Source: Nitrospira sp. (GTDB taxonomy: Bacteria; Nitrospirota; Nitrospiria; Nitrospirales; Nitrospiraceae). From it: a stretch of DNA of 57,029 nucleotides. This document shows, one piece after another, positions 1-57,029 of the stretch; within the stretch, counting starts at the first letter, position 1, and every line of letters starts with the position of its first letter. The stretch is from positions 1-57,029 of the forward strand of contig JAJFBJ010000013.1 in the NCBI GenBank assembly GCA_020697375.1. The letters run 5' to 3'. The translations under genes and the position numbers were made by a program. Under the pieces are notes generated by a model. It was given only the letters and a program-made list of their open reading frames with translations, did no database searches and was not told the DNA's origin.

Positions 1-132
1 CTCGCGGTTGACAAGCTGAAAAACCGCATGCTCAAATGCCGGACGAGCGTCGTGTCTTGTGATTCATCGCTCATCTCGTCGATTGCGAATAACGCTTCAC
101 ACCAGGATTCAAGAACCATAGGAGAGCCGCTC

Positions 133-366
133 ATGGATATGTTTGGAAAAGTGGGGCTGGTGGAGGTTCCGATCTTGATCGCCCCGGATCAGAAGGCATG
201 GATGGATCGCATGATCAAGGAAGGCAAGATCGCGATTCCTCCGGGAGGGACTTTGGAAAAAGGCTCGCTCTACTCGATGTTTGTCCGCATGCTGCTGCAT
301 AACGCGATGGAAGAACAGAAGCGGCAGGAAGCTCTGGAGATGGACGACGAGGACGACGACGAATAG
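133..366 (+). CDS. small acidic-tailed hypothetical protein
   Basis: A 77-residue protein of unknown function. An AGGAG ribosome-binding site eight bases upstream selects the ATG at 133 over an in-frame ATG at 28 that lacks one. The sequence has a hydrophobic N-terminal stretch (VGLVEVPILIAP), a lysine-containing middle and a C-terminal run of aspartate and glutamate (MDDEDDDE). There is no signal peptide, Cys motif or clear membrane segment, so it is probably a cytoplasmic soluble protein. It is convergent with hemL, 346 bp away. I do not recognise a family; the clean RBS and compact composition argue that it is a real gene. Confidence 0.6.
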   Translation: MDMFGKVGLVEVPILIAPDQKAWMDRMIKEGKIAIPPGGTLEKGSLYSMFVRMLLHNAMEEQKRQEALEMDDEDDDE

Positions 367-712
367 AGCGGGATGTTGAAGCAGTCCGGCATCGTTCTCG
401 GGTCGTTCGAACCGCACTCACCGTCTCTCTGAACAAGCCTGTCTCCGTAGGCCCGGCGTGGCCGGTAATGACCTGATGTCCTCGATCCTTGCTCGTCTCG
501 GCTTTGCTTTGAGGAAGGACCAGTCTCGCAACAGCTGGACAGGAGTGAGACAGAAGGCTGATTCTTTGTGCATCCTGTAGGTTGTTCTGGCTGTCACTCA
601 GGTCAAAGCCTGTATCCGAACGGATGCGGCCCAGTATCGGTTTGGATACTGGCAAGATCAACTAACATCGCTTCAGGAAGTACGAGCGAGGTCCGGGGTT
701 CCAAAGGGTGGT
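367..712. other. convergent intergenic region with two small hairpins
   Basis: A 346-bp gap between two converging genes, with no convincing ORF. Near its hemL side are two adjacent dyads: ATCCG-AA-CGGAT around 614-625 and CCAGTATC (631-638) pairing with GATACTGG (645-652) across a six-base loop. Neither is followed by a T-run. They could act as bidirectional terminators, but this is only positional inference. Confidence 0.35.
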
Positions 713-1996
713 TTAGAGGTTCTTGAACGAAGTTTCCGCTGCGCGAATTGTGCGGTCGATGTCTCCTGGAGTATGGGCCAGCGACATAAAGGCGGCTTCA
801 AACTGCGAAGGCGCCAAATAGATGCCGGCCTCCAGCATCTGGTGAAAGAACTTCGCATAGGCCTTCGTATCGGCTTTCTTGGCTGATCCCCAATCCACCA
901 CCGGCCCCTGAGAAAAGAACGCGCCCATCATCGAGCCGACGCGGGTTTGCGTGAGCGGGACCCCAGCCTTCTGCGCGGCCTTTCCCAGCCCGTCTGCCAA
1001 CGCCGCCGACCGTTGTTCGAGCTGTTCGTAGACACCGGATTTCTTGAGGCGCTTCAACGTTTCGATGCCGGCCGTGACCGCCAGTGGATTCCCCGACAAG
1101 GTGCCTGCCTGATAGACCGGTCCCGACGGAGCGATCATTTTCATGATGTCCTTCGCGCCGCCGTAGGCTCCCACAGGAAGTCCCCCGCCGATGATTTTTC
1201 CCAAAATCGTGAGGTCGGGCTTGATGCCGTAGAGCGTTTGCGCCCCGCCGTATTGCACCCGGAATCCGGAGATGACTTCGTCGAAGATCAGCAGCATGCC
1301 GTGGGCATCGGTCAGCTTGCGCAAGGTCTGCAGAAACTGGGGAGCAGGCGGGATTACTCCCATGTTTCCTGCGATAGGTTCGACGATGACGCAGGCCAGC
1401 TGCCGGTCATGCCGCTTGATCAGCTGCTGAACCGCTTGAATGTTGTTGTAGGGCGCGGTCAAAGTGTGTTTCGTGAAGTCCTCCGGCACGCCGGGACAGT
1501 CGGGAATGCCCAATGTCGTGAGTCCTGAGCCGGCTTTTGCCAGCAGGTAATCACTATGGCCGTGGTAGCAGCCGTCGAATTTTAGGACGCCGTCGCGTTT
1601 CGTGTAGGCGCGGGCGACGCGGATTGCGCTCATGACCGCTTCGGTACCTGAACTCACCAGCCTCACCAGCTCCATGGAGGGCAGGGCTTCTCGGATCATT
1701 GTGGCCAGCTGAATTTCCAACTCGGTCGGCGCGCCGTAGCTCGTTCCGTTTGCCGCGGCCAGCTGAAGGGCCTTAGTCACGGTTGCCGGCGCATGGCCGA
1801 GGATCATTGGTCCCCAGGAGAGCACATAGTCGATATAGTTGTTGCCGTCGGCGTCGTAAAGGCGCGAACCCTTGGCGCGTGCAATGAAACGCGGTTGTCC
1901 CCCCACCGACCGAAAGGCTCGAACGGGGCTATTGACCCCCCCGGGAATGACGTTCTGCGCATCTGCGAAAAGCTGTTCCGATCGTTGTGTCTTCAT
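713..1996 (-). CDS. hemL: glutamate-1-semialdehyde 2,1-aminomutase
   Basis: A PLP-dependent class III aminotransferase-fold enzyme that converts glutamate-1-semialdehyde to 5-aminolevulinate in the C5 route of tetrapyrrole synthesis. At 427 residues it has the normal family length. Visible hallmarks are the N-terminal PGGVNSPVRAF block, the SSGTEAVMSAIRVAR PLP phosphate region, the YHGHSD loop, the IFDEVISGFR motif carrying the PLP-contacting Asp, and GKIIGGGLPVGAYGG with the Schiff-base Lys. An AGAGGA site lies just upstream of the ATG. It stands alone on the minus strand, with no other heme gene in the window. The haem product fits an organism with c-type cytochromes. Confidence 0.97.
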   Translation of the reverse strand: MKTQRSEQLFADAQNVIPGGVNSPVRAFRSVGGQPRFIARAKGSRLYDADGNNYIDYVLSWGPMILGHAPATVTKALQLAAANGTSYGAPTELEIQLATMIREALPSMELVRLVSSGTEAVMSAIRVARAYTKRDGVLKFDGCYHGHSDYLLAKAGSGLTTLGIPDCPGVPEDFTKHTLTAPYNNIQAVQQLIKRHDRQLACVIVEPIAGNMGVIPPAPQFLQTLRKLTDAHGMLLIFDEVISGFRVQYGGAQTLYGIKPDLTILGKIIGGGLPVGAYGGAKDIMKMIAPSGPVYQAGTLSGNPLAVTAGIETLKRLKKSGVYEQLEQRSAALADGLGKAAQKAGVPLTQTRVGSMMGAFFSQGPVVDWGSAKKADTKAYAKFFHQMLEAGIYLAPSQFEAAFMSLAHTPGDIDRTIRAAETSFKNL

Positions 1997-2293
1997 GGTC
2001 CTCTTTCATTGTGCCGTGGGTGTGCGGGGCCAAACCCTATCACGCGAAATTTAAAACGGTCAATTGCATCGGACGGTTAGCTTTTCGGGTATCGGCGCCC
2101 CCCACTGTGAGTCGCCGTTCCCGAATTGACTGTATCTATTCCGATACGACCTGCGGTCCAACGGGATACAGGGCTGATGGTCCAACGGGCGAAGGAGGCT
2201 CACTGTAGCACAGCAACATAAGAAGTTAGATGGAATCAGCGTGAATGGCGCAGGTCTTGCTCAGTGCTGAATATCACTGCGCAGGAGGACTGT

Positions 2294-2509
2294 ATGAAAG
2301 TTATCTGTTCCTGGTGTCGGAGCGAGGGACGTCCGGCGTTGCTATGGGAAAAGGCTCCGCTCGCCGATGCGCGTGAAACCCACGGCATCTGTGTCTTCCA
2401 CCTTCGGCACATCGGCGGTGGTCCTGATCAGCCGGCTTCCCGCTGCAGCGAGTCACTCCTGTCCTGTCGCAGCGAGTCACTCCTGTCCTGTCGTGAAGGG
2501 GGTCTATGA
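2294..2509 (+). CDS. small CxWC putative zinc-binding protein
   Basis: A 71-residue protein whose ATG at 2294 is preceded by an AGGAGG-like site (2284-2289). The first 40 residues hold C5-x-x-C8 (CSWC) and a C33-x-x-H36-x-x-H39 pattern (GICVFHLRH), a plausible single zinc site. The rest is low-complexity sequence generated by a perfect 24-bp tandem repeat that adds eight residues in frame, so the C-terminal tail may be a recent acquisition. I do not know its function. A related but degenerate CxWC ORF lies 260 bp downstream, suggesting tandem duplication. Confidence 0.55.
   Translation: MKVICSWCRSEGRPALLWEKAPLADARETHGICVFHLRHIGGGPDQPASRCSESLLSCRSESLLSCREGGL
2445..2492 (+). repeat. perfect 24-bp direct tandem repeat, two copies
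   Basis: Positions 2445-2468 and 2469-2492 are identical 24-mers (each begins GCAGCGAGTCACTCC). The unit is a multiple of three, so copy-number change would add or remove eight residues (SESLLSCR register) without a frameshift. It lies in the C-terminal tail of the small CxWC protein. Confidence 0.9.
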
Positions 2510-2766
2510 GCCGGGTGTGTGCCACCTCACCCGCCAGGGGGGCCGGCCGCTTGGGATCGGTTTTCTCGGCAGTCGTTCTCAGTGAGGGAAAAGCCTCAAT
2601 GATCGGCGGCATGTCATGGGTTCTACAGTGGGAATAGTTCAGACTATATTCGATCGAATGTGTTATCGTGCTGAACTATTGCAGATCTGCGCTGGAAGGA
2701 GTGGATGGCGCAACTCTTGCGCCACTCAACGTCGATGAACGAACAGAACATGAATGGAGCCCTGTT

Positions 2767-2898
2767 GTGAAAGTGCTCTGTGCCTGGTGTGTGAGAGACG
2801 GCAAACCGGCGTCAAGTCGCTCCGCGCGAGCGTGGGACAGGTCGTCGATTCAAAAATCTGGCTGCTGTCGCGTTTCAACGACCTATCCTGGAGACTGA
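2767..2898 (+). pseudogene. degenerate paralogue of the CxWC small protein
   Basis: A 43-residue reading starting at GTG 2767, with GGAG a few bases upstream. It begins VKVLCAWCVRDGKPA, clearly matching MKVICSWCRSEGRPA of the gene at 2294 (shared CxWC, then D/E-G-K/R-P-A). After that the similarity stops and the CxxH half of the motif is missing, so the putative zinc site is incomplete. It may be a truncated duplicate or a diverged short peptide. It is separate from the minus-strand YidB-like gene whose end lies 55 bp away. Confidence 0.4.
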
Positions 2899-2952
2899 CC
2901 CGTTGGGGACAACGAGTGATGGGCCGGTTGTATTCTCTCTGTTAGGCGCTTC

Positions 2953-3363
2953 CTACCCCAGTTTCCCACGCAAGAGATTCAGGCCCTGCTCGATCAACTT
3001 CATATCCGGCATCTTTCCTTCTGGTGTCAGCTTATCGATCAAGCCGGGCAGAAGATCAGCCAGCCGGCCGCTCGTGGCATCGGAGCTCAGGCCCGCCTGA
3101 GCGGCCAATTGCTTCAGGAGATCACCGCCCAGTCCCTGTTGGACCTGTTCATGGGAAATCGGCAGGTTCTTGCCCGTGCCGACCCAGGAATTCACAATGT
3201 CCCCCAAGCCCTGCTTCTGAAAGACCTGGATGAGACCACCGAGGCCACCGACTGAACTGTTCTGTCCGAGCAGGCTGATCGCGGCTTGCATCAGAGGATT
3301 CTGGTTGTCGCGGCCTCCCATCGCGCCTGACGCTGCCTGGCCGAGTTGATCCAAGAGACCCAT
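2953..3363 (-). CDS. YidB-like / DUF937 family protein
   Basis: A 136-residue protein starting MGLLDQLGQAASGAMGG, typical of the YidB/DUF937 family. That family has a Gly/Gln-rich N-terminus followed by a helical domain with GLGDIVNSWVGTGKN and HEQVQQGLG motifs, both present here. The molecular function is not established. The start is fixed by an excellent AAAGGAGG Shine-Dalgarno five bases from the ATG. No signal peptide or membrane segment is evident. It lies 29 bp downstream of the barstar gene on the same strand, so it may be the last gene of the RNase-barstar transcript. I see no functional reason linking the three. Confidence 0.8.
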   Translation of the reverse strand: MGLLDQLGQAASGAMGGRDNQNPLMQAAISLLGQNSSVGGLGGLIQVFQKQGLGDIVNSWVGTGKNLPISHEQVQQGLGGDLLKQLAAQAGLSSDATSGRLADLLPGLIDKLTPEGKMPDMKLIEQGLNLLRGKLG

Positions 3364-3392
3364 GTTGACCTCCTTTACAGTAAGGATGCGGG

Positions 3393-3920
3393 TTAATGAG
3401 CCGCCTTTTTCGGTCTTGATGCCTTCCCGATTTTTCGTTCCATCGCGAGCGGTGGCGCGAACCAGTTGTGGCGGGCATGTTTATGCTGGTCTGAAACGGC
3501 CAGCACGGCGTGAAAGGGCAAGCCGTTTCCCGTGACCTCATCCGATTCCTTCAAGCTCCAGGCTTCGCCGGCTTCGCTTAAAATTTCGACGAACGTTTCG
3601 AAATCATCCTCTTCGTCTGGTTTCGTCAACACTTGATCGGCATCCGTCACCACCAGGAGGTAGCCCTTGCCCGGAAGCCATTCGAGATCGGCCAAACATT
3701 CTTCGAGGGCGTCCCAGTTATGGCCGAAGTAGTCCGGAAAGGAAAAGACGCGGCTGAATTCGGCGAGCAGCCCCGCCTTGGTCTTGCATTTCTTGCCGGT
3801 GACGGTTTTGACGACAAAATGAGAGGGAACGGAAAGAATTTTATCCAGCGGTTGTCCTTCGGCATGCACGAGCAGATGAGCCCAGGGCTTTTTAATCGAT
3901 AGGAGGGCTGTAATCGACAT
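3393..3920 (-). CDS. barstar family ribonuclease inhibitor
   Basis: A 175-residue cytoplasmic protein with a barstar fold. The central block (FPDYFGHNWDALEECLADLEWLP, about residues 61-83) is the family signature, in which a helix bearing NWDALEECL plugs the active site of barnase-type RNases. About 45 N-terminal and 45 C-terminal residues extend beyond the roughly 90-residue classical barstar; the Lys-rich C-terminal tail (MERKIGKASRPKKAA) has no assigned role. A GAGGA site overlaps the stop of the upstream RNase gene (stop ends at 3927, start at 3920), which suggests translational coupling. Its inferred job is to protect the producer cell from the adjacent secreted RNase. Confidence 0.9.
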   Translation of the reverse strand: MSITALLSIKKPWAHLLVHAEGQPLDKILSVPSHFVVKTVTGKKCKTKAGLLAEFSRVFSFPDYFGHNWDALEECLADLEWLPGKGYLLVVTDADQVLTKPDEEDDFETFVEILSEAGEAWSLKESDEVTGNGLPFHAVLAVSDQHKHARHNWFAPPLAMERKIGKASRPKKAAH

Positions 3921-3926
3921 GCGTCC

Positions 3927-4385
3927 TCAATTCATGGGAACAAATGAGTGGTAGTGATCGGAGGTGTAATAGGCCTTGCCGCTGCGCTGTTCGATGACGA
4001 TCCGTTCGGCCCCGCGATTTTTCCCCCGCACTTTCGGATGCACGTCGTATTCCCGATAGCGGCCGCGTGGAAGCTTGCGCTCCCGATTCAGAAACGTGCG
4101 TCCTCCCACATATCCCGGCAGCGGGTCGCCCTGCCGCGCTTCGATGACTTGCAACGTTTCCCGTGCAACGGCGGGAATGGTTCCCTGGAGCCGGGATGAA
4201 TTCCTGCCGGGACTGCCACGCACCGCTTCGTTTCGGGGCTGCGACGCGGGATCGGAAGGAGATTCGAGTGTCGGGGCCGGAACTTCGAGGGGCGCGCCGT
4301 GGTCGCCTGCGAACGAGACGCCCAGGTGAAGCAGGAGCGTGGCGCATAACCACAGCAGGAGACGGGTGATCATCCGAACAGGCAT
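3927..4385 (-). CDS. secreted barnase/RNase Sa-type guanyl-specific ribonuclease
   Basis: An extracellular-type microbial ribonuclease (N1/T1 superfamily) of about 152 residues from the ATG at 4385. The N-terminus is a signal peptide (MITRLLLWLCATLLLHLGVSFA), followed by a Pro/Ser-rich linker. The C-terminal RNase domain shows GYVGGRTFLNRE, then YREYDV with the catalytic Glu, RGAERIVI with the catalytic Arg, and a final TSDHYHSF with the catalytic His, so all expected residues are present. A longer in-frame ORF reaches 4448 but adds a non-signal-like N-terminus. No strong RBS is visible, so the start rests on signal-peptide logic. The barstar inhibitor gene follows six bases later. Role is inferred: periplasmic or extracellular RNA hydrolysis, or a competition toxin. 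Confidence 0.9.
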   Translation of the reverse strand: MPVRMITRLLLWLCATLLLHLGVSFAGDHGAPLEVPAPTLESPSDPASQPRNEAVRGSPGRNSSRLQGTIPAVARETLQVIEARQGDPLPGYVGGRTFLNRERKLPRGRYREYDVHPKVRGKNRGAERIVIEQRSGKAYYTSDHYHSFVPMN

Positions 4386-4496
4386 GGTAATGAACGACCC
4401 ATAGCCTCGACAGGGCAAGACCCTAACATGTCGATCAGGAGGGGTCAACGCTCCATGATTGGAGCCAAAGGGTTTCTCGCATTCGTATCTGTGGCA

Positions 4497-6833
4497 TCAC
4501 GCCTCGCTTGCCATCTCCGCTCCATGCATGCGGGTGAAGAGTTCCCAGTCGAACGGCTTCGGCGCCACGGCATGGAGTGGGATCGTGTCCAGTTGGTTCG
4601 AGTCGCGGTAGGCCACCATGCAACCGACGATTGTGTCCGGTTGTTCGACCAGGCGGCGGACGGTCTCATACGCAAGATGCTGGGCGATCATTTTATCTTC
4701 CGGCGTCGGCGGAGCGCCTCGCAACGTATGGCCAAGGATCGTGGCCTTCGTGGCCGAGGCCAGCGAGTAGGGACCGGCCCTTCCATCGCGCTGCGGCCAT
4801 TTTGCGATGGTGGTGGCCACATAGTCCACCAGTCCATGGACGCCGCCTTCCCGATGATGCCGGTGCGGAGTCCGCTCCGCCACCACGAAGATATGGCTTT
4901 TGTTGGGCACTCCCAATGTGCGTTTCAAGGTACCGATGACAATCTCTTCGATGTAGGCATCGGGGTCGGGATGCTCGTTCACGAGGATCCCTTCCGCTCT
5001 AGCCTGATAGGCGCAAGCCAGGGCGAGATGGCCGGAACCGGCGCCCATGACCTCGACGAAAAAGACACTTCCCATGGCGGCGCTGGTGGCCTTGAGCGAT
5101 TCGATCGATTGATTGGCGAGCGCGACGGCTGAATGGAATCCCAGCGAGGTCGTGCCGGCGATGTTGTTGTCGATCGTGCCGGGAATGCCCACGACCTGCA
5201 CCCCGAACGTCTCATGGATGGCCCGGGCCCCGCGCAGGCTGCCGTCGCCTCCCAGCACAATTAAGGCGGAATCTTCGACATAAGGCGCAAGAGACTGCAT
5301 AGCGGCGCGCTGCACCTGTTCGTCCTTGAAATCTTCGAAGCGGCTGCTTCCGATGGGGCTGCTGGCATGGCTGCTCATGCCGCGGGTGTCTTGCTCGGTC
5401 ACGGCATCGATCCAATTGTTGGCGAGGCCGAGAAATCCGTGCCGCACGAATCGCACGTCCAGCCCGAACCGGTTGCCGGTGACGCGCAACTCTTTCAAGG
5501 CGGCTCCGCCTCCCCCGAAATCTCCGCCTGATACCAATGCAATGAGTCGCTTGATGCGTCGCGGCTTGAGCGTTACGCGCTGGCTCCGTTCCCGTTCGAC
5601 CGTGACCCAGGCCTCGCGGGCGATTCGTTCGCTCTCGATCAAGCCGACCGCAGTGGAATAGCCGGAGAGCTTGCCGTTCTCCAACGTCAACAGGACGACA
5701 TTGTCCTGTCCTTCCTTGTATTCCCCAAACTCGGAAAAGGCCTCGCGAAACGGCCGCGGATCGAGATAGATGCGTAAGGCCCGCAAGGTCGAACTATGGG
5801 TATAGAGACAGAGGACCTGGCCGGGATGGCATCGGCCCAGGCTATGCAGACCGTCGATCACGTCAATATAGAGATCGAAGAACGAATGTCCGCCGGGATA
5901 ACTGTAGAAGGGATGTTTGATGAGGCGCTTCGCCGTTTTGGCATCGACCCCGAACGCCTGCGCCGCCGCGTCGATTTCCGCCTGTTTTTCCATGCCCGTC
6001 ACCCAGCCGAAGTCTTGCGACTCCAACGTCGGCTCGACCTGAGGCTGGACTGCATCACTCGTATCGGGCATCAGCGCCTTCGTGATCCGCCTGCTGAGTT
6101 GCTCCGTGTTCGGGCTGTGGCTGATGAAGTGGAGAAACATTCGAGGGTCCAGGTAATTGTGGAGCTGCAGATAGCCCAATTGCTGGCCCACCACTCCGAT
6201 CATGCGGGCCAGCGCCGAGCCGACCGCCTCGGCTCTCGGAATGCCCCGTTCAGTATCCAGCACGTTCGCGAGCCGGCGTCCGACGCGATGAGTCTTGCTT
6301 TCGACTTCCGACACACCATGGCGCATGGTCAGGAACAGGGTGCGGTCTGCCAGGTCGCGGGGAAGCAGCCAGAAACGATCATCCCCCAAATCCAAGACGA
6401 TGCGGCCTTCGGCCAGCTGCGGAGTCAGATGAGCCCGCGGCACGATGGCGACCGGGCGCCGGTGCGCGGGTTTTTGAATGGCTCCGATCGGGGCCCGATA
6501 CAACGGCGCCAGTTCTCCGCGCGCCAGGAGCAGGTTCCAGGCGGCATAGAACACCAGCTCATTGCCGCCGCATCCCTCGGTGATCAAGGCCTGGCGCGCG
6601 GCGCGGTAGGCAGCGGCGCCGGAGAGGCCGGCCTGCAGGCTCTGAATCCAGGCTCTGATCCGGTCGATGGCCTCCTCGGCGCGTCGCCGTCGGTCGACTG
6701 TCGCCGGCGGCGGAGGCGGCAACCGGTAGTTGTCGCCGGACGATCGTCGCGTCAGCGATTCTCCATAGGCCAGCAAGCCGTCAATGGTGACAAAATCCAA
6801 CTGGTCGGTTGCCGGCGCTCCCGATGAATTCAT
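4497..6833 (-). CDS. fusion: histidine-phosphatase-like domain + ATP-type 6-phosphofructokinase
   Basis: A 778-residue fusion. Residues 1-150 have no recognised domain. Residues about 165-400 look like a histidine phosphatase (phosphoglycerate-mutase superfamily): R171-H172-G173 as the phospho-acceptor motif and a second His in THSSTLRAL near 346. Residues about 425-778 are a phosphofructokinase domain with SGGD (435-438), GGDGS (528-532) and PGTIDNN (551-557). GGDGS and the Gly before TID are features of ATP-dependent PFKs rather than PPi-dependent ones. The first Asp of TID, the catalytic base, is kept. The second Asp of TIDND is Asn, and the Arg of the MGR motif is Ala (MGAGSG, 596-601). 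It diverges from pyruvate kinase. The substrate may not be fructose-6-phosphate; the fused phosphatase could oppose or regulate the kinase. Confidence 0.85.
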   Translation of the reverse strand: MNSSGAPATDQLDFVTIDGLLAYGESLTRRSSGDNYRLPPPPPATVDRRRRAEEAIDRIRAWIQSLQAGLSGAAAYRAARQALITEGCGGNELVFYAAWNLLLARGELAPLYRAPIGAIQKPAHRRPVAIVPRAHLTPQLAEGRIVLDLGDDRFWLLPRDLADRTLFLTMRHGVSEVESKTHRVGRRLANVLDTERGIPRAEAVGSALARMIGVVGQQLGYLQLHNYLDPRMFLHFISHSPNTEQLSRRITKALMPDTSDAVQPQVEPTLESQDFGWVTGMEKQAEIDAAAQAFGVDAKTAKRLIKHPFYSYPGGHSFFDLYIDVIDGLHSLGRCHPGQVLCLYTHSSTLRALRIYLDPRPFREAFSEFGEYKEGQDNVVLLTLENGKLSGYSTAVGLIESERIAREAWVTVERERSQRVTLKPRRIKRLIALVSGGDFGGGGAALKELRVTGNRFGLDVRFVRHGFLGLANNWIDAVTEQDTRGMSSHASSPIGSSRFEDFKDEQVQRAAMQSLAPYVEDSALIVLGGDGSLRGARAIHETFGVQVVGIPGTIDNNIAGTTSLGFHSAVALANQSIESLKATSAAMGSVFFVEVMGAGSGHLALACAYQARAEGILVNEHPDPDAYIEEIVIGTLKRTLGVPNKSHIFVVAERTPHRHHREGGVHGLVDYVATTIAKWPQRDGRAGPYSLASATKATILGHTLRGAPPTPEDKMIAQHLAYETVRRLVEQPDTIVGCMVAYRDSNQLDTIPLHAVAPKPFDWELFTRMHGAEMASEA

Positions 6834-6916
6834 GACCTGCCTCGTTGAGTCCTGGTTTGTAAGTCATTTTTAATGCAACCGCCTCGAGTTTCCTGAATAT
6901 GGAAGCGGATGTTCTT

Positions 6917-6945
6917 TTGCGGCATGGGGACGCGTTTGTTAGAAT
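6917..6945 (+). promoter_or_regulatory. candidate sigma70 promoter for pyruvate kinase
   Basis: TTGCGG (6917-6922) and TAGAAT (6940-6945) are separated by exactly 17 bases, a good match to a housekeeping -35/-10 pair. It lies in the divergent gap between the PFK fusion and pyk, about 100 bp upstream of the pyk start. No transcription data are available here. Confidence 0.45.
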
Positions 6946-7042
6946 GATCCGATTATCGACCGGATGAAGATGCGCCGAGTCTTACTCCTCAAGCACAAGA
7001 TGGTGTGCCGGGCCCATCTTGTCAAGACAGAAGAACAGGGCC

Positions 7043-8494
7043 ATGCGAAAAGCTAAAATCGTCTGCACCATCGGTCCGGCAAGTGATGGCCCGACCGTCC
7101 TCGAGCAACTCATTCAATGCGGCATGAATGCCGCCCGTTTGAATTTTTCCCATGGCACGCACGAATCACACGGCCGCGCCATCAAGGCCATCCGCGACCA
7201 GGCAGACCGTCAGGGTGTGGCGGTCGCCATCATTCAAGACCTCCAAGGTCCGCGCATCCGGCTCGGTGAAATCCCGGGAGGCATGGAATTGGTCGCCGGT
7301 CAAACCGTGCGGTTGAAGACGATGGCCTTGCGCTCCGGAGGGCAAATCGGCGCCAGGGAAGTCATAGACCGTCCCGCGGTGGCGGAGATTCCTGTCACCT
7401 ACCATGCATTGACCAGAGACATCCTGCCCGGGGCCAGAATTCTCATCGACGACGGCCTGGTGGAGTTGAGGGCGGATCGGATTGTCGATGGCGCGGTAGA
7501 ATGCACGGTCACGGCGGGAGGACGCATCATCTCTCACAAGGGCATGAATCTACCGGGCACGGCTGTGAGCGCGCCCACCTTGACGGACAAAGATCGGGAG
7601 GACTTGCGGTTCGGCGTGGCGGAGGGGGTGGACTATATCGCCCTCTCGTTTGTCCGTGGAGCGGAGGACATCATTGCCGCCAGGCAGTTGATTGCCGATT
7701 GCGGCGGGAATGTGCCGATTATCGCTAAAATCGAACGGCAGGAGGCGGTAAATTCATTGGAGGCCATCCTCGCCCAGGCGGACGGGGTCATGATCGCGCG
7801 CGGCGACCTGGGAGTGGAATTGGGGCCGGAAGCCGTGCCGGTGCTGCAGAAGCGCATTATCGCCGGCGCGAATCGCCAACGGCGGCTGGTGATCACGGCC
7901 ACGCAAATGCTGGAGTCTATGACGCAACACATGCGGCCGACCAGGGCTGAGGCGTCGGATGTGGCCAATGCCGTGTTCGACGGCACGGACGCCGTCATGC
8001 TGTCCGCTGAAACCGCCATCGGACAGCACCCGGTCGAAGTCGTGCGGGTGATGGATCGTATCGTACGGGCGGCGGAAGTCGAAACGGGCCCGGGATTTAT
8101 CAGGCGGGTTCAGATGGATAGCGGCCATGTCTCATTTCCCGAAGCGATCTGCCTTTCGGCGTCATCGGCCGCCGCGGCAATCGGCGCCAGCGCCATCGTT
8201 GCCTTCAGTGAACGGGGCATGACGGCCAGACTAGTCTCCAAACAACGTCCTGCTGCGCCGATTATCGCCTTTACTCCCTTCGCACAGGTCCGCCGGCAGA
8301 TGGCTTTGTATCACGGGGTGCTTCCCCACACGATGGCGCAGATTCCGACGACCGATGAACGGGTGAGCGAAGCAGAGCGCCGGTTGAAGGCCGAAGGACT
8401 GGCGAAGACCGGGGAACGCATCGTCATCCTCTCCGGGACGAGAATCGGCGCGCCTGGCGGAACGAACCTCATGAAGTTGCATGAGGTAGGATAA
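7043..8494 (+). CDS. pyk: pyruvate kinase
   Basis: Catalyses phosphoenolpyruvate + ADP to pyruvate + ATP, the last step of glycolysis. The ATG at 7043 gives the canonical N-terminus MRKAKIVCTIGPAS; an in-frame TTG at 7019 would add eight unneeded residues. Family motifs in order: NFSHG, DLQGPRIRLG, the KIERQEAV block with the catalytic Lys and metal-binding Glu, MIARGDLGVELG and TATQMLESM. The C-terminal regulatory-type domain is present, giving 483 residues, normal for the family. It is divergently arranged with the phosphofructokinase fusion, so two glycolytic control-point enzymes share one promoter region. The next gene starts four bases after its stop, suggesting co-transcription with the exported protein and HAD phosphatase. 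Confidence 0.97.
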   Translation: MRKAKIVCTIGPASDGPTVLEQLIQCGMNAARLNFSHGTHESHGRAIKAIRDQADRQGVAVAIIQDLQGPRIRLGEIPGGMELVAGQTVRLKTMALRSGGQIGAREVIDRPAVAEIPVTYHALTRDILPGARILIDDGLVELRADRIVDGAVECTVTAGGRIISHKGMNLPGTAVSAPTLTDKDREDLRFGVAEGVDYIALSFVRGAEDIIAARQLIADCGGNVPIIAKIERQEAVNSLEAILAQADGVMIARGDLGVELGPEAVPVLQKRIIAGANRQRRLVITATQMLESMTQHMRPTRAEASDVANAVFDGTDAVMLSAETAIGQHPVEVVRVMDRIVRAAEVETGPGFIRRVQMDSGHVSFPEAICLSASSAAAAIGASAIVAFSERGMTARLVSKQRPAAPIIAFTPFAQVRRQMALYHGVLPHTMAQIPTTDERVSEAERRLKAEGLAKTGERIVILSGTRIGAPGGTNLMKLHEVG

Positions 8495-8498
8495 CCGT

Positions 8499-9062
8499 AT
8501 GGAGGGAGGATCGCGCCGTTTCATGCCGGGGCTGGCGATCGGAGTCGCCTGGCTCGCGGCTTCGGCCATGACCGGATCGGCGCAAACCAATGCCGTATCG
8601 CATTCTCCCGCCCAGGTCGTGGAGAAATACTTCGCTCTCGACAACAAGGGCGTGCGGCTTGATGCGGATTCCTTCGAATCGGTGGCGGGGTATGTGGAGT
8701 GGAAGGAAGAGCCGGCCTGGGGCAAAGTGATCGTCATCAACGGGTTTACCGTGCCGGACGATTTCCGCCAGTGGGAGATCGTGAATACTCTGGAAGTCCT
8801 GGTTCCGGTGAAATTTCGCGTGTTGGGCGTCATGTATCTGGACACCGCCGGTTTTGTGCCGGAGCCAGGCACGGAAGAAGTGCGCGTCCGCGTGAAGGTG
8901 CAGGGAGCCAGGTGGAAAATCATGGAGCCCATCCTTCCGCCGCACGTCGGTCAGAAGCGGATGGTGAGCTTCGTTCGGCAAGCTCTGCTGGACGAGAAGG
9001 ATGGGACGCGGCAGGCGGCATTGGCGGCCTTGCAGGTCGAATTGCGAAAGGCAAAAGAATGA
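8499..9062 (+). CDS. exported hypothetical protein
   Basis: A 187-residue protein with an N-terminal signal peptide (LAIGVAWLAASAMTGSAQ, probable cleavage after SAQ), so it is likely periplasmic. The mature part has no Cys, no obvious metal site and no family I can name. It has alternating beta-like stretches (EVLVPVKFRVLGVMYLD, VRVRVKVQGARWKIMEP), which resemble an NTF2- or DUF4440-like alpha+beta fold, but this is only an impression. It starts four bases after pyk ends, and its stop overlaps the next ATG (ATGA), so it is in a tight operon with the HAD phosphatase. Confidence 0.8.
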   Translation: MEGGSRRFMPGLAIGVAWLAASAMTGSAQTNAVSHSPAQVVEKYFALDNKGVRLDADSFESVAGYVEWKEEPAWGKVIVINGFTVPDDFRQWEIVNTLEVLVPVKFRVLGVMYLDTAGFVPEPGTEEVRVRVKVQGARWKIMEPILPPHVGQKRMVSFVRQALLDEKDGTRQAALAALQVELRKAKE

Positions 9063-9709
9063 CGAAGAAAGCCGAGATCGATTTATTGATCTTCGACCTG
9101 GACGGCACGCTCATCGAATCGAAATGGGACATTGCCGACAGCGTCAACTTGACGTTGCGCGATTTGGGCATACCGGAGCGTTCCCAGGAGGAAATTTTCG
9201 GATTCGTCGGCGACGGCGTGAAGAAGCTCCTGCGGCTTGCGGTCGGCGAAGATAATAAGGAGTCGTGCGACGAAGCCTTACGGATTTTTCGCGGCCACTA
9301 TCTGACACATTGTCTCGATCGCACCACGTTTTACCCGGGAATCGATCAGGTTCTGGCCCATTTCTCCGGGAAACCACAAGCCGTCGCAACCAATAAGGCG
9401 ATCGAGTATACGAACGCGATCTTGAAAGGTCTTGCGCCGAAGCATTTCGCCTATGTCGTCGGGGGCGACAATGGATTCGGTTTGAAACCGGAGCCCGGGA
9501 TGCTGGTCCATGTGATGGAGCAGCTCGGTATCGAGAAGGACCGCACGGTGCTCATCGGCGACAGTACTAACGATATCAACGGCGGTCACAATGCGGGTAT
9601 CCGGGTCTGTGCGGTGGGGTATGGCATGGGCAACCGTCAGAAGATGGCGGCCTGTCAACCTGACTGGTTCATTGAACGACCGGAAGAACTGATGGAGCTT
9701 TTCATATGA
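9059..9709 (+). CDS. HAD-family phosphatase, phosphoglycolate phosphatase-like
   Basis: A 216-residue HAD subfamily IA hydrolase. Motif I is DLDGTL with nucleophile Asp13 and acid/base Asp15, motif II the ATNK Thr, motif III the Lys in KPEP, and motif IV GDSTNDINGG. The helical cap (residues about 20-85) matches Gph/PGP-type enzymes that dephosphorylate 2-phosphoglycolate or similar small phosphoesters; the exact substrate cannot be read from sequence. Start and stop overlap its neighbours by four bases (ATGA at 9059 and 9706), which indicates translational coupling with the exported protein upstream and the M16 peptidase downstream. Confidence 0.85.
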   Translation: MTKKAEIDLLIFDLDGTLIESKWDIADSVNLTLRDLGIPERSQEEIFGFVGDGVKKLLRLAVGEDNKESCDEALRIFRGHYLTHCLDRTTFYPGIDQVLAHFSGKPQAVATNKAIEYTNAILKGLAPKHFAYVVGGDNGFGLKPEPGMLVHVMEQLGIEKDRTVLIGDSTNDINGGHNAGIRVCAVGYGMGNRQKMAACQPDWFIERPEELMELFI

Positions 9710-11277
9710 TCAGCATCGAACGAACACGAATGGTTGGTGTCCTCATTCTGGCGGGGATTCTTGCGATGGCCGCGCCGGGCAACGCGGAATCCCCGAGCCT
9801 GGCCGACCGGGTCATCGAACACAAGCTGGCCAACGGAATGACTGTATTGATGGTGGAACGGCATCAAGCCCCGATCGTCAGCGTCAACATGACGTTCCGG
9901 GTCGGCGGGGTCAACGAACAGGTCGGCTTGACCGGTTTGGCCCACTTGTACGAGCACATGGCGTTCAAAGGCACCAGGACTGTGGGAACGAGAGATTATG
10001 AGAAGGAGCAGGCGGTCCTAGCCGAATTGGCTCAGGTCGGGACCGATCTCGAACGGCGCGAGCGCGAAGAAGCGGCCCGCGCCCAGGTAGAAGGCAAGGC
10101 GCCTGTACCCACTCCGGCGGTGCAACAGCTTCAGCGACGATTCAAGGAGTTGCAAGATGAGGCGGACAAATTTGTCGTGGGCAACGAAATGGCGCTGCTC
10201 TATCAACGTCACGGCGGAGTCGGGCTCAATGCGTCGACCGGCAAGGACATCACCCGCTACGTGATCAGCCTGCCGGCCAACCGGTTGCCGCTCTGGGCTG
10301 CGCTGGAATCCGACCGGATGGCGCATCCCGTGCTGCGGGAGTTCTATAAGGAGCGCGGCGTCGTCATGGAAGAACGGCGGCTCAGGACCGAGGACAGTCC
10401 GAGCGGTCTGCTCTACGAGACGTTCACCTCTACCGCTTTTTTAGCCCACCACTACGGGGTGCCCACCATCGGTTGGGGCTCGGATATTCTCTCCCTTACG
10501 CCCGCTGCCACGGAAGAGTTCTTCAAGACCTATTACGGGCCGAACAACGCGACGGTGGCCATTGTCGGCGACATCATTCCAAACGACGTGATCGCCCTGA
10601 TCGAGCAGACGTTCGGCAAGATCCCGGCCGCGCCACCGCCTCCGGCCGTGGTGACGGAAGAGCCTCCACAGCGCGGCGAGCGGCGCGTTGAAATCGAGTT
10701 CGATGCCGAGCCGGCGCTGGCGATCGGCTATCACAAACCGACCATCGGGCATCCGGATGATTTTGTGTTCGACGTGATCGATGAAGTCCTGACCGAAGGC
10801 GTGACCTCGCGTCTGTACAGCTCCCTGGTGCGCGATAAGCGTTTGGCGGCTTCGGTGATGTCGGACACGAACTATCCTGGTGTTCGCGCGCCGAACCTCT
10901 TCGTGATCGCCGCCACACCGCTGGCGCCCCATACCGCGGCAGAGGTGGAATCGGCGATTTACGAGGAACTCGAACGGTTGAAGCGCGAGCCGATTTCCGC
11001 CAAGGAGTTCGAGCGGGTCCTCAACGGGTTGGATGCCGACCTGGTGCGGTCTTTGCGGTCCAATGGCGGCCTGGCCTCGCAATTGGCGTTTTATCAGACG
11101 GTGGCCGGGAGCTGGCGATATGTGGTGAACGCGCGGGACCGGATCGCCGCCGTCACGCCGGCCGACGTGCAGCGAGTCGCTTCTAAATACCTGGTCAAAT
11201 CGAATCGCACCGTCGGTGTCCTCGTCAAGAAGGCTCCGGACCATAAAATGGCGGCGGCAAGCGGGGTCCAGCCATGA
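9706..11277 (+). CDS. M16 family zinc metallopeptidase (catalytic subunit)
   Basis: A 523-residue periplasmic M16 peptidase. It has a signal peptide (VGVLILAGILAMAAPGNA) and then the inverted zinc motif HLYEH in GLAHLYEHMAFKGT, which supplies both His ligands and the catalytic Glu. An insertion of about 90 charged, helix-prone residues (from EKEQAVLAELAQ) follows, before the second half of the domain; such a spacer occurs in some bacterial M16 proteins. The C-terminal M16 domain is present. The start overlaps the HAD gene by four bases, and the stop region precedes a second M16 gene. It probably forms a heterodimer with that non-catalytic partner to degrade peptides in the periplasm. Confidence 0.93.
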   Translation: MISIERTRMVGVLILAGILAMAAPGNAESPSLADRVIEHKLANGMTVLMVERHQAPIVSVNMTFRVGGVNEQVGLTGLAHLYEHMAFKGTRTVGTRDYEKEQAVLAELAQVGTDLERREREEAARAQVEGKAPVPTPAVQQLQRRFKELQDEADKFVVGNEMALLYQRHGGVGLNASTGKDITRYVISLPANRLPLWAALESDRMAHPVLREFYKERGVVMEERRLRTEDSPSGLLYETFTSTAFLAHHYGVPTIGWGSDILSLTPAATEEFFKTYYGPNNATVAIVGDIIPNDVIALIEQTFGKIPAAPPPPAVVTEEPPQRGERRVEIEFDAEPALAIGYHKPTIGHPDDFVFDVIDEVLTEGVTSRLYSSLVRDKRLAASVMSDTNYPGVRAPNLFVIAATPLAPHTAAEVESAIYEELERLKREPISAKEFERVLNGLDADLVRSLRSNGGLASQLAFYQTVAGSWRYVVNARDRIAAVTPADVQRVASKYLVKSNRTVGVLVKKAPDHKMAAASGVQP

Positions 11278-11339
11278 TCGGTAGAGGCCATGAGGGATTC
11301 GGGGCGAAGAGGGAGATGACCATGGGAGGGGAGAGAGGC

Positions 11340-12788
11340 ATGTTGAGGAAGGTGAACGGAATTTCGCTGCTGACCATGCTGTTGTTGCTGGTGCTGCAGG
11401 CGGCGCCAGCCGCAGCGGCGGACCTTATATTGGAAAATCCACGCACGATGCGTTTCCCGACGGTGGATTTCAACCCGCCGGAAGCGGACCGGATCATGTT
11501 GGACAACGGCCTGGTCGTCTATCTCCTTGAAGATCACGAATTGCCGCTGGTGACGGTCAATGCCATGCTTCGGACGGGCGGTTGGCTGGACCCGTCGGAG
11601 AAGGTCGGCCTGGCCGGTATGACCGGAGCCGTGATGCGAACCGGCGGTTCGACGCGGATGTCTCCCGAAGAAGTCGATGAGGAACTCGAACAGTTGGCTG
11701 CGAACCTGTCCATCGGATTTGCCAAAGAGACCGGCTCTGCCTCCCTCGATGTCCTGAAGAAGGATCTGAAACGCGGCCTGCAGATCTTTGCCGATCTCCT
11801 GCGCAGGCCGGCGTTTGAGGAGAGCCGTGTCGAACTGGCGAAGTTGCAGGCGCTGGAGGGCATCCGGCGTCGTCAAGACAGTCCTGGTTCAATCGTCGGG
11901 CGTGAATTCGCCAAGTTGCTCTATGGCGCCTCACACCCCAGCGCCCGGGAGACTACTGTCCACTCGATCGGCTCGATCACTCGGCAGGACCTGCAGGCCT
12001 TTCATCAACAGACGGTCCATCCGAACGGAATCATTCTCGGCGTGACCGGTGACTTCGAGAAGCCGGCCATGGTGGCGTTGCTGAAAGAACTCTTCGGCGA
12101 TTGGGCGAAAGGCACCGTTCCGGACCTCGTGGTTCCAGCTGTGCCGGAACATGAGTTTCAGACAAGCGCCGTGCGATTCATCAACAAGGGCACGTCCCAG
12201 ACGCACTTGCGGGTGGGGCACCTGTCCATCAAGGAGACCGATCCTGATTACGTCGCGGTGGCGATCGCCAATGACATTCTGGGGGGCAGTTCCTTCCGCA
12301 GCCGGCTCTTCAATGACGTGCGCACGAAGCGCGGGCTAGCCTATTCGGTCGGCAGCGGCCTCCGGGCCAGTGTCTACGATCAAGGAGTGTGGCTGATGCG
12401 CGCGGAAACGAAGCTGTCTTCCACCCAGGAAGTCGTGAATCGCTTCGTCGCGAACATGGAGCGGATGCGGAATGAGCCTGTCACCGACGCCGAGCTGGAG
12501 GAGGCCAAGGAAGCCTACGTCAACTCGTTTGTCTTTTCGTTCACCAGCGCGTCGAGCATCGTGAGCCGCTTGATGGATCTTGAATACGATGGATTACCGA
12601 AGGACTGGCTCCAGCAGATTCGCGACAAGGTCATGAAGTTGACCAAGGAGGATGTCCAACGAGCGGCAAAGGCCCATTTCAATCCCGAGCGGCTCCGCAT
12701 TCTGGCGGTCGGTTCCGGCGAAGCCTTGCCGAAAGTGCTGGCCAGTTTCGGAGAGGTGAAGGAAATTATGCTGATTCCTGAGAGCTGA
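11340..12788 (+). CDS. M16 family peptidase-like protein (non-catalytic partner)
   Basis: A 482-residue M16-fold protein starting MLRKVNGISLLTML with a signal peptide ending AAPAAAA. A GGGAGGGGAG purine tract upstream of ATG 11340 and the signal peptide favour this start over an in-frame ATG at 11274 that overlaps the previous stop. Where catalytic M16 proteins carry HxxEH this one reads GLAGMTGAVMRTGG, so no zinc site exists. It keeps the R/Y signature of partner domains (SRLFNDVRTKRGLAYSVGSGL). Two-subunit M16B enzymes with one HxxEH and one R/Y subunit are known; this adjacent pair fits that plan. Confidence 0.9.
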   Translation: MLRKVNGISLLTMLLLLVLQAAPAAAADLILENPRTMRFPTVDFNPPEADRIMLDNGLVVYLLEDHELPLVTVNAMLRTGGWLDPSEKVGLAGMTGAVMRTGGSTRMSPEEVDEELEQLAANLSIGFAKETGSASLDVLKKDLKRGLQIFADLLRRPAFEESRVELAKLQALEGIRRRQDSPGSIVGREFAKLLYGASHPSARETTVHSIGSITRQDLQAFHQQTVHPNGIILGVTGDFEKPAMVALLKELFGDWAKGTVPDLVVPAVPEHEFQTSAVRFINKGTSQTHLRVGHLSIKETDPDYVAVAIANDILGGSSFRSRLFNDVRTKRGLAYSVGSGLRASVYDQGVWLMRAETKLSSTQEVVNRFVANMERMRNEPVTDAELEEAKEAYVNSFVFSFTSASSIVSRLMDLEYDGLPKDWLQQIRDKVMKLTKEDVQRAAKAHFNPERLRILAVGSGEALPKVLASFGEVKEIMLIPES

Positions 12789-12810
12789 GGGAAAGAGACG
12801 GCAGTGAAAT

Positions 12811-12906
12811 GGGGCGTGGCCATAGGGACCTTCGTGCTCGCAGAGCGCGCACGATCGGAATGTGCTCGTTCGATACGCGCAGTGAAGGCCCCTATGGCCA
12901 CGCCCC
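12811..12906. repeat. long imperfect inverted repeat (23-bp arms)
   Basis: Arms 12811-12833 and 12884-12906 are complementary at 22 of 23 positions (outer ends GGGGCGTGGCCATAGGG and CCCTATGGCCACGCCCC). They enclose about 50 bp, most of which is one copy of the dispersed 52-bp repeat. The element begins 22 bp after the M16 partner gene and could form a large RNA hairpin in its 3' flank. No T-run follows. Confidence 0.85.
12837..12888 (+). repeat. dispersed 52-bp repeat, copy 1
   Basis: Identical to 29311-29362 at 44 of 52 positions with no gaps. Its core contains a small dyad (GAGCGCGCAC then GTGCTCGTTC, nine-base loop), so it is REP-like. It lies 48 bp after the M16 partner stop codon, inside the long inverted repeat. 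Confidence 0.75.
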
Positions 12907-13109
12907 CGATAAAGGTGTGCCGCCTCACGTTCCTCTCACGGCGCCATTGTTGGGTGAGGGGCGGTGGAGATCAAAAGACACTCCTTGGACTAGCGCAGTC
13001 AGAGAGCCGCAATGACCTGCCGGCTCCAAAGTAGATGAATAAAGCGTGCAATCGATGCGCAGTCAGGTTTCGTTTGCCACACTTTCCCCTTTTTACTTTG
13101 TACTTATTT

Positions 13110-13946
13110 ATGCCTCTCGAAGACGAACTGTCAGACATCATTAAGAAGGCCCGAACGGGGCAGCAACGGTCGGTCGCCGACGTCGCGGGCGCGAGCGGCT
13201 TGCCCGAGGTCGAATTGACTCAGCTGGAGCGCGGCCAGGCCCCGCGCCGTCGCGAGCAGGTGCAGGCTGTGGCCAGGGCGCTTGGACTGAGAGAGGAGCC
13301 TCTCGCGCAAGTCGCCGAGGGATGGACTCCCCAAGCCTTACCCGCATCGGTGCCGTATGTCGAAACCGTCCTTGGTTCCATCGGCGGTTATGAGGTCAAG
13401 GGCTACATCCTCCACGATCGCGGAGAAGCCATCTTAGTCGATACCGCCTACAATGCCGCCGCGATGCTGGAACAACTGGCGCGGCGAAATCTTCGCTTGC
13501 GCGCGATATGCCTGACCCACGGACATTCAGACCATGCGGAGGGAATCGAAGAGATCTTGAATGCCTGGCCCGTGCCGCTGTATCTCGGTCCTGACGATCT
13601 CGATCTTCTCCATTGGCGCCCGCCGAGCGAAGTGCTGAAGGCGCCGCAAGAAGGCGAAACGCTGCAAATCGGCGGCTTGAAGGTCCGGTTCATGACCACA
13701 CCGGGCCATACGCCGGGCGGCGTCTGTTATCGCGTGGAGGAAGCGGGCCGACCGATGTGTTTTGCGGGCGACACGTTGTTCGCCGGGTCGATCGGCCGCT
13801 CGAACCCGGCAGGACTCTACCGCACACATTTGGAGTCAGTCCGCCGGCACGTGCTGGCGCTCGCTCCTGATACATTGCTTTTCCCAGGACATGGACCGGC
13901 CACCACGGTCCGGGAAGAACTGCTTCACAATCCCTTCGCTGCATAG
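13110..13946 (+). CDS. HTH (XRE-like) + metallo-beta-lactamase-fold hydrolase fusion
   Basis: A 278-residue fusion. Residues about 5-62 resemble an XRE/Cro helix-turn-helix (RSVADVAGASGLPEVELTQLERG). Residues about 80-278 are a metallo-beta-lactamase domain of the glyoxalase II type: THGHSDH (136-142) for the first metal ligands, then TPGHTPGG, CFAGDTLFAGSIGR with the bridging Asp, and a final FPGHGP His. All metal ligands are intact, so it is probably an active thioesterase-like or related hydrolase. The ATG at 13110 starts MPLEDELSDI; an in-frame upstream ATG at 13035 adds an unlikely pyrimidine-rich stretch. The HTH could bind DNA or merely serve as a protein module. The M50 protease follows 15 bp later. 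Confidence 0.85.
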   Translation: MPLEDELSDIIKKARTGQQRSVADVAGASGLPEVELTQLERGQAPRRREQVQAVARALGLREEPLAQVAEGWTPQALPASVPYVETVLGSIGGYEVKGYILHDRGEAILVDTAYNAAAMLEQLARRNLRLRAICLTHGHSDHAEGIEEILNAWPVPLYLGPDDLDLLHWRPPSEVLKAPQEGETLQIGGLKVRFMTTPGHTPGGVCYRVEEAGRPMCFAGDTLFAGSIGRSNPAGLYRTHLESVRRHVLALAPDTLLFPGHGPATTVREELLHNPFAA

Positions 13947-13961
13947 GGCCGGAGATGTTCC

Positions 13962-14918
13962 ATGAACCGTGACGAGTCGGAACAACCGCGGTTTCCGAAT
14001 GAGCCGATTCACGAGTTCCCTGAAGAAAGCGATGAAGATGGAGGGGACGAAGAGCGGCCGTTCTTCTCCAATGTAATCCTGCCGGGCCTGCTGTTCTTTC
14101 TGACGGCGTTGACCGTGCTGTGGGCGGGCGCCTACCAGACCAATACCAACCCACTTGTCGGGCCCTGGAACTTTCTCGTCGATGATCCGGGCGCCTTGTG
14201 GCGGGGCGTTCCATTCGCCGCGACTCTCCTGGGCATTCTTGTCACCCATGAACTCGGGCATTATGTGCTGTCCCGTATGCATCATGTGCCGACATCGCTT
14301 CCGCTGTTCGTGCCGGGATTGCCGCATTTCGTCGGCACGTTCGGAGCGATTATCAGGATGCGCGCGCCGGTGACCGACCGTCGGGCATTGTTCGATATCG
14401 GTGTCGCCGGACCGATCGCCGGGTTCGTGGTCGCGCTGGTCGCCTTGGTGGTCGGACTCAAATTATCCACGGTGGCGCCGCTCCAAGGCAGCTATGGCCT
14501 CCATCTTGGGGAGCCGCTCCTGCTGCAATTCGTCTCCTGGCTTATGATCGGCCCACTCCCGCCGGCCGCGGACGTGATCCTCCATCCCATCGGATTTGCC
14601 GCCTGGTTCGGACTGTTCATCACGTCACTCAATTTGCTTCCGATCGGACAACTCGACGGCGGACACGTGGCCTATGCCCTCTGGGGACCGAGGCAGCGGA
14701 ATGTCGCGGCCGCCCTTCTCCCAATACTCCTGCTGTTGGGCTGGCTGGGCTGGAAGGGCTGGTTCTTGTGGGTGGGGCTGGTCGGCATCATGGGATTGGC
14801 GCATCCCCCGGTACGGAATCCCGATCGTGAATTGGGACGCGCCCGCCTGCTGGTCGGGTGGATTGCCCTGGCTATCTTCACGGTGACCTTTTCATGGGAA
14901 CCGTTCGTTCTTCGTTGA
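13962..14918 (+). CDS. M50-type (site-2) membrane metalloprotease
   Basis: A 318-residue integral membrane protein. An acidic cytosolic N-terminus (about 35 residues) is followed by several transmembrane segments. HELGH at 96-100 is the zinc motif with catalytic Glu, and NLLPIGQLDGGH near residue 230 supplies the third ligand Asp, as in site-2 proteases and Rip-type enzymes. These proteases cut transmembrane substrates inside the bilayer; the substrate here is unknown. It ends three bases before the next gene, a second M50-like protein, so the two are probably co-expressed. The HTH-MBL gene is just upstream. Confidence 0.92.
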   Translation: MNRDESEQPRFPNEPIHEFPEESDEDGGDEERPFFSNVILPGLLFFLTALTVLWAGAYQTNTNPLVGPWNFLVDDPGALWRGVPFAATLLGILVTHELGHYVLSRMHHVPTSLPLFVPGLPHFVGTFGAIIRMRAPVTDRRALFDIGVAGPIAGFVVALVALVVGLKLSTVAPLQGSYGLHLGEPLLLQFVSWLMIGPLPPAADVILHPIGFAAWFGLFITSLNLLPIGQLDGGHVAYALWGPRQRNVAAALLPILLLLGWLGWKGWFLWVGLVGIMGLAHPPVRNPDRELGRARLLVGWIALAIFTVTFSWEPFVLR

Positions 14919-14921
14919 CCG

Positions 14922-15653
14922 ATGTATTGTCCAACATGCGGATGGAAGCAGGATGACGGTGGAACGGACTGTCATCGATGCGGCATTGTTTTTGCGAAGT
15001 TTGAGGCGGCGCAGCGGAGCGCCAGGGCCGGGATTCAGCACCCGCCGGCTTTGGTACCGACCGGGCTCACATCTGTCAAGGAATGGCTCTTCACGGTGGA
15101 GGAGTCGGTCAATCCCTTCTACTTCGCGGGACGGGTTCTGATATTTCTGCTGCTGGCTCTATGGGGCTGGAACTTCATCACCACAGCGCTCGAGACGAAC
15201 TATACGGGTGAATCGTTCATCCATCTGATCAACCTGCCGTTCCATGAAGCGGGTCATCTGCTCTTCATGCCGTTCGGCCGGTTCATGACGATCCTCGGCG
15301 GCAGTCTCGGGCAGATCTTCATGCCGCTCGTCTGCCTGGCCACGTTTCTGTTCAAAACGCGTGATCCATTCGGCGGCTCCGTCGCGCTCTGGTGGACGGC
15401 CGAAAACTTCATGGACATTGCGCCCTACATCAACGATGCGCGGGCGATGGACCTCATGTTGCTCGGCGGCTTCACCGGCAAAGAAGTCGATGCCCATGAC
15501 TGGAACAATCTTCTCGCCATGCTTGGCTGGCTGGAGCATGACCATCGCCTGGCCCAGCTGTCGTATGGCATTGGGACCGCGCTGATGCTGCTGGCTCTGT
15601 TGTGGGGCGTCCTGATCCTTCATCGACAATACCAACGATTGGACTGGGTCTGA
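14922..15653 (+). CDS. zinc-ribbon membrane protein with M50-like HEAGH motif
   Basis: A 243-residue membrane protein. C3-x-x-C6 and C17-x-x-C20 (MYCPTCG ... CHRCG) form an N-terminal zinc ribbon, followed by a transmembrane helix near 70-90 and HEAGH at 108-112 in FHEAGHLLFMPFG. That is an M50/M48-like HExxH placement, with further membrane segments at the C-terminus. A clear third zinc ligand of the M50 type (NxxPxxxxDG) is not evident, so it may be a distinct family or a non-canonical protease. It starts three bases after the preceding site-2 protease, pointing to a functional pair. Confidence 0.8.
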   Translation: MYCPTCGWKQDDGGTDCHRCGIVFAKFEAAQRSARAGIQHPPALVPTGLTSVKEWLFTVEESVNPFYFAGRVLIFLLLALWGWNFITTALETNYTGESFIHLINLPFHEAGHLLFMPFGRFMTILGGSLGQIFMPLVCLATFLFKTRDPFGGSVALWWTAENFMDIAPYINDARAMDLMLLGGFTGKEVDAHDWNNLLAMLGWLEHDHRLAQLSYGIGTALMLLALLWGVLILHRQYQRLDWV

Positions 15654-15721
15654 CTCGTGGGATCATCCCATCCCAGCACTCTCCTTGCAAATCGTCGGGA
15701 CATCGGGCAGAGTGCCGGCCG

Positions 15722-16199
15722 ATGCCTCACCTGTGCACCATCGGTCAATTCTGTGCCGGATCAGTCTTGCTCTGTGCCCTCATCATGCCGGGACAGGCCC
15801 ATGCCGTGGAGGCTGCCTCGCGGTTCCTGCCAGTCCTGGATGGCGAGGCGGTGAAAGATGGCATGACCGGTCTGGGAGCGGGAACCGGATTACATGTTCG
15901 ACGTGTGGGATCGCTCCGTAGCCCGTTGCGCCAGGAAAACCGTCGGCGGCCGGCAAGGCTGGCGCGCGCCAACCATCGACGAAATCAAAACGCTGGTCGA
16001 TCCTGCACAGCAAGATCCGTCGCTGTCGACAGGCCATCCATTCCGCAATATCAAGTCCGGTATCTATTGGACGGCCACGGCCCATCCCACCGACGACATG
16101 GTCGCCTGGCAGATCAGTTTCTTTTCCGGTCAAGCCGTCACTGATCAAAAATCCGGCACGCGCCGAACGTGGTGCGTGCTGGGAGAGTCGCGCAAGTAA
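15722..16199 (+). pseudogene. frameshifted DUF1566/Lcl-type exported protein
   Basis: Two reading frames together make one protein. The first (from ATG 15722) gives a signal peptide ending PGQAHA and then FLPVLDGEAVKDGMTGL. The second continues EREPDYMFDVWDRSVARCARKTVGGRQGWRAPTIDEIKTL to GRRTWCVLG-like family sequence and the stop at 16199. The switch lies at about 15868-15876. Restoring one five-base unit (GGTCT) there would rebuild TGLVWEREPDYMF, matching the TGLVW hallmark of DUF1566/Lcl C-terminal domains. Loss of one of two tandem five-base units is therefore the simplest explanation. Recent inactivation, slippage-based switching or assembly error are all possible. Confidence 0.75.
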
Positions 16200-16488
16200 T
16201 CCTGCCGGGCGTATTGTCCCTGTTCCATACGCTGTTCCGCGCTTCCCGGTGAACGACAGAGCTTTGATGACTCGCGCGCCGCTGTATCGGGAATGCGGTT
16301 CCCATCGTAATTCACGCGACGATTCCGCTCCGCTCCGGCCTTCGAGTTGCACCGAACGCGAGAAGATGCTAAATGGATAAATGAGTCGACTGTCTACAAC
16401 CGTACTTTGACAAAGGCAAGAGCTGGTGCGTCTCTTGAGTTATCGGTGAGCATCGCGATTCTGCGCGCGATGGTGGGGTAGCGTCATA

Positions 16489-18516
16489 ATGACCACCCTT
16501 CTTGCCGTCCTGCTCGCATGTTACGTAGCCGGGGGCCTGCTGCCTCTCTGCCTGTCGGGACGCACTCACCTTCAAAATGTTCTCGCCCATGGTTGTGCTG
16601 CTGCGGCTGGTGTCATGGGAATCGCCCTGGGTCTCTGGGGTCTCCTCGCCGCCGACCCTCTGACCGCGGCCCTCTCCTCGAACATCCCGCATCTGACCTT
16701 TGCGATTCGCCTTGATCCGCTGGCAGCCTTCTTTGTCCTGACCATCTCGCTGATCGGTCTGGCCGCCTCGATTTATGCGCTGGGCTACATGGCCGAATTT
16801 TCCGGCCGGGTATCGGTAGCGGCGCTCGGCGCTCTCCTGAACGGGTTTCTGCTCTCCATGACTCTGGTAGTCCTTGCCGACAACGGCTTCTTCTTCCTGA
16901 TCCTGTGGGAAGTCATGTCGCTCCTCTCGTATGTCCTGGTCGTGACGGAGCACGAAAAGCCCGGCGTGCGCGAGGCAGGATTGTTCTATCTGATCATGAC
17001 GCACGTCGGCACCGCGTTCATCATCCTGACGTTCTTGATCTTTTTTCAGGAAACCGATTCGTTCTCATTCGGCGGCTTCCGCCACCCCGACCAGCGGCTG
17101 CCGGAAGGCCTGCGATCGATCGTATTCTTCACGGCGCTGATCGGCTTCGGCGCCAAGGCCGGCATTGTTCCGCTGCATGTGTGGCTGCCCTACGCGCATC
17201 CGGCCGCCCCGTCCCACGTGTCGGCCCTGATGTCGGGCGTCATGATTAAGACGGCCATCTATGCGTTAATCAGGGTGTACTTCGATTTTCTCGGGGGACA
17301 GTTCCCCTGGTGGTGGGGATTCACGATTCTGGTAATCGGCGCGTTGTCGGCACTCTTGGGCGTCATGTATGCGCTGATGGAACATGACCTCAAAAGCCTG
17401 CTCGCCTTTCACAGTGTGGAAAACATCGGGATCATTCTTCTGGGAATCGGCGCGGGCATGATCTTCCACACCTATGGCTTGCACGAGCTTGCCGCACTCG
17501 GATTGCTGGCCGGCTTGTACCACACCATCAATCATGCTGCGTTCAAGGCGTTGCTTTTCCTGGGCGCCGGGTCGCTTCTGTTCGCTACCCACACGAAAAA
17601 CATCGAGGAGTATGGAGGCTTGCTCCGGCGCATGCCCTGGACCGGTGCGTTTTTTTTGATCGGCGCCTGGTCCATCGCCGGGCTTCCGCCGACTAACGGA
17701 TTCGTCAGCGAGTGGCTGGTGTTTCAGAGTCTGTTCCTCAGCTTCCAGCTGCCCACCCTGTTTCTCAAACTGATGTTGCCGATCGCCGCCGCGATGCTGG
17801 CGCTCACGGGCGCATTGGCGCTGGCCTGCTTCGCCAAGGCCTTCGGCATGTCGTTTCTCGCTCAGCCGCGCAGCAGGCACGCCCGCCATGCGACGGAGGT
17901 GCCGTTGTCGATGCGGATCGGGATGGGCATATTGGCGGCGACCTGTGTCTTGCTCGGCTTGGCTCCCATGCTGATCGTCCCGCTGTTGGATCGGATCACC
18001 GGTCCATTGACGGGAGCTCCGATCAGCGCAAAAGTGTTGGCGTTCGACGGCTTGGTCGTCGCGCCGGTGACGGTCGAATTCTCCAGTATCTCGACGCCGG
18101 TGCTGGCTGCGCTCCTGGTCGGGGCGGGACTGTTGGGGCTGCTGATTGCAAGGATAGCCGGGAGGCAGGCGCGTGCGCGCTATTACAAGACATGGGGATG
18201 CGGGCTGAATCTCACGCCTCGCATGGAATATACCGCAACCGGATTCGTGCAACCGATCAAGCGGGTCTTCGGGACGATCTATCAACCGACGGTGAAGCTG
18301 GAAACCGAGTTCCTCGAACAATCGAAGTATTTCATCAAGCATCAGCGATTCGATTTTCATATCGAACCGCTCTTCGAGAAATACCTGTACAAGCCGGTCG
18401 TGGCGTTTTTCCTGGCGACAGCCGGGCGGCTGCGCATCATTCAGGCCGGCAGCCTTCATCTCTATCTCACATACATTTTTGTGACGCTGGTCCTCTTATT
18501 GCTGTGGGCCGTCTAG
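16489..18516 (+). CDS. hyfB: HyfB-like antiporter subunit of an Ehr (hydrogenase-4-like) complex
   Basis: A 675-residue polytopic membrane protein of the complex I NuoL/M/N and Mrp antiporter family, closest in plan to HyfB/HycC. Visible landmarks are LILWEVMSLLSYVLVV with the conserved Glu, GFGAKAGIVPLHVWLPYAHPAAPSHVSALMSGVMIK with the functional Lys and the proton-path His, the HSVENIGII segment, and a long C-terminal extension. It is presumed to translocate ions driven by electron transfer in the peripheral arm. It is the first gene of a six-gene run (hyfB-C-E-F-G-I order). A TTGACA lies at 16407-16412, without a good matching -10 box. Confidence 0.9.
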   Translation: MTTLLAVLLACYVAGGLLPLCLSGRTHLQNVLAHGCAAAAGVMGIALGLWGLLAADPLTAALSSNIPHLTFAIRLDPLAAFFVLTISLIGLAASIYALGYMAEFSGRVSVAALGALLNGFLLSMTLVVLADNGFFFLILWEVMSLLSYVLVVTEHEKPGVREAGLFYLIMTHVGTAFIILTFLIFFQETDSFSFGGFRHPDQRLPEGLRSIVFFTALIGFGAKAGIVPLHVWLPYAHPAAPSHVSALMSGVMIKTAIYALIRVYFDFLGGQFPWWWGFTILVIGALSALLGVMYALMEHDLKSLLAFHSVENIGIILLGIGAGMIFHTYGLHELAALGLLAGLYHTINHAAFKALLFLGAGSLLFATHTKNIEEYGGLLRRMPWTGAFFLIGAWSIAGLPPTNGFVSEWLVFQSLFLSFQLPTLFLKLMLPIAAAMLALTGALALACFAKAFGMSFLAQPRSRHARHATEVPLSMRIGMGILAATCVLLGLAPMLIVPLLDRITGPLTGAPISAKVLAFDGLVVAPVTVEFSSISTPVLAALLVGAGLLGLLIARIAGRQARARYYKTWGCGLNLTPRMEYTATGFVQPIKRVFGTIYQPTVKLETEFLEQSKYFIKHQRFDFHIEPLFEKYLYKPVVAFFLATAGRLRIIQAGSLHLYLTYIFVTLVLLLLWAV

Positions 18517-18597
18517 CGGGCAGGGCGGAGAGCGGGCGAATTGAGGGCAGGGACCGGGCCGGGTCGTCGGGCCGTTGAGTGACGAGGGAATCCATCG

Positions 18598-19545
18598 ATG
18601 CTGCAGGTACTGTTGGTCGTCGTTCAGCTGATCATGTTGTTGACCCTCTCCCCGTTCATCGTCGGACTGATCCGAAAGATCAAAGCACGTCTTCAATGCC
18701 GGCGTGGCGCGGGCCTGTTTCAGCCCTATGCCGATCTGTTCAAGCTATTCCGGAAGCAACCGGTGATCTCCTCCACCACGTCCTGGATTTTTACCGCCGC
18801 TCCGTACATCGTTTTTGCATCGACGGTGACGGCCGGCCTGTTGATGCCGATGTTTATCTCCTATACCCCGCTCAATTTCGCCGGTAACATCATTGCGCTC
18901 GTCTATCTGCTTGCCCTGGGGACATTTTTTTTGATCCTGGCCGGCTTGGATGCGGGATCGGCGTTCGGCGGAATGGGAAGCAGCCGTGAAGCTATCGTCG
19001 CGACGCTGGCGGAACCGGCCATGATGCTCTCCATCCTGGCCATCGCGCTCACGGCCGGCTCCACGAATCTGAGCACCATCGTCCACAAGTCCGCGTTGCT
19101 GGAAGGGGTCGTCTTTGCCCCGCCTCCGCATTTGATGGCGCTGGCGGCGATGTTCATCGTGACTCTTGCGGAGACCGGCCGTGTGCCGGTGGACAATCCC
19201 GCGACGCATCTCGAGTTGACGATGATCCACGAAGCCATGCTCCTCGAATATTCCGGACGGTACCTGGCGCTGATGGAATGGGCGGCCGGGATCAAGTTGC
19301 TGGTGTTCCTGACCTTGATCGTGAACGTCTTCGCGCCCTGGGGAATCGCGACGAACTTGACGCCCTCCGCGGTCGCATTCGGCGTCGCGTTGTATCTCGT
19401 GAAGGTATCCGGCCTCGCCGTTGTGATCGGCGTGATCGAGTCGATGTTCGCCAAGCTGCGGTTGTTTCGGGTGCCGGAATTGTTGGGAGCCGCCTTCATT
19501 TTGTCGCTGCTCGCGTTGGTGTTCTTTTATACCTTGCGGGGTTGA
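18598..19545 (+). CDS. hyfC: HyfC-like (NuoH-related) membrane subunit
   Basis: A 315-residue integral membrane subunit equivalent to HyfC/HycD and to NuoH of complex I. Characteristic segments are the loop KIKARLQCRRGAGLFQPYADLFKLFRK near residue 30, and AETGRVPVDNPATHLELTMIHEAMLLEYSGRYLALMEWA, which carries the acidic residues at the Q-site/proton-channel junction. It anchors the peripheral arm to the antiporter modules. It starts 81 bp after hyfB and is followed four bases later by hyfE. Confidence 0.92.
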   Translation: MLQVLLVVVQLIMLLTLSPFIVGLIRKIKARLQCRRGAGLFQPYADLFKLFRKQPVISSTTSWIFTAAPYIVFASTVTAGLLMPMFISYTPLNFAGNIIALVYLLALGTFFLILAGLDAGSAFGGMGSSREAIVATLAEPAMMLSILAIALTAGSTNLSTIVHKSALLEGVVFAPPPHLMALAAMFIVTLAETGRVPVDNPATHLELTMIHEAMLLEYSGRYLALMEWAAGIKLLVFLTLIVNVFAPWGIATNLTPSAVAFGVALYLVKVSGLAVVIGVIESMFAKLRLFRVPELLGAAFILSLLALVFFYTLRG

Positions 19546-19549
19546 TGCG

Positions 19550-20215
19550 GTGCCGATCACAACTCATGTCGGTTCGCAACTCGTGGACCTCTGCTCGGTC
19601 CTTCTGCTGCTCTGTTGTTTTGCCATCGTCGCGCAGCGCCGGCTTTCTGCCTGTGTGGATCTGTTTGCGCTTCAGTCGGCCTTCCTTGCGGCGACCGCTG
19701 CGCTCGTGGCGTTTCTGACGGGACATCGGCACATCTACTTCGCGGCTGCCCTTACGATCGTCATCAAAGTCATCGTGCTTCCCCGCATCCTCCGGAAGGT
19801 CATCGAACGGCTCAATGTGTCGCGGGAATTGGTGATGAACGTCAACGTACCCGCGGGCCTGTTGATCTGCGGCGCCTTGGTGATCATCGCCTTTTTCATT
19901 ACGCAGCCCATCATCCCTCTGGGATATCTCCTGACGAGAGACTCCCTGGCCATTGCGCTGGCCATCTTCCTGATCGGGTTTTTCACCATGATCGCCCGCA
20001 AGAAAGCCGTCACGCAGATGGTCGGCTTCCTGGTGATGGAGAACGGCCTATTCCTGGCGGCCACCGCGGCGGCCTACGGCATGCCGTTGATCGTCGAATT
20101 GGGCGTCTTTTTTGATGTGCTGGTGGCGGGCTTGATCGTCGGAATATACACGCACCGGCTCCAGGACGCCTTCGATAGCGTCGATACCAGCACGCTGACG
20201 GTGCTGAAGGAATGA
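19550..20215 (+). CDS. hyfE: HyfE-like (NuoK-related) membrane subunit
   Basis: A 221-residue protein of several predicted transmembrane helices, corresponding to hydrogenase-4 component E, which contains a NuoK-like part. Features are the first helix LCSVLLLLCCFAIV, GHRHIYFAAALTIVIKVIVLPRIL, and GFLVMENGLFLAATAAAYGMPLIVELGVFFDVLVAG, with the membrane Glu residues typical of NuoK. The start assigned is GTG at 19550, four bases after hyfC. Probably part of the proton-translocating arm. Confidence 0.88.
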   Translation: MPITTHVGSQLVDLCSVLLLLCCFAIVAQRRLSACVDLFALQSAFLAATAALVAFLTGHRHIYFAAALTIVIKVIVLPRILRKVIERLNVSRELVMNVNVPAGLLICGALVIIAFFITQPIIPLGYLLTRDSLAIALAIFLIGFFTMIARKKAVTQMVGFLVMENGLFLAATAAAYGMPLIVELGVFFDVLVAGLIVGIYTHRLQDAFDSVDTSTLTVLKE

Positions 20216-20252
20216 GAAGATCCATAACGAACGTGCAGCGAGCGGGTGACGT

Positions 20253-21785
20253 ATGTTGCCGGTGATCGTGATGTTGGCCGGGCCGATGTTCGCCGGCTTG
20301 CTCAGTCTGGTGATCCATCGCGCGCGCCTGCTGCACGTCGTGAATTTTTCGACCATGCTGGCGCTGGCCGTCGCCGAAACGGCTCTGACCAGGCAGGTGC
20401 TGGCGGAGGGGGCCGTCACGACTCTGGGAGCCCTAGTCTATGTGGACGCGCTCTCGAACTTTATCCTGGTCATCATCACCGCCATTGGATTGTCCTGCTC
20501 GCTCTACATGTGGTCTTACATGGATGATCAGGTTTCCCGAGGACTCATCGCGCCGAAGCGCTTAAGTCTGTTTTTCTTTCTGTTCCATATGTTCCTCTTT
20601 GCGATGGTCGCGGCGACGATGGCAAACAGCTTGGGGGTGCAGTGGGTGGCGCTGGAAGGGACCACGCTGGCGACGACGTTTTTGATCGCATTCTTCAGGA
20701 GGCGGGAATCACTGGAAGCAGGCTGGAAATATTTGATTCTCTGTTCGGTGGGCATCGCCCTCGGCCTGTTCGGCGTCGTCCTGACCTATTACTCCTCCGT
20801 GCGGGTCCTAGGCGATGTGAGCGAGGCGCTGAACATTACAGCGCTGATCGGTGTGGCGAGTCAATTAGATCCCAACGTGCTCAAGCTGGCGTTTATTTTT
20901 ATCCTCGTCGGATACGGCACGAAGGTGGGCCTCGTTCCCATGCACACCTGGTTGCCGGAGGCTTACACGGAGGCGCCGGCGCCGATTGCCGCGATGTTGG
21001 CCGGGGTGCTGGAGACGGTGGCGGTCTATACCCTGCTGCGCAGCAAATCACTCGTGGATCAGGCGCTCCCTCCGGCGTTTACGGGCAATCTGCTCATCAC
21101 GTTCGGGCTCCTCTCGTTTGTCGTCGCAGCCCTCTTCATTCTCATCCAACACAACTACAAGCGGCTGTTCGCCTACTCGAGTATCGAGCATATGGGATTG
21201 GCCATGATCGGCTTCGGGGTCGGCGGGCTGGCCGGCACATTCGGTGGGCTTTTCCACTTGCTGAACCATGCCCTGGCCAAGGCGCTGGCATTTTTTGTAG
21301 CCGGCAATATTCACCGGCGATACGACACATTGGAAATCGGCGGGGTCCGTGGGCTGGCCCGGTCGCAGCCGATTACGGCCGTGGCGATTCTGGTAGCCGG
21401 TTGCGCCCTGGTCGGCCTGCCCCCGTTCTCGCCGTTCGTCAGCGAGCTGCTGGTCGTGTCGGCGGTGGCTGCGCAGGATTTTGCGTCCGATACGGTGCAT
21501 GCCGGACGATTCGTGACGGTCTCGATTTCCGACGAAATGCGAAGCCTCGGCATCGTGGCGTTATTCCTGCTGTTCGGCGTCGTCCTATTAGGGGGATTCA
21601 TGTACCGTATCGGCGCGATGGTCTGGGGCACTCCACCGGCAGGCATCGCGCAAGGCGAGCCCTGGGCAGTCGGCCATGTGCCGATGATGGTCATGATCGC
21701 AGCCTTGATCGTGTTGGGATTCGGGCTGCCCGAGCCGATCCACACTCTCTTGATCAGAGCTGTCAATGTGGTGCTGGTGAGGTAA
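20253..21785 (+). CDS. hyfF: HyfF-like antiporter subunit
   Basis: A 510-residue NuoL/N-type antiporter subunit, the second such module in the operon. Motifs are LGVQWVALEGTTLATTFLIAF, with a Glu where NuoL has its first-channel Glu, GYGTKVGLVPMHTWLPEAYTEAPAPIAAMLAGVLETVAVY, with the conserved Lys and the P/A-rich loop, and NHALAKALAFFVAGNI. At 510 residues it is shorter than HyfB and lacks its extra C-terminal region, as expected for HyfF. It ends three bases before hyfG. Confidence 0.9.
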   Translation: MLPVIVMLAGPMFAGLLSLVIHRARLLHVVNFSTMLALAVAETALTRQVLAEGAVTTLGALVYVDALSNFILVIITAIGLSCSLYMWSYMDDQVSRGLIAPKRLSLFFFLFHMFLFAMVAATMANSLGVQWVALEGTTLATTFLIAFFRRRESLEAGWKYLILCSVGIALGLFGVVLTYYSSVRVLGDVSEALNITALIGVASQLDPNVLKLAFIFILVGYGTKVGLVPMHTWLPEAYTEAPAPIAAMLAGVLETVAVYTLLRSKSLVDQALPPAFTGNLLITFGLLSFVVAALFILIQHNYKRLFAYSSIEHMGLAMIGFGVGGLAGTFGGLFHLLNHALAKALAFFVAGNIHRRYDTLEIGGVRGLARSQPITAVAILVAGCALVGLPPFSPFVSELLVVSAVAAQDFASDTVHAGRFVTVSISDEMRSLGIVALFLLFGVVLLGGFMYRIGAMVWGTPPAGIAQGEPWAVGHVPMMVMIAALIVLGFGLPEPIHTLLIRAVNVVLVR

Positions 21786-21788
21786 CCC

Positions 21789-23381
21789 ATGAGCGACGTA
21801 CGACCGGCGATCGAGCAAGTGCAAGCGGCCTTTACGCAGGCCGTCACGGAGGCCGGCTCCGTTCACGGCATTCCAATGATCAGGCTGAACAAGCAGGATG
21901 TGCCGATGGTCGCCCATTTTATCCATACGAATCCCGGCCTGCGCGGGGCGCTCTCGATGCTCTGGGCGGTCGATCATCGGCCTCGAGAGGCGCGCTACGA
22001 GCTGTGGTATCTCTTCACGCTCGCGGAACGTAAAGATTGGGTGTTCCTGGTCACCGATCTACGGGGCAATGAGCGGGAGTTTCCATCGATCACGCCGGCC
22101 CTCCATGCGGCGAAATGGTACGAGCGTGAGATTCGGGACCTGTTCGGATTGATTCCTATCGGTCATCCGGATATGCGACGCCTTGTCCGCCATGAACATT
22201 GGCCGAAAGGTACCCACCCGCTCAGAAAGGATTTCCATTGGGACAGCGTTCTAGATCGGGTTCAAGGACAGTACGCGTTCCGGAAGATTCAGGGCGAAGG
22301 TGTTTTCGAGGTTCCCGTCGGTCCGATCCATGCGGGCATCATCGAGCCGGGCCATTTCCGGTTCTCGGTCGCCGGTGAGCCGATCATGCAACTCGAATTG
22401 CGCCATTTTTGGAAACACCGCGGGATTGAAAAGCTCTTCGAACAGCAGCACTTGACGGCGGCGGCGCCGCTATCGGAACGGGTGTCCGGCGATACGACGA
22501 TCGGCCATAGTCTGGCCTACTGCCAGGCAGTGGAGACACTATTTGGAATGGCCGCGCCACAGCGTGCCCGCTATTTGCGCAGTCTGTTTCTTGAGCTCGA
22601 ACGGCTGCATAATCACATCGGCGACGTCGGGGCCATCTGCAACGATACCGCCTATGTCCTCGCCCATGCCCACTGCGGCCGTATGAAAGAACAGCTCATG
22701 CAGCTCAATGACCGCCTGGCCGGTTCGCGTTTCCTCCGGGGGGTCAATTGCGTGGGAGGAGTGACGATTGACGTGACCGACCTGCAGCTTGCGCACATAG
22801 TGGCGGAACTGGATGTCCTGGAGCGGGATTTTTCCTCGATCGAGAAGATTCTGTTCGCGAATGCCTCTCTCACGGAGCGCCTGGAGAATACCGGGGTCCT
22901 CACGGAGCGCCAGGCCTGGGACCATGCGGTCATCGGCGTCGTCGGTCGCGCATCCGGCATGGACAGGGATATCCGGCGCGATCGTCCATTCGCCGCCTAT
23001 GACGAACTCCAGCCGAAAGTGGCGCTCTATCGGTATGGGGACGTCCGTGCCAGGATGCGGGTGCGATTGGATGAAGTGCACGAGTCGATCCGCCTCGTTC
23101 GAGAAATAGGCCGCCGTATGCCGCGTGGGCCGCTTACTGTCCAACCGGTGCGGGAACCGGCGCCGGGCGAATGGGCGATGTCGGCAGTCGAAGGATGGCG
23201 GGGCGAGGTCCTCTATATGGTCATGGCGGGAGGGCAGGGACGAATTCATCGATGTAAAGTGCGGGATCCGTCCTTCGTCAATTGGCCGGCGATCCAATGG
23301 GCGGCGCTCGGCAACATCATTCCTGATTTCCCCTTGATCAACAAAAGTTTTAACCTGTCCTACGCTGGGAACGACTTATGA
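21789..23381 (+). CDS. hyfG: HyfG-like NuoC/NuoD fusion, NiFe ligands absent
   Basis: A 530-residue fusion of a NuoC-like domain (about 1-150, with WYEREIRDLFGLIPIGHPD and HPLRKDFHW near 142) and a NuoD/hydrogenase-large-subunit-like domain (about 170-530). In true NiFe hydrogenases the first metal motif reads like ERxCGxC; here it is ERVSGDTTIGH (about 230-240). The second, C-terminal CxxC motif is likewise absent; the protein ends NLSYAGNDL. No CxxC pair exists anywhere. The subunit therefore should not bind a NiFe centre and should not evolve or oxidise hydrogen. This matches Ehr complexes, described as complex I-like relatives of unknown electron partner. Confidence 0.92.
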   Translation: MSDVRPAIEQVQAAFTQAVTEAGSVHGIPMIRLNKQDVPMVAHFIHTNPGLRGALSMLWAVDHRPREARYELWYLFTLAERKDWVFLVTDLRGNEREFPSITPALHAAKWYEREIRDLFGLIPIGHPDMRRLVRHEHWPKGTHPLRKDFHWDSVLDRVQGQYAFRKIQGEGVFEVPVGPIHAGIIEPGHFRFSVAGEPIMQLELRHFWKHRGIEKLFEQQHLTAAAPLSERVSGDTTIGHSLAYCQAVETLFGMAAPQRARYLRSLFLELERLHNHIGDVGAICNDTAYVLAHAHCGRMKEQLMQLNDRLAGSRFLRGVNCVGGVTIDVTDLQLAHIVAELDVLERDFSSIEKILFANASLTERLENTGVLTERQAWDHAVIGVVGRASGMDRDIRRDRPFAAYDELQPKVALYRYGDVRARMRVRLDEVHESIRLVREIGRRMPRGPLTVQPVREPAPGEWAMSAVEGWRGEVLYMVMAGGQGRIHRCKVRDPSFVNWPAIQWAALGNIIPDFPLINKSFNLSYAGNDL

Positions 23382-23433
23382 CGATGCGGTGATGGATCAG
23401 TGAATCATTGATCATCTTTCCCACGGAGGAGCC

Positions 23434-23955
23434 ATGTTTCGTATCATCAAAAAAAGTCTCAAGACCGGGGTCGTCACGGGGCGGCATCCGGACGGGACCG
23501 TACCTCACGAGCCGGTCAGCCCCGAGGCGATCGAAAAGGCCAAGCCCTTCAGACGTTCCCTGACGATCCGCGAAGTGGACACGGGCTCCTGCAACGCTTG
23601 TGAGATGGAAATGAATGCGCTGGCCAATTCCGTCTATGACGTGGAACGGTTCGGCATCCACATTGCCGCATCACCGCGCCATGCCGACGCCCTGATCGTC
23701 ACCGGGCCGGTCACCGTGAACATGGAGCGCGCGCTGAAAGACGTATACAAGGCGACGCCCGATCCAAAAATCGTCATCGCGCTGGGAGACTGTGCCATTC
23801 ATTGCGGCATGTTCAAGGGGAGTTATGCGGTGACGGGTCCGGTGGACCGGCACATTCCGGTCGATGTCCGCATTCCCGGCTGTCCCCCGCGTCCGGCGGA
23901 GATCCTTGCGGTTCTGGCGGAGCTTCGCAAAGATGGCCCTGCCTCGGACAAGTGA
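23434..23955 (+). CDS. hyfI: HyfI-like (NuoB-related) iron-sulfur subunit
   Basis: A 173-residue peripheral subunit with Cys53-x-x-Cys56 (GSCNACEME), Cys120 (GDCAIHCG) and Cys150 (PGCPPRP), the set that binds the [4Fe-4S] N2-type cluster next to the quinone or hydrogenase site. The N-terminal 40 residues are a basic extension. It starts 52 bp after hyfG, preceded by CGGAGG. It completes the run; no HyfA- or HyfH-type ferredoxin subunit and no hydrogenase maturation genes are in the window, so the source of electrons for this arm is open. Confidence 0.92.
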   Translation: MFRIIKKSLKTGVVTGRHPDGTVPHEPVSPEAIEKAKPFRRSLTIREVDTGSCNACEMEMNALANSVYDVERFGIHIAASPRHADALIVTGPVTVNMERALKDVYKATPDPKIVIALGDCAIHCGMFKGSYAVTGPVDRHIPVDVRIPGCPPRPAEILAVLAELRKDGPASDK

Positions 23956-23957
23956 GC

Positions 23958-23983
23958 GGCCGGAAAATTGTTCGGCCTTCCTT
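23958..23983 (+). terminator. weak terminator-like hairpin after hyfI
   Basis: GGCCG (23958-23962) pairs with CGGCC (23973-23977) across a ten-base AT-rich loop, followed by TTCCTTCCC. Only five base pairs and no pure T-run, so it is a weak candidate for the end of the hyf transcript. Confidence 0.3.
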
Positions 23984-24084
23984 CCCATTTCCCTTCTCTC
24001 CGGAATTCGGTTCTAATCTCCCTGTTGCTCGATATCGCGCGGGTATAGTCAGAGCCTGGAATGTTGTTGAACTGCGAGAAGGAC

Positions 24085-25317
24085 ATGAAGCCACGTCCAT
24101 ATGCGCATGAAGAAACAAGCAGGGCTTCACGGAATGCTCCGCAGGGTTGGACGGGGCGAATCGGATGGATGGTGCTCTGCTGGGCATTGGCCGCACCGGC
24201 GCATGCAGTAGAGGCCGGATCCAAGCCAGAGCATGCACAGACCCCCATTGTCGATTCCAGTCTCTGGCACTACGGCGCCTATCTGGATGTCGCCTATATC
24301 CTCAATGCCAATTTCCCGGAGAATCATCTCTGGCGCAATCGCGCGACCGCGGCCCGTCATAACGAGTTCGCGCCGAATATGGCGCTGGCCTATGTCCGCA
24401 AAGAGATGAATGGATCGTCCCGCTGGGGAATGGAACTCGGCGTCCAGGGAGGATATGACTCGCAAAATTTTGCCTTTGTACCAGGAGAGCGGGAGGTCGG
24501 AGGCGCGGATACACTTCGGCATCTCCATCGAGCCAACATCTCCTACCTTGCTCCGGTCGGAAAGGGCCTTGCGATTACCGTCGGCCTGTTCAATAGTCTC
24601 ATCGGTTTTGAGTCGCTCTACGCCAAAGACAACCTGAACTACACTCGCTCATGGATCGCGGACAACACTCCCTACATGATGTTCGGTGTGAATGCCAAGT
24701 ATCCCGTCAGCGACCATCTCACGGTTACCGCATTCATCGTGAACGGCTATTTCCATCTGTCGCATCCCAACGATCAGCCGAGCTACGGAGGCCAGTGGAC
24801 CTACAAGACCACGTCGCGACTCACCCTGACGCAGACATTGTACGGAGGGCCGGACCAGACCAACACAGCGGTGGAGTACTGGCGGTTCTATGCCAACCAT
24901 ATCGTCGAATGGAAAGGCGACGATCTGATTATTGCCGCCTCCTACGATATCGGGACCGAGAATATCTCAAATCGTCCGGGAAGTCCCAGGGCGTTCGTCA
25001 CGGGCGGGGACGTCGTGGCGCGTTGGCATGTGGTGGGACCATGGACCGTGGCGCTGCGACCGGAATTCTATTGGGATCGCAACGGTCGCTGGACCGGCTC
25101 GGAGCAATTCGTGAAGGCGGTGACGTCCACCGTCGAATATAGGATTTCTTACAAATGGACCAACACCATCGTCCGGCTTGAACATCGGTGGGATGAATCC
25201 ACCGGCGCGGGAGGCGGGTTTTTCAGACGAGGCGAGATCCAGCCCGGCGTGATCGGTCTGTCCTCGACTCAGCACCTTGTGCTCCTCGGCATCCTGTGGA
25301 CCTTTGACTCTCCGTGA
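24085..25317 (+). CDS. porin-like outer-membrane beta-barrel protein
   Basis: About 410 residues. A long basic N-region precedes a signal peptide core (IGWMVLCWALAAPAHA), so the mature protein starts near VEAGSKPEH. The rest alternates aromatic-rich beta strands (YGAYLDVAYILNAN, RWGMELGVQGGYD, LTVTAFIVNGYFHL, LVLLGILWTF at the very end), consistent with a 14-16 strand barrel of the OmpL/BBP2 beta-barrel-porin type; that family name is from memory, not a search. An in-frame ATG at 24061 exists, but GAGAAGGA lies just before 24085. It follows the hyf operon by 130 bp on the same strand. Substrate unknown. Confidence 0.75.
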   Translation: MKPRPYAHEETSRASRNAPQGWTGRIGWMVLCWALAAPAHAVEAGSKPEHAQTPIVDSSLWHYGAYLDVAYILNANFPENHLWRNRATAARHNEFAPNMALAYVRKEMNGSSRWGMELGVQGGYDSQNFAFVPGEREVGGADTLRHLHRANISYLAPVGKGLAITVGLFNSLIGFESLYAKDNLNYTRSWIADNTPYMMFGVNAKYPVSDHLTVTAFIVNGYFHLSHPNDQPSYGGQWTYKTTSRLTLTQTLYGGPDQTNTAVEYWRFYANHIVEWKGDDLIIAASYDIGTENISNRPGSPRAFVTGGDVVARWHVVGPWTVALRPEFYWDRNGRWTGSEQFVKAVTSTVEYRISYKWTNTIVRLEHRWDESTGAGGGFFRRGEIQPGVIGLSSTQHLVLLGILWTFDSP

Positions 25318-25350
25318 CCGCGAAACCAATCTGTATAGGGGCTGGTGGAA

Positions 25351-25372
25351 CGTCAGATGGGGGCATCTGACG
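25351..25372. terminator. perfect 9-bp hairpin between convergent genes
   Basis: CGTCAGATG (25351-25359), loop GGGG, CATCTGACG (25364-25372): a perfect nine-pair stem. It sits between the stops of the porin-like gene and the minus-strand lipoprotein gene, the usual place for a bidirectional terminator, though no T-run follows on either strand. Confidence 0.5.
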
Positions 25373-25493
25373 ACCTGATGTTCTGTTGAGTGACACAAAA
25401 TCGACAGATCGACAGGTCAACAGATTCCGAACTTGAGATCCAAGAGGCGTCCATCTCGCCCGAAGGTCGTTTGAGCGTCAGGAGCATCCAATG

Positions 25494-26225
25494 TTATTGC
25501 CGAACTCGTTGCTTCTCTCTCAGCAACCGCAGCATATCGGCGAGTTCCTTTCCAAATCGCTCCAATGCCACGTCCTTGGCCTCGGCGATCGCATCCTTAT
25601 CTTCAAGCAATAGCGCGGGTCCGATGAGAGTTGTCTCTCCCTCCGCCGTCTGCGTGCCGTAGAGATATCCGGAGCGCACATCCCAAAACAGGCCCTCCAT
25701 CATGAACAGCGCATGGCTTTCGGTTCCATGCGCCAGGTAGAGGCCGAGACCGGTCGCATACCACCAGGAGTGGCCATTGTTGTAGCGATCGACCGATGCA
25801 GCACCATCAATAACGAGGATGGCATCGGCATTGTACCGGGCGGCTGCCTGACGTATGTCGCGAAAAGTAGTACCTTGCACGGCGGAGTTGGCAAGGAGGA
25901 AACTCTGTCGGATGATGCCTTCTTCCTTCACCGGCGCGAGCGCCCGTTGCAAGCGTTCGGCGTCCGCGCTGATCCAGTCTACTTTCCGCAGCGCCGGCCT
26001 ACTGGGGAAATCCTTGTGCTTGAAGTAGAGGGCCAGGCGATAGGGCGAAGGCAGGTCTGCCTGCAGCGCCATGGTGGCCGCGATGTCCTGGTCGGTGACG
26101 ACATCGGGGTTCGTATGAAAGGATTCCTGCAGGGCTTGGCGGTTGAGGCCTCGACTGGCGCTGCAGGCGGAGAGGGCCAGCAAGGCTAGGAATGCCAGAA
26201 GGGCAGGTATCGCGAGTGTCCTCAT
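25494..26225 (-). CDS. lipoprotein of unknown function
   Basis: A 243-residue lipoprotein. The ATG at 26225 overlaps the stop of the upstream dehydrogenase (ATGA), which decides the start; it gives MRTLAIPALLAFLALLALSAC with a lipobox (LSAC, Cys21). The mature domain (about 40-240) contains TMALQADLPSPYRLALYFKH, AARYNADAILVIDGAASVDRYNN and a C-terminal charged helix. It resembles periplasmic lipoproteins that report or bind an unknown ligand, but I cannot name the family. It is the last gene of a three-gene minus-strand operon. Confidence 0.8.
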   Translation of the reverse strand: MRTLAIPALLAFLALLALSACSASRGLNRQALQESFHTNPDVVTDQDIAATMALQADLPSPYRLALYFKHKDFPSRPALRKVDWISADAERLQRALAPVKEEGIIRQSFLLANSAVQGTTFRDIRQAAARYNADAILVIDGAASVDRYNNGHSWWYATGLGLYLAHGTESHALFMMEGLFWDVRSGYLYGTQTAEGETTLIGPALLLEDKDAIAEAKDVALERFGKELADMLRLLREKQRVRQ

Positions 26226-27190
26226 ACGGTTCCCGTCTGCCATGGCGAAGCCGGAGTGTCGGACAAGTTAAGGTGAGAGAGATCTTCGAGGGCCAGCATG
26301 AGAGCATGGGTGCCGGATCGGCCATGGCCGAGCGCCCGGACCCTTTCATAGAGCCGGTGAGCCAGGGCAAGACCCGGCAGGGTGAGCTGCCGCCGGCGAG
26401 CTTCTTCCAGCGCAATTCCCATATCCTTGATGAAATGCTCGACGAAAAACCCCGGATCAAAATCACGAGCCAGAATCCTGGGCGCCAGGTTGTCCAAGGT
26501 CCAACAGGCAGCAGCGCCGCCGCGGATCGATTCCAGCATACGATCAAATTGTAACCCTGCCCTGTAGCCGTAGAGCAAACTCTCGCAGACTCCGATCATG
26601 GTTCCGGCAATGGCGATCTGATTGCAGAGTTTCGCATGCTGTCCCGAGCCGGGATCCCCTTGATGGACGATTTTCTTTCCCAGACGTTCAAACAGCGGCA
26701 TGATCGATTGGACGGCGTTGGAGGTTCCGCCGATCATGATGGAGAGCGTGGCGTTTCGCGCGCCGACATCCCCGCCGGAGACGGGCGCATCCAGGGCAAA
26801 GGCCTGGCGCGCCTGTGCGGCCACGGCGATTTCCTCTGCGAGAGAGGGTTCGGTGGTTGTCATGTCGATCAGCACCATCCCCGGGCGCGTTGCGGCCAGC
26901 AAGCCCCTTGTTCCGAAATAGACTTCGCGGACATCGGCGGGGAATCCGACCATCGTGAACAAGACGTCCGTCTGTTCAGCCAAGGCAGCGGGAGAATCCG
27001 CCCATGTCGCTCCGTCGTCCAGAATGGAAGAGGCTTTGCTCCGAGTCCGCGTGTAGAGGGTCAGCCGATAGTTCGCATGTTGAAGATGGCGGCACATGGG
27101 CGCGCCCATCACGCCGGTGCCGATCCAGCCGATGCGCGTGCCGGATGGATCGGCAAGGCGGGGAACCGGCTGTGGAATCGGATAGGTCAT
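26222..27190 (-). CDS. NAD(P)-dependent beta-hydroxyacid dehydrogenase
   Basis: A 322-residue member of the 3-hydroxyisobutyrate / 6-phosphogluconate dehydrogenase superfamily. The N-terminal Rossmann fold shows GWIGTGVMGAPM (residues 21-32). Substrate-binding DAPVSGG lies near 134, and the catalytic Lys sits in GSGQHAKLCNQ near 187. The C-terminal all-helical domain is complete. Likely reactions include oxidation or reduction of 3-hydroxyisobutyrate, tartronate semialdehyde or short aldehydes (GHB/GLYR type); the substrate is undetermined. It starts three bases after the exported protein gene upstream and overlaps the lipoprotein start by four. Confidence 0.9.
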   Translation of the reverse strand: MTYPIPQPVPRLADPSGTRIGWIGTGVMGAPMCRHLQHANYRLTLYTRTRSKASSILDDGATWADSPAALAEQTDVLFTMVGFPADVREVYFGTRGLLAATRPGMVLIDMTTTEPSLAEEIAVAAQARQAFALDAPVSGGDVGARNATLSIMIGGTSNAVQSIMPLFERLGKKIVHQGDPGSGQHAKLCNQIAIAGTMIGVCESLLYGYRAGLQFDRMLESIRGGAAACWTLDNLAPRILARDFDPGFFVEHFIKDMGIALEEARRRQLTLPGLALAHRLYERVRALGHGRSGTHALMLALEDLSHLNLSDTPASPWQTGTV

Positions 27191-27193
27191 AGT

Positions 27194-27676
27194 CTACTCG
27201 GCCAGCGGTGTGATGCGGGTCGCAATCGCTTGCACGACGCCTTCTTGATCCATGGCGATCTTTCCTCCCTTGAAGCTCAATGCATATCCTCCATGGCTGG
27301 GGGCTTGGACAGTGGCTTCCATCGTCACTCTGGCCCCATCCTCGACATCGGGCTCCTTCACCATCGGTAGTCCGCAGAGTCCCGGCACAGCCACTGGCAG
27401 CGTGGCCGTATCATCTTCCAAGCTGAACAGGTAACCGCCATAGCAGGTCGTGCCGGCCGGAATCTCGTAGGGATCGAGCGGCTGGACGTTGCGCACGGTT
27501 CCCTCCAACGTGACATGTCGCAAGTGAAAAAGGGAGGGATCGGCAAGGATTTCTTCGACGGTGACCACGGCTTGAGCCGAGACGGGGGAGCTCTCCATGC
27601 CGACTGCCGCGCAGGCCATGCAGCCAAGGAGCCATGCCAGTACGGGCCGCGCAGCCTGTATGGAATCGTCGCTCAT
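27194..27676 (-). CDS. exported hypothetical protein, OB-fold-like
   Basis: A 160-residue protein with an N-terminal export signal (PVLAWLLGCMACAAVG ... VSAQA), so it is likely periplasmic. The mature part (LFHLRHVTLEGTVRNVQPLDPY, CYGGYLFSLEDDTATLPVAV, DGARVTMEATVQ) alternates beta strands in a pattern like an OB-fold nucleic-acid-binding or cytochrome-maturation-like domain (the CcmE/NirD-type tRNA_anti-like layout), but no catalytic motif is visible. Two Cys residues in the mature part could form a disulfide. It is the first gene of the dehydrogenase/lipoprotein operon, which diverges from the M20 peptidase. Confidence 0.7.
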   Translation of the reverse strand: MSDDSIQAARPVLAWLLGCMACAAVGMESSPVSAQAVVTVEEILADPSLFHLRHVTLEGTVRNVQPLDPYEIPAGTTCYGGYLFSLEDDTATLPVAVPGLCGLPMVKEPDVEDGARVTMEATVQAPSHGGYALSFKGGKIAMDQEGVVQAIATRITPLAE

Positions 27677-27851
27677 CGGCGCATTTTAGCATTGTTTGAG
27701 CAGATCATGGTCGTCATAGGCTTTCTCTTTTCGACCCGATATAATCGTCGACCGGTGAAGGGAAATTCCGAATGATGGATGTAGCGTGCTGAGTTGCGAA
27801 CCATCGTTCTGATTCCGAGACAGCCGATAAAGAGAGAAAAAAGGAGCAGAG

Positions 27852-29219
27852 ATGAGCCCCATGGACCGGCAGTTGGACCCGTATATAAGCGATATCCGTC
27901 CGCATTATGAAGACATGTTGGGACAGGCGGTCGAGATTCCTTCAATCAGCATGGATCCGAAACATGCCTCGGATGTGCGGCGCATGGCAGAGTTGGCATG
28001 CCAATATTTACGAGACGCGGGCGCGCAGGGGCACATGGTGGAAACCCCCGGCTATCCGGTGGTATCGGGAGGCTGGACCGTCAACCCGGCCTATCCGACT
28101 GTGACGATCTACAACCATATGGATGTGCAGCCGGCGCAAGAGCCTGAATGGAGGCAGGCGCCGTTTGCGTTTCAGAAGGACGATGGTATTTATCGCGGGC
28201 GCGGCGCGACGGACGACAAGGGTCCGGCTCTTGCGGCATTGTTCGGCGCGCGTTATGCGATGGAACAAGGGGTGCCGATCAACGTGCGGTTTCTGTGGGA
28301 GCTGGAAGAAGAAAACGGCAGTCCAAGTTTCGCGGCGGCGATCAAGGATCGGGGAGCGATCCCACGCCCCGATTCGGTGGTGATTTCGGATACGATTTGG
28401 ATTTCGAAGAACCGGCCCGCGATGCCCTATGGGTTGCGCGGCCTGCTCGGCGCGCGGCTCGTTTTACGAACGGGCGACAAGGATGCCCATTCCGGCGTGA
28501 CCGGAGGCGCGGCCCGAAATCCGCTGGCTGAATTGATGGATATCGTCCATGCTTGCCTGGATACGAAGACCGGCAAGGTCAAAATTCCAGGCTTCTATCA
28601 AGACGTGGTCGAGCCGTCGAAGGCTGAGATCAATAGTTTTCTCAAGTCGGGCTTCCAGGTGAATCGCTTCAAGCAGGCCTATGGATTCAAGACGCTTCGG
28701 ACGGAAGATCCGGCAGAGGTCATGCGGCGTATTTGGGCGGCGCCGACGTTTGAAGTGCACGGCCTCGCCGGTGGGTATCATGGGCCCGGAGTGAAGACGG
28801 TGGTGCCTGGCCATGGAGAACTCAAAGTGAGCATGCGGCTCGTGCCGGATCAGACCCCGGAGAAAATCTTTGCCCTGTTCAAGAAATATGTCGCTCAGCT
28901 GAATCCCACGGTGAAAGTCGAATGTGAGGGCATGCTGCAACCGTTCCGCGGCCTCTTCGACGGGCCCTATGTCGAAGCAGTGAAGCGGGCGGTGAAGGCG
29001 GGATTCGGCAAGGAGCCGACGTTTATCCGCGAAGGCGGTTCAATCGGCGCCGTGGTCACGATGCAAAAGGCCTGGAAGGTTCCGATCCTCTTCATGGGGC
29101 TCAGTCTGCCCGAGCATGGTTACCATGCTCCGAATGAGTATTTCGATTGGGGCCAGGCGTCTGGGGGCATGAAGGCTTTCGCGCATTATTTGGAAGAATT
29201 GGCAAAGATGGAGAGGTAG
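27852..29219 (+). CDS. M20 family metallopeptidase (dipeptidase)
   Basis: A 455-residue cytosolic metallopeptidase of the M20/ArgE-DapE-carnosinase group with two metals. Ligands and catalytic residues are visible as His89-x-Asp91 (YNHMDVQ), the bridging Asp in GRGATDDKG (121-122), Glu153-Glu154 (WELEEENGS), and a C-terminal GLSLPEHGYHAPNE His. The dimerisation (lid) domain sits about 195-320. AAGGAG six bases before the ATG supports the start. Likely hydrolyses dipeptides or N-acyl amino acids. Its 3' flank contains copy 2 of the dispersed repeat, as the M16 partner's flank contains copy 1. Confidence 0.93.
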   Translation: MSPMDRQLDPYISDIRPHYEDMLGQAVEIPSISMDPKHASDVRRMAELACQYLRDAGAQGHMVETPGYPVVSGGWTVNPAYPTVTIYNHMDVQPAQEPEWRQAPFAFQKDDGIYRGRGATDDKGPALAALFGARYAMEQGVPINVRFLWELEEENGSPSFAAAIKDRGAIPRPDSVVISDTIWISKNRPAMPYGLRGLLGARLVLRTGDKDAHSGVTGGAARNPLAELMDIVHACLDTKTGKVKIPGFYQDVVEPSKAEINSFLKSGFQVNRFKQAYGFKTLRTEDPAEVMRRIWAAPTFEVHGLAGGYHGPGVKTVVPGHGELKVSMRLVPDQTPEKIFALFKKYVAQLNPTVKVECEGMLQPFRGLFDGPYVEAVKRAVKAGFGKEPTFIREGGSIGAVVTMQKAWKVPILFMGLSLPEHGYHAPNEYFDWGQASGGMKAFAHYLEELAKMER

Positions 29220-29310
29220 GGAACAGGCAGCCATCCTTCCAAGACACGGCCGACTCACCGTCTCGCCGCCGTCCACAAACGTGACGCTCTTTCTTCATCG
29301 CGTCGCACAC

Positions 29311-29362
29311 CTCGCAGAACGCGCACGATGAAACTGTGCTCGTTCGATGCGAGCAGGGAAGG
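29311..29362 (+). repeat. dispersed 52-bp repeat, copy 2
   Basis: Matches 12837-12888 at 44 of 52 positions with no gaps. The core dyad is better here: GAACGCGCAC and GTGCTCGTTC pair at nine of ten positions across nine bases. It begins 91 bp after the M20 peptidase stop in the same relative orientation as copy 1. The rest of 29220-29796 shows no gene; 29670-29770 is noticeably AT-rich and could hold the promoter of the next gene. Confidence 0.75.
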
Positions 29363-29796
29363 GTAGCCCGACCACGTCTTTACATAGAAGTGGAAGTATG
29401 AAGCGAGGAATCGAAGGCCTTCATCGGACGGGCGCAATGCGCGACCAAGCAGGCCACTCTATGCCAGCGGCAGATCCCAGTCTATGACTGAGGGGTGAGC
29501 ACAAAGTCCTGCGGCGCAGGACGAGTACCGGTCGTAATCGATTGAGGGCTTCCCTGTAAGCCGGGTGAATTTCTTGGATGCGGGAGGGAGCGTGATGGAC
29601 GGAGAAGCACTTCGGGAGGGCTCGACCTACGACCGCGTGGGTACCCAAGGGTTCCTGGTAAACGACTGCCGCCCCCTTTTTTCTCCTAGTATTGTATTTT
29701 GGTTGCTTCATTAACTAGATCTGGCTACGGTGAAATTATTGGTCTCATCTAACCATAATTTGCTCAGCGCAACCGTGGGTGAAGAAGTGCAATGAA

Positions 29797-30484
29797 ATGA
29801 ATAGGTCGGAAGAAATAAAAAAAATAAATGAGCGAGCGGTGGTTGACCATTTCTTTGCCTGGTTTGCTCAGCATGGCGGACTAGAGTTTGCCTTCTCTCA
29901 CCTCCCGGAAGGAGAAATACCGGATCTGGCGTATCAGGCGGCAGGGGTGGAGCTTTATGTTGAGCACACTTCTGCGCACTCTGGTCCAGAGCATCGTAAG
30001 TTTGTCAATGGACCAGTGCGCGGAAGCAAAAACCCTGCTGAGTGTTCGATGGGCATAGGGAATATTGATGAGCTTTTAGGACATTCGATTGTGGAGGCAG
30101 TTCAAGGAAAGTGTGACAGAATGGCGTACGGACCTAATACACTGCTTTTTAGTCGAGGCTCTTCCGGGGCTGACGACGGCGGAGGGTTTAGAGAAAATGC
30201 TTTGGGGGAGAAGTTTTCCTCCGGCCATGCTTTTCATCGGTGTGTATGTAGTTGGCCGATTCCCCTATGTTGGTAAGAGCGTTGGAGGCTTCAGAGTCGT
30301 ACCAGTAAGGCACAGCTATCTCACACTTGAATTGCCTAAGAAGGACGATGCGTGCTTAAGCCCAGAGACGTGCGAAGCGGACAAGGAAGCCGCATATACA
30401 GAAGGCTATAAGGAGCAGTGTTCGAGCTGGTACCTGGCCGACGGCTCTTATTTCAACGAGGCCATGTCGATGACGAACCGGTAG
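29797..30484 (+). pseudogene. frameshifted orphan gene, possible PD-(D/E)XK nuclease-like fold
   Basis: Two overlapping frames join at a T5 run (30146-30150). The upstream frame runs from ATG 29797 (an alternative GTG lies at 29779) and would read through to 30276; the downstream frame continues to the stop at 30484. Removing one T gives LLLVEALPGLTTAEGL across the joint, so a +1 slippage is the simplest cause. The intact protein would be about 228 residues with GEIPDLAYQ ... ELYVEHTS and later K-C-D-R-M ... LLLVE. This order resembles PD-(D/E)XK nuclease folds, but the ExK Lys is not kept, so this is weak. Base composition is less GC-rich than its neighbours and no partner gene is nearby, hinting at transfer. 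Confidence 0.55.
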
Positions 30485-31494
30485 CGGACGTCGCCCCGGA
30501 CGACGCGGTCATAGGCGTTGTTGACCTCCTGAATGGGAATAACTTCGACATCGGCTCCAAGCCGGTGTTTGGCGCAGAAGTTGAGCATCTCTTGCGTTTC
30601 CCGGATGCCGCCGATCATCGAGCCCACGAGCCGTCGCCTCCGGGTGATCAAGGGAAGTGCGCCAAGCTGAGCAGGTTTATCGGGAACTCCGACGAGAATG
30701 ATCGTGCCGTCGGTCTTGAGCAATTCGAGGTATGCGCCGAGGTCATGGGGAGCGGAAACCGTGTCGAGGATGAAATCGAACCGCTTGTCCAGTTTCTTGA
30801 ATGTTTCCGTTGAAGACGTGGCGTAAAAGTTTCGCGCGCCCAACCGCTTTGCGTCGGCCTGCTTCCTGTCGGATTGGCTGAGGACCGTCACTTCCGCGCC
30901 GAGCGCCTTGCCGATCTTCACCGCCATGTGTCCGAGCCCTCCCAGGCCGACCACCGCCAATCGATGTGCCGTTCCCACCCGCCAATGCCGCAAAGGTGAG
31001 TAGGTCGTAATGCCGGCGCACAAGAGCGGCGCGGCTTCCTCGGGGCGCAGTCCTTTGGGGATGCGGACAATGTAGCGTTGATCCACGACGATTTTGGTGG
31101 AATACCCACCGTACGCGGGCGTGGCGCCGTCTCGTTCCTTGCTGTTGTAAGTGAAGGTGAGATGCCCTTCGCAATATTGTTCCATCCCTTTTTTGCATTG
31201 GGCACAGGTCCGGCAGGAATCGACGAAGCAGCCGACTCCGACGAGTTGCCCGACCTTCAATCCTGTGACCGAAGAGCCGGTCTTTTCAACCGTCCCGACG
31301 ATTTCATGCCCGGGCACCATAGGAAACAGCGAGCCGCCCCATTCGTCCCGCGCCTGATGGACATCAGAATGGCATATGCCGCAATGGCTGATGTTGATGA
31401 GCACATCCTGCCGTCCCACCTTGCGGCGCGAAAAGGTGAACGGCACGAGCGGAGTCGTGGCGTTAAGAGCTGCATAACCTTGAACGTCAATCAT
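30448..31494 (-). CDS. zinc-dependent NAD(P) alcohol dehydrogenase, YahK/CAD-like
   Basis: A 348-residue medium-chain dehydrogenase. Catalytic zinc ligands are Cys38 (HCGICHSD) and the GHE His62. Structural-zinc cysteines follow in CFVDSCRTCAQCKKGMEQYC, and the NAD(P)-binding motif is GLGGLGHMAVK. Sequence style matches cinnamyl-alcohol/aldehyde reductases of the YahK type. These reduce broad aldehydes using NADPH; the true substrate is unknown. The start chosen is ATG 31494, since the 38 residues upstream in frame are Arg/Ser/His-rich and unlike the family. It overlaps the end of the frameshifted orphan gene by 37 bp, tail to tail. Confidence 0.92.
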   Translation of the reverse strand: MIDVQGYAALNATTPLVPFTFSRRKVGRQDVLINISHCGICHSDVHQARDEWGGSLFPMVPGHEIVGTVEKTGSSVTGLKVGQLVGVGCFVDSCRTCAQCKKGMEQYCEGHLTFTYNSKERDGATPAYGGYSTKIVVDQRYIVRIPKGLRPEEAAPLLCAGITTYSPLRHWRVGTAHRLAVVGLGGLGHMAVKIGKALGAEVTVLSQSDRKQADAKRLGARNFYATSSTETFKKLDKRFDFILDTVSAPHDLGAYLELLKTDGTIILVGVPDKPAQLGALPLITRRRRLVGSMIGGIRETQEMLNFCAKHRLGADVEVIPIQEVNNAYDRVVRGDVRYRFVIDMASLK

Positions 31495-31690
31495 GATGGT
31501 CGATCTCTTTCCGGTTGAAGTGTCGCGGTTACTATGTCGGCCTCGATGGTGTTTCGGCCGGACGATCCTGCCGGCTCGTTGACCGGAAGAGGGCGAAGCA
31601 GGAAGCATAACGGCTTGTGGAAGAAGGTCGTGCTGCCTCCGTCGCTCCTTCGGAAAAACCGGAAGGCCCTGTTTTCAGGTCTGGAGCGAG

Positions 31691-33400
31691 TTATGAAGCC
31701 ATCGCCAGGATCGGTTTGAACATCGGATCGGCGTCGAGCACGGCCTTGAGTAGTTCCGTGTGGAGAAAGAAACGCCAGATTTCGTCCGTCTTGCCCGGCA
31801 CTTCATCGAACCAGCGTCTGGCTTCGGTCAGATGATGGAGCATTTTCTCCTTGTCCCCATAGTTGGGCATAAAAATCATGCTGTAGGCCATGGCATATTC
31901 AGCCAAAAATTTATCGAGCGGAAGTTCGGCCAGCGCCAAGGAAGCTTCGGCGTCGCCATAGGCTCTGGGGGTCTCGGGATCATGCAGCACACGGTTCCAT
32001 GAGACCTTGTTGATGCGAGACCAAGCCAATTGCAGGAGGGCTTCGGCCTTCGGGGTCTTGCGGTTATCCGGAATGTCCTTGATCAGGGCTTCGAAGGTTT
32101 CCACCATCGGGCCTTGGTCGTTGTTCCAACGGTATGCAATGCCCAGACGAAAACGATTATCGAGCTGGCTTGGCTGTACCGAGACCAACGTTTGCAAGGC
32201 GGGAATCAGCCGATAGAGGAAATCCGCCGGTGTCGGCTGGGCAAGGCCGCCCACCTCCATGCCCATTGAGAGGTCCATGCGGGCCCCTTGCGCATAGATG
32301 TTCCAATAGAATTCATCGACCACGATGCCCAGAGACGGGTCCTTCACGGACAACTGGTGGCTATTCCGGCCTTCTCGGAGCAGCACGCTATACAGGTGGC
32401 GCGTCAACACGGTCAGGGCGTCAGGCTGTTTCGGGTCGATGAGCAGCACCCGGTTGAGCAAGGCGACCCGGTCGCGGAGGTCGGGAAAACTGGCGGCTCG
32501 AGCCGCTGCGGCGGTTAAGGTGCCAGGTTGGTCATCAGGCCCCCACCAGATCATGGATTCCGGAAGGCCTCGGCTGGTTTCCGTGGAAAATGGAATCCTG
32601 TCCGCCACCATGCCTGGTGCTTCCGGTTGCGAGGCGACGGGCAGATTAAATACGGCGTTGTCTCCTGCAAATCCATGTCGTTTCAGTCCGGAAAAGACCA
32701 CCCACTGAGTGGTCACGGATTTCAGCGCTCGTCTCGGACGTTTGATCGTATTGGTCCACTTGACGTTGCCGGCGGCGTACGTGAGGGGCGACAGGAGAGG
32801 GTCATGATACTGGACCGACAACTGAACCAATGTCGCCGGAGCGCCCAGGACCTTGCCTTTGGCTGAGAGACGGAAGGAGCCGGCTGGAATAGGGCGAGTA
32901 TCGATCACCTTCAACTGTAGGCCGCTCCCGGGGGGCGAAGTGCCCAGCGCATCCATGACGAACGCGGAGGCTGGCGCTCTCGGCAGATCGTCTCCGAAGA
33001 ACACCAAGGGACCGGTGCTCGGCCAAATCACGTCCATGGCAATGTCCGATCGTTTCAGCATCGGCGCATGTGCCGCGTTCAGGGTCTGCCAGCAGGCCTC
33101 GTAGGATGGATCGGTGGGTGGAGCAAATGTTTTGACCTTTCCCCGCGCGGCCGTCACGAAACGGTGCTGGCAGGCAAAGTCTAATTGTCCGGTGGTCACC
33201 TGATCGCCGTGAGCGATCGCTTCGGCATATCGGAGTGCCGTTTGCGCGGCCGGCGTCAGTTTTTTCTTAGTAGCCGCTTGATGTGCTGTTCCACCCGCGG
33301 CCGATACCGGCTGGGCGTTCCCGGTCCAGATACTTGCAAAAATGGCGAGCACAATGATGGTGATCGTCTGTCGGTGGAGTAACGGGTTCCCGCGAATCAT
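31691..33400 (-). CDS. large exported hypothetical protein, TPR-like C-terminus possible
   Basis: About 569 residues from ATG 33400. Signal peptide: TITIIVLAIFASIWTGNAQPVSA, with likely cleavage after SAAG or nearby. The mature protein begins with a helical ALRYAEAIAHGDQVTTGQLDFACQHRF stretch, then beta-rich sequence (PAGSFRLSAKGKVLGAPATLVQLSVQYH), and ends with alpha-helical repeats (RVALLNRVLLIDPKQPDALTVLTRHLYSV, ALQTLVSVQPSQLDNRFRLGIAYRW) that look TPR-like. No catalytic motif is evident and I do not recognise the family. It follows the cytochrome c gene by 86 bp on the same strand. Confidence 0.7.
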   Translation of the reverse strand: MIRGNPLLHRQTITIIVLAIFASIWTGNAQPVSAAGGTAHQAATKKKLTPAAQTALRYAEAIAHGDQVTTGQLDFACQHRFVTAARGKVKTFAPPTDPSYEACWQTLNAAHAPMLKRSDIAMDVIWPSTGPLVFFGDDLPRAPASAFVMDALGTSPPGSGLQLKVIDTRPIPAGSFRLSAKGKVLGAPATLVQLSVQYHDPLLSPLTYAAGNVKWTNTIKRPRRALKSVTTQWVVFSGLKRHGFAGDNAVFNLPVASQPEAPGMVADRIPFSTETSRGLPESMIWWGPDDQPGTLTAAAARAASFPDLRDRVALLNRVLLIDPKQPDALTVLTRHLYSVLLREGRNSHQLSVKDPSLGIVVDEFYWNIYAQGARMDLSMGMEVGGLAQPTPADFLYRLIPALQTLVSVQPSQLDNRFRLGIAYRWNNDQGPMVETFEALIKDIPDNRKTPKAEALLQLAWSRINKVSWNRVLHDPETPRAYGDAEASLALAELPLDKFLAEYAMAYSMIFMPNYGDKEKMLHHLTEARRWFDEVPGKTDEIWRFFLHTELLKAVLDADPMFKPILAMAS

Positions 33401-33486
33401 GCGAACGACCTCCGGTGGCGATGGAAAGAATGCCACTGTACCATGCGCCTCTTTTCGGGGGAAAGAGGCTTGGAAGCGGCGCGAGA

Positions 33487-33897
33487 TTACCGCGGCGGGG
33501 AAGCCGGCGTCAGGGAACGGGTAAACCGAATCAACGAGCGAACGTATCGGAGAACGGCTTGCTGATCACCGGTCGAAAGCACCTCTTGCCATGGCGGCAT
33601 GGCGGTGTGCGGTTTTCCCTGAGCGATGATGCGCAACAACTCTTTATCGGTCTTTGCGGAGGTTGCCGCGGAGACGAGATTTCCCGGTCGAGGAGAGAGA
33701 AACGGAGCTTTGGCGCCGTCTCCCTTGCCGGTTTCTCCATGGCAGTCCATGCAATGTTCACGATAGATGGCCTGTCCGCGATGATCTGGTTCCTCAGCAG
33801 GCTGGGCCAGCAACAATCCACCCGCGCTGCAGGTCAGCAATAGGATGAGAAAGAGACTGTCGGTAAGGTGAGCCGCTCGCCATGCTGCCGGTTTCAT
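33487..33897 (-). CDS. class I c-type cytochrome
   Basis: A 136-residue periplasmic or membrane-anchored monohaem cytochrome. The N-terminal hydrophobic segment (SLFLILLLTCSAGGLLLAQ) may be a cleaved signal or an uncleaved anchor. The haem motif CMDCH is at residues 49-53 in YREHCMDCHGETGKGDG. The sixth-ligand Met is probably in HTAMPPW near 99, followed by the C-terminal helix QQAVLRYVRSL. It likely carries electrons in a respiratory chain. It lies downstream of the sigma/anti-sigma pair on the same strand and may belong to that regulon. Confidence 0.93.
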   Translation of the reverse strand: MKPAAWRAAHLTDSLFLILLLTCSAGGLLLAQPAEEPDHRGQAIYREHCMDCHGETGKGDGAKAPFLSPRPGNLVSAATSAKTDKELLRIIAQGKPHTAMPPWQEVLSTGDQQAVLRYVRSLIRFTRSLTPASPPR

Positions 33898-33983
33898 AAT
33901 GACAACAGTACAATGTCCACGTTCGCGGGCGGGTTCTCAGCGCTTTGCAGGCGTCTCACCATATGGAGAGGCCTCTCGGCCGG

Positions 33984-34286
33984 TTAGGCGGACGCCATCG
34001 CTTTCAATATCTGGCGTCGGAGTATCGCGCGATCTTCTGCCGAGAGAGAGGGGGATGGCCGGTGTCGGCAGAGTTGCACGGTTTGGCGCAGAGAATCGAG
34101 AAAGATTTCACAATTGGGGCAATCCCCGAGGTGCCCGCGAATTTCTCCGCAGATGTCGCCGGACAACTCGTCGTCCAAATAGGCCGACAGCCGTTGAAGG
34201 ATTCTAAGACAATTCCGTTTGCCGTGACTCTGATGAGGGGTAGGCTTTCGGGTGCCTGGATATGTGCGTACTCGGGCGGCCATCAC
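33984..34286 (-). CDS. zf-HC2-type anti-sigma factor
   Basis: A 100-residue cytosolic protein with Cys26 and a His52-x3-Cys56-x2-Cys59 motif (GHLGDCPNC). This is the zinc-binding anti-sigma pattern, preceded by the helix LQRLSAYLDDELSGDI seen in this family. There is no membrane segment, so it is a soluble anti-sigma factor rather than a transmembrane sensor. It lies 25 bp downstream of the ECF sigma gene, the usual cognate pairing. It could sense redox or zinc state through the cysteines; that is inference from the family. Confidence 0.88.
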   Translation of the reverse strand: MMAARVRTYPGTRKPTPHQSHGKRNCLRILQRLSAYLDDELSGDICGEIRGHLGDCPNCEIFLDSLRQTVQLCRHRPSPSLSAEDRAILRRQILKAMASA

Positions 34287-34311
34287 GTTCCTTCTTGCTC
34301 ACTATACCAAA

Positions 34312-34944
34312 CTATCGGTCTGCGATGGGAAGCAGCCGATTAAACTCACCCGCGATTCCTTTAATACTCAGTTCCTTCCGGACAAAGAGCCGGGCCCGAT
34401 GCAACCGGGACTTCACCGCGCGTTCGTTCAGGCCGACAATGCTTCCGACTTCTTTGGCGCTCAATCCTTCCATGTCGCGAAGCACCAACACCATGCGGTA
34501 TTTGCGCGGAAGTTTTTCGATGGCGTGGTCTAGAATCTGGCGCAGCTCCTTGTTTTCCAGTGCTTCCTGAGGGCTGAGGCCCTCCATGGGGACCTGCAAA
34601 CTGTACTCCCCCTCCGAGGTGGGTACGAACTCTTCCAGAGACAATTCGCGATCCGGCTCTCCTTTCCGCTTACGGCGCATGCGCAGGCAGGCGTGGGAAG
34701 CAATGGCGTAGAGCCAGGTCGACACCCGCGCGTCTCCGCGAAACCGGTCGTAGGCGCGGTAGGCATTGAGAAATGTTTCCTGGACCACATCTTTTGCCGC
34801 TTCAGTCTCGCCGCAGAGGCGGTAGGCGAACCGGTAAATGACATCGACGTGGTCGCGATACAGTTGATCGAATGTGGGAGATGTGGATGCCGGCGAAGCC
34901 GGATTGTCTTCATTCTTCGGCCGGCTTTTCTCAGATGATGCCAT
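34312..34944 (-). CDS. ECF-type RNA polymerase sigma factor
   Basis: A 210-residue sigma-70-family factor containing only regions 2 and 4. Region 2 runs from about 24 to 95 (FDQLYRDHVDVIYRFAYRLCG, AKDVVQETFLNAYRAYDRFRG, STWLYAIASHACLRMRRKRKG). Region 4 spans about 148-205 (ILDHAIEKLPRKYRMVLVLRDMEGLSAKEVGSIVGLNERAVKSRLHRAR) with the helix-turn-helix. Acidic sequence links the two. The N-terminal 23 residues are a variable Ser/Pro-rich extension. Target promoters are not determined; a natural candidate is its own operon with the anti-sigma factor and cytochrome c. Confidence 0.93.
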   Translation of the reverse strand: MASSEKSRPKNEDNPASPASTSPTFDQLYRDHVDVIYRFAYRLCGETEAAKDVVQETFLNAYRAYDRFRGDARVSTWLYAIASHACLRMRRKRKGEPDRELSLEEFVPTSEGEYSLQVPMEGLSPQEALENKELRQILDHAIEKLPRKYRMVLVLRDMEGLSAKEVGSIVGLNERAVKSRLHRARLFVRKELSIKGIAGEFNRLLPIADR

Positions 34945-35013
34945 ATGGAGGGGCGAGTCTACGGAGGGTCCGCCACCCTGTCAAGCAAGGGCTCGGTGGC
35001 GACCGGAGTGGCG

Positions 35014-36087
35014 CTAGTTGACCAGCCGGACATCGACGAGGGTTCCCTGTTGGTCGAGTTCCACCGTAACCGGCATGCCTTCCTTGAGCGAAGCGAGGGC
35101 CGCGGGCCTGTGAGTCAGGGACACGGACTGCTCTCCTTCCGCGGTCTGCATGATCAGCCTATCTGGTTTCCCCGAGGAATAGGTCAGCGGGCCCGATAGG
35201 AACCGGCGCGACGGAGTCGCGACGCCGTTCTGGTACAGATCGATGGCTACATGCCGCTCATGGACCCACACCGACATCTCCTGTCCCACCTTGGCATTCC
35301 GTACGCCGGCTTTTCCGCTCACCGTGACGATGCCGAGGGGGGTTTTCAGAAACACATAGTTGGATTTCAATTTTGAAACCGTTCCGTTCAGCAGTAAATG
35401 CAGTTGCGACGACGTCCGTGGAATCTGGTTCACCTGGAGGTCGAATTGCACGTCATGCAGGCCGCGGATGACGCCGGATTTATCAACTTCGATGGTAAAT
35501 GGCTGGTGGTCGGGGCGTCCGGCAATTTTGGCTGCGAATGCACCGAGCATAAATGATTGCTGTTCCTCCGGCGTCCAAAACGTCAGGGATGTTTTCTCCG
35601 GCGACGTAAAGTTCGGCATGCCGGTGATGTAGCGGTGGACCAGAGCACCGGTTCCCTTTTCGCGGATGTCGATGACGGTGGTCGATCCATGGATCCAGAG
35701 CGTGATTGTTTGTGAGCCCCTGATGTCCCGGAGGGTTGTTTTGGAGCTGAGGGACAAGGGTCCGATCGGCGTTTGAAGGAATACAATGCCTGGTTTGGAT
35801 CTCCAGATCGTACCGGAGACTCGCGCCGAAGGGGAGATGGGGGCGGCGGCCGGTTCTGCAACTTCCGGTGGAACCGGTTCACTGAGTTCGGGGACCGGAG
35901 CCGGCTCTTCGACAGCGGATGGAGCCGATTCACTCGGTTCCATCGTGGGAAGGGGTTCAGGAACCGGCGCGGTGGTTTCGCCTCGAACTTGGGATGCCAG
36001 AAACGCCACGGATAAAAAAGTGCTCAGGACTATCGACAGAAGAGAGATGCGACGAGACGCGACCTTAGGATTGATCATATTGTTCAT
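35014..36087 (-). CDS. exported protein with internal duplication and Pro/Glu-rich linker
   Basis: A 357-residue protein with a signal peptide (ISLLSIVLSTFLSVAFLASQVRG). A Pro/Glu/Ser/Ala-rich linker (about 38-88) leads into two similar halves: SGTIWRSKPGIVFLQTPIGPLSLSS and NGTVSKLKSNYVFLKTPLGIVTVSG, each followed by a conserved W-I/V-H segment and a R-x-I/L-x-G end. The repeats suggest a duplicated beta-rich domain, possibly a peptidoglycan-, polymer- or ligand-binding element in the periplasm; no family is recognised. It is isolated, about 70 bp upstream of the sigma factor gene on the same strand. Confidence 0.72.
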   Translation of the reverse strand: MNNMINPKVASRRISLLSIVLSTFLSVAFLASQVRGETTAPVPEPLPTMEPSESAPSAVEEPAPVPELSEPVPPEVAEPAAAPISPSARVSGTIWRSKPGIVFLQTPIGPLSLSSKTTLRDIRGSQTITLWIHGSTTVIDIREKGTGALVHRYITGMPNFTSPEKTSLTFWTPEEQQSFMLGAFAAKIAGRPDHQPFTIEVDKSGVIRGLHDVQFDLQVNQIPRTSSQLHLLLNGTVSKLKSNYVFLKTPLGIVTVSGKAGVRNAKVGQEMSVWVHERHVAIDLYQNGVATPSRRFLSGPLTYSSGKPDRLIMQTAEGEQSVSLTHRPAALASLKEGMPVTVELDQQGTLVDVRLVN

Positions 36088-36344
36088 TGAACCATGGTAA
36101 ATGATGATAGGAAGTGCGTTCTGACGATTGGCTGAAGACCAGCCCGTTCTAGAAAAATCCGTTCATGCCAGGCCAAGTGGCATGCAGCATATCATGTGCG
36201 AATAACATGCTGATCGGGATGAGTCAAGTTGAAAGGCCTTCTATGAGCAGGTGACTGATCCGAGAGAGCAGGGACGCGATCGGGTACGACGATGGAACTT
36301 CCTGGCGGCGCTGGAGCATCAGGCAATGCGCGGCTGTCGGCGCC

Positions 36345-37721
36345 TCATTTTTTACGGATCAGCAGGCGAAGCGGCGTACCTGAAAAACGATATTCCTTCC
36401 GAATTTGGTTTTCGAGAAAACGAAGATAGGCCGGTGTCATATCCTCCGGATGTCCCACAAAAAGAGCAAAGGCAGGCGGGCGCGTCGCGACCTGGGTCAC
36501 AAAAGCCGACTTGCTTGCTTTGGCCGGTTTTCCTTTCCGGGCCGGCAAGGGATGCTCTTCAAGCAATGATTGAAAGAATTGATTCAGCGCGCCGGTCGGA
36601 ACCCGTTTGCAAAACGAGAAGTAGACTTGGTCGATCAGTGCAAACAAACCGCGGAGAAAGTCCGGCTCCAAGGCGGAGATGAACAGCACCGGCGCCCAGG
36701 CAAGGAACGGAAAGCGGCGTTCTAAGGTCTGCTTGTAGGCCTCTCGCGCATGCAGGTCGTCGGTCTTCAAGTCCCACTTGTTCACCACAAGAATGCACGC
36801 GCGGCCCTGCTTGAGGACGAGACCCGCAATTTTGGTGTCCTGTTCAGTGACGCCTTCTTCTGCATCGAGGAGAAGGACCGCGACGTCCGAACGGCCGATG
36901 GCGCGCAATGACCGGGCGACGCTGTAGCCTTCGATGCCGCGCTCGACACGGCCCCTCCGGCGAATGCCCGCCGTATCGGTCAGCACATACTGCCGATCTT
37001 TGAAGGTGGCCATGGAGTCCACCGGGTCGCGGGTCGTTCCCGGCACATCGCTCACGACGACGCGCGCTTCGCCAAGCACCGAGTTGACCAACGTCGATTT
37101 GCCGACATTCGGGCGACCGACGATGGCGATGCGCGGCGTGTCGGTCGGCTGTTCCGCGTCGGGCAAGTCGGCCATGTGTGAAAACAGGTCATCCAGCAAT
37201 TCGGCGACGCCGATGCCATGTTCGGCGGACAGGGGATAAAGATTGTCTTGTCCCAGACTATAAAAATCGGCGACGAGCGGATCGGCTTTCGGCGTATCGA
37301 TTTTATTGATGACATAAAAGACGGGCTTGTCTGTCGTGCGTAGCATCTGCACGACCTCTTCATCGGGCGGAGTGAGCCCAGCCCGGCCGTCAAGGACGAG
37401 GACCAGGATGTCCGCTTCGGCGATGGCGAGTTGGGATTGTTGCCGGATCATGGCCAGCATGCCTTCATGGGCCGTCGGATCGAGGCCGCCGGTATCAACC
37501 AGGCGGAAACGGCGATTGCGATACATTGTATCGGCGTAGTTGCGATCCCTGGTCACCCCCGGCACATCGTCGACAATCGCGGCGCGCGTGCCGAGAATGC
37601 GGTTGAACAGCGTCGACTTGCCGACGTTGGGCCGCCCGATCACCGCGATAATAGGCAGGCGGGCGCCCTCAGGGGTAAACAACGGGGCGACTGGGCCTTG
37701 TGTTGGTTTTGTTCGCGGCAT
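36345..37721 (-). CDS. der: ribosome biogenesis GTPase Der (EngA)
   Basis: A tandem-GTPase protein needed for 50S ribosome maturation. GTPase domain 1 carries GRPNVGKST (29-37), DTGG and NKID; domain 2 has a second GRPNVGKSTLVNS, DTAGIRRRG and NKWD. Both are followed by the KH-like C-terminal domain ending RLLIRKK. From ATG 37721 it is 458 residues. Upstream in-frame starts (ATG 37748, GTG 37766) would add up to 15 residues, and I see no strong RBS deciding among them. It is divergent from the HAD hydrolase gene, only about 85 bp away. Confidence 0.95.
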   Translation of the reverse strand: MPRTKPTQGPVAPLFTPEGARLPIIAVIGRPNVGKSTLFNRILGTRAAIVDDVPGVTRDRNYADTMYRNRRFRLVDTGGLDPTAHEGMLAMIRQQSQLAIAEADILVLVLDGRAGLTPPDEEVVQMLRTTDKPVFYVINKIDTPKADPLVADFYSLGQDNLYPLSAEHGIGVAELLDDLFSHMADLPDAEQPTDTPRIAIVGRPNVGKSTLVNSVLGEARVVVSDVPGTTRDPVDSMATFKDRQYVLTDTAGIRRRGRVERGIEGYSVARSLRAIGRSDVAVLLLDAEEGVTEQDTKIAGLVLKQGRACILVVNKWDLKTDDLHAREAYKQTLERRFPFLAWAPVLFISALEPDFLRGLFALIDQVYFSFCKRVPTGALNQFFQSLLEEHPLPARKGKPAKASKSAFVTQVATRPPAFALFVGHPEDMTPAYLRFLENQIRKEYRFSGTPLRLLIRKK

Positions 37722-37807
37722 GGCGTGATCCGTCTCGGACGGTACCATAGAAATTTCAGATAACACAATGTCTCGTCTTGCCCCGCGGTCTCCCGTATAC
37801 TGCCTTC

Positions 37808-38506
37808 ATGATACAAGACGATTCAGCGGCATCATTGCATGCGGTCGACTGGAATCAGATCGACGATGTGCTGCTCGACATGGACGGCACGTTGCTCGAT
37901 CGCCACTTCGACAATTTCTTTTTCGAGGAAGAACTGCCTCGGCGCTATGCGGTGAAACATGCATTGGCCTTTGATGAAGCCCGGGACCGATTGATGGCCA
38001 TGTACCGTTCCGTGGAGGGGGAGTTGGCCTGGACCGATTTGGATTATTGGACGAAGCAGGTGGAGATCGACGTGGTAGCGTTGCATAGGGAACTCGACCA
38101 CATGATCGGCTTTCTCCCCGACGCTGAGGAATTCCTGTTGTCGCTGCGCCGGTTGGGCAAGCGCGTGACGATCCTCACGAATGCGCACCGGTCCGGCGTG
38201 GAGGTGAAAACGGCCAAGACAGGGTTGGACCGGCAGGTCGATCGCATCGTCGATGCCTTCGAGGTGGGCTGGCTCAAGATGCGATCGGAATACTGGCCGA
38301 CCTGCCGGGCGTTGGTCGGATTCGATCTAGCGCGAGCGCTGTATATCGACGACGATGAGCAATGTCTGGCTGCGGCCGAACGGTTCGGAATCGGGCGGAT
38401 CTTTCATCGCTCAAAGTCGAGCTCTCGGGCCTCTGCCGTTCCCTCTGAGCGATTCGTGTCGATTGAGAGCTTCCGTGCGATCCTGCCCGGTCACGTTACT
38501 TCGTAG
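37808..38506 (+). CDS. HAD hydrolase, YrfG (GMP/IMP nucleotidase)-like
   Basis: A 232-residue HAD-superfamily hydrolase. Motif I is LLDMDGTLLD (nucleophile Asp), motif II contains the Thr of TILTNAH, and the C-terminal acidic motif is YIDDDEQCLAAA. Its N-terminal region (VDWNQIDDVLLDMDGTLLD, DNFFFEEELPRRYA) and LKMRSEYWP are features of the YrfG family of 5'-nucleotidases acting on GMP/IMP. The physiological substrate here is inferred only. ATG 37808 follows the typical register (MIQDDSAASL); an earlier in-frame start would overlap the der promoter. Confidence 0.8.
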   Translation: MIQDDSAASLHAVDWNQIDDVLLDMDGTLLDRHFDNFFFEEELPRRYAVKHALAFDEARDRLMAMYRSVEGELAWTDLDYWTKQVEIDVVALHRELDHMIGFLPDAEEFLLSLRRLGKRVTILTNAHRSGVEVKTAKTGLDRQVDRIVDAFEVGWLKMRSEYWPTCRALVGFDLARALYIDDDEQCLAAAERFGIGRIFHRSKSSSRASAVPSERFVSIESFRAILPGHVTS

Positions 38507-38683
38507 CCGGCTCGCGGTCACAAACGGTTTCTCAATGAAGCCGTCCCAGGCTTGGGCAAGAACCGTCGACGGCACATTTCCCCTCTACATCTCCGGACAA
38601 GAAGAGGATGCGAAGATCCGACTCTCAAAGCGTGGAGCGTCGGTAACGGAAGCGCGAACCATTTAATCTGGATCAGGCCGGAT

Positions 38684-39328
38684 TTAAGGCTTGAATCGCA
38701 AATGATCCTGTCCATCGGAGACGGCAAGGCCGCGGTACATTTCTCCGCCGATGCGTGGAACGCCCGGGAGAGCATATCGATCCAATTGCTCCGGCCGCAG
38801 ACCGGCCTGAATCACCAATTGATCGATGCGCCGGTTGAGATTGCAGCCGCAGGCGAATAGGTTCTGCAGCGGATTGAGACGATCCTGCCACCTGGCGATC
38901 GCGGGATCGTCGCTGCGGCCATGCTCGAGGAAGAGCAGGCGGCCCTCCGGTTTCAGGACTCGCCGCACTTCACGCAATGCCCGGACCGGATCGGCGATGG
39001 TGCAGAGCGTGAATGTGCTCACCGCGCAGTCGAACAGGGCGTCGTCATAGGGCAATCGTTCCGCCGCCATTTGCTGAATGTGGACAGGAAACGAGACCTG
39101 TTCCGTTCGGCAGACCACCCGGTCGGGCAACAGCGCTGCAGGATCGATCGTATGCAGAGCGGTGACTGTGCTGGGATAGTGCGGCAGGTTCAGCCCTGTA
39201 CCGAAGCCGATCTCCAGGACCATCCCTTTCACCGGCGCGAGCAGCCGTTGACGTTCGGTTTGGAACCGTTCGCCACGAAGCACCCAATCCATGAGTCGCG
39301 GGAAGATGTAGTCTGCATAGAAGCTCAT
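38684..39328 (-). CDS. class I SAM-dependent methyltransferase
   Basis: A 214-residue Rossmann-fold methyltransferase. SAM-binding motif I is VLEIGFGTGLNLPHY (about 37-51), with the acidic motif II after LHTID and post-motif segments DALFDCAVSTFTLCTIADPVRALREVRRVLKPEGRLLFLEH. This is UbiE/Methyltransf_11 style. The C-terminal half (PLQNLFACGCNLNRRIDQLV) has a Cys-rich loop. Substrate unknown; nearby genes give no clue. Alone on the minus strand between the HAD hydrolase and the outer-membrane barrel. Confidence 0.9.
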   Translation of the reverse strand: MSFYADYIFPRLMDWVLRGERFQTERQRLLAPVKGMVLEIGFGTGLNLPHYPSTVTALHTIDPAALLPDRVVCRTEQVSFPVHIQQMAAERLPYDDALFDCAVSTFTLCTIADPVRALREVRRVLKPEGRLLFLEHGRSDDPAIARWQDRLNPLQNLFACGCNLNRRIDQLVIQAGLRPEQLDRYALPGVPRIGGEMYRGLAVSDGQDHLRFKP

Positions 39329-39655
39329 CGGTCACCCTGACGTAAAGCAATCACAGCCGTCACGCTTCTCGCCACGACACAGGCCGCTATTTGAATAACC
39401 CACCCGTCCTTCCCGACTCAAGTGCCTCGCCCTGGTTCCGGATGCTCTGATTTGTGGTTCATAAAAAAAGCCGCCAATCCATGGACCCTGTGCGAACAGC
39501 TCGCAATTGTAATTCAAGAATAAATTGGTGCTTGAGACTGTTCAGTGGATACTGAGGTCTTGCAAGCGCTGCGATTATTAGGGAGGCGATTTATAACGGA
39601 ACGGTTTCTCTCGCTAGTCGCTTTACTTACTTCATTCACTTTCATGGAGGGCATT

Positions 39656-40312
39656 ATGGAAAAACGGGCGAAGCAGGGTTTCTGGTTCCTCGCGCTGAGT
39701 ATTTTCTTGCTTGCGAAGGCCCCGGTTCATGCGGAAATGTACGTGGCTGGTCAAGTAGGCGTGACGCTGCCCCATAACCTCAACAACGTCGAGTGGAGTG
39801 CAGGAGGAGTAACATTAGGGGGCAATGATCTCTCGTTGCACAATTCCGTGATGTACGGGGCCAAGTTGGGGTACTACTTTGATTCGGTCAATTGGCTGGG
39901 CTTGGAAACCGAAGTCTTCAATACCACACCTAACGTTAAGCAGCAAAATTGGACGATAGCGGGCGTTAATCTTGGGACCGCTCCGGGCCTAGATTTGCGT
40001 GTTTTGACCTGGGCTCCCGTGAACATCGTGATCCGATATCAAGCAGGGGAGTTTGAGCCTTACGCCGGAGTAGGGTTAGGGCTGTTCTTCACCCGCTTTT
40101 CGCAGGGCGGCTCTTCGAGCTCTAGCACAGACGTCGGCGTTAACACGCAGGTCGGGCTACGGTATCGAGTGACTTCCAATCTGGCGTTTTTTGGAGAATG
40201 GAAGTTCAATCACGCCGATATCAGTCACGATAATTTCCTCGCGACAGGGTTAAAGGCATCGGCATATTACAACGCGCACAATCTCGTGTTCGGCGTTGGG
40301 TACCACTTTTAA
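39656..40312 (+). CDS. outer-membrane beta-barrel protein
   Basis: A 218-residue protein. GGAGG five bases before ATG 39656 settles the start, giving a signal peptide MEKRAKQGFWFLALSIFLLAKAPVHA. The mature part shows amphipathic strands and loops typical of an eight-stranded OmpA/OprF-like barrel: MYVAGQVGVTLPHNL, VMYGAKLGYYFDS, WLGLETEVFN, YAGVGLGLFFTRF, VGLRYRVTSNLAFFGEWKF, and a final LVFGVGYHF ending in Phe, the BAM-recognition pattern. Ligand or function unknown. The 327 bp before it shows no gene. It stands alone, 231 bp before leuS. Confidence 0.85.
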   Translation: MEKRAKQGFWFLALSIFLLAKAPVHAEMYVAGQVGVTLPHNLNNVEWSAGGVTLGGNDLSLHNSVMYGAKLGYYFDSVNWLGLETEVFNTTPNVKQQNWTIAGVNLGTAPGLDLRVLTWAPVNIVIRYQAGEFEPYAGVGLGLFFTRFSQGGSSSSSTDVGVNTQVGLRYRVTSNLAFFGEWKFNHADISHDNFLATGLKASAYYNAHNLVFGVGYHF

Positions 40313-40543
40313 TTGACTTCATCGAGCTGGTGAGTTGAGCCTGGCCCGATTGCGTGGTCAACTTTCATCCGATGGAAGGTGGCCGCTCGTTTCCCTGCAG
40401 TCCCTCTCCTTGTTGGGCTTTCCTGTCTGTGTTAGATTCGCTGATTGCAAATTAGGCCGGTAACGGTCAGCTATCAGGGATCAATCGTTTGTAAGAACAA
40501 ACTGAGTGCTGACGGCTGAGATTTCCCTCTTCCCGCGCATATC

Positions 40544-42979
40544 ATGAGCAACACCTACGATCACCTCGTCCTGGAGCAGAAGTGGCAGGCCTATTGGGAG
40601 ACACAGCGTCCGTTTCGGGCAATGGACGATCCCTCGAAGCCGAAGTTCTACTGCCTCGACATGTTTCCCTATCCCTCCGGATCAGGCCTGCATGTCGGAC
40701 ATCTGGAAGGCTATACCGCCACAGACATCGTATCCCGCTATAAGCGGATGCGCGGCTTTAACGTGCTGCATCCCATGGGCTGGGACGCCTTCGGACTTCC
40801 CGCCGAGCAATACGCCGTGAAAACGGGCGTGCATCCGACCATCACCACGGCGCAAAATATTGCGACCTTCAAGCGGCAGATGAAGCGAGCCGGTCTGTCC
40901 TACGACTGGGATCGCGAACTCAGTACCACTGATCAGAGGTATTATCGCTGGACGCAATGGATTTTCCTCAAGCTATTCGAGCGGGGCCTGGCCTATGTGG
41001 CCGAAGTTCCGGTCAATTGGTGCCCGGCGTTGGCCACGGTATTGGCGAACGAAGAAATCGTGGATGGGAAAAGCGAAGTCGGCGGATTCGACGTCATTCG
41101 CAAGCCGATGCGGCAATGGATGTTGAAAATCACGGCCTATGCGGAGCGGTTGCTCGACGACTTGAAATTAGTCGAATGGCCGACCAGCACGTTGGAGATG
41201 CAAAAGAATTGGATCGGCCGGTCGATCGGAGCCGAGGTGGACTTTGCCCTGTCCGACGTCACCGGAAATCTTCGCGTCTTCACCACTCGTCCCGATACGC
41301 TCTTCGGCGCGACTTACATGGTCCTGGCGCCGGAACATCCCCTCGTAGAGGTGGTCATGACTCCGTCGCAGCGGACGCAGGTCGTGGAATATCGCGATGC
41401 GGCCGCTCGGAAGAGCGATCTCCAGCGCCAGGAATTGGATAAGGTCAAGACCGGCGTCTTCACGGGCGGCTATGCCGTCAACCCTGTGAACCAAGAGCGC
41501 CTGCCCATCTGGATTGCGGACTATGTGCTGATGAGCTATGGCACCGGAGCCATAATGGCGGTGCCTGCCCATGACGAACGCGATTGGGCCTTTGCCCGGC
41601 AGTACCACCTGCCGATCCGGGAAGTGATTCAGGGCGGACAGATTGAACAAGAGGCCTTCGTCGATACGGATAAAGGGCGTGTGATTCATTCCACCACGCC
41701 GGATGGGTCATTTTCGATCGATGGGTTGTTGCCTGACGAGGCCATTTCCAGGATCACGGACTGGCTCCAAACCAGGGGGAAGGGCAAGAAGACCATCAAC
41801 TACAAGCTCCGTGACTGGCTCTTTGCCAGACAGCGTTACTGGGGAGAGCCGTTTCCGATTATATGGGTCAATGGAGACCCACGGCCGTTGCCGGAAGAAC
41901 AGCTGCCGCTGCTGTTGCCCGAGACGAATAATTTCAAGCCTTCCGGGACCGGCGAAAGCCCCTTGGCCAATCTGAACGAATGGGTGGAAACCACTGACCC
42001 CGCGACCGGCGAACCGGCAAAGCGTGAGACCAATACGATGCCCCAATGGGCCGGATCCTGCTGGTACTACCTGCGGTTCATCGACCCGACCAATGACGGA
42101 GCGGTGGTCGCTCCGGCGAAGGAACGGTATTGGATGCCGGTCGATCTCTATATCGGCGGCAGCGAGCACGCGGTGTTGCATCTGCTCTATAGCCGTTTCT
42201 GGCATAAGGTGTTGTTCGATGCGGGAGTAGTCAGCACGCCGGAGCCCTTCAAGAAGCTGGTGCATCAAGGAATCGTGCTGGGAGAAGACAACCAGAAGAT
42301 GTCCAAGTCGCGCGGCAACGTCGTCAATCCGGACGAGATGATCGATCAATTCGGGGCCGATGCGGTGCGACTCTATGAAATGTTTATGGGACCGCTCGAA
42401 TCGATGAAGCCCTGGAGCAGCCGGGGCGTCGAAGGAATCACGCGATTCCTCGACCGGGTGTGGCGGCTGATGATCGCCGAAGACGGCAGGATAAGCCCGG
42501 CAGTCACGGAAGGGGAACCGTCTTCCGAACAACAGCGGCTGCTCCATTACACCATCAAGAAGGTGACCGACGACATCGAGGCATTGCGGTTCAACACGGC
42601 GATTTCACAGATGATGGTATTTACGAACGACATGACCAAACTGGAACAGCGGCCGCGGCGGTTGCTTGAACCGTTCGTCCTGTTGCTCTCGCCCTTTGCT
42701 CCGCATCTCAGCGAAGAGCTATGGGAACGCCTTGGGCAACGACCGAGTGCCGGACAACAATCCTGGCCGGAGTACGACCCTGCCTTGGTTGTCAGCGACC
42801 GGCTGACGATTCCGGTTCAGGTAAACGGAAAACTGCGCGGGAAATTGGTTATCGACGCGGGTCTCTCACGCGATCAACTGGAGCTCCTGGCCAGGAAAGA
42901 AGTTGGGGAATGGCTGCAGGGCAAGGAGCCGAAGAAGATTATTTATGTCGAAAAGAAATTGATCAACTTCGTGGTGTGA
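40544..42979 (+). CDS. leuS: leucyl-tRNA synthetase
   Basis: A class Ia aminoacyl-tRNA synthetase of 811 residues. The HIGH-type motif is HVGHLEGY (50-57), the editing (CP1) domain occupies about 220-410 ([20 protein letters not shown] with the editing Thr-rich peptide), and KMSKS is at 585-589. The WAG-type zinc/anticodon helix region and the C-terminal domain ending NFVV follow. It attaches leucine to tRNA-Leu in the cytoplasm. The length is slightly shorter than many bacterial LeuRS of about 860 residues. It heads the leuS-lptE-holA run. Confidence 0.97.
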
Positions 42980-43013
42980 CGCCGTGTGCGAAGGAAAAGG
43001 TATAAAGGACAAA

Positions 43014-43670
43014 GTGAAAAGTGTGATACGAAGGATCTGTTTTTTACTTTTGCCTTTTTACTTTTGCCTTGCGGCGATGACCCTCGCCGCCTGCGGCTAT
43101 CAGTTTCGAGTGCAGGGCGCCGGTCCCACAATCGGCGGGGCGCCGGCCGAAGTGACCAAGCAGCCACAAACGCTCCGTCTGGCCATTCGCCCCATCTCCA
43201 ACAGCTCGTATGAGCCTAACTTTGAGTTCAAACTGGCCAATTACCTGCGCCGAGAATTTTCATCCGGCGCCGGTACGGAGATCGTCGGGCCCTCGGCCGC
43301 AGCCGACCTCATTTTGTCCGGACAGATCATGCAGATTTTGCTGCCGACCTTGAGCTTCGACCTGAACACGACCTTTGAAAGCCGGGTGGAAATGCTCGTC
43401 AGCGTGAGGATTGAGGATGTGAAAACCAAAAAGATGGTGTGGTCCCAGGTGTCCAAGGGAACCTCGGAATTTTTCGTGACACAAGATTTGCAATTCAATC
43501 GCGTGTTGCAAAACCGGGCGTTGGAGCAGGCGGGCCGTTTCATTGCGGAGGATTTGGCCGCGCGGTTCCTGCTGTTTCTGGATACCGGCGAATTGGAAAA
43601 GGCGCTGAAGCGACCGGTCAAATCGAATGTGAGTCAAATCGGCGCTGCACAGCCTGCGGCGGCGCAGTAA
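43014..43670 (+). CDS. lptE: LPS-assembly lipoprotein LptE
   Basis: A 218-residue outer-membrane lipoprotein that, with LptD, inserts lipopolysaccharide. The start chosen is GTG 43014, five bases after AAAGGA; an in-frame GTG at 42984 would add ten residues. The signal peptide runs to the lipobox LAAC (Cys27), directly followed by GYQFRVQG, the LptE/RlpB hallmark. The mature domain has LRLAIRPISNSSYEPNFEFKLANYLRREF, the alternating strand pattern of the family. The signal peptide is encoded by a 14-bp perfect tandem repeat whose length is not a multiple of three. The gene sits 34 bp after leuS and 21 bp before holA. Confidence 0.88.
   Translation: MKSVIRRICFLLLPFYFCLAAMTLAACGYQFRVQGAGPTIGGAPAEVTKQPQTLRLAIRPISNSSYEPNFEFKLANYLRREFSSGAGTEIVGPSAAADLILSGQIMQILLPTLSFDLNTTFESRVEMLVSVRIEDVKTKKMVWSQVSKGTSEFFVTQDLQFNRVLQNRALEQAGRFIAEDLAARFLLFLDTGELEKALKRPVKSNVSQIGAAQPAAAQ
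43041..43068 (+). repeat. perfect 14-bp tandem repeat in the lptE signal-peptide code
   Basis: TTTTTACTTTTGCC occurs twice end to end at 43041-43054 and 43055-43068. The 14-bp unit is out of phase with codons, so loss or gain of one copy would frameshift lptE within its signal peptide. The observed two-copy state keeps the gene open. Confidence 0.9.
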
Positions 43671-43691
43671 CCTCAGGGCGAGTCTTTACGA

Positions 43692-44786
43692 ATGAGCCAG
43701 TCGATCATGGGCATGGAGCTGCCTCAGTTCCTTGAGCGTAGCGGGGTAAAGCCGCTCTACGCCGTACTCGGGGAGGAAGCCTATCTCCGCGACCAATCCA
43801 TTGTCATTCTTAGAGACGCCGCTTTGGGCCCGGCATCGGAGAGCGGGTTTAATTACGATGTATTTTACGGCGACGAGTCCTCAGTTGAGGACGTCCTGGC
43901 CTGTACTGCGGAAATCCCCGTGTTCGCCGGGCGCCGCGTAGTCGTGTATAAGTCCGTGGAAAAAGTTCAGGCGCGCGAAGGTGATAAGCTCTTGTCCTAT
44001 CTATCCGCCCCGAATGAGACGACGACGCTGATCGTTGTGGCTGTCAAACTGGATGGCCGGCTCAAATGGACGCAGGTCCTGAAGAAACAGGCGATGATCA
44101 TCGATTGCGGATCATTGCCCGAAGGGCAACTTTCGGCCTGGATTCGTCAGGAAGCGGCCCTGCTGGGCCTGCGTCTGCACGAGGAGGCTACCATCTTGCT
44201 TAAGGATATAGCCGGAGAATCGCTCTATTCGGTGCGAAGGGAGCTTGAGAAACTTGCCGCCTATGTGCCGCCGGGACGGACCGTGCAACCGGCCGATGTT
44301 GAGAGGCTGCGGGGAACGGAACCCGGGGCGTCGGTGTTCGATCTCATGAATGCCATCGGTGGAAAGGATCATGGACGGGCTTTACGGATCCTCGCCAGAA
44401 ATCTTGAAAATGGGGAAGCCCCGCTGCGTATTCTCGGTGCATTGGTCTGGCAATACCGCCGGTTATGGAAATTGAAGGAGCAGCTTAATTCCGGCGGGCG
44501 CGAAGGGGAAGCCGCCCGGACGTTTCGCATGGATGCTTCACGAGTGCGGGCGTTCCTGGGGCAGTTTTCGGATGGGCAGCTGACGCAGGCGTTTCACTGG
44601 TTTATCGAAACCGATTCGAAGCTCAAAGGAGGGAGTGGAAGCGCTCCGGTACGCGTGATGGAGACTCTCTTGTTTCGGCTCTGTGGCCATCCCTCAAAGC
44701 AGGCACAAGTGAACACAGCGGTCCATCGACCGTCAGGATCGAAACCGGTGTCGAACATCAGAACGGTTACGCGTGGGAAGCGCTAA
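43692..44786 (+). CDS. holA: DNA polymerase III delta subunit
   Basis: A 364-residue clamp-loader delta subunit, which opens the beta sliding clamp during replication. Features include the N-terminal LYAVLGEEAYLRDQSIVILRDAAL (the delta-type Leu-rich YxLxG(D/E)E start), EIPVFAGRRVVVYKSVEKV, the middle ILLKDIAGESLYSVRRELEKLAAY, and a helical C-terminal domain (RILARNLENGEAPLRILGALVWQYRRLWKLK). It follows lptE by 21 bp, as in many genomes, and its last 20 bp overlap the convergent rpsT gene. Confidence 0.93.
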   Translation: MSQSIMGMELPQFLERSGVKPLYAVLGEEAYLRDQSIVILRDAALGPASESGFNYDVFYGDESSVEDVLACTAEIPVFAGRRVVVYKSVEKVQAREGDKLLSYLSAPNETTTLIVVAVKLDGRLKWTQVLKKQAMIIDCGSLPEGQLSAWIRQEAALLGLRLHEEATILLKDIAGESLYSVRRELEKLAAYVPPGRTVQPADVERLRGTEPGASVFDLMNAIGGKDHGRALRILARNLENGEAPLRILGALVWQYRRLWKLKEQLNSGGREGEAARTFRMDASRVRAFLGQFSDGQLTQAFHWFIETDSKLKGGSGSAPVRVMETLLFRLCGHPSKQAQVNTAVHRPSGSKPVSNIRTVTRGKR

Positions 44787-45045
44787 GGGCGTTCACGCGC
44801 AGGGTGAGTCTGGAAACGCGGCGCGAGGCTGTGTTTGGCTTCAGGACACCTTTGGTGACGGCTTTACTCAGCGCTGCAGTGGCCTCGCGGAGAGTGGCTT
44901 TCGCATCTTCCGGCTTCTTGGCAACGATTGCATCCTGAACCTTGCGGAGGACGCTTCGCACCGAGCTGAGTGTGGCGCGGTTGCGCAGCCGGCGCTTCTC
45001 GGATTGACGGGCACGGCGAATCGTGGATTTGTGGACAACAGGCAT
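44767..45045 (-). CDS. rpsT: 30S ribosomal protein S20
   Basis: A 92-residue basic protein with the S20 signature: start MPVVHKSTIRRARQSEKRRLRNRATLSSVR, then RKVQDAI and a C-terminal RRVSRLTLRVN helix that binds 16S rRNA. A GGAGA Shine-Dalgarno lies six bases before the ATG. The length is near the family norm of about 87. Its 3' end overlaps holA by 20 bp in a convergent arrangement. Confidence 0.96.
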   Translation of the reverse strand: MPVVHKSTIRRARQSEKRRLRNRATLSSVRSVLRKVQDAIVAKKPEDAKATLREATAALSKAVTKGVLKPNTASRRVSRLTLRVNALSASHA

Positions 45046-45120
45046 GGAAAGTCTCCTACATTGAAAGCCTGAGCTTGTAGCACAGGACCAGAAGAGAGGT
45101 CAAGAAGATAGAAAGGGAGT

Positions 45121-45157
45121 CAGGCCGGCCCGAGCAAGGCTCGGGGGCCGCGGCCTG
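45121..45157 (+). promoter_or_regulatory. GC-rich double-stem hairpin just upstream of pyrF
   Basis: CAGGCC (45121-45126) can pair with GGCCTG (45152-45157), enclosing CCCGAG (45129-45134) / CTCGGG (45140-45145) with a CAAGG loop. The structure ends about ten bases before the pyrF start, so in the mRNA it could mask initiation or act as an attenuator-like hairpin. No U-run follows. Confidence 0.4.
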
Positions 45158-45166
45158 GTTGTGTGG

Positions 45167-45880
45167 ATGCAGATTGATGCTAGAGATCGTCTGATTCTAG
45201 CCTTGGACGTTCCTTCCACTGCGGAAGCGGAAGCGCTGGTCGATCGCGTGGGAGATCACGTGCGGGTTGTGAAGGTAGGCCTGGAATTGTATACGGTCGC
45301 GGGACCTGAAATCGTTCGGAAGCTGGTTGACCGGGGCAAGCGCGTCTTTCTGGATCTCAAGTTCCTCGATATTGAAGAAACCGTTCGCCGGGCGACGGCT
45401 CGCGTGGCCGCAATGGGCGTGACGTTTTTGACGGTCCATGCGAATCGAAAGGCCTTGATCGCGGCCGTGCAGGGAAGAGGGCGGTCGGATCTCAAGTTGC
45501 TGGCCGTGACGGTGCTCACCAACTTCGATGGAGAGGATTTACGGGACATGGGGATTCAGCGGACCGTCCAGGATCTGGTCACGGCTCGAGCCGCGTTGGC
45601 CGCGGAGGTGGGCTGTGATGGCGTAGTGGCTTCCGGAGAAGAGCCCCGGGCCATCCGTGTCCAGGAGGGGCCGAATTTGCTCATCGTTACACCGGGGGTT
45701 AGGCCGGCCGGCAAAGGGACTGATGATCATGCTCGCGTCACGACGCCCACGCAAACCATCACGGCCGGAGCGGATTATCTGGTGATTGGTCGCCCGATAC
45801 GAGACGCGGAAGATCCCTTCGCCGCCACTGCCGCCATCCTGGCTGAAATGCAAGCCGCGTTCGATAGGCGCGCAAGTTAA
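45167..45880 (+). CDS. pyrF: orotidine 5'-phosphate decarboxylase
   Basis: Catalyses OMP to UMP, the final step of de novo pyrimidine synthesis. About 237 residues with the TIM-barrel signature VFLDLKFLDIEETV. The usual DxKxxD catalytic triad (Asp-Lys-Asp) is present, although the common His and Pro of DLKFHDIPNTV are Leu and Glu here. Phosphate-binding sequences VTPGVRP and GADYLVIGRPI are present. Start options are GTG 45161 and ATG 45167, both without a clear RBS. The preceding hairpin may influence expression. Confidence 0.94.
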   Translation: MQIDARDRLILALDVPSTAEAEALVDRVGDHVRVVKVGLELYTVAGPEIVRKLVDRGKRVFLDLKFLDIEETVRRATARVAAMGVTFLTVHANRKALIAAVQGRGRSDLKLLAVTVLTNFDGEDLRDMGIQRTVQDLVTARAALAAEVGCDGVVASGEEPRAIRVQEGPNLLIVTPGVRPAGKGTDDHARVTTPTQTITAGADYLVIGRPIRDAEDPFAATAAILAEMQAAFDRRAS

Positions 45881-46052
45881 CCGCGAGGGCGATGACTCCT
45901 GCATCGATGTGATTCACCGCCTGTACGCCTCTTCCTCTATAGGCGGCATACTGAACAGAAGCGACCGGCCATGCCTGATTCCATCGGCGGTTGCGACTGT
46001 TCTTCTGGGTTTGTTAAGATGCCGGTTCCTTCCTATTGGACCGCTCCTGTGT

Positions 46053-46130
46053 GGTGGGTGTAGCTCAGTTGGTTAGAGCGCCGGATTGTGGATCCGGAGG
46101 TCGCGGGTTCGAAACCCGTCACTCACCCCA
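46053..46130 (+). tRNA. tRNA-His (anticodon GTG)
   Basis: A cloverleaf can be drawn by hand. The acceptor is GTGGGTG (46054-46060) with CACTCAC (46120-46126), plus the extra G-1 (46053) opposite C73, the identity element of tRNA-His. The D-arm is GCTCAGTTGGTTAGAGC, the anticodon stem/loop CCGGA-TT-GTG-GA-TCCGG, and the T-arm GCGGGTTCGAAACCCGT. CCA is encoded (46128-46130). The mature tRNA needs no further editing to be functional. Its 3' end is flanked by a degraded integrase, consistent with a former attachment site. Confidence 0.95.
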
Positions 46131-46595
46131 TCCCCTCTGTTTGCAACCATTGGATAGTGCAAGGGATTTGGGATAGACATGGGAGCAGACCACACCGCTG
46201 GTTGCGGATTGGTTGCGGATTTGCCCAGTTCCACGTCCATGTCAGGGATGGAATCGAGTCGATCGACTGCCTGTTTGTTGCCTCCGGGGATCAGGTACCC
46301 TAGAGATCGACGGTAACCTGGATGGACGAATGGCCCATCTGCTCCTTCGCGTAGATGAGGCTCCCGCCTTGTTGCAGCAACAGCGAGGCAAAACGTATGG
46401 CGCAGGTCATGAAAGCGGACCTTCCGCAGGCCTGCTCGCTGTAAGAAGCCATAAAACACCCGATCCCGTAGATTGTTGGGGTGGAGCAGTCCGCCCGTCT
46501 CGCTCGTGAAGGTGTTGTTCCGTGTACAGGTCTCTGAGCGTCTGGCTCAGCTCACGCGACATGTCGAACCGCCGGCTTTCTCCGCTAAAGACTCA
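46131..46595 (-). pseudogene. decayed tyrosine-recombinase (phage-type integrase) remnant
   Basis: On the minus strand, readable pieces in several frames belong to one integrase C-terminal domain: SRRFDMSRELSQTLRDLY, FTSETGGLLHPNNLRDRVFYGFLQ, AGLRKVRFHDLRHTF with the HxLR catalytic box, then after a one-base shift ASLLLQQGGSLIYAKEQMGHSS, IQVTVDL-Y, and YLIPGGNKQAVDRL. The catalytic Tyr region is damaged by a one-base loss. An internal deletion separates the first two pieces, and the N-terminal DNA-binding region is missing. It directly abuts tRNA-His, as expected for an integrative element that used the tRNA 3' end as its site. Clearly inactive. Confidence 0.85.
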
Positions 46596-46776
46596 GGCAG
46601 CAAGTTAGGATTGGGGATTTCCCATGCTGGGTCAGCATAGTGGTAGGGAAATCACTATAACGCAGGTCTCATCTCGGCGCATTCACCAAGACATTATAGA
46701 GGCCACCTGACGTTGTGACAGGCGTCGGCTGAGCCTGAGCAATTGCCAAACTGTCAGAACGCGCTACACTTACCCG

Positions 46777-46995
46777 ATGCCGATAGAATTCCTGCTTCTT
46801 GTGGTGGGCCTCCTCTTTGGTTCGCTCGTTGTCACAGCCGGGATGATGAGGGTCGCTCAATGGATCGATGCCTGTCCTCCCCGACGCGACACCCCGTCCG
46901 TTAGCACACATGTCTCCCACACCAGAGTCCCGTCACATCCGGATCCTGCTCTCTCGGTGCCGGAAGCCGAAGAAGGCTTCCAACAAGCGGCCTAG
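46777..46995 (+). CDS. small single-helix membrane protein, uncertain
   Basis: A 72-residue ORF with a strong N-terminal transmembrane helix (FLLLVVGLLFGSLVVTAGMM), then a Pro/His/Ser-rich, low-complexity tail. No good RBS precedes ATG 46777. It lies inside the recombination scar beside tRNA-His. It could be a genuine short membrane protein or a chance ORF. No family recognised. Confidence 0.35.
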   Translation: MPIEFLLLVVGLLFGSLVVTAGMMRVAQWIDACPPRRDTPSVSTHVSHTRVPSHPDPALSVPEAEEGFQQAA

Positions 46996-47155
46996 CATTC
47001 TCTCCTCCTCAACGACCATAGCCTCAACAGAAGTTACTTGCACCTTCACTGCTTAAGTGAGTAAAAATGAGCAGAGAGAATGCCTAGATGTGAGGTCAAA
47101 GAGCATTCTCCATCTCGTCCCCGCCTGTACGTCTCACCGAATCAGGGTGGCCGTT

Positions 47156-47521
47156 ATGCGCCTCAGCGTGGTACTGTTCCTGCTGATCAGCATAGTTGCT
47201 CCTATGGGTGCCTTGGCCCAGAATGTGGGCGACCTCAGCCCCCATCCGTACAGCAGCAATGGCATTGGCAACCCGTTCAGTCCCGGCGGTCCCTACAGTC
47301 TCACTCCCCCTGCCGTGCCAAGCCGCGGCCGTGCCGCTCCGACGAGTCCCTATGCCTGGTCCAATGTGTCACCGGTACCGCTTGGTCCGGCGGTCCTCAA
47401 TCGAGCCGAGCTGTTTGGTTTCCCCGCCCCCCCACCAGTCCCAACTGTCACGGCTCCTGGTAGAGGACCCTACGGCATCACTCTCCCGGGGAATCATCCT
47501 TTGGCGGTTGGAGGGAAATGA
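47156..47521 (+). CDS. small exported Gly/Pro/Ser/Asn-rich protein
   Basis: About 121 residues from ATG 47156 (earlier in-frame starts add an unlikely Cys-rich leader). The N-terminus is a signal peptide (MRLSVVLFLLISIVAPMGALAQ), so the protein is probably exported. The mature part is low-complexity, rich in Gly, Pro, Ser and Asn, with SNGIGNPFSPGGPYSLTPPAVP-like stretches. This resembles small exported structural or coat-like proteins of unknown function. No enzymatic motif. It is in the low-density region after the integrase scar. Confidence 0.55.
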   Translation: MRLSVVLFLLISIVAPMGALAQNVGDLSPHPYSSNGIGNPFSPGGPYSLTPPAVPSRGRAAPTSPYAWSNVSPVPLGPAVLNRAELFGFPAPPPVPTVTAPGRGPYGITLPGNHPLAVGGK

Positions 47522-48462
47522 AGAGGCCGGCGCAAGCTCAATGACGGGATAGATTGTTGATGATTACGTGTATAGTGTGGCGAGTGACACGAGAGCGATG
47601 GACGGCGATCAAGTTCTCCACCCTGATCTGCATAGAGGTATGCGAAGCTCTGGCTGCATGAACACATTGCACCGATCCGGTATACCGCGGCCAGACTGTT
47701 CAGTTAGCAGGCTGGTCAGTGAGACCTCCGCTTTGATGGGCTCTCCGTGAGGACCGGAATGTTCGATCGACCTCCAGTCCGGAATGACTTTGCTGAGCAC
47801 CACCTCGGCTGCAACGACCCGAGTAGAACTTATTTCGACCTTCCCATTGGTGAATGAATCAATCGGTTAAGTAACTGACTTGCCTGGATGCGCCGCTTGG
47901 TGTGTTCGTCGTGCTGAATGATGCGTTCACGCGTGGCCATCGTGCTCGTCTCTAGCGACAGTCTTATTTGGGGGCATCTATTCCTTGGGCCTCAGTGTTC
48001 CTTCTTGGCAACCCGGGGCGAGATGAGGGCAGCGACACATCCCAGCTCACTTATGGCCACGGTGTGGCCACTCCTTCCCCAATGAATCCTCCTCGCGGGG
48101 GAGATGGCTTTCACTCCCTCGACCCGCGTTAGCCGGGCCAGCATATCCTGCACAGAGTCTTCTCCGTAGCGTCAGCCTCTCGCTCCCGTGAAAGTCGCAG
48201 AGAGCTCGGAACTTCCTGATAATAGCCGTCTCGGACATTGCTCTCCTGAGGTGAGAGCACAGAACATTTCAGATGATCATCGGGGAGAGTTTCGCATGAT
48301 CGATGCAGGCCGGGTTTAATGGCGGAGCGATTCGTATCAAAAGCGTTGGGGTTTTCATGGTGATATCCATAAGCAGCACAGGACAATAATATATCTTAGG
48401 AAATATATATATGCTAAGAAATATTGCATTCTTCATTAGCCAATGGTAGTTTGCGGTCCGAC
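47522..48462. other. non-coding or decayed stretch in accessory region
   Basis: About 940 bp with no credible gene on either strand: short ORFs lack RBSs, family motifs or balanced composition. It contains several small dyads and one AT-rich palindromic segment near 48390-48420 (described separately). It probably represents the remains of the element inserted at tRNA-His, but I cannot identify the former genes. Confidence 0.5.
48395..48418. promoter_or_regulatory. AT-rich dyad, candidate operator/promoter for the RHH gene
   Basis: CTTAG (48395-48399) and CTAAG (48414-48418) flank a TA-rich centre (GAAATATATATATG), an imperfect dyad in an otherwise GC-rich genome. It lies 45 bp upstream of the ribbon-helix-helix ATG. 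RHH proteins often repress their own promoters through short palindromes, so autoregulation is a reasonable inference. Confidence 0.4.
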
Positions 48463-48675
48463 ATGGCACCGAAGCGAAGCAAAGAAGAAACGGAAGCAGA
48501 GACCGGAACATGGATTGTGAAGGATGTTCCGCGTGATCTGATGCACCGGGTGAAGATCGCGGCGGCGATTCAGCACAAGACACTCAAGCAGCTCCTATTT
48601 GACTTGGCAGAGGCGCATTTGGAAGAGCTGGAGCGGAAGGGGCTGTTACCAAAGGAAAATAAACGACAGAACTAA
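48463..48675 (+). CDS. ribbon-helix-helix (CopG/Arc-like) protein
   Basis: A 70-residue protein: MAPKRSKEETEAETG tail, then TWIVKDVPRDLMHRVKIAAAIQHKTLKQLLFDLAEAHLEELE. That matches a beta strand for DNA contact followed by two helices of an RHH dimer. Such small DNA-binding proteins commonly act as antitoxins or plasmid-segregation/transcription repressors. No toxin gene is adjacent; the next gene is a transporter 139 bp away. An in-frame ATG at 48424 would add a poorly conserved leader. Probably autoregulated via the AT-rich dyad upstream. Confidence 0.7.
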   Translation: MAPKRSKEETEAETGTWIVKDVPRDLMHRVKIAAAIQHKTLKQLLFDLAEAHLEELERKGLLPKENKRQN

Positions 48676-48814
48676 GTGGAGCCACAATCACCGTCTGTGG
48701 CGGGCTTTGAAAAAAGATCCGAAACAGACGGAAGTCCCGGCAAGACAGACCAGGATTAGATACTTACTGACCGCTTTCTTCCCGATAAAGCGCGGACAAT
48801 TTCCAGGAAGCCTT

Positions 48815-50506
48815 ATGGCAGTCGATCCAATTTTCTTTCGCGATCTCGCCTATGTGTTCGTCGCGGCCGTCCTCGGCGGGGTAGCGGCCTACCTGCTGCG
48901 CCAACCGTTGATTTTGGGCTATGTAGTGGGAGGAATTCTGATCAGTCCCCTAACGCCCGGTCCATCGATTTCCGACGTTCATACCTTCGAACTATTTGCA
49001 GAAGTCGGCGTGATACTGCTGATGTTCTGCATCGGAATCGAGTTTTCCCTCAACGAGTTATTGCGTGTGCGGTGGGTGGCGCTCTTAGGGGGGCCGCTCG
49101 GCATTCTTCTCTCGATCCTGTTAGCAGTCGGTCTGGGACAAGTCGTGGGCTGGAGTCTCATCCAGAGTGTGGTGATTGGCTCCGTTGTGTCGGTGGCTAG
49201 TACGATGGTGCTTGGTCGACTCCTGCTCGATAGCGGAGACTTGCGCGCGAAGCACGGCAAAGTCATGATCGGTATTACCCTCGTGGAGGATCTCGCCGTC
49301 GTCGTCCTCACCGTGCTGCTTCCGGCGCTTGGTGTCCTGGAGCCTGGCCGCTTCGCAACGATTGGTAAGGCCTTACTTACCGCGCTGATGATTCTCGTCC
49401 CGTTCTCCTACCTCGCATCAAAAGCGATTCCTCTGCTGTTGACACGTGTGGCCAGAACGCAGAATCACGAATTGTTTCTACTGGTGGCCTTGTCGCTCGG
49501 CATCGGGACTGCCGCCGTCACACAGATGGCCGGATTATCCCTCGCCCTTGGGGCGTTTCTGGCCGGATTGATTATCAGTGGGTCCGAATATGGCCATGAG
49601 ACTTTAGCCAGAGTCCTGTCGCTTCGCGATGCGTTCGTCGCGCTGTTTTTTGTTACGATCGGCGTTCTCATCGACCCGCGGATCGTGTTGGAGAACCTTC
49701 CACTACTCAGTCTCATGCTGGGACTGATTATCCTGGGGAAGTTTCTCGTATGGACCCTGGTAGTGCGGCTGTTTCGCTATGCCTGGGCCACCGCGTTACT
49801 CGTGGGCGTGGGCCTCACGCAGATCGGTGAATTTTCGTTCGTCTTAGTCCAAGTCGCGAAGACGGCGGGCCATGTGAGCGAAGACGTGTACAATGCCACC
49901 TTGGCCGCTTCCCTCCTGAGCATTCTTTTGAACGCCCCATTAGTTCGATATGCGCCGCGATGGATCGCCAGATTAAACCTCCATGCGGGGCGGCATACAC
50001 TTCCAACCGAAGCGGCGGGTTATCACCCTGATAAGGGCCATGTCCTCATGTGTGGATTCGGGCGGGTGGGCAGCGCCATCGGCCTCGCGCTCGACCATTT
50101 CGGGATTCCCTACACGGTGATTGAACGAGACCCGGATATCGTCCGGCACCTGCGCCGACGCGGGATATCTTGCCTGTATGGCGATGCTTCCCAACATGAG
50201 CTATTGCACGCGGCTGGCGCGCACCATGCCGCATTGGTGGTTGTCGCACTCCCAGGGATTCACGAAGCGGTCCTCACCGTACGGCGACTGCGAATGCTCA
50301 ACGAAAAGGCCCCGCTGCTTGCCCGTGCCCACGGTGTCCGTGAGGCACAGAGCCTCATGGCAGTCGGCGCCACGGACGTGATCCAGCCGGAGATTGAAGC
50401 GGCGCATACCTTGATTCGGCATGCCCTTCAGGCTCTGGCGGTGTCAAAACCCAAGATCCTCGCTTACCTTGAAGCCTGCCGAGCCGCAATGCGCGAGCCT
50501 CAATAA
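48815..50506 (+). CDS. CPA2 cation:proton antiporter (Kef/YbaL-like) with TrkA-N domain
   Basis: About 563 residues from ATG 48815, preceded by AGGAA seven bases away; the in-frame ORF starts earlier at 48599 but without family character. It has a twelve-ish-helix Na+/H+ exchanger domain (residues about 5-380; CIGIEFSLNELL, ASTMVLGRLLLDSGD, VEDLAVVVLTVLLPALGVL, GAFLAGLIISGSEYGHE) and a C-terminal RCK/TrkA-N nucleotide-binding domain (HVLMCGFGRVGSAIG near 412, then a DGDAS-type LYGDAS and IERDPD). It exports K+ or Na+ in exchange for H+, gated by cytosolic nucleotide or glutathione state. A terminator-like hairpin lies downstream. Confidence 0.92.
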   Translation: MAVDPIFFRDLAYVFVAAVLGGVAAYLLRQPLILGYVVGGILISPLTPGPSISDVHTFELFAEVGVILLMFCIGIEFSLNELLRVRWVALLGGPLGILLSILLAVGLGQVVGWSLIQSVVIGSVVSVASTMVLGRLLLDSGDLRAKHGKVMIGITLVEDLAVVVLTVLLPALGVLEPGRFATIGKALLTALMILVPFSYLASKAIPLLLTRVARTQNHELFLLVALSLGIGTAAVTQMAGLSLALGAFLAGLIISGSEYGHETLARVLSLRDAFVALFFVTIGVLIDPRIVLENLPLLSLMLGLIILGKFLVWTLVVRLFRYAWATALLVGVGLTQIGEFSFVLVQVAKTAGHVSEDVYNATLAASLLSILLNAPLVRYAPRWIARLNLHAGRHTLPTEAAGYHPDKGHVLMCGFGRVGSAIGLALDHFGIPYTVIERDPDIVRHLRRRGISCLYGDASQHELLHAAGAHHAALVVVALPGIHEAVLTVRRLRMLNEKAPLLARAHGVREAQSLMAVGATDVIQPEIEAAHTLIRHALQALAVSKPKILAYLEACRAAMREPQ

Positions 50507-50633
50507 TCGCGCCGGGCGTTCAACAGCAAAGTCTCCTCACGCAAGCAGGGCCACGGCGCGTCCTGAACCGCACCCGGCATCATGGCTCGGGGAGTCAATC
50601 AGGCGAAATTGTCGCAGGAGGGTGCGATGCGAT

Positions 50634-50660
50634 CCTGTCACGTATGACAGGTGGTTTTTT
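50634..50660 (+). terminator. rho-independent terminator after the antiporter gene
   Basis: CCTGTCA (50634-50640), loop CGTA, TGACAGG (50645-50651), then TGG and six T residues (50655-50660): a perfect seven-pair stem with a U-tract. About 130 bp after the antiporter stop. Confidence 0.7.
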
Positions 50661-50925
50661 CCATGACACCTCCTCTGTGCGGCGGGGGTTGACGTAATCC
50701 ACCGATCCGTTCGAGGAAACAAAGGCCTTAGTAACAGTACTATCGCACAGCCAATTACCTGTAGCGCCTTCTCTATTCACCCCGTACGTTTCCTTAGCCC
50801 TGCTTCATAGATGCCTAGTTCCGTAATATTCAACGCTCTGATACAGTCCGTTGCGTCAATGCCACATGGCAGGCAGCGGTTGTTCACGAGGGCAAGCCAG
50901 ATGCTGTTCGAGGTAGAGGAGTACA

Positions 50926-51093
50926 ATGGAAGATCCGACCGTTCCGTTATGTCCCCACTGTAAGCAGCCGGTGACGCAAGAAAGCTCTTCTTCGAGAAGG
51001 GTCGGCGCGCACAATGGATCCGACTGGTCAGAATGGCACTGCGATCAATGCGGCAGAAGCTTTTCGATGGATTACTTTGACCCCTTGAAGTAA
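50926..51093 (+). CDS. tiny zinc-ribbon protein
   Basis: A 55-residue protein with an AGAGGA Shine-Dalgarno a few bases before ATG 50926. Two CxxC knuckles, LCPHCKQ (Cys9, Cys12) and HCDQCGRS (about residues 40-43), form a typical zinc ribbon. The rest is hydrophilic, with DWSEWHCDQCGRSFSMDYFD. There is no membrane helix or signal. Possibly a nucleic-acid- or protein-binding zinc ribbon. It stands alone in a gene-poor stretch, so function is open, but the paired CxxC and RBS make it credible despite its size. Confidence 0.6.
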   Translation: MEDPTVPLCPHCKQPVTQESSSSRRVGAHNGSDWSEWHCDQCGRSFSMDYFDPLK

Positions 51094-52089
51094 GACCAAC
51101 CGGGTAACGCAAGCCATCCCCTCCCATGTATGGAACCACCGCATAGGCCACCCGGCCCACACACCTACAATTGGCATATCGGCTGGCGCAGTGACCGCTC
51201 GGTAAAGAAAACCCAAGCTTGAATGCATGAACGAGGAGAAAGGCTTCAACGCCTCAGGTCAGAAACTACTGTGCAGCGCATCGACCACAATTTGAACCGC
51301 CGGTAGGGCATGCCGTCCGCTCGGTTATTGGCCCGCACATGGGTGTTCGATTTTCGCAATGTACCTATCGAGGATAGGAAATGACCAGGCAACTACCTAG
51401 TCGCATTTGAACAGGTTCGCGTGATCGTCATCTCACCAAAGCCGCGTCTCCGAACGGCTGCATCCGGCCGATGTCTGCAGCGTTCAAGCGCAGGCGAGCG
51501 GAATGCTGAACTGTGGATGGCGGCAACACTGAGGCCTTCTGTAGCTGAAGGAACTGGGTTACGGACGAATTGAAGCCCAACCTGTACGTCTTCTTGAGAC
51601 CTATACTCCTTGGACCGATCGACCAGGCTCGCGGCATAATATTCAATGACTTTCCGTTCTTCCGAGGTCAAGGGCTCTGTAGAAGAACCGGTGAGAGGAG
51701 TGTCTCCGATGCGAGGAGGAACGCTTTGATCTCTTGCCGGTAGTCTGGTTCCATAGGACAGACCTCTGATGTGTGGTGGGAGACAACCCTACGCCCTCGT
51801 AACCGCAGTAGCCTAGAGATACAATGCGGTGGATAGACTGAAAACTATCAAGGCATAACATGCCCGTTCGGCCGTGAGTAAGGAGGCTCATTAGGCTGAG
51901 GTCCTCGCAGCAATAGAGGAATGGTCGGCGGCAGCATTCAAGAAGGCCGGCTAATCGGTTTGCGACAAGGTCTCGCTCATCCCTCCTGGTCCTGGTTGCA
52001 TACTGTTGCTGATTTGCGTACAGTCGGCGATAGTCTAACCTGTCGCTCAGCCCAGCATTCATGCATAGGCCGTTTGGGTGGGATGCACT
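51094..52089. other. gene-poor stretch, no supported gene
   Basis: Nearly 1 kb without a gene I can support. The longest minus-strand readings (about 51393-51671 and 51643-52062) lack RBSs and family motifs and overlap each other in different frames. They may be fragments of decayed genes; one (MTSEERKVIEYYAASLVDRSKEYR-like) has a protein-like N-terminus but then degrades. Same gene-poor character as the tRNA-His region. Confidence 0.45.
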
Positions 52090-52464
52090 ATGGCCGGTGA
52101 AAATGAGCAGGTTTTTTCACTCAGATCACCTCATTCGAACGTCCCCGTTGACATTCGATTTCACCTCCGTTCATTCCGCCGATTTCCCGTCCAATGCTTC
52201 GTGTACTATTCCGGTGACGAGTTCAAGGGAACCGGTACCGCCTGGAATTTGTCGCTCAACGGGTGGCGTATCGATGGAACCCATCCGGTTGAGCAGGGAC
52301 TGGTGGTTACTCTCTGTGTCTTCCTGCCCGGACGGCATCCCGCTGTCTTTATCGATCAGGCCATCATTCGCTGGTCTCGGGGACAAGAATTCGGTGTCGA
52401 AGTGAGCTCGATCAAAGCGGACGAACATGCGCGACTCGAGCAGTTCGTCACCGAACTGGTCTAG
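52090..52464 (+). CDS. PilZ domain protein (tandem copy 1)
   Basis: About 124 residues. The PilZ signature for c-di-GMP is present: RSFRR (an RxxxR arm, about residues 27-31) and NLSLNGW (N/DxSxxG) a short way on, followed by the beta-barrel strands HPAVFIDQAIIRWSRGQEFGVEV. No membrane or enzymatic domain, so it is a stand-alone PilZ adaptor. ATG 52090 leads the protein; an in-frame ATG at 52078 adds four residues. First of three tandem PilZ-type genes on the same strand. Confidence 0.85.
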   Translation: MAGENEQVFSLRSPHSNVPVDIRFHLRSFRRFPVQCFVYYSGDEFKGTGTAWNLSLNGWRIDGTHPVEQGLVVTLCVFLPGRHPAVFIDQAIIRWSRGQEFGVEVSSIKADEHARLEQFVTELV

Positions 52465-52602
52465 CAGGTTCCTTCTTTGCCCGCTTGTATTGCCGGCGAT
52501 GATGTGAAGAAATGAAATATTCTTGGTCATCTCCTCCCGGATGGATACACTGATCGTTGTCGACGGAGATATGCGTACCAACTATTCTCCCCGCCCTGAA
52601 CC

Positions 52603-52947
52603 ATGGCCAAGCAACCGACATCCCGCTCCCCTTCTCGTGTGCCTGTCAGCTGTTTCCTCTATTATCTGGGGGATGGCCTTGTCGGCACCGGTAGGGTCTG
52701 CGATCTTTCCGTAAAGGGATGGCGAATCGACGGCGATAAGCCGGTGACGGTCGGCATGAAACTCGCCCTGCGGGTGTTTTTGCCGGACCAGCCCAAAGCT
52801 ATCGATATCGAAGGGGTAACGGTACAGTGGGTGAAGGGGACTATGTTCGGTCTGAAAACGGTGAACATGACCGTTGCCGCCGAAGCGCGCATTCACCGGT
52901 TTGTTGAGTCGATGCTCAAGGCAGGGAACTCTTCCCATGCCGCCTGA
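52603..52947 (+). CDS. PilZ domain protein (tandem copy 2)
   Basis: A 114-residue stand-alone PilZ protein: RSPSR (RxxxR, about residues 8-12), DLSVKGW (DxSxxG), and a barrel with GMKLALRVFLPDQPKAIDIEGVTVQWVKG. The c-di-GMP contacts are intact, so it should bind the dinucleotide; output unknown. It is similar in layout to copy 1, 138 bp upstream, suggesting tandem duplication. Confidence 0.85.
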   Translation: MAKQPTSRSPSRVPVSCFLYYLGDGLVGTGRVCDLSVKGWRIDGDKPVTVGMKLALRVFLPDQPKAIDIEGVTVQWVKGTMFGLKTVNMTVAAEARIHRFVESMLKAGNSSHAA

Positions 52948-53126
52948 TTCCCGGGTGTTCGCATAGCGCAGTTGGTCGAATTCATATCGACCTTCGTTCT
53001 TCGATCCCTATTCATTCCGCCAACGAACCTGATCAATTGTCCCATGGAGGATCCCCCACTTTCGGGTACTATCAGGCCATCCGTTGTATTTCATATTCTG
53101 CCGGGGCGTCTGCTTGGAGACATAGG

Positions 53127-53492
53127 ATGGAGCCACAGAACCGCCCACGCTTTATCGTCGAGTGCACGGGATCTCGTTCCGAAGACGGTCGATTGGTTTG
53201 GAATGGCCGGATGCTCGATCTCTCGATTCCAGGATGGTCACGGACCGGCCTCAGAGGATTGCAAGCCGGTGATGCGCTCCAACTGCATCTTCATATTCCA
53301 GGACAGACCAAACCACTTTCGGTGAGACTCGCGACCATTCGATGGGCAAGTGAGTCGAGTTTAGGGGTCGATCCTATTCTTATGGATGCCGATGATCAGA
53401 TTCGTTTGCATACCTTCGTCAGTGGCCATGGGAACATTGCCCAATTCACTACCGATAGCAGGGAACAGATCGTCATTTCCGATGCCGGATAA
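53127..53492 (+). CDS. PilZ-like protein lacking the RxxxR arm (tandem copy 3)
   Basis: About 121 residues from ATG 53127, which has GGAGA seven bases upstream; earlier in-frame ATGs add a non-family leader. MLDLSIPGW matches the second PilZ motif, and LRGLQAGDALQLHLHIPGQTKPLSVRLATIRWAS matches barrel strands of the neighbours. The N-terminal arm reads QNRPRFIVECTG and has no RxxxR, so c-di-GMP binding is doubtful. It looks like a diverged third member of the series, possibly a non-binding partner of the other two. Confidence 0.65.
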   Translation: MEPQNRPRFIVECTGSRSEDGRLVWNGRMLDLSIPGWSRTGLRGLQAGDALQLHLHIPGQTKPLSVRLATIRWASESSLGVDPILMDADDQIRLHTFVSGHGNIAQFTTDSREQIVISDAG

Positions 53493-53706
53493 CTGCGCTG
53501 ATTTGCTCTCTGCCCGCCCATGCTTCCTCCGCTTGAGCGACATGCCCCTTGTTACCCGGTAACCAGTCCTGGATTGCTTGACATCATCATATGAGATAGT
53601 GTCTCTTACTCAGTAGAGACATTGTTACCAACACCGGCCTTTTCGCCAGTCCAGTACGGTTATGGAATAGAAGATCATGAGGGCGGAGAGGTGCGAGAAT
53701 TGACGT

Positions 53707-55008
53707 ATGACGCCCGGCCCTAACCTTTCTGACGCGACACATACCACCCCGCTGACTCCTGAGACAGAAGCACAGGTCGATCAATTCGCCCATACGGACA
53801 TTTTGGTCGGGATACCCAGTTTCAATAATGTCGAAACAATCGGGCACGTCGTCAGGGCGGTCAGCGCCGGCCTCGCGAAATACTTTCCGCAAGCCCGGGC
53901 TGTCCTGGTGAATTCAGATGGCGGCTCGACGGACGGCACGCAACAGGTCGTGACACAGGCCGTCGTCGATCTTAAAACGCTCTTTATCGGTGACCAACAA
54001 AGCTCATTGCACAAGATCATCACGCCTTATCACGGTATCCCCGGCAAGGGGAGCGCATTTCGCACCATCTTTGAAATCGCGCGCCGTTTGAAAGCCAAGG
54101 CCTGTGCCGTCGTGGATTCCGATCTGCGAAGCATTACCCCCGAATGGATCGAACTTCTGGTGAGTCCCGTGCTTGAACAGGGCTTCGATTATGTTGCGCC
54201 CTATTATTTGCGCCACAAATATGACGGGACTATTACGAACAGCATCGTGTATCCGCTGACGCGCACCTTGTACGGTCATCGAATCAGGCAACCGATCGGC
54301 GGAGATTTCGGATTTTCCGGTCATTTGGCGCAACATTATTTAGATAAGCATGTGTGGGAGTCTGAAGTGGCCAAGTTCGGGATTGACATCTGGATGACGA
54401 CTGAGGCAATTGCCAGCGGGGCGAGGGTCTGCCAAAGTTTTTTGGGCGCGAAGATCCACAATCCCAAAGATCCGGCAGCAGATTTGTCGGCGATGCTGGT
54501 CCAGGTGCTGGGCGCGGTCTTCGCGCTCATGGAAGAACATTATGCCGTTTGGGCCAAAACAGAAGGATCGAACGTGGTGCCCTTGTTTGGGTTCCAGTAC
54601 GAGGTGGGAGTGGAGCCGGTCAATGTCAATGTGGATCGTATGATCAGCACGTTCCGGCAAGGTCTCAGCGACTTGGGACCGATTTGGGATCAGATCCTTG
54701 CTCCCGGGACCAGACAGAGCCTCCGACTGCTCGGAACTTGCTCGCTGCAGGAGTTTCGAATCGCCGACAGTCTATGGGCGCGAGTCGTGTATGACGCGGC
54801 CGTGGCCTATCGAAATCGTGTGCTGCCGCGCGACCATGTGTTGAAGGCGTTCACTCCCTTGTACCTGGGACGAACCGCCTCGTTCGTCCTGGATACTCAA
54901 GGCCTTACGTCCACCGAAGCCGAGGGGAGAATTGAAGCGCTCTGCCAGGCGTTTGAAAAGGACAAGTCCTATCTCACGGCGCGGTGGAACGAGCCTCATG
55001 CAATGTGA
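53707..55008 (+). CDS. GT2-fold glycosyltransferase, hexosyl-3-phosphoglycerate synthase-like
   Basis: A 433-residue cytosolic GT-A enzyme. DILVGIPSFNN (31-41) opens the nucleotide-sugar fold; VVDSDLRSIT holds the metal-binding D-x-D (137-139); IPGKGSAFR (111-119) and PIGGDFGFSGHL match glucosyl- and mannosyl-3-phosphoglycerate synthases and related mannosylglycerate synthases. No transmembrane segment. I infer transfer of a hexose from a nucleotide donor to 3-phosphoglycerate or glycerate, making a precursor of glucosyl- or mannosylglycerate. A matching phosphatase is present at 56090. Sugar identity cannot be read from sequence. Confidence 0.78.
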   Translation: MTPGPNLSDATHTTPLTPETEAQVDQFAHTDILVGIPSFNNVETIGHVVRAVSAGLAKYFPQARAVLVNSDGGSTDGTQQVVTQAVVDLKTLFIGDQQSSLHKIITPYHGIPGKGSAFRTIFEIARRLKAKACAVVDSDLRSITPEWIELLVSPVLEQGFDYVAPYYLRHKYDGTITNSIVYPLTRTLYGHRIRQPIGGDFGFSGHLAQHYLDKHVWESEVAKFGIDIWMTTEAIASGARVCQSFLGAKIHNPKDPAADLSAMLVQVLGAVFALMEEHYAVWAKTEGSNVVPLFGFQYEVGVEPVNVNVDRMISTFRQGLSDLGPIWDQILAPGTRQSLRLLGTCSLQEFRIADSLWARVVYDAAVAYRNRVLPRDHVLKAFTPLYLGRTASFVLDTQGLTSTEAEGRIEALCQAFEKDKSYLTARWNEPHAM

Positions 55009-55064
55009 CGGCCGCGGCGCGATCCATCTGAAGGCAGACTGCGGTACAGGCCGGAGGAGGAAGC

Positions 55065-55772
55065 ATGAAAGAGTTTTTTGAAAAGGGTTTGCTCGATCCC
55101 TTAGAGCTGATGGCGAGGCAGGTGATCGCCGTTCTGCCCAGTGTGCTGGCGATGTCCATCATATTCTTCGCCGGACTGGTGGTGGCCTGGACCGCCAGCC
55201 AGGCCCTTGAGCGACTGTTGCGGGTGGTGGGACTGGATCGGCTTTTCGATCGTTTGGGGGTGACTGGCGCGCTCCTGCGTGGCGGGGTTAAAACGGATCC
55301 GTCGCGGCTGGTTGGGCAAGCCGCCTATTGGCTGGTCATGATTTTTGCGACCGTGGCTGCCTTGGGAGCACTCAATCTACAGCCGATCAACGATTTCGCG
55401 AAATCATTCTTGGCCTATGTGCCGCATCTTGTGACGGCAGGTCTCATTCTCATCGCCGGCTGGCTTCTCTCAAATTTCGTGTCGCAGGCTGTCCTGATCG
55501 CCGCTGTCAATGCGGGGCTGCCGCCGGCACGCCTCGTGGCGACCTGCTCGCGATGGGGCATTCAATTACTGGCGGTGGCCATGGCGCTCGAACAGCTCGG
55601 CATCGCACAGAACATCGTGGTGGTAGGATTCGGCATTACGCTCGGGGGTATCGTTCTGGCCGGGGCCATTGCTTTCGGACTTGGTGCAAAAGATTTAGCG
55701 AAGGAATATCTCGAACGGGGACTGTCCGTTCGCTCGCGAGACGCGACACCCGATGATTTGCGCCACTTGTAA
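55065..55772 (+). CDS. TM-helix (MscS-like) membrane protein
   Basis: A 235-residue inner-membrane protein with a strong GGAGGAGG Shine-Dalgarno. It has hydrophobic segments at about 25-50, 85-110, 120-140 and 165-200, including AIAFGLGAKDLAKEYLE, the conserved TM-helix (PF05552-type) repeat found in small MscS-related channels. It ends soon after the last helix, without a large cytosolic vestibule. It may be a mechanosensitive or other small channel. It starts 56 bp after the glycosyltransferase, so it is probably co-transcribed and linked to solute efflux on osmotic downshift. Confidence 0.75.
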   Translation: MKEFFEKGLLDPLELMARQVIAVLPSVLAMSIIFFAGLVVAWTASQALERLLRVVGLDRLFDRLGVTGALLRGGVKTDPSRLVGQAAYWLVMIFATVAALGALNLQPINDFAKSFLAYVPHLVTAGLILIAGWLLSNFVSQAVLIAAVNAGLPPARLVATCSRWGIQLLAVAMALEQLGIAQNIVVVGFGITLGGIVLAGAIAFGLGAKDLAKEYLERGLSVRSRDATPDDLRHL

Positions 55773-55810
55773 AGGTAGCCATACCCACGTGTGGCGATAG
55801 GGGACATTGG

Positions 55811-56032
55811 ATGAAAAACATTTCGGACATGGAAAGCGAGGCCAAGGCCCGTCTCTGGTTGGGCGGTGAAGCGGCCGTGCCGCGCTATCCGCAACGGCGT
55901 CAATATCCGTTTGAATTCAATCGTTCCCTCGTTGGTCTTGTGGCGCTTGCCGCTAGTCTGGGATTCGCCGGTGGTCTCTTGGCGGGATTGCAGTGCCGTC
56001 GGCCCATTGAGTCTGCCCTTCCCAAGAAATAG
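55811..56032 (+). CDS. small membrane-anchored hypothetical protein
   Basis: A 73-residue protein with a charged, aromatic N-terminus (ARLWLGGEAAVPRYPQRRQYPFEF) and one transmembrane helix (LVGLVALAASLGFAGGLLAGLQ), then a short basic tail. A weak RBS is possible. Its position after the TM-helix protein and before the convergent phosphatase suggests co-expression in the osmolyte group. No family recognised. Confidence 0.55.
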   Translation: MKNISDMESEAKARLWLGGEAAVPRYPQRRQYPFEFNRSLVGLVALAASLGFAGGLLAGLQCRRPIESALPKK

Positions 56033-56089
56033 CGACGGTCGCCGTACGATTGGTACGGCATGGCCCGGAACGGTCAGTCCAGTCGACCG

Positions 56090-56920
56090 TCATAGGGTCG
56101 GTAGGAGATCAAGCAGACTTCGATTCCATCCGACGGGTCCGACTCCGTCGGCCCGAATGAGGCGGGGAAGCTGTATGTCCGGATCGTACGAACCGTCCGG
56201 CTTCTGGACGAGAATGGGATAGTCCGCCACTGCCAGCATCGGAAGGTCGTTCAGACTGTCACCGATCGCGATTGTCACAATGGCCTCTCCTCGAACCTGC
56301 GCGAGACGCCCGTAGTATCCGAGGAGTCTCTTGCTCGCAGTCCCCTTATCATTAGACCCCATCAAGTGATAGAACCGTCCCCCTCGCGTACAGGATAAAT
56401 CTCGGGCGTTCACCGCTGCCAGGAGGTGCTCCCACTCGACGGCGTTGCCTGCGATCACAAAGGGTTCGTCATATTCCCGCTGTTTGGCCAGGAGAGCATC
56501 GGCTTGCGACAATCCCGTAAGCCGCGCGACCTCTTCAACTGATAGATCCCCAAACCCCTGAAGGCGACCACCGACAGCCCGATCGATTTTGTTCAGCGCC
56601 GTCCGTAGCCTGACATAGGGAACTCCGATCTCAATGACGTGATAGTTTTCCCGGAGGACCGACTGGTCGATTGTAAATGGAAAATAGCCCTGCGGAATGA
56701 ACAGCGCCCCCCCGTTCTCAACGATAAAGGGATGATGATGCTGCAAGCGCACGCGAAGCGGCTCCATTTCAGCCCTGGTCTTGCTTGATACCAGAATAAG
56801 CGTCGCATCGAGCAAGTGCAGGGTCGAAAGCGCATCTCTCGCCGCCTCGTACGAATAGCTGGTTGCGTCCAGCAGGCTTCCGTCGAGATCCGTGAAGATA
56901 AGGATGCGGCGCCGGGTCAA
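56090..56920 (-). CDS. mannosyl/glucosyl-3-phosphoglycerate phosphatase-type HAD enzyme
   Basis: A 276-residue HAD IIB hydrolase in the Cof/MPGP style. The start is TTG 56920, because GAGGAGT sits six bases upstream and it gives LTRRRILIFTDLDGSLLDAT with catalytic Asp11 and Asp13; an ATG at 56995 would add 25 unlikely residues. Further motifs: SSKTRAEM, VENGGALFIP (family-typical for MPGP), YDEPFVI, GGRFYHLMGSNDKGTA with the catalytic Lys, and GDSLNDLPML. It should remove the phosphate from the hexosyl-phosphoglycerate made by the GT2-like enzyme, yielding glucosyl- or mannosylglycerate. It is convergent with that gene cluster. Confidence 0.85.
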   Translation of the reverse strand: MTRRRILIFTDLDGSLLDATSYSYEAARDALSTLHLLDATLILVSSKTRAEMEPLRVRLQHHHPFIVENGGALFIPQGYFPFTIDQSVLRENYHVIEIGVPYVRLRTALNKIDRAVGGRLQGFGDLSVEEVARLTGLSQADALLAKQREYDEPFVIAGNAVEWEHLLAAVNARDLSCTRGGRFYHLMGSNDKGTASKRLLGYYGRLAQVRGEAIVTIAIGDSLNDLPMLAVADYPILVQKPDGSYDPDIQLPRLIRADGVGPVGWNRSLLDLLPTL

Positions 56921-57029
56921 ATGGCAACTCCTCAAATTTGTGGGAACAGTATACGACCTGCCGATTTCCCTGGCACCTGCCGTTTTAATCTTCACATGTC
57001 CGGGTACCTCCTATCCCTGTGCATTGTTT

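Follow-up and report, generated by a model that had tools for sequence, protein, structure and literature searches.

The window, a 57,029-nucleotide stretch of a Nitrospira sp. genome, carries a gene (positions 4497 to 6833, minus strand) whose single 778-aa product joins a histidine phosphatase (HP) fold to a phosphofructokinase (PFK) fold, each with a remodelled active site. Both folds are already known, and what is new is their combination together with the two remodelled sites. As judged from its residues, the PFK half has retained its chemistry, with a substrate clamp and an effector site that are altered in a fixed manner. The direct observations are the predicted folds, the substituted residues and how far these are conserved, and the distribution and neighbourhood of the gene. 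From them we favour, at slightly less than even confidence, an ATP-dependent sugar-phosphate kinase with altered specificity or regulation, which would be tied to pyruvate kinase and controlled by an HP module that binds phosphate without hydrolysing it.

The first-pass annotation had proposed an HP fold fused to a PFK-1-type fold in one chain, and the open reading frame, the Pfam matches and the structure model (mean pLDDT 86.9) all bear this out. The chain runs from a helical N-terminus through the HP fold to the PFK fold. When each domain is searched separately with profiles and fold comparison, the N-terminal part is recognised as an HP (Pfam ID PF00300) and the C-terminal part as a PFK (Pfam ID PF00365). 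The helical N-terminal region with its lead-in strands, delimited from the secondary structure of the model (residues 10 to 156; 6366 to 6806, minus strand), had no family match in the Pfam search of the fusion protein and is its least conserved part, with dN/dS values of 0.12 to 0.27 in five pairs with near relatives. The corresponding values are 0.034 to 0.054 for the HP half (residues 157 to 402; 5628 to 6365, minus strand) and 0.049 to 0.066 for the PFK half (residues 425 to 775; 4509 to 5561, minus strand), indicating purifying selection on both. Since the dN/dS of the HP half is as low as that of the PFK half, despite the active-site substitution S272 described below, the selection pattern indicates that the HP half has a function.

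The C-terminal half has the PFK fold and the Pfam PFK domain, and it keeps the ATP-type loop. The residue counts given here are based on 219 distinct family sequences, the window's protein included, which are the best-scoring part of the finds and mutually related; PFK residues of the type Arg162 follow the E. coli numbering. The GGDGS motif (residues 528 to 532; 5238 to 5252, minus strand) preserves the Mg-associated Asp103 and Gly104 of ATP-type PFKs, and the PGTIDNN motif (residues 551 to 557; 5163 to 5183, minus strand) preserves Asp127 as D555, the general base of PFK according to the accessible part of PMC12203962. In the family alignment G437, R498, G531, D555, E653, H702, and R705 are invariant and D530 is found in 218 of the 219 sequences; in E. 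coli terms, Gly11, Asp12, Arg72, Gly104, Asp127, Glu222, His249, and Arg252 are kept throughout and Asp103 in 218. For Glu222 the pairing depends on the program, HMMER choosing P656 and MAFFT choosing E653, and the MAFFT pairing is used.

The substrate pocket is changed at four places. Asp129 is replaced by N557 (Asn in 218/219), Arg162 by S589 (5067 to 5069, minus strand; Ser in 209 and Thr in 10), Arg171 of the MGR motif by A598 (5040 to 5042, minus strand; Ala in 219/219), and Arg243 by K696 (4746 to 4748, minus strand; Lys in 219/219), so that each of these replacements (Asn, Ser or Thr, Ala, and Lys) is held by 218 to 219 of the 219 sequences. The altered PFK active site that had been noted at first, with Asp127 kept, Asp129 changed to Asn and the MGR arginine changed to Ala, is thus a family-wide feature. 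In the MAFFT alignment, all four residues are retained by 12 of 12 ordinary PFKs, which were chosen from the 18 listed in the search with the PFK half. We take Arg171, Arg243, and Asp129 to be residues of the fructose 6-phosphate (F6P) site, and Arg21, Arg25, and Arg154 to belong to the effector site. At the latter, Arg21 and Arg154 have become Lys in every family sequence and Arg25 is mostly Val (208 sequences). Arg162 is described, in the text available of PMC12203962, as reaching in from the adjacent subunit to bind the F6P phosphate.

The fusion therefore differs from PfkA (NF002872/PRK03202, TIGR02482) at Arg162, Arg171, Arg243, Asp129, Arg21, Arg25, and Arg154, in carrying an HP domain in front, and in scoring under the family cut-offs, with 188.8 bits against 253 for NF002872/PRK03202 and 176.7 against 371.35 for TIGR02482. 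The pyrophosphate-dependent PFK (PPi-PFK) of Nitrospira (NF041103) shares the fold and often the genome with the fusion, but it has GGDDT, PKTIDND, and an intact MGR motif in a chain of about 420 aa without an HP domain; the fusion has GGDG instead of GGDD and reaches 69.7 bits against a cut-off of 550. Given these cut-offs and the residues, we rejected filing the protein as an ordinary PfkA or as a PPi-PFK.

We consider it improbable that the protein is an ordinary ATP-PFK to which a regulatory domain has been added, with pocket changes that would tune affinity or cooperativity, and that it serves as the main PFK where there is no other. This view would explain the retained ATP-type GGDGS loop and general base, and the occurrence of pfk next to pyk is a common glycolytic arrangement. 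It does not sit well with four substrate-site residues that are conserved in all the ordinary PFKs aligned and are all changed and fixed here, nor with scores under the cut-offs of each of the 11 listed NCBIfam models of PFK type. The gene content of the genomes that bear the fusion speaks in both directions. A further PFK-family gene is present in 9 of the 10 bearer genomes examined, being of the GGDDT type in N. defluvii, N. moscoviensis, LK70, and UBC2, and the N. moscoviensis copy passes the PPi-PFK equivalog. Among the 80 best-scoring of 116 bearers, PPi-PFK (NF041103) is found in 53 at an E value of 1e-100 or below (52 above the family cut-off) and an ordinary ATP-PFK (NF002872) in 5 further genomes, so that 58 of the 80 have another PFK and, by these gene counts, the fusion is usually not the sole one. 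In the remaining 22, neither NF041103 nor NF002872 proteins were detected at the thresholds used, although the query matched twice in two of these genomes (G044 and G048). For the 22 bearers in which neither other family was detected, the fusion may act as the PFK of the lineage and be ordinary in function.

The N-terminal half has the fold and the family profile of HP superfamily branch 1. The RHG motif (R171, H172, and G173; 6315 to 6323, minus strand) is kept, with R and H in 218/219 and G in 219/219 sequences, as is the second catalytic histidine H346 (5796 to 5798, minus strand; 219/219). The position of the glutamate that we take to be the general acid of catalytically active HP members is occupied by S272 (6018 to 6020, minus strand), which is Ser in 215 of 219 sequences; HHalign and MAFFT agree on this pairing, and the 12 ordinary HPs aligned with MAFFT and read by eye all have Glu there. 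Its neighbours are acidic, residue 271 being E or D in 216/219 and D274 being invariant (219/219), and in principle E271 or D274 could stand in for the missing acid.

The place of the second catalytic arginine depends on the register. HHalign and MAFFT point to H239, and the strand (residues 234 to 237) and helix (residues 241 to 254) of the model point to E244 (6102 to 6104, minus strand), which we prefer on the basis of the predicted structure; N242, an initial candidate, was dropped. The family has Arg at 244 in 118 and at 239 in 103 of the 219 sequences, at one of the two in 162, and at neither in 57, the window's protein among these. In comparison with branch 1 enzymes such as PhoE/YhfR, dPGM, and the Hydrogenobacter phosphoserine phosphatase, the fusion therefore has Ser for Glu, an insert of about 16 residues before the second-Arg helix, and a second Arg that is not conserved in the family and is absent from the window's protein. 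Two arginines and two histidines are given as the signature needed for HP catalysis in the accessible part of the PGAM5 work (PMC5501728), and the portion available of the SixA paper (PMC6282199) holds nothing on a missing HP general acid. An active site that is conserved and under selection yet incomplete is suggestive, though no proof, of a ligand-binding role in place of ordinary hydrolysis. The HP half of the family at large could have phosphatase activity, given the Arg at one of the two places in 162 sequences and the candidate acids E271 and D274.

The initial reading had compared the protein to the bifunctional PFK-2/FBPase-2 (PFKFB), with opposing kinase and phosphatase chemistries in one chain giving tight flux control. 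The likeness holds for the combination of a sugar-phosphate kinase with an HP domain on one chain and for the HP fold, which matches the structures 5ajy and 2axn, and fails for the kinase half. The PFKFB kinase has a P-loop fold and comes first in the chain, whereas the fusion has no P-loop 6-phosphofructo-2-kinase domain; its kinase half is a PFK-1 fold placed at the end of the chain, behind an HP domain with an incomplete active site. Paired opposing chemistries are unlikely because the general acid and, in the window's protein, the second catalytic Arg are missing. The bearers also hold their own class I FBPase, found in 10 of the 10 genomes examined, and often the PPi-PFK. We therefore regard as quite improbable a true PFK-1-type analogue of PFK-2/FBPase-2, in which the PFK half would make fructose 1,6-bisphosphate and the HP half would dephosphorylate a sugar phosphate, even though both catalytic histidines and the RHG arginine are almost invariant, the HP fold matches include TIGAR as well as PFKFB, and the mycobacterial GPM2, a free-standing HP, is a real FBPase according to the available text of PMC4535450.

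The fusion gene diverges from a pyruvate kinase gene, pyk (7043 to 8494, plus strand; TIGR01064, 524 bits with a cut-off of 306), as had been noticed before, and the linkage extends far past the window. The loci compared are the 80 best-scoring ones and are related, so the counts are not independent. A pyk lies near the fusion in 53 of the 80, within 1 kb in 52 of them and at 2.4 kb in the other one (L045); of the 55 loci with at least 2 kb of flank on each side, 41 have pyk within 1 kb and 13 have none in view. By the tblastn ends, which we use here, divergent arrangements number 32 among the 53 pyk-bearing loci and tandem ones 16; a further 4 loci are convergent, and 1 has the two genes 2.4 kb apart on the same strand. 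Cruder stop-to-stop frames gave 23 upstream-minus, 16 downstream-plus, 12 downstream-minus, and 1 upstream-plus. Two types of pyk are involved, 43 genes having at least 60% identity to the window's pyk and 10 having 37 to 38%; the one of these ten that was checked scored above the cut-off for pyruvate kinase. Neither inversions nor the switch between pyk types have parted the fusion from pyk, which suggests that the two are functionally linked.

The intergenic region shared with the divergent pyk (6834 to 7042) contains long conserved blocks in an alignment of 12 sequences including the window, being conserved among near relatives. Right before pyk, at 6995 to 7022, it holds a perfect 9-bp inverted repeat (ACAAGATGG/CCATCTTGT), a candidate operator or leader hairpin. 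The promoter scan of this region found no sigma-70 site and one terminator-like site at 6888 to 6906 (0.2 expected), and the sole Rfam match was far under the gathering score.

Other genes surround the pair. Directly downstream of the fusion, 3393 to 4448 on the minus strand, a barstar-like gene (Pfam ID PF01337, E value 5.7e-27) adjoins a ribonuclease gene (Pfam ID PF00545, E value 1.2e-14) with a hydrophobic N-terminal stretch, the two resembling a barnase/barstar pair; the barstar gene is present at 27 of the 80 related loci. The gene after pyk (8499 to 9062) has no Pfam match at an E value of 0.001 or below; many of the 80 loci have it again, flanked by pyk and a gene for a HAD phosphatase.

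When each species was represented by one genome, the scan yielded 111 relatives of the fusion, and the 80 best were retained; these bear the names of Nitrospira or other Nitrospirota, with the exception of L008 (Nitrosospira), L045 (Nitrospinota), and L054 (Ca. Manganitrophaceae), the last two having genomes that fell inside the N. defluvii phylum set. In that phylum, 116 of 378 genomes have matches above 900 bits, a count that includes copies split over contigs (G057 and G095), partial (G141 and G189), or broken (G176), and matches elsewhere are weaker or absent. The search with the N-terminal half in 5.8 billion proteins returned 127 relatives, 120 of them listed, whose Pfam content is PFK, His_Phos_1, or none, and nothing else; among these 120 no stand-alone relative outside the family was recognised. 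In the search with the PFK half, the identity of complete matches jumps from about 63% or higher straight to 37% or lower. The distribution, this Pfam content, and the identity gap indicate a single family that, to the extent covered here, is restricted to Nitrospirota. The open literature searched, with subscription journals mostly outside it, gave us no earlier description of this fusion, and no activity data or assay for it.

Some copies are irregular. Several genome rows of the 378-genome scan have a stop codon inside the match, and the broken copy L100 (in G176) has five, its longest stop-free part aligning from residue 197. At least six pairs of database proteins, one with the N-terminal and one with the PFK half, have an equal longest contig (P0128/P0265, P0166/P0318, P0174/P0288, P0146/P0311, P0185/P0307, and P0189/P0324) and would be split genes or frame errors. 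N-half-only proteins also occur among the matches listed, and some of these have long contigs, as P0281 does (349 aa; longest contig 162,394 bases), so that split or shorter forms may exist. Protein P0173 joins a PPK2 N-terminus to the PFK half of the family and is possibly a chimeric assembly, and at L117 (in G007) an extra piece about 4.6 kb from the full gene, covering residues 699 to 776 at 60% identity, is perhaps a partial duplicate. The broken copy and the six pairs are what an assembly join or a decaying gene would predict, an explanation to which we give a negligible probability: the fusion recurs above 900 bits in the 116 genomes, the complete chromosomes of N. moscoviensis and N. 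defluvii among them, and both halves are under purifying selection. For the family as a whole, an assembly join or decay is refuted.

The pocket changes could equally be the mark of a pseudokinase. The main rival to the reading that we favour is a double pseudoenzyme, which would sense ATP or ADP and sugar phosphates and regulate pyruvate kinase or PPi-PFK by contact; we consider it unlikely, and the ordinary PFK with an extra domain and the true bifunctional enzyme less likely. The lost general acid of the HP half, the altered sugar-phosphate clamp of the PFK half, the linkage to pyk, and the retention of the fusion irrespective of whether PPi-PFK, ATP-PFK, or neither of them was detected in the genome are all in line with it. 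Against it stand Asp127, Asp103, and the GGDG loop, which are essentially invariant, and the comparison with eukaryotic double-domain PFKs. These resemble the fusion in having a remodelled PFK-fold site inside a larger chain, with the Arg171 place lost in both. In the alignment, however, the silent C-terminal half of human liver PFK has GGFEA for GGDGS, TIS for TID, and Gly at the Arg171 place, having lost Asp103 and Asp127 while carrying Arg at the Arg162 place, whereas the fusion keeps both aspartates and has lost Arg162. By this alignment, the pattern of the fusion is partly the opposite of that of the human C-terminal half.

In the favoured reading, a kinase governed by its HP module, the catalysis, the ligands, the sensing role, and any target are what we infer. 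The PFK half would still transfer phosphate from ATP, since it retains the general base and the residues that serve nucleotide and Mg. The acceptor would be a sugar phosphate bound in the rebuilt pocket, in which three arginines and one aspartate are replaced, and because of these replacements the acceptor, the affinity, or the allostery would be unlike those of a textbook PFK. The HP half would bind a phosphorylated ligand through R171, H172, and H346, without turnover by the usual mechanism, and act as a built-in sensor that sets the kinase half. Coupling to pyruvate kinase would then give control of the PEP/pyruvate and hexose-phosphate nodes. A more specific proposal, which we offer as speculative and somewhat unlikely, is a new enzyme subfamily in Nitrospira and its kin, a PFK-fold kinase without textbook F6P use that would be switched by a disarmed HP domain reading a phosphorylated metabolite (or holding a long-lived phosphohistidine on H172) and that would set, with the neighbouring pyruvate kinase, the direction of carbon flow between PEP/pyruvate and hexose phosphates.

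The abstract of PMC8115632 calls Nitrospira the most widespread nitrite oxidisers, and the published accounts of their glycolysis differ. In the portions accessible, glycolysis is described as complete in N. marina, as in all sequenced Nitrospira (PMC8115632), and in N. lenta, and Great Lakes Nitrospira are reported to have no PFK (PMC9239080); this disagreement is telling, and the available parts of these accounts do not mention the fusion protein. The conserved fusion is currently named "6-phosphofructokinase" by similarity. Its substrate may be a different one, or the protein may act as a switch, so that flux models of Nitrospira could be wrong at the PFK step. The 22 bearers in which neither other PFK was found would be the best test ground for the fusion serving as the PFK. 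The family is also a natural example of a PFK fold with its catalytic machinery retained and its substrate clamp exchanged, to some extent the mirror image of the eukaryotic C-terminal half.
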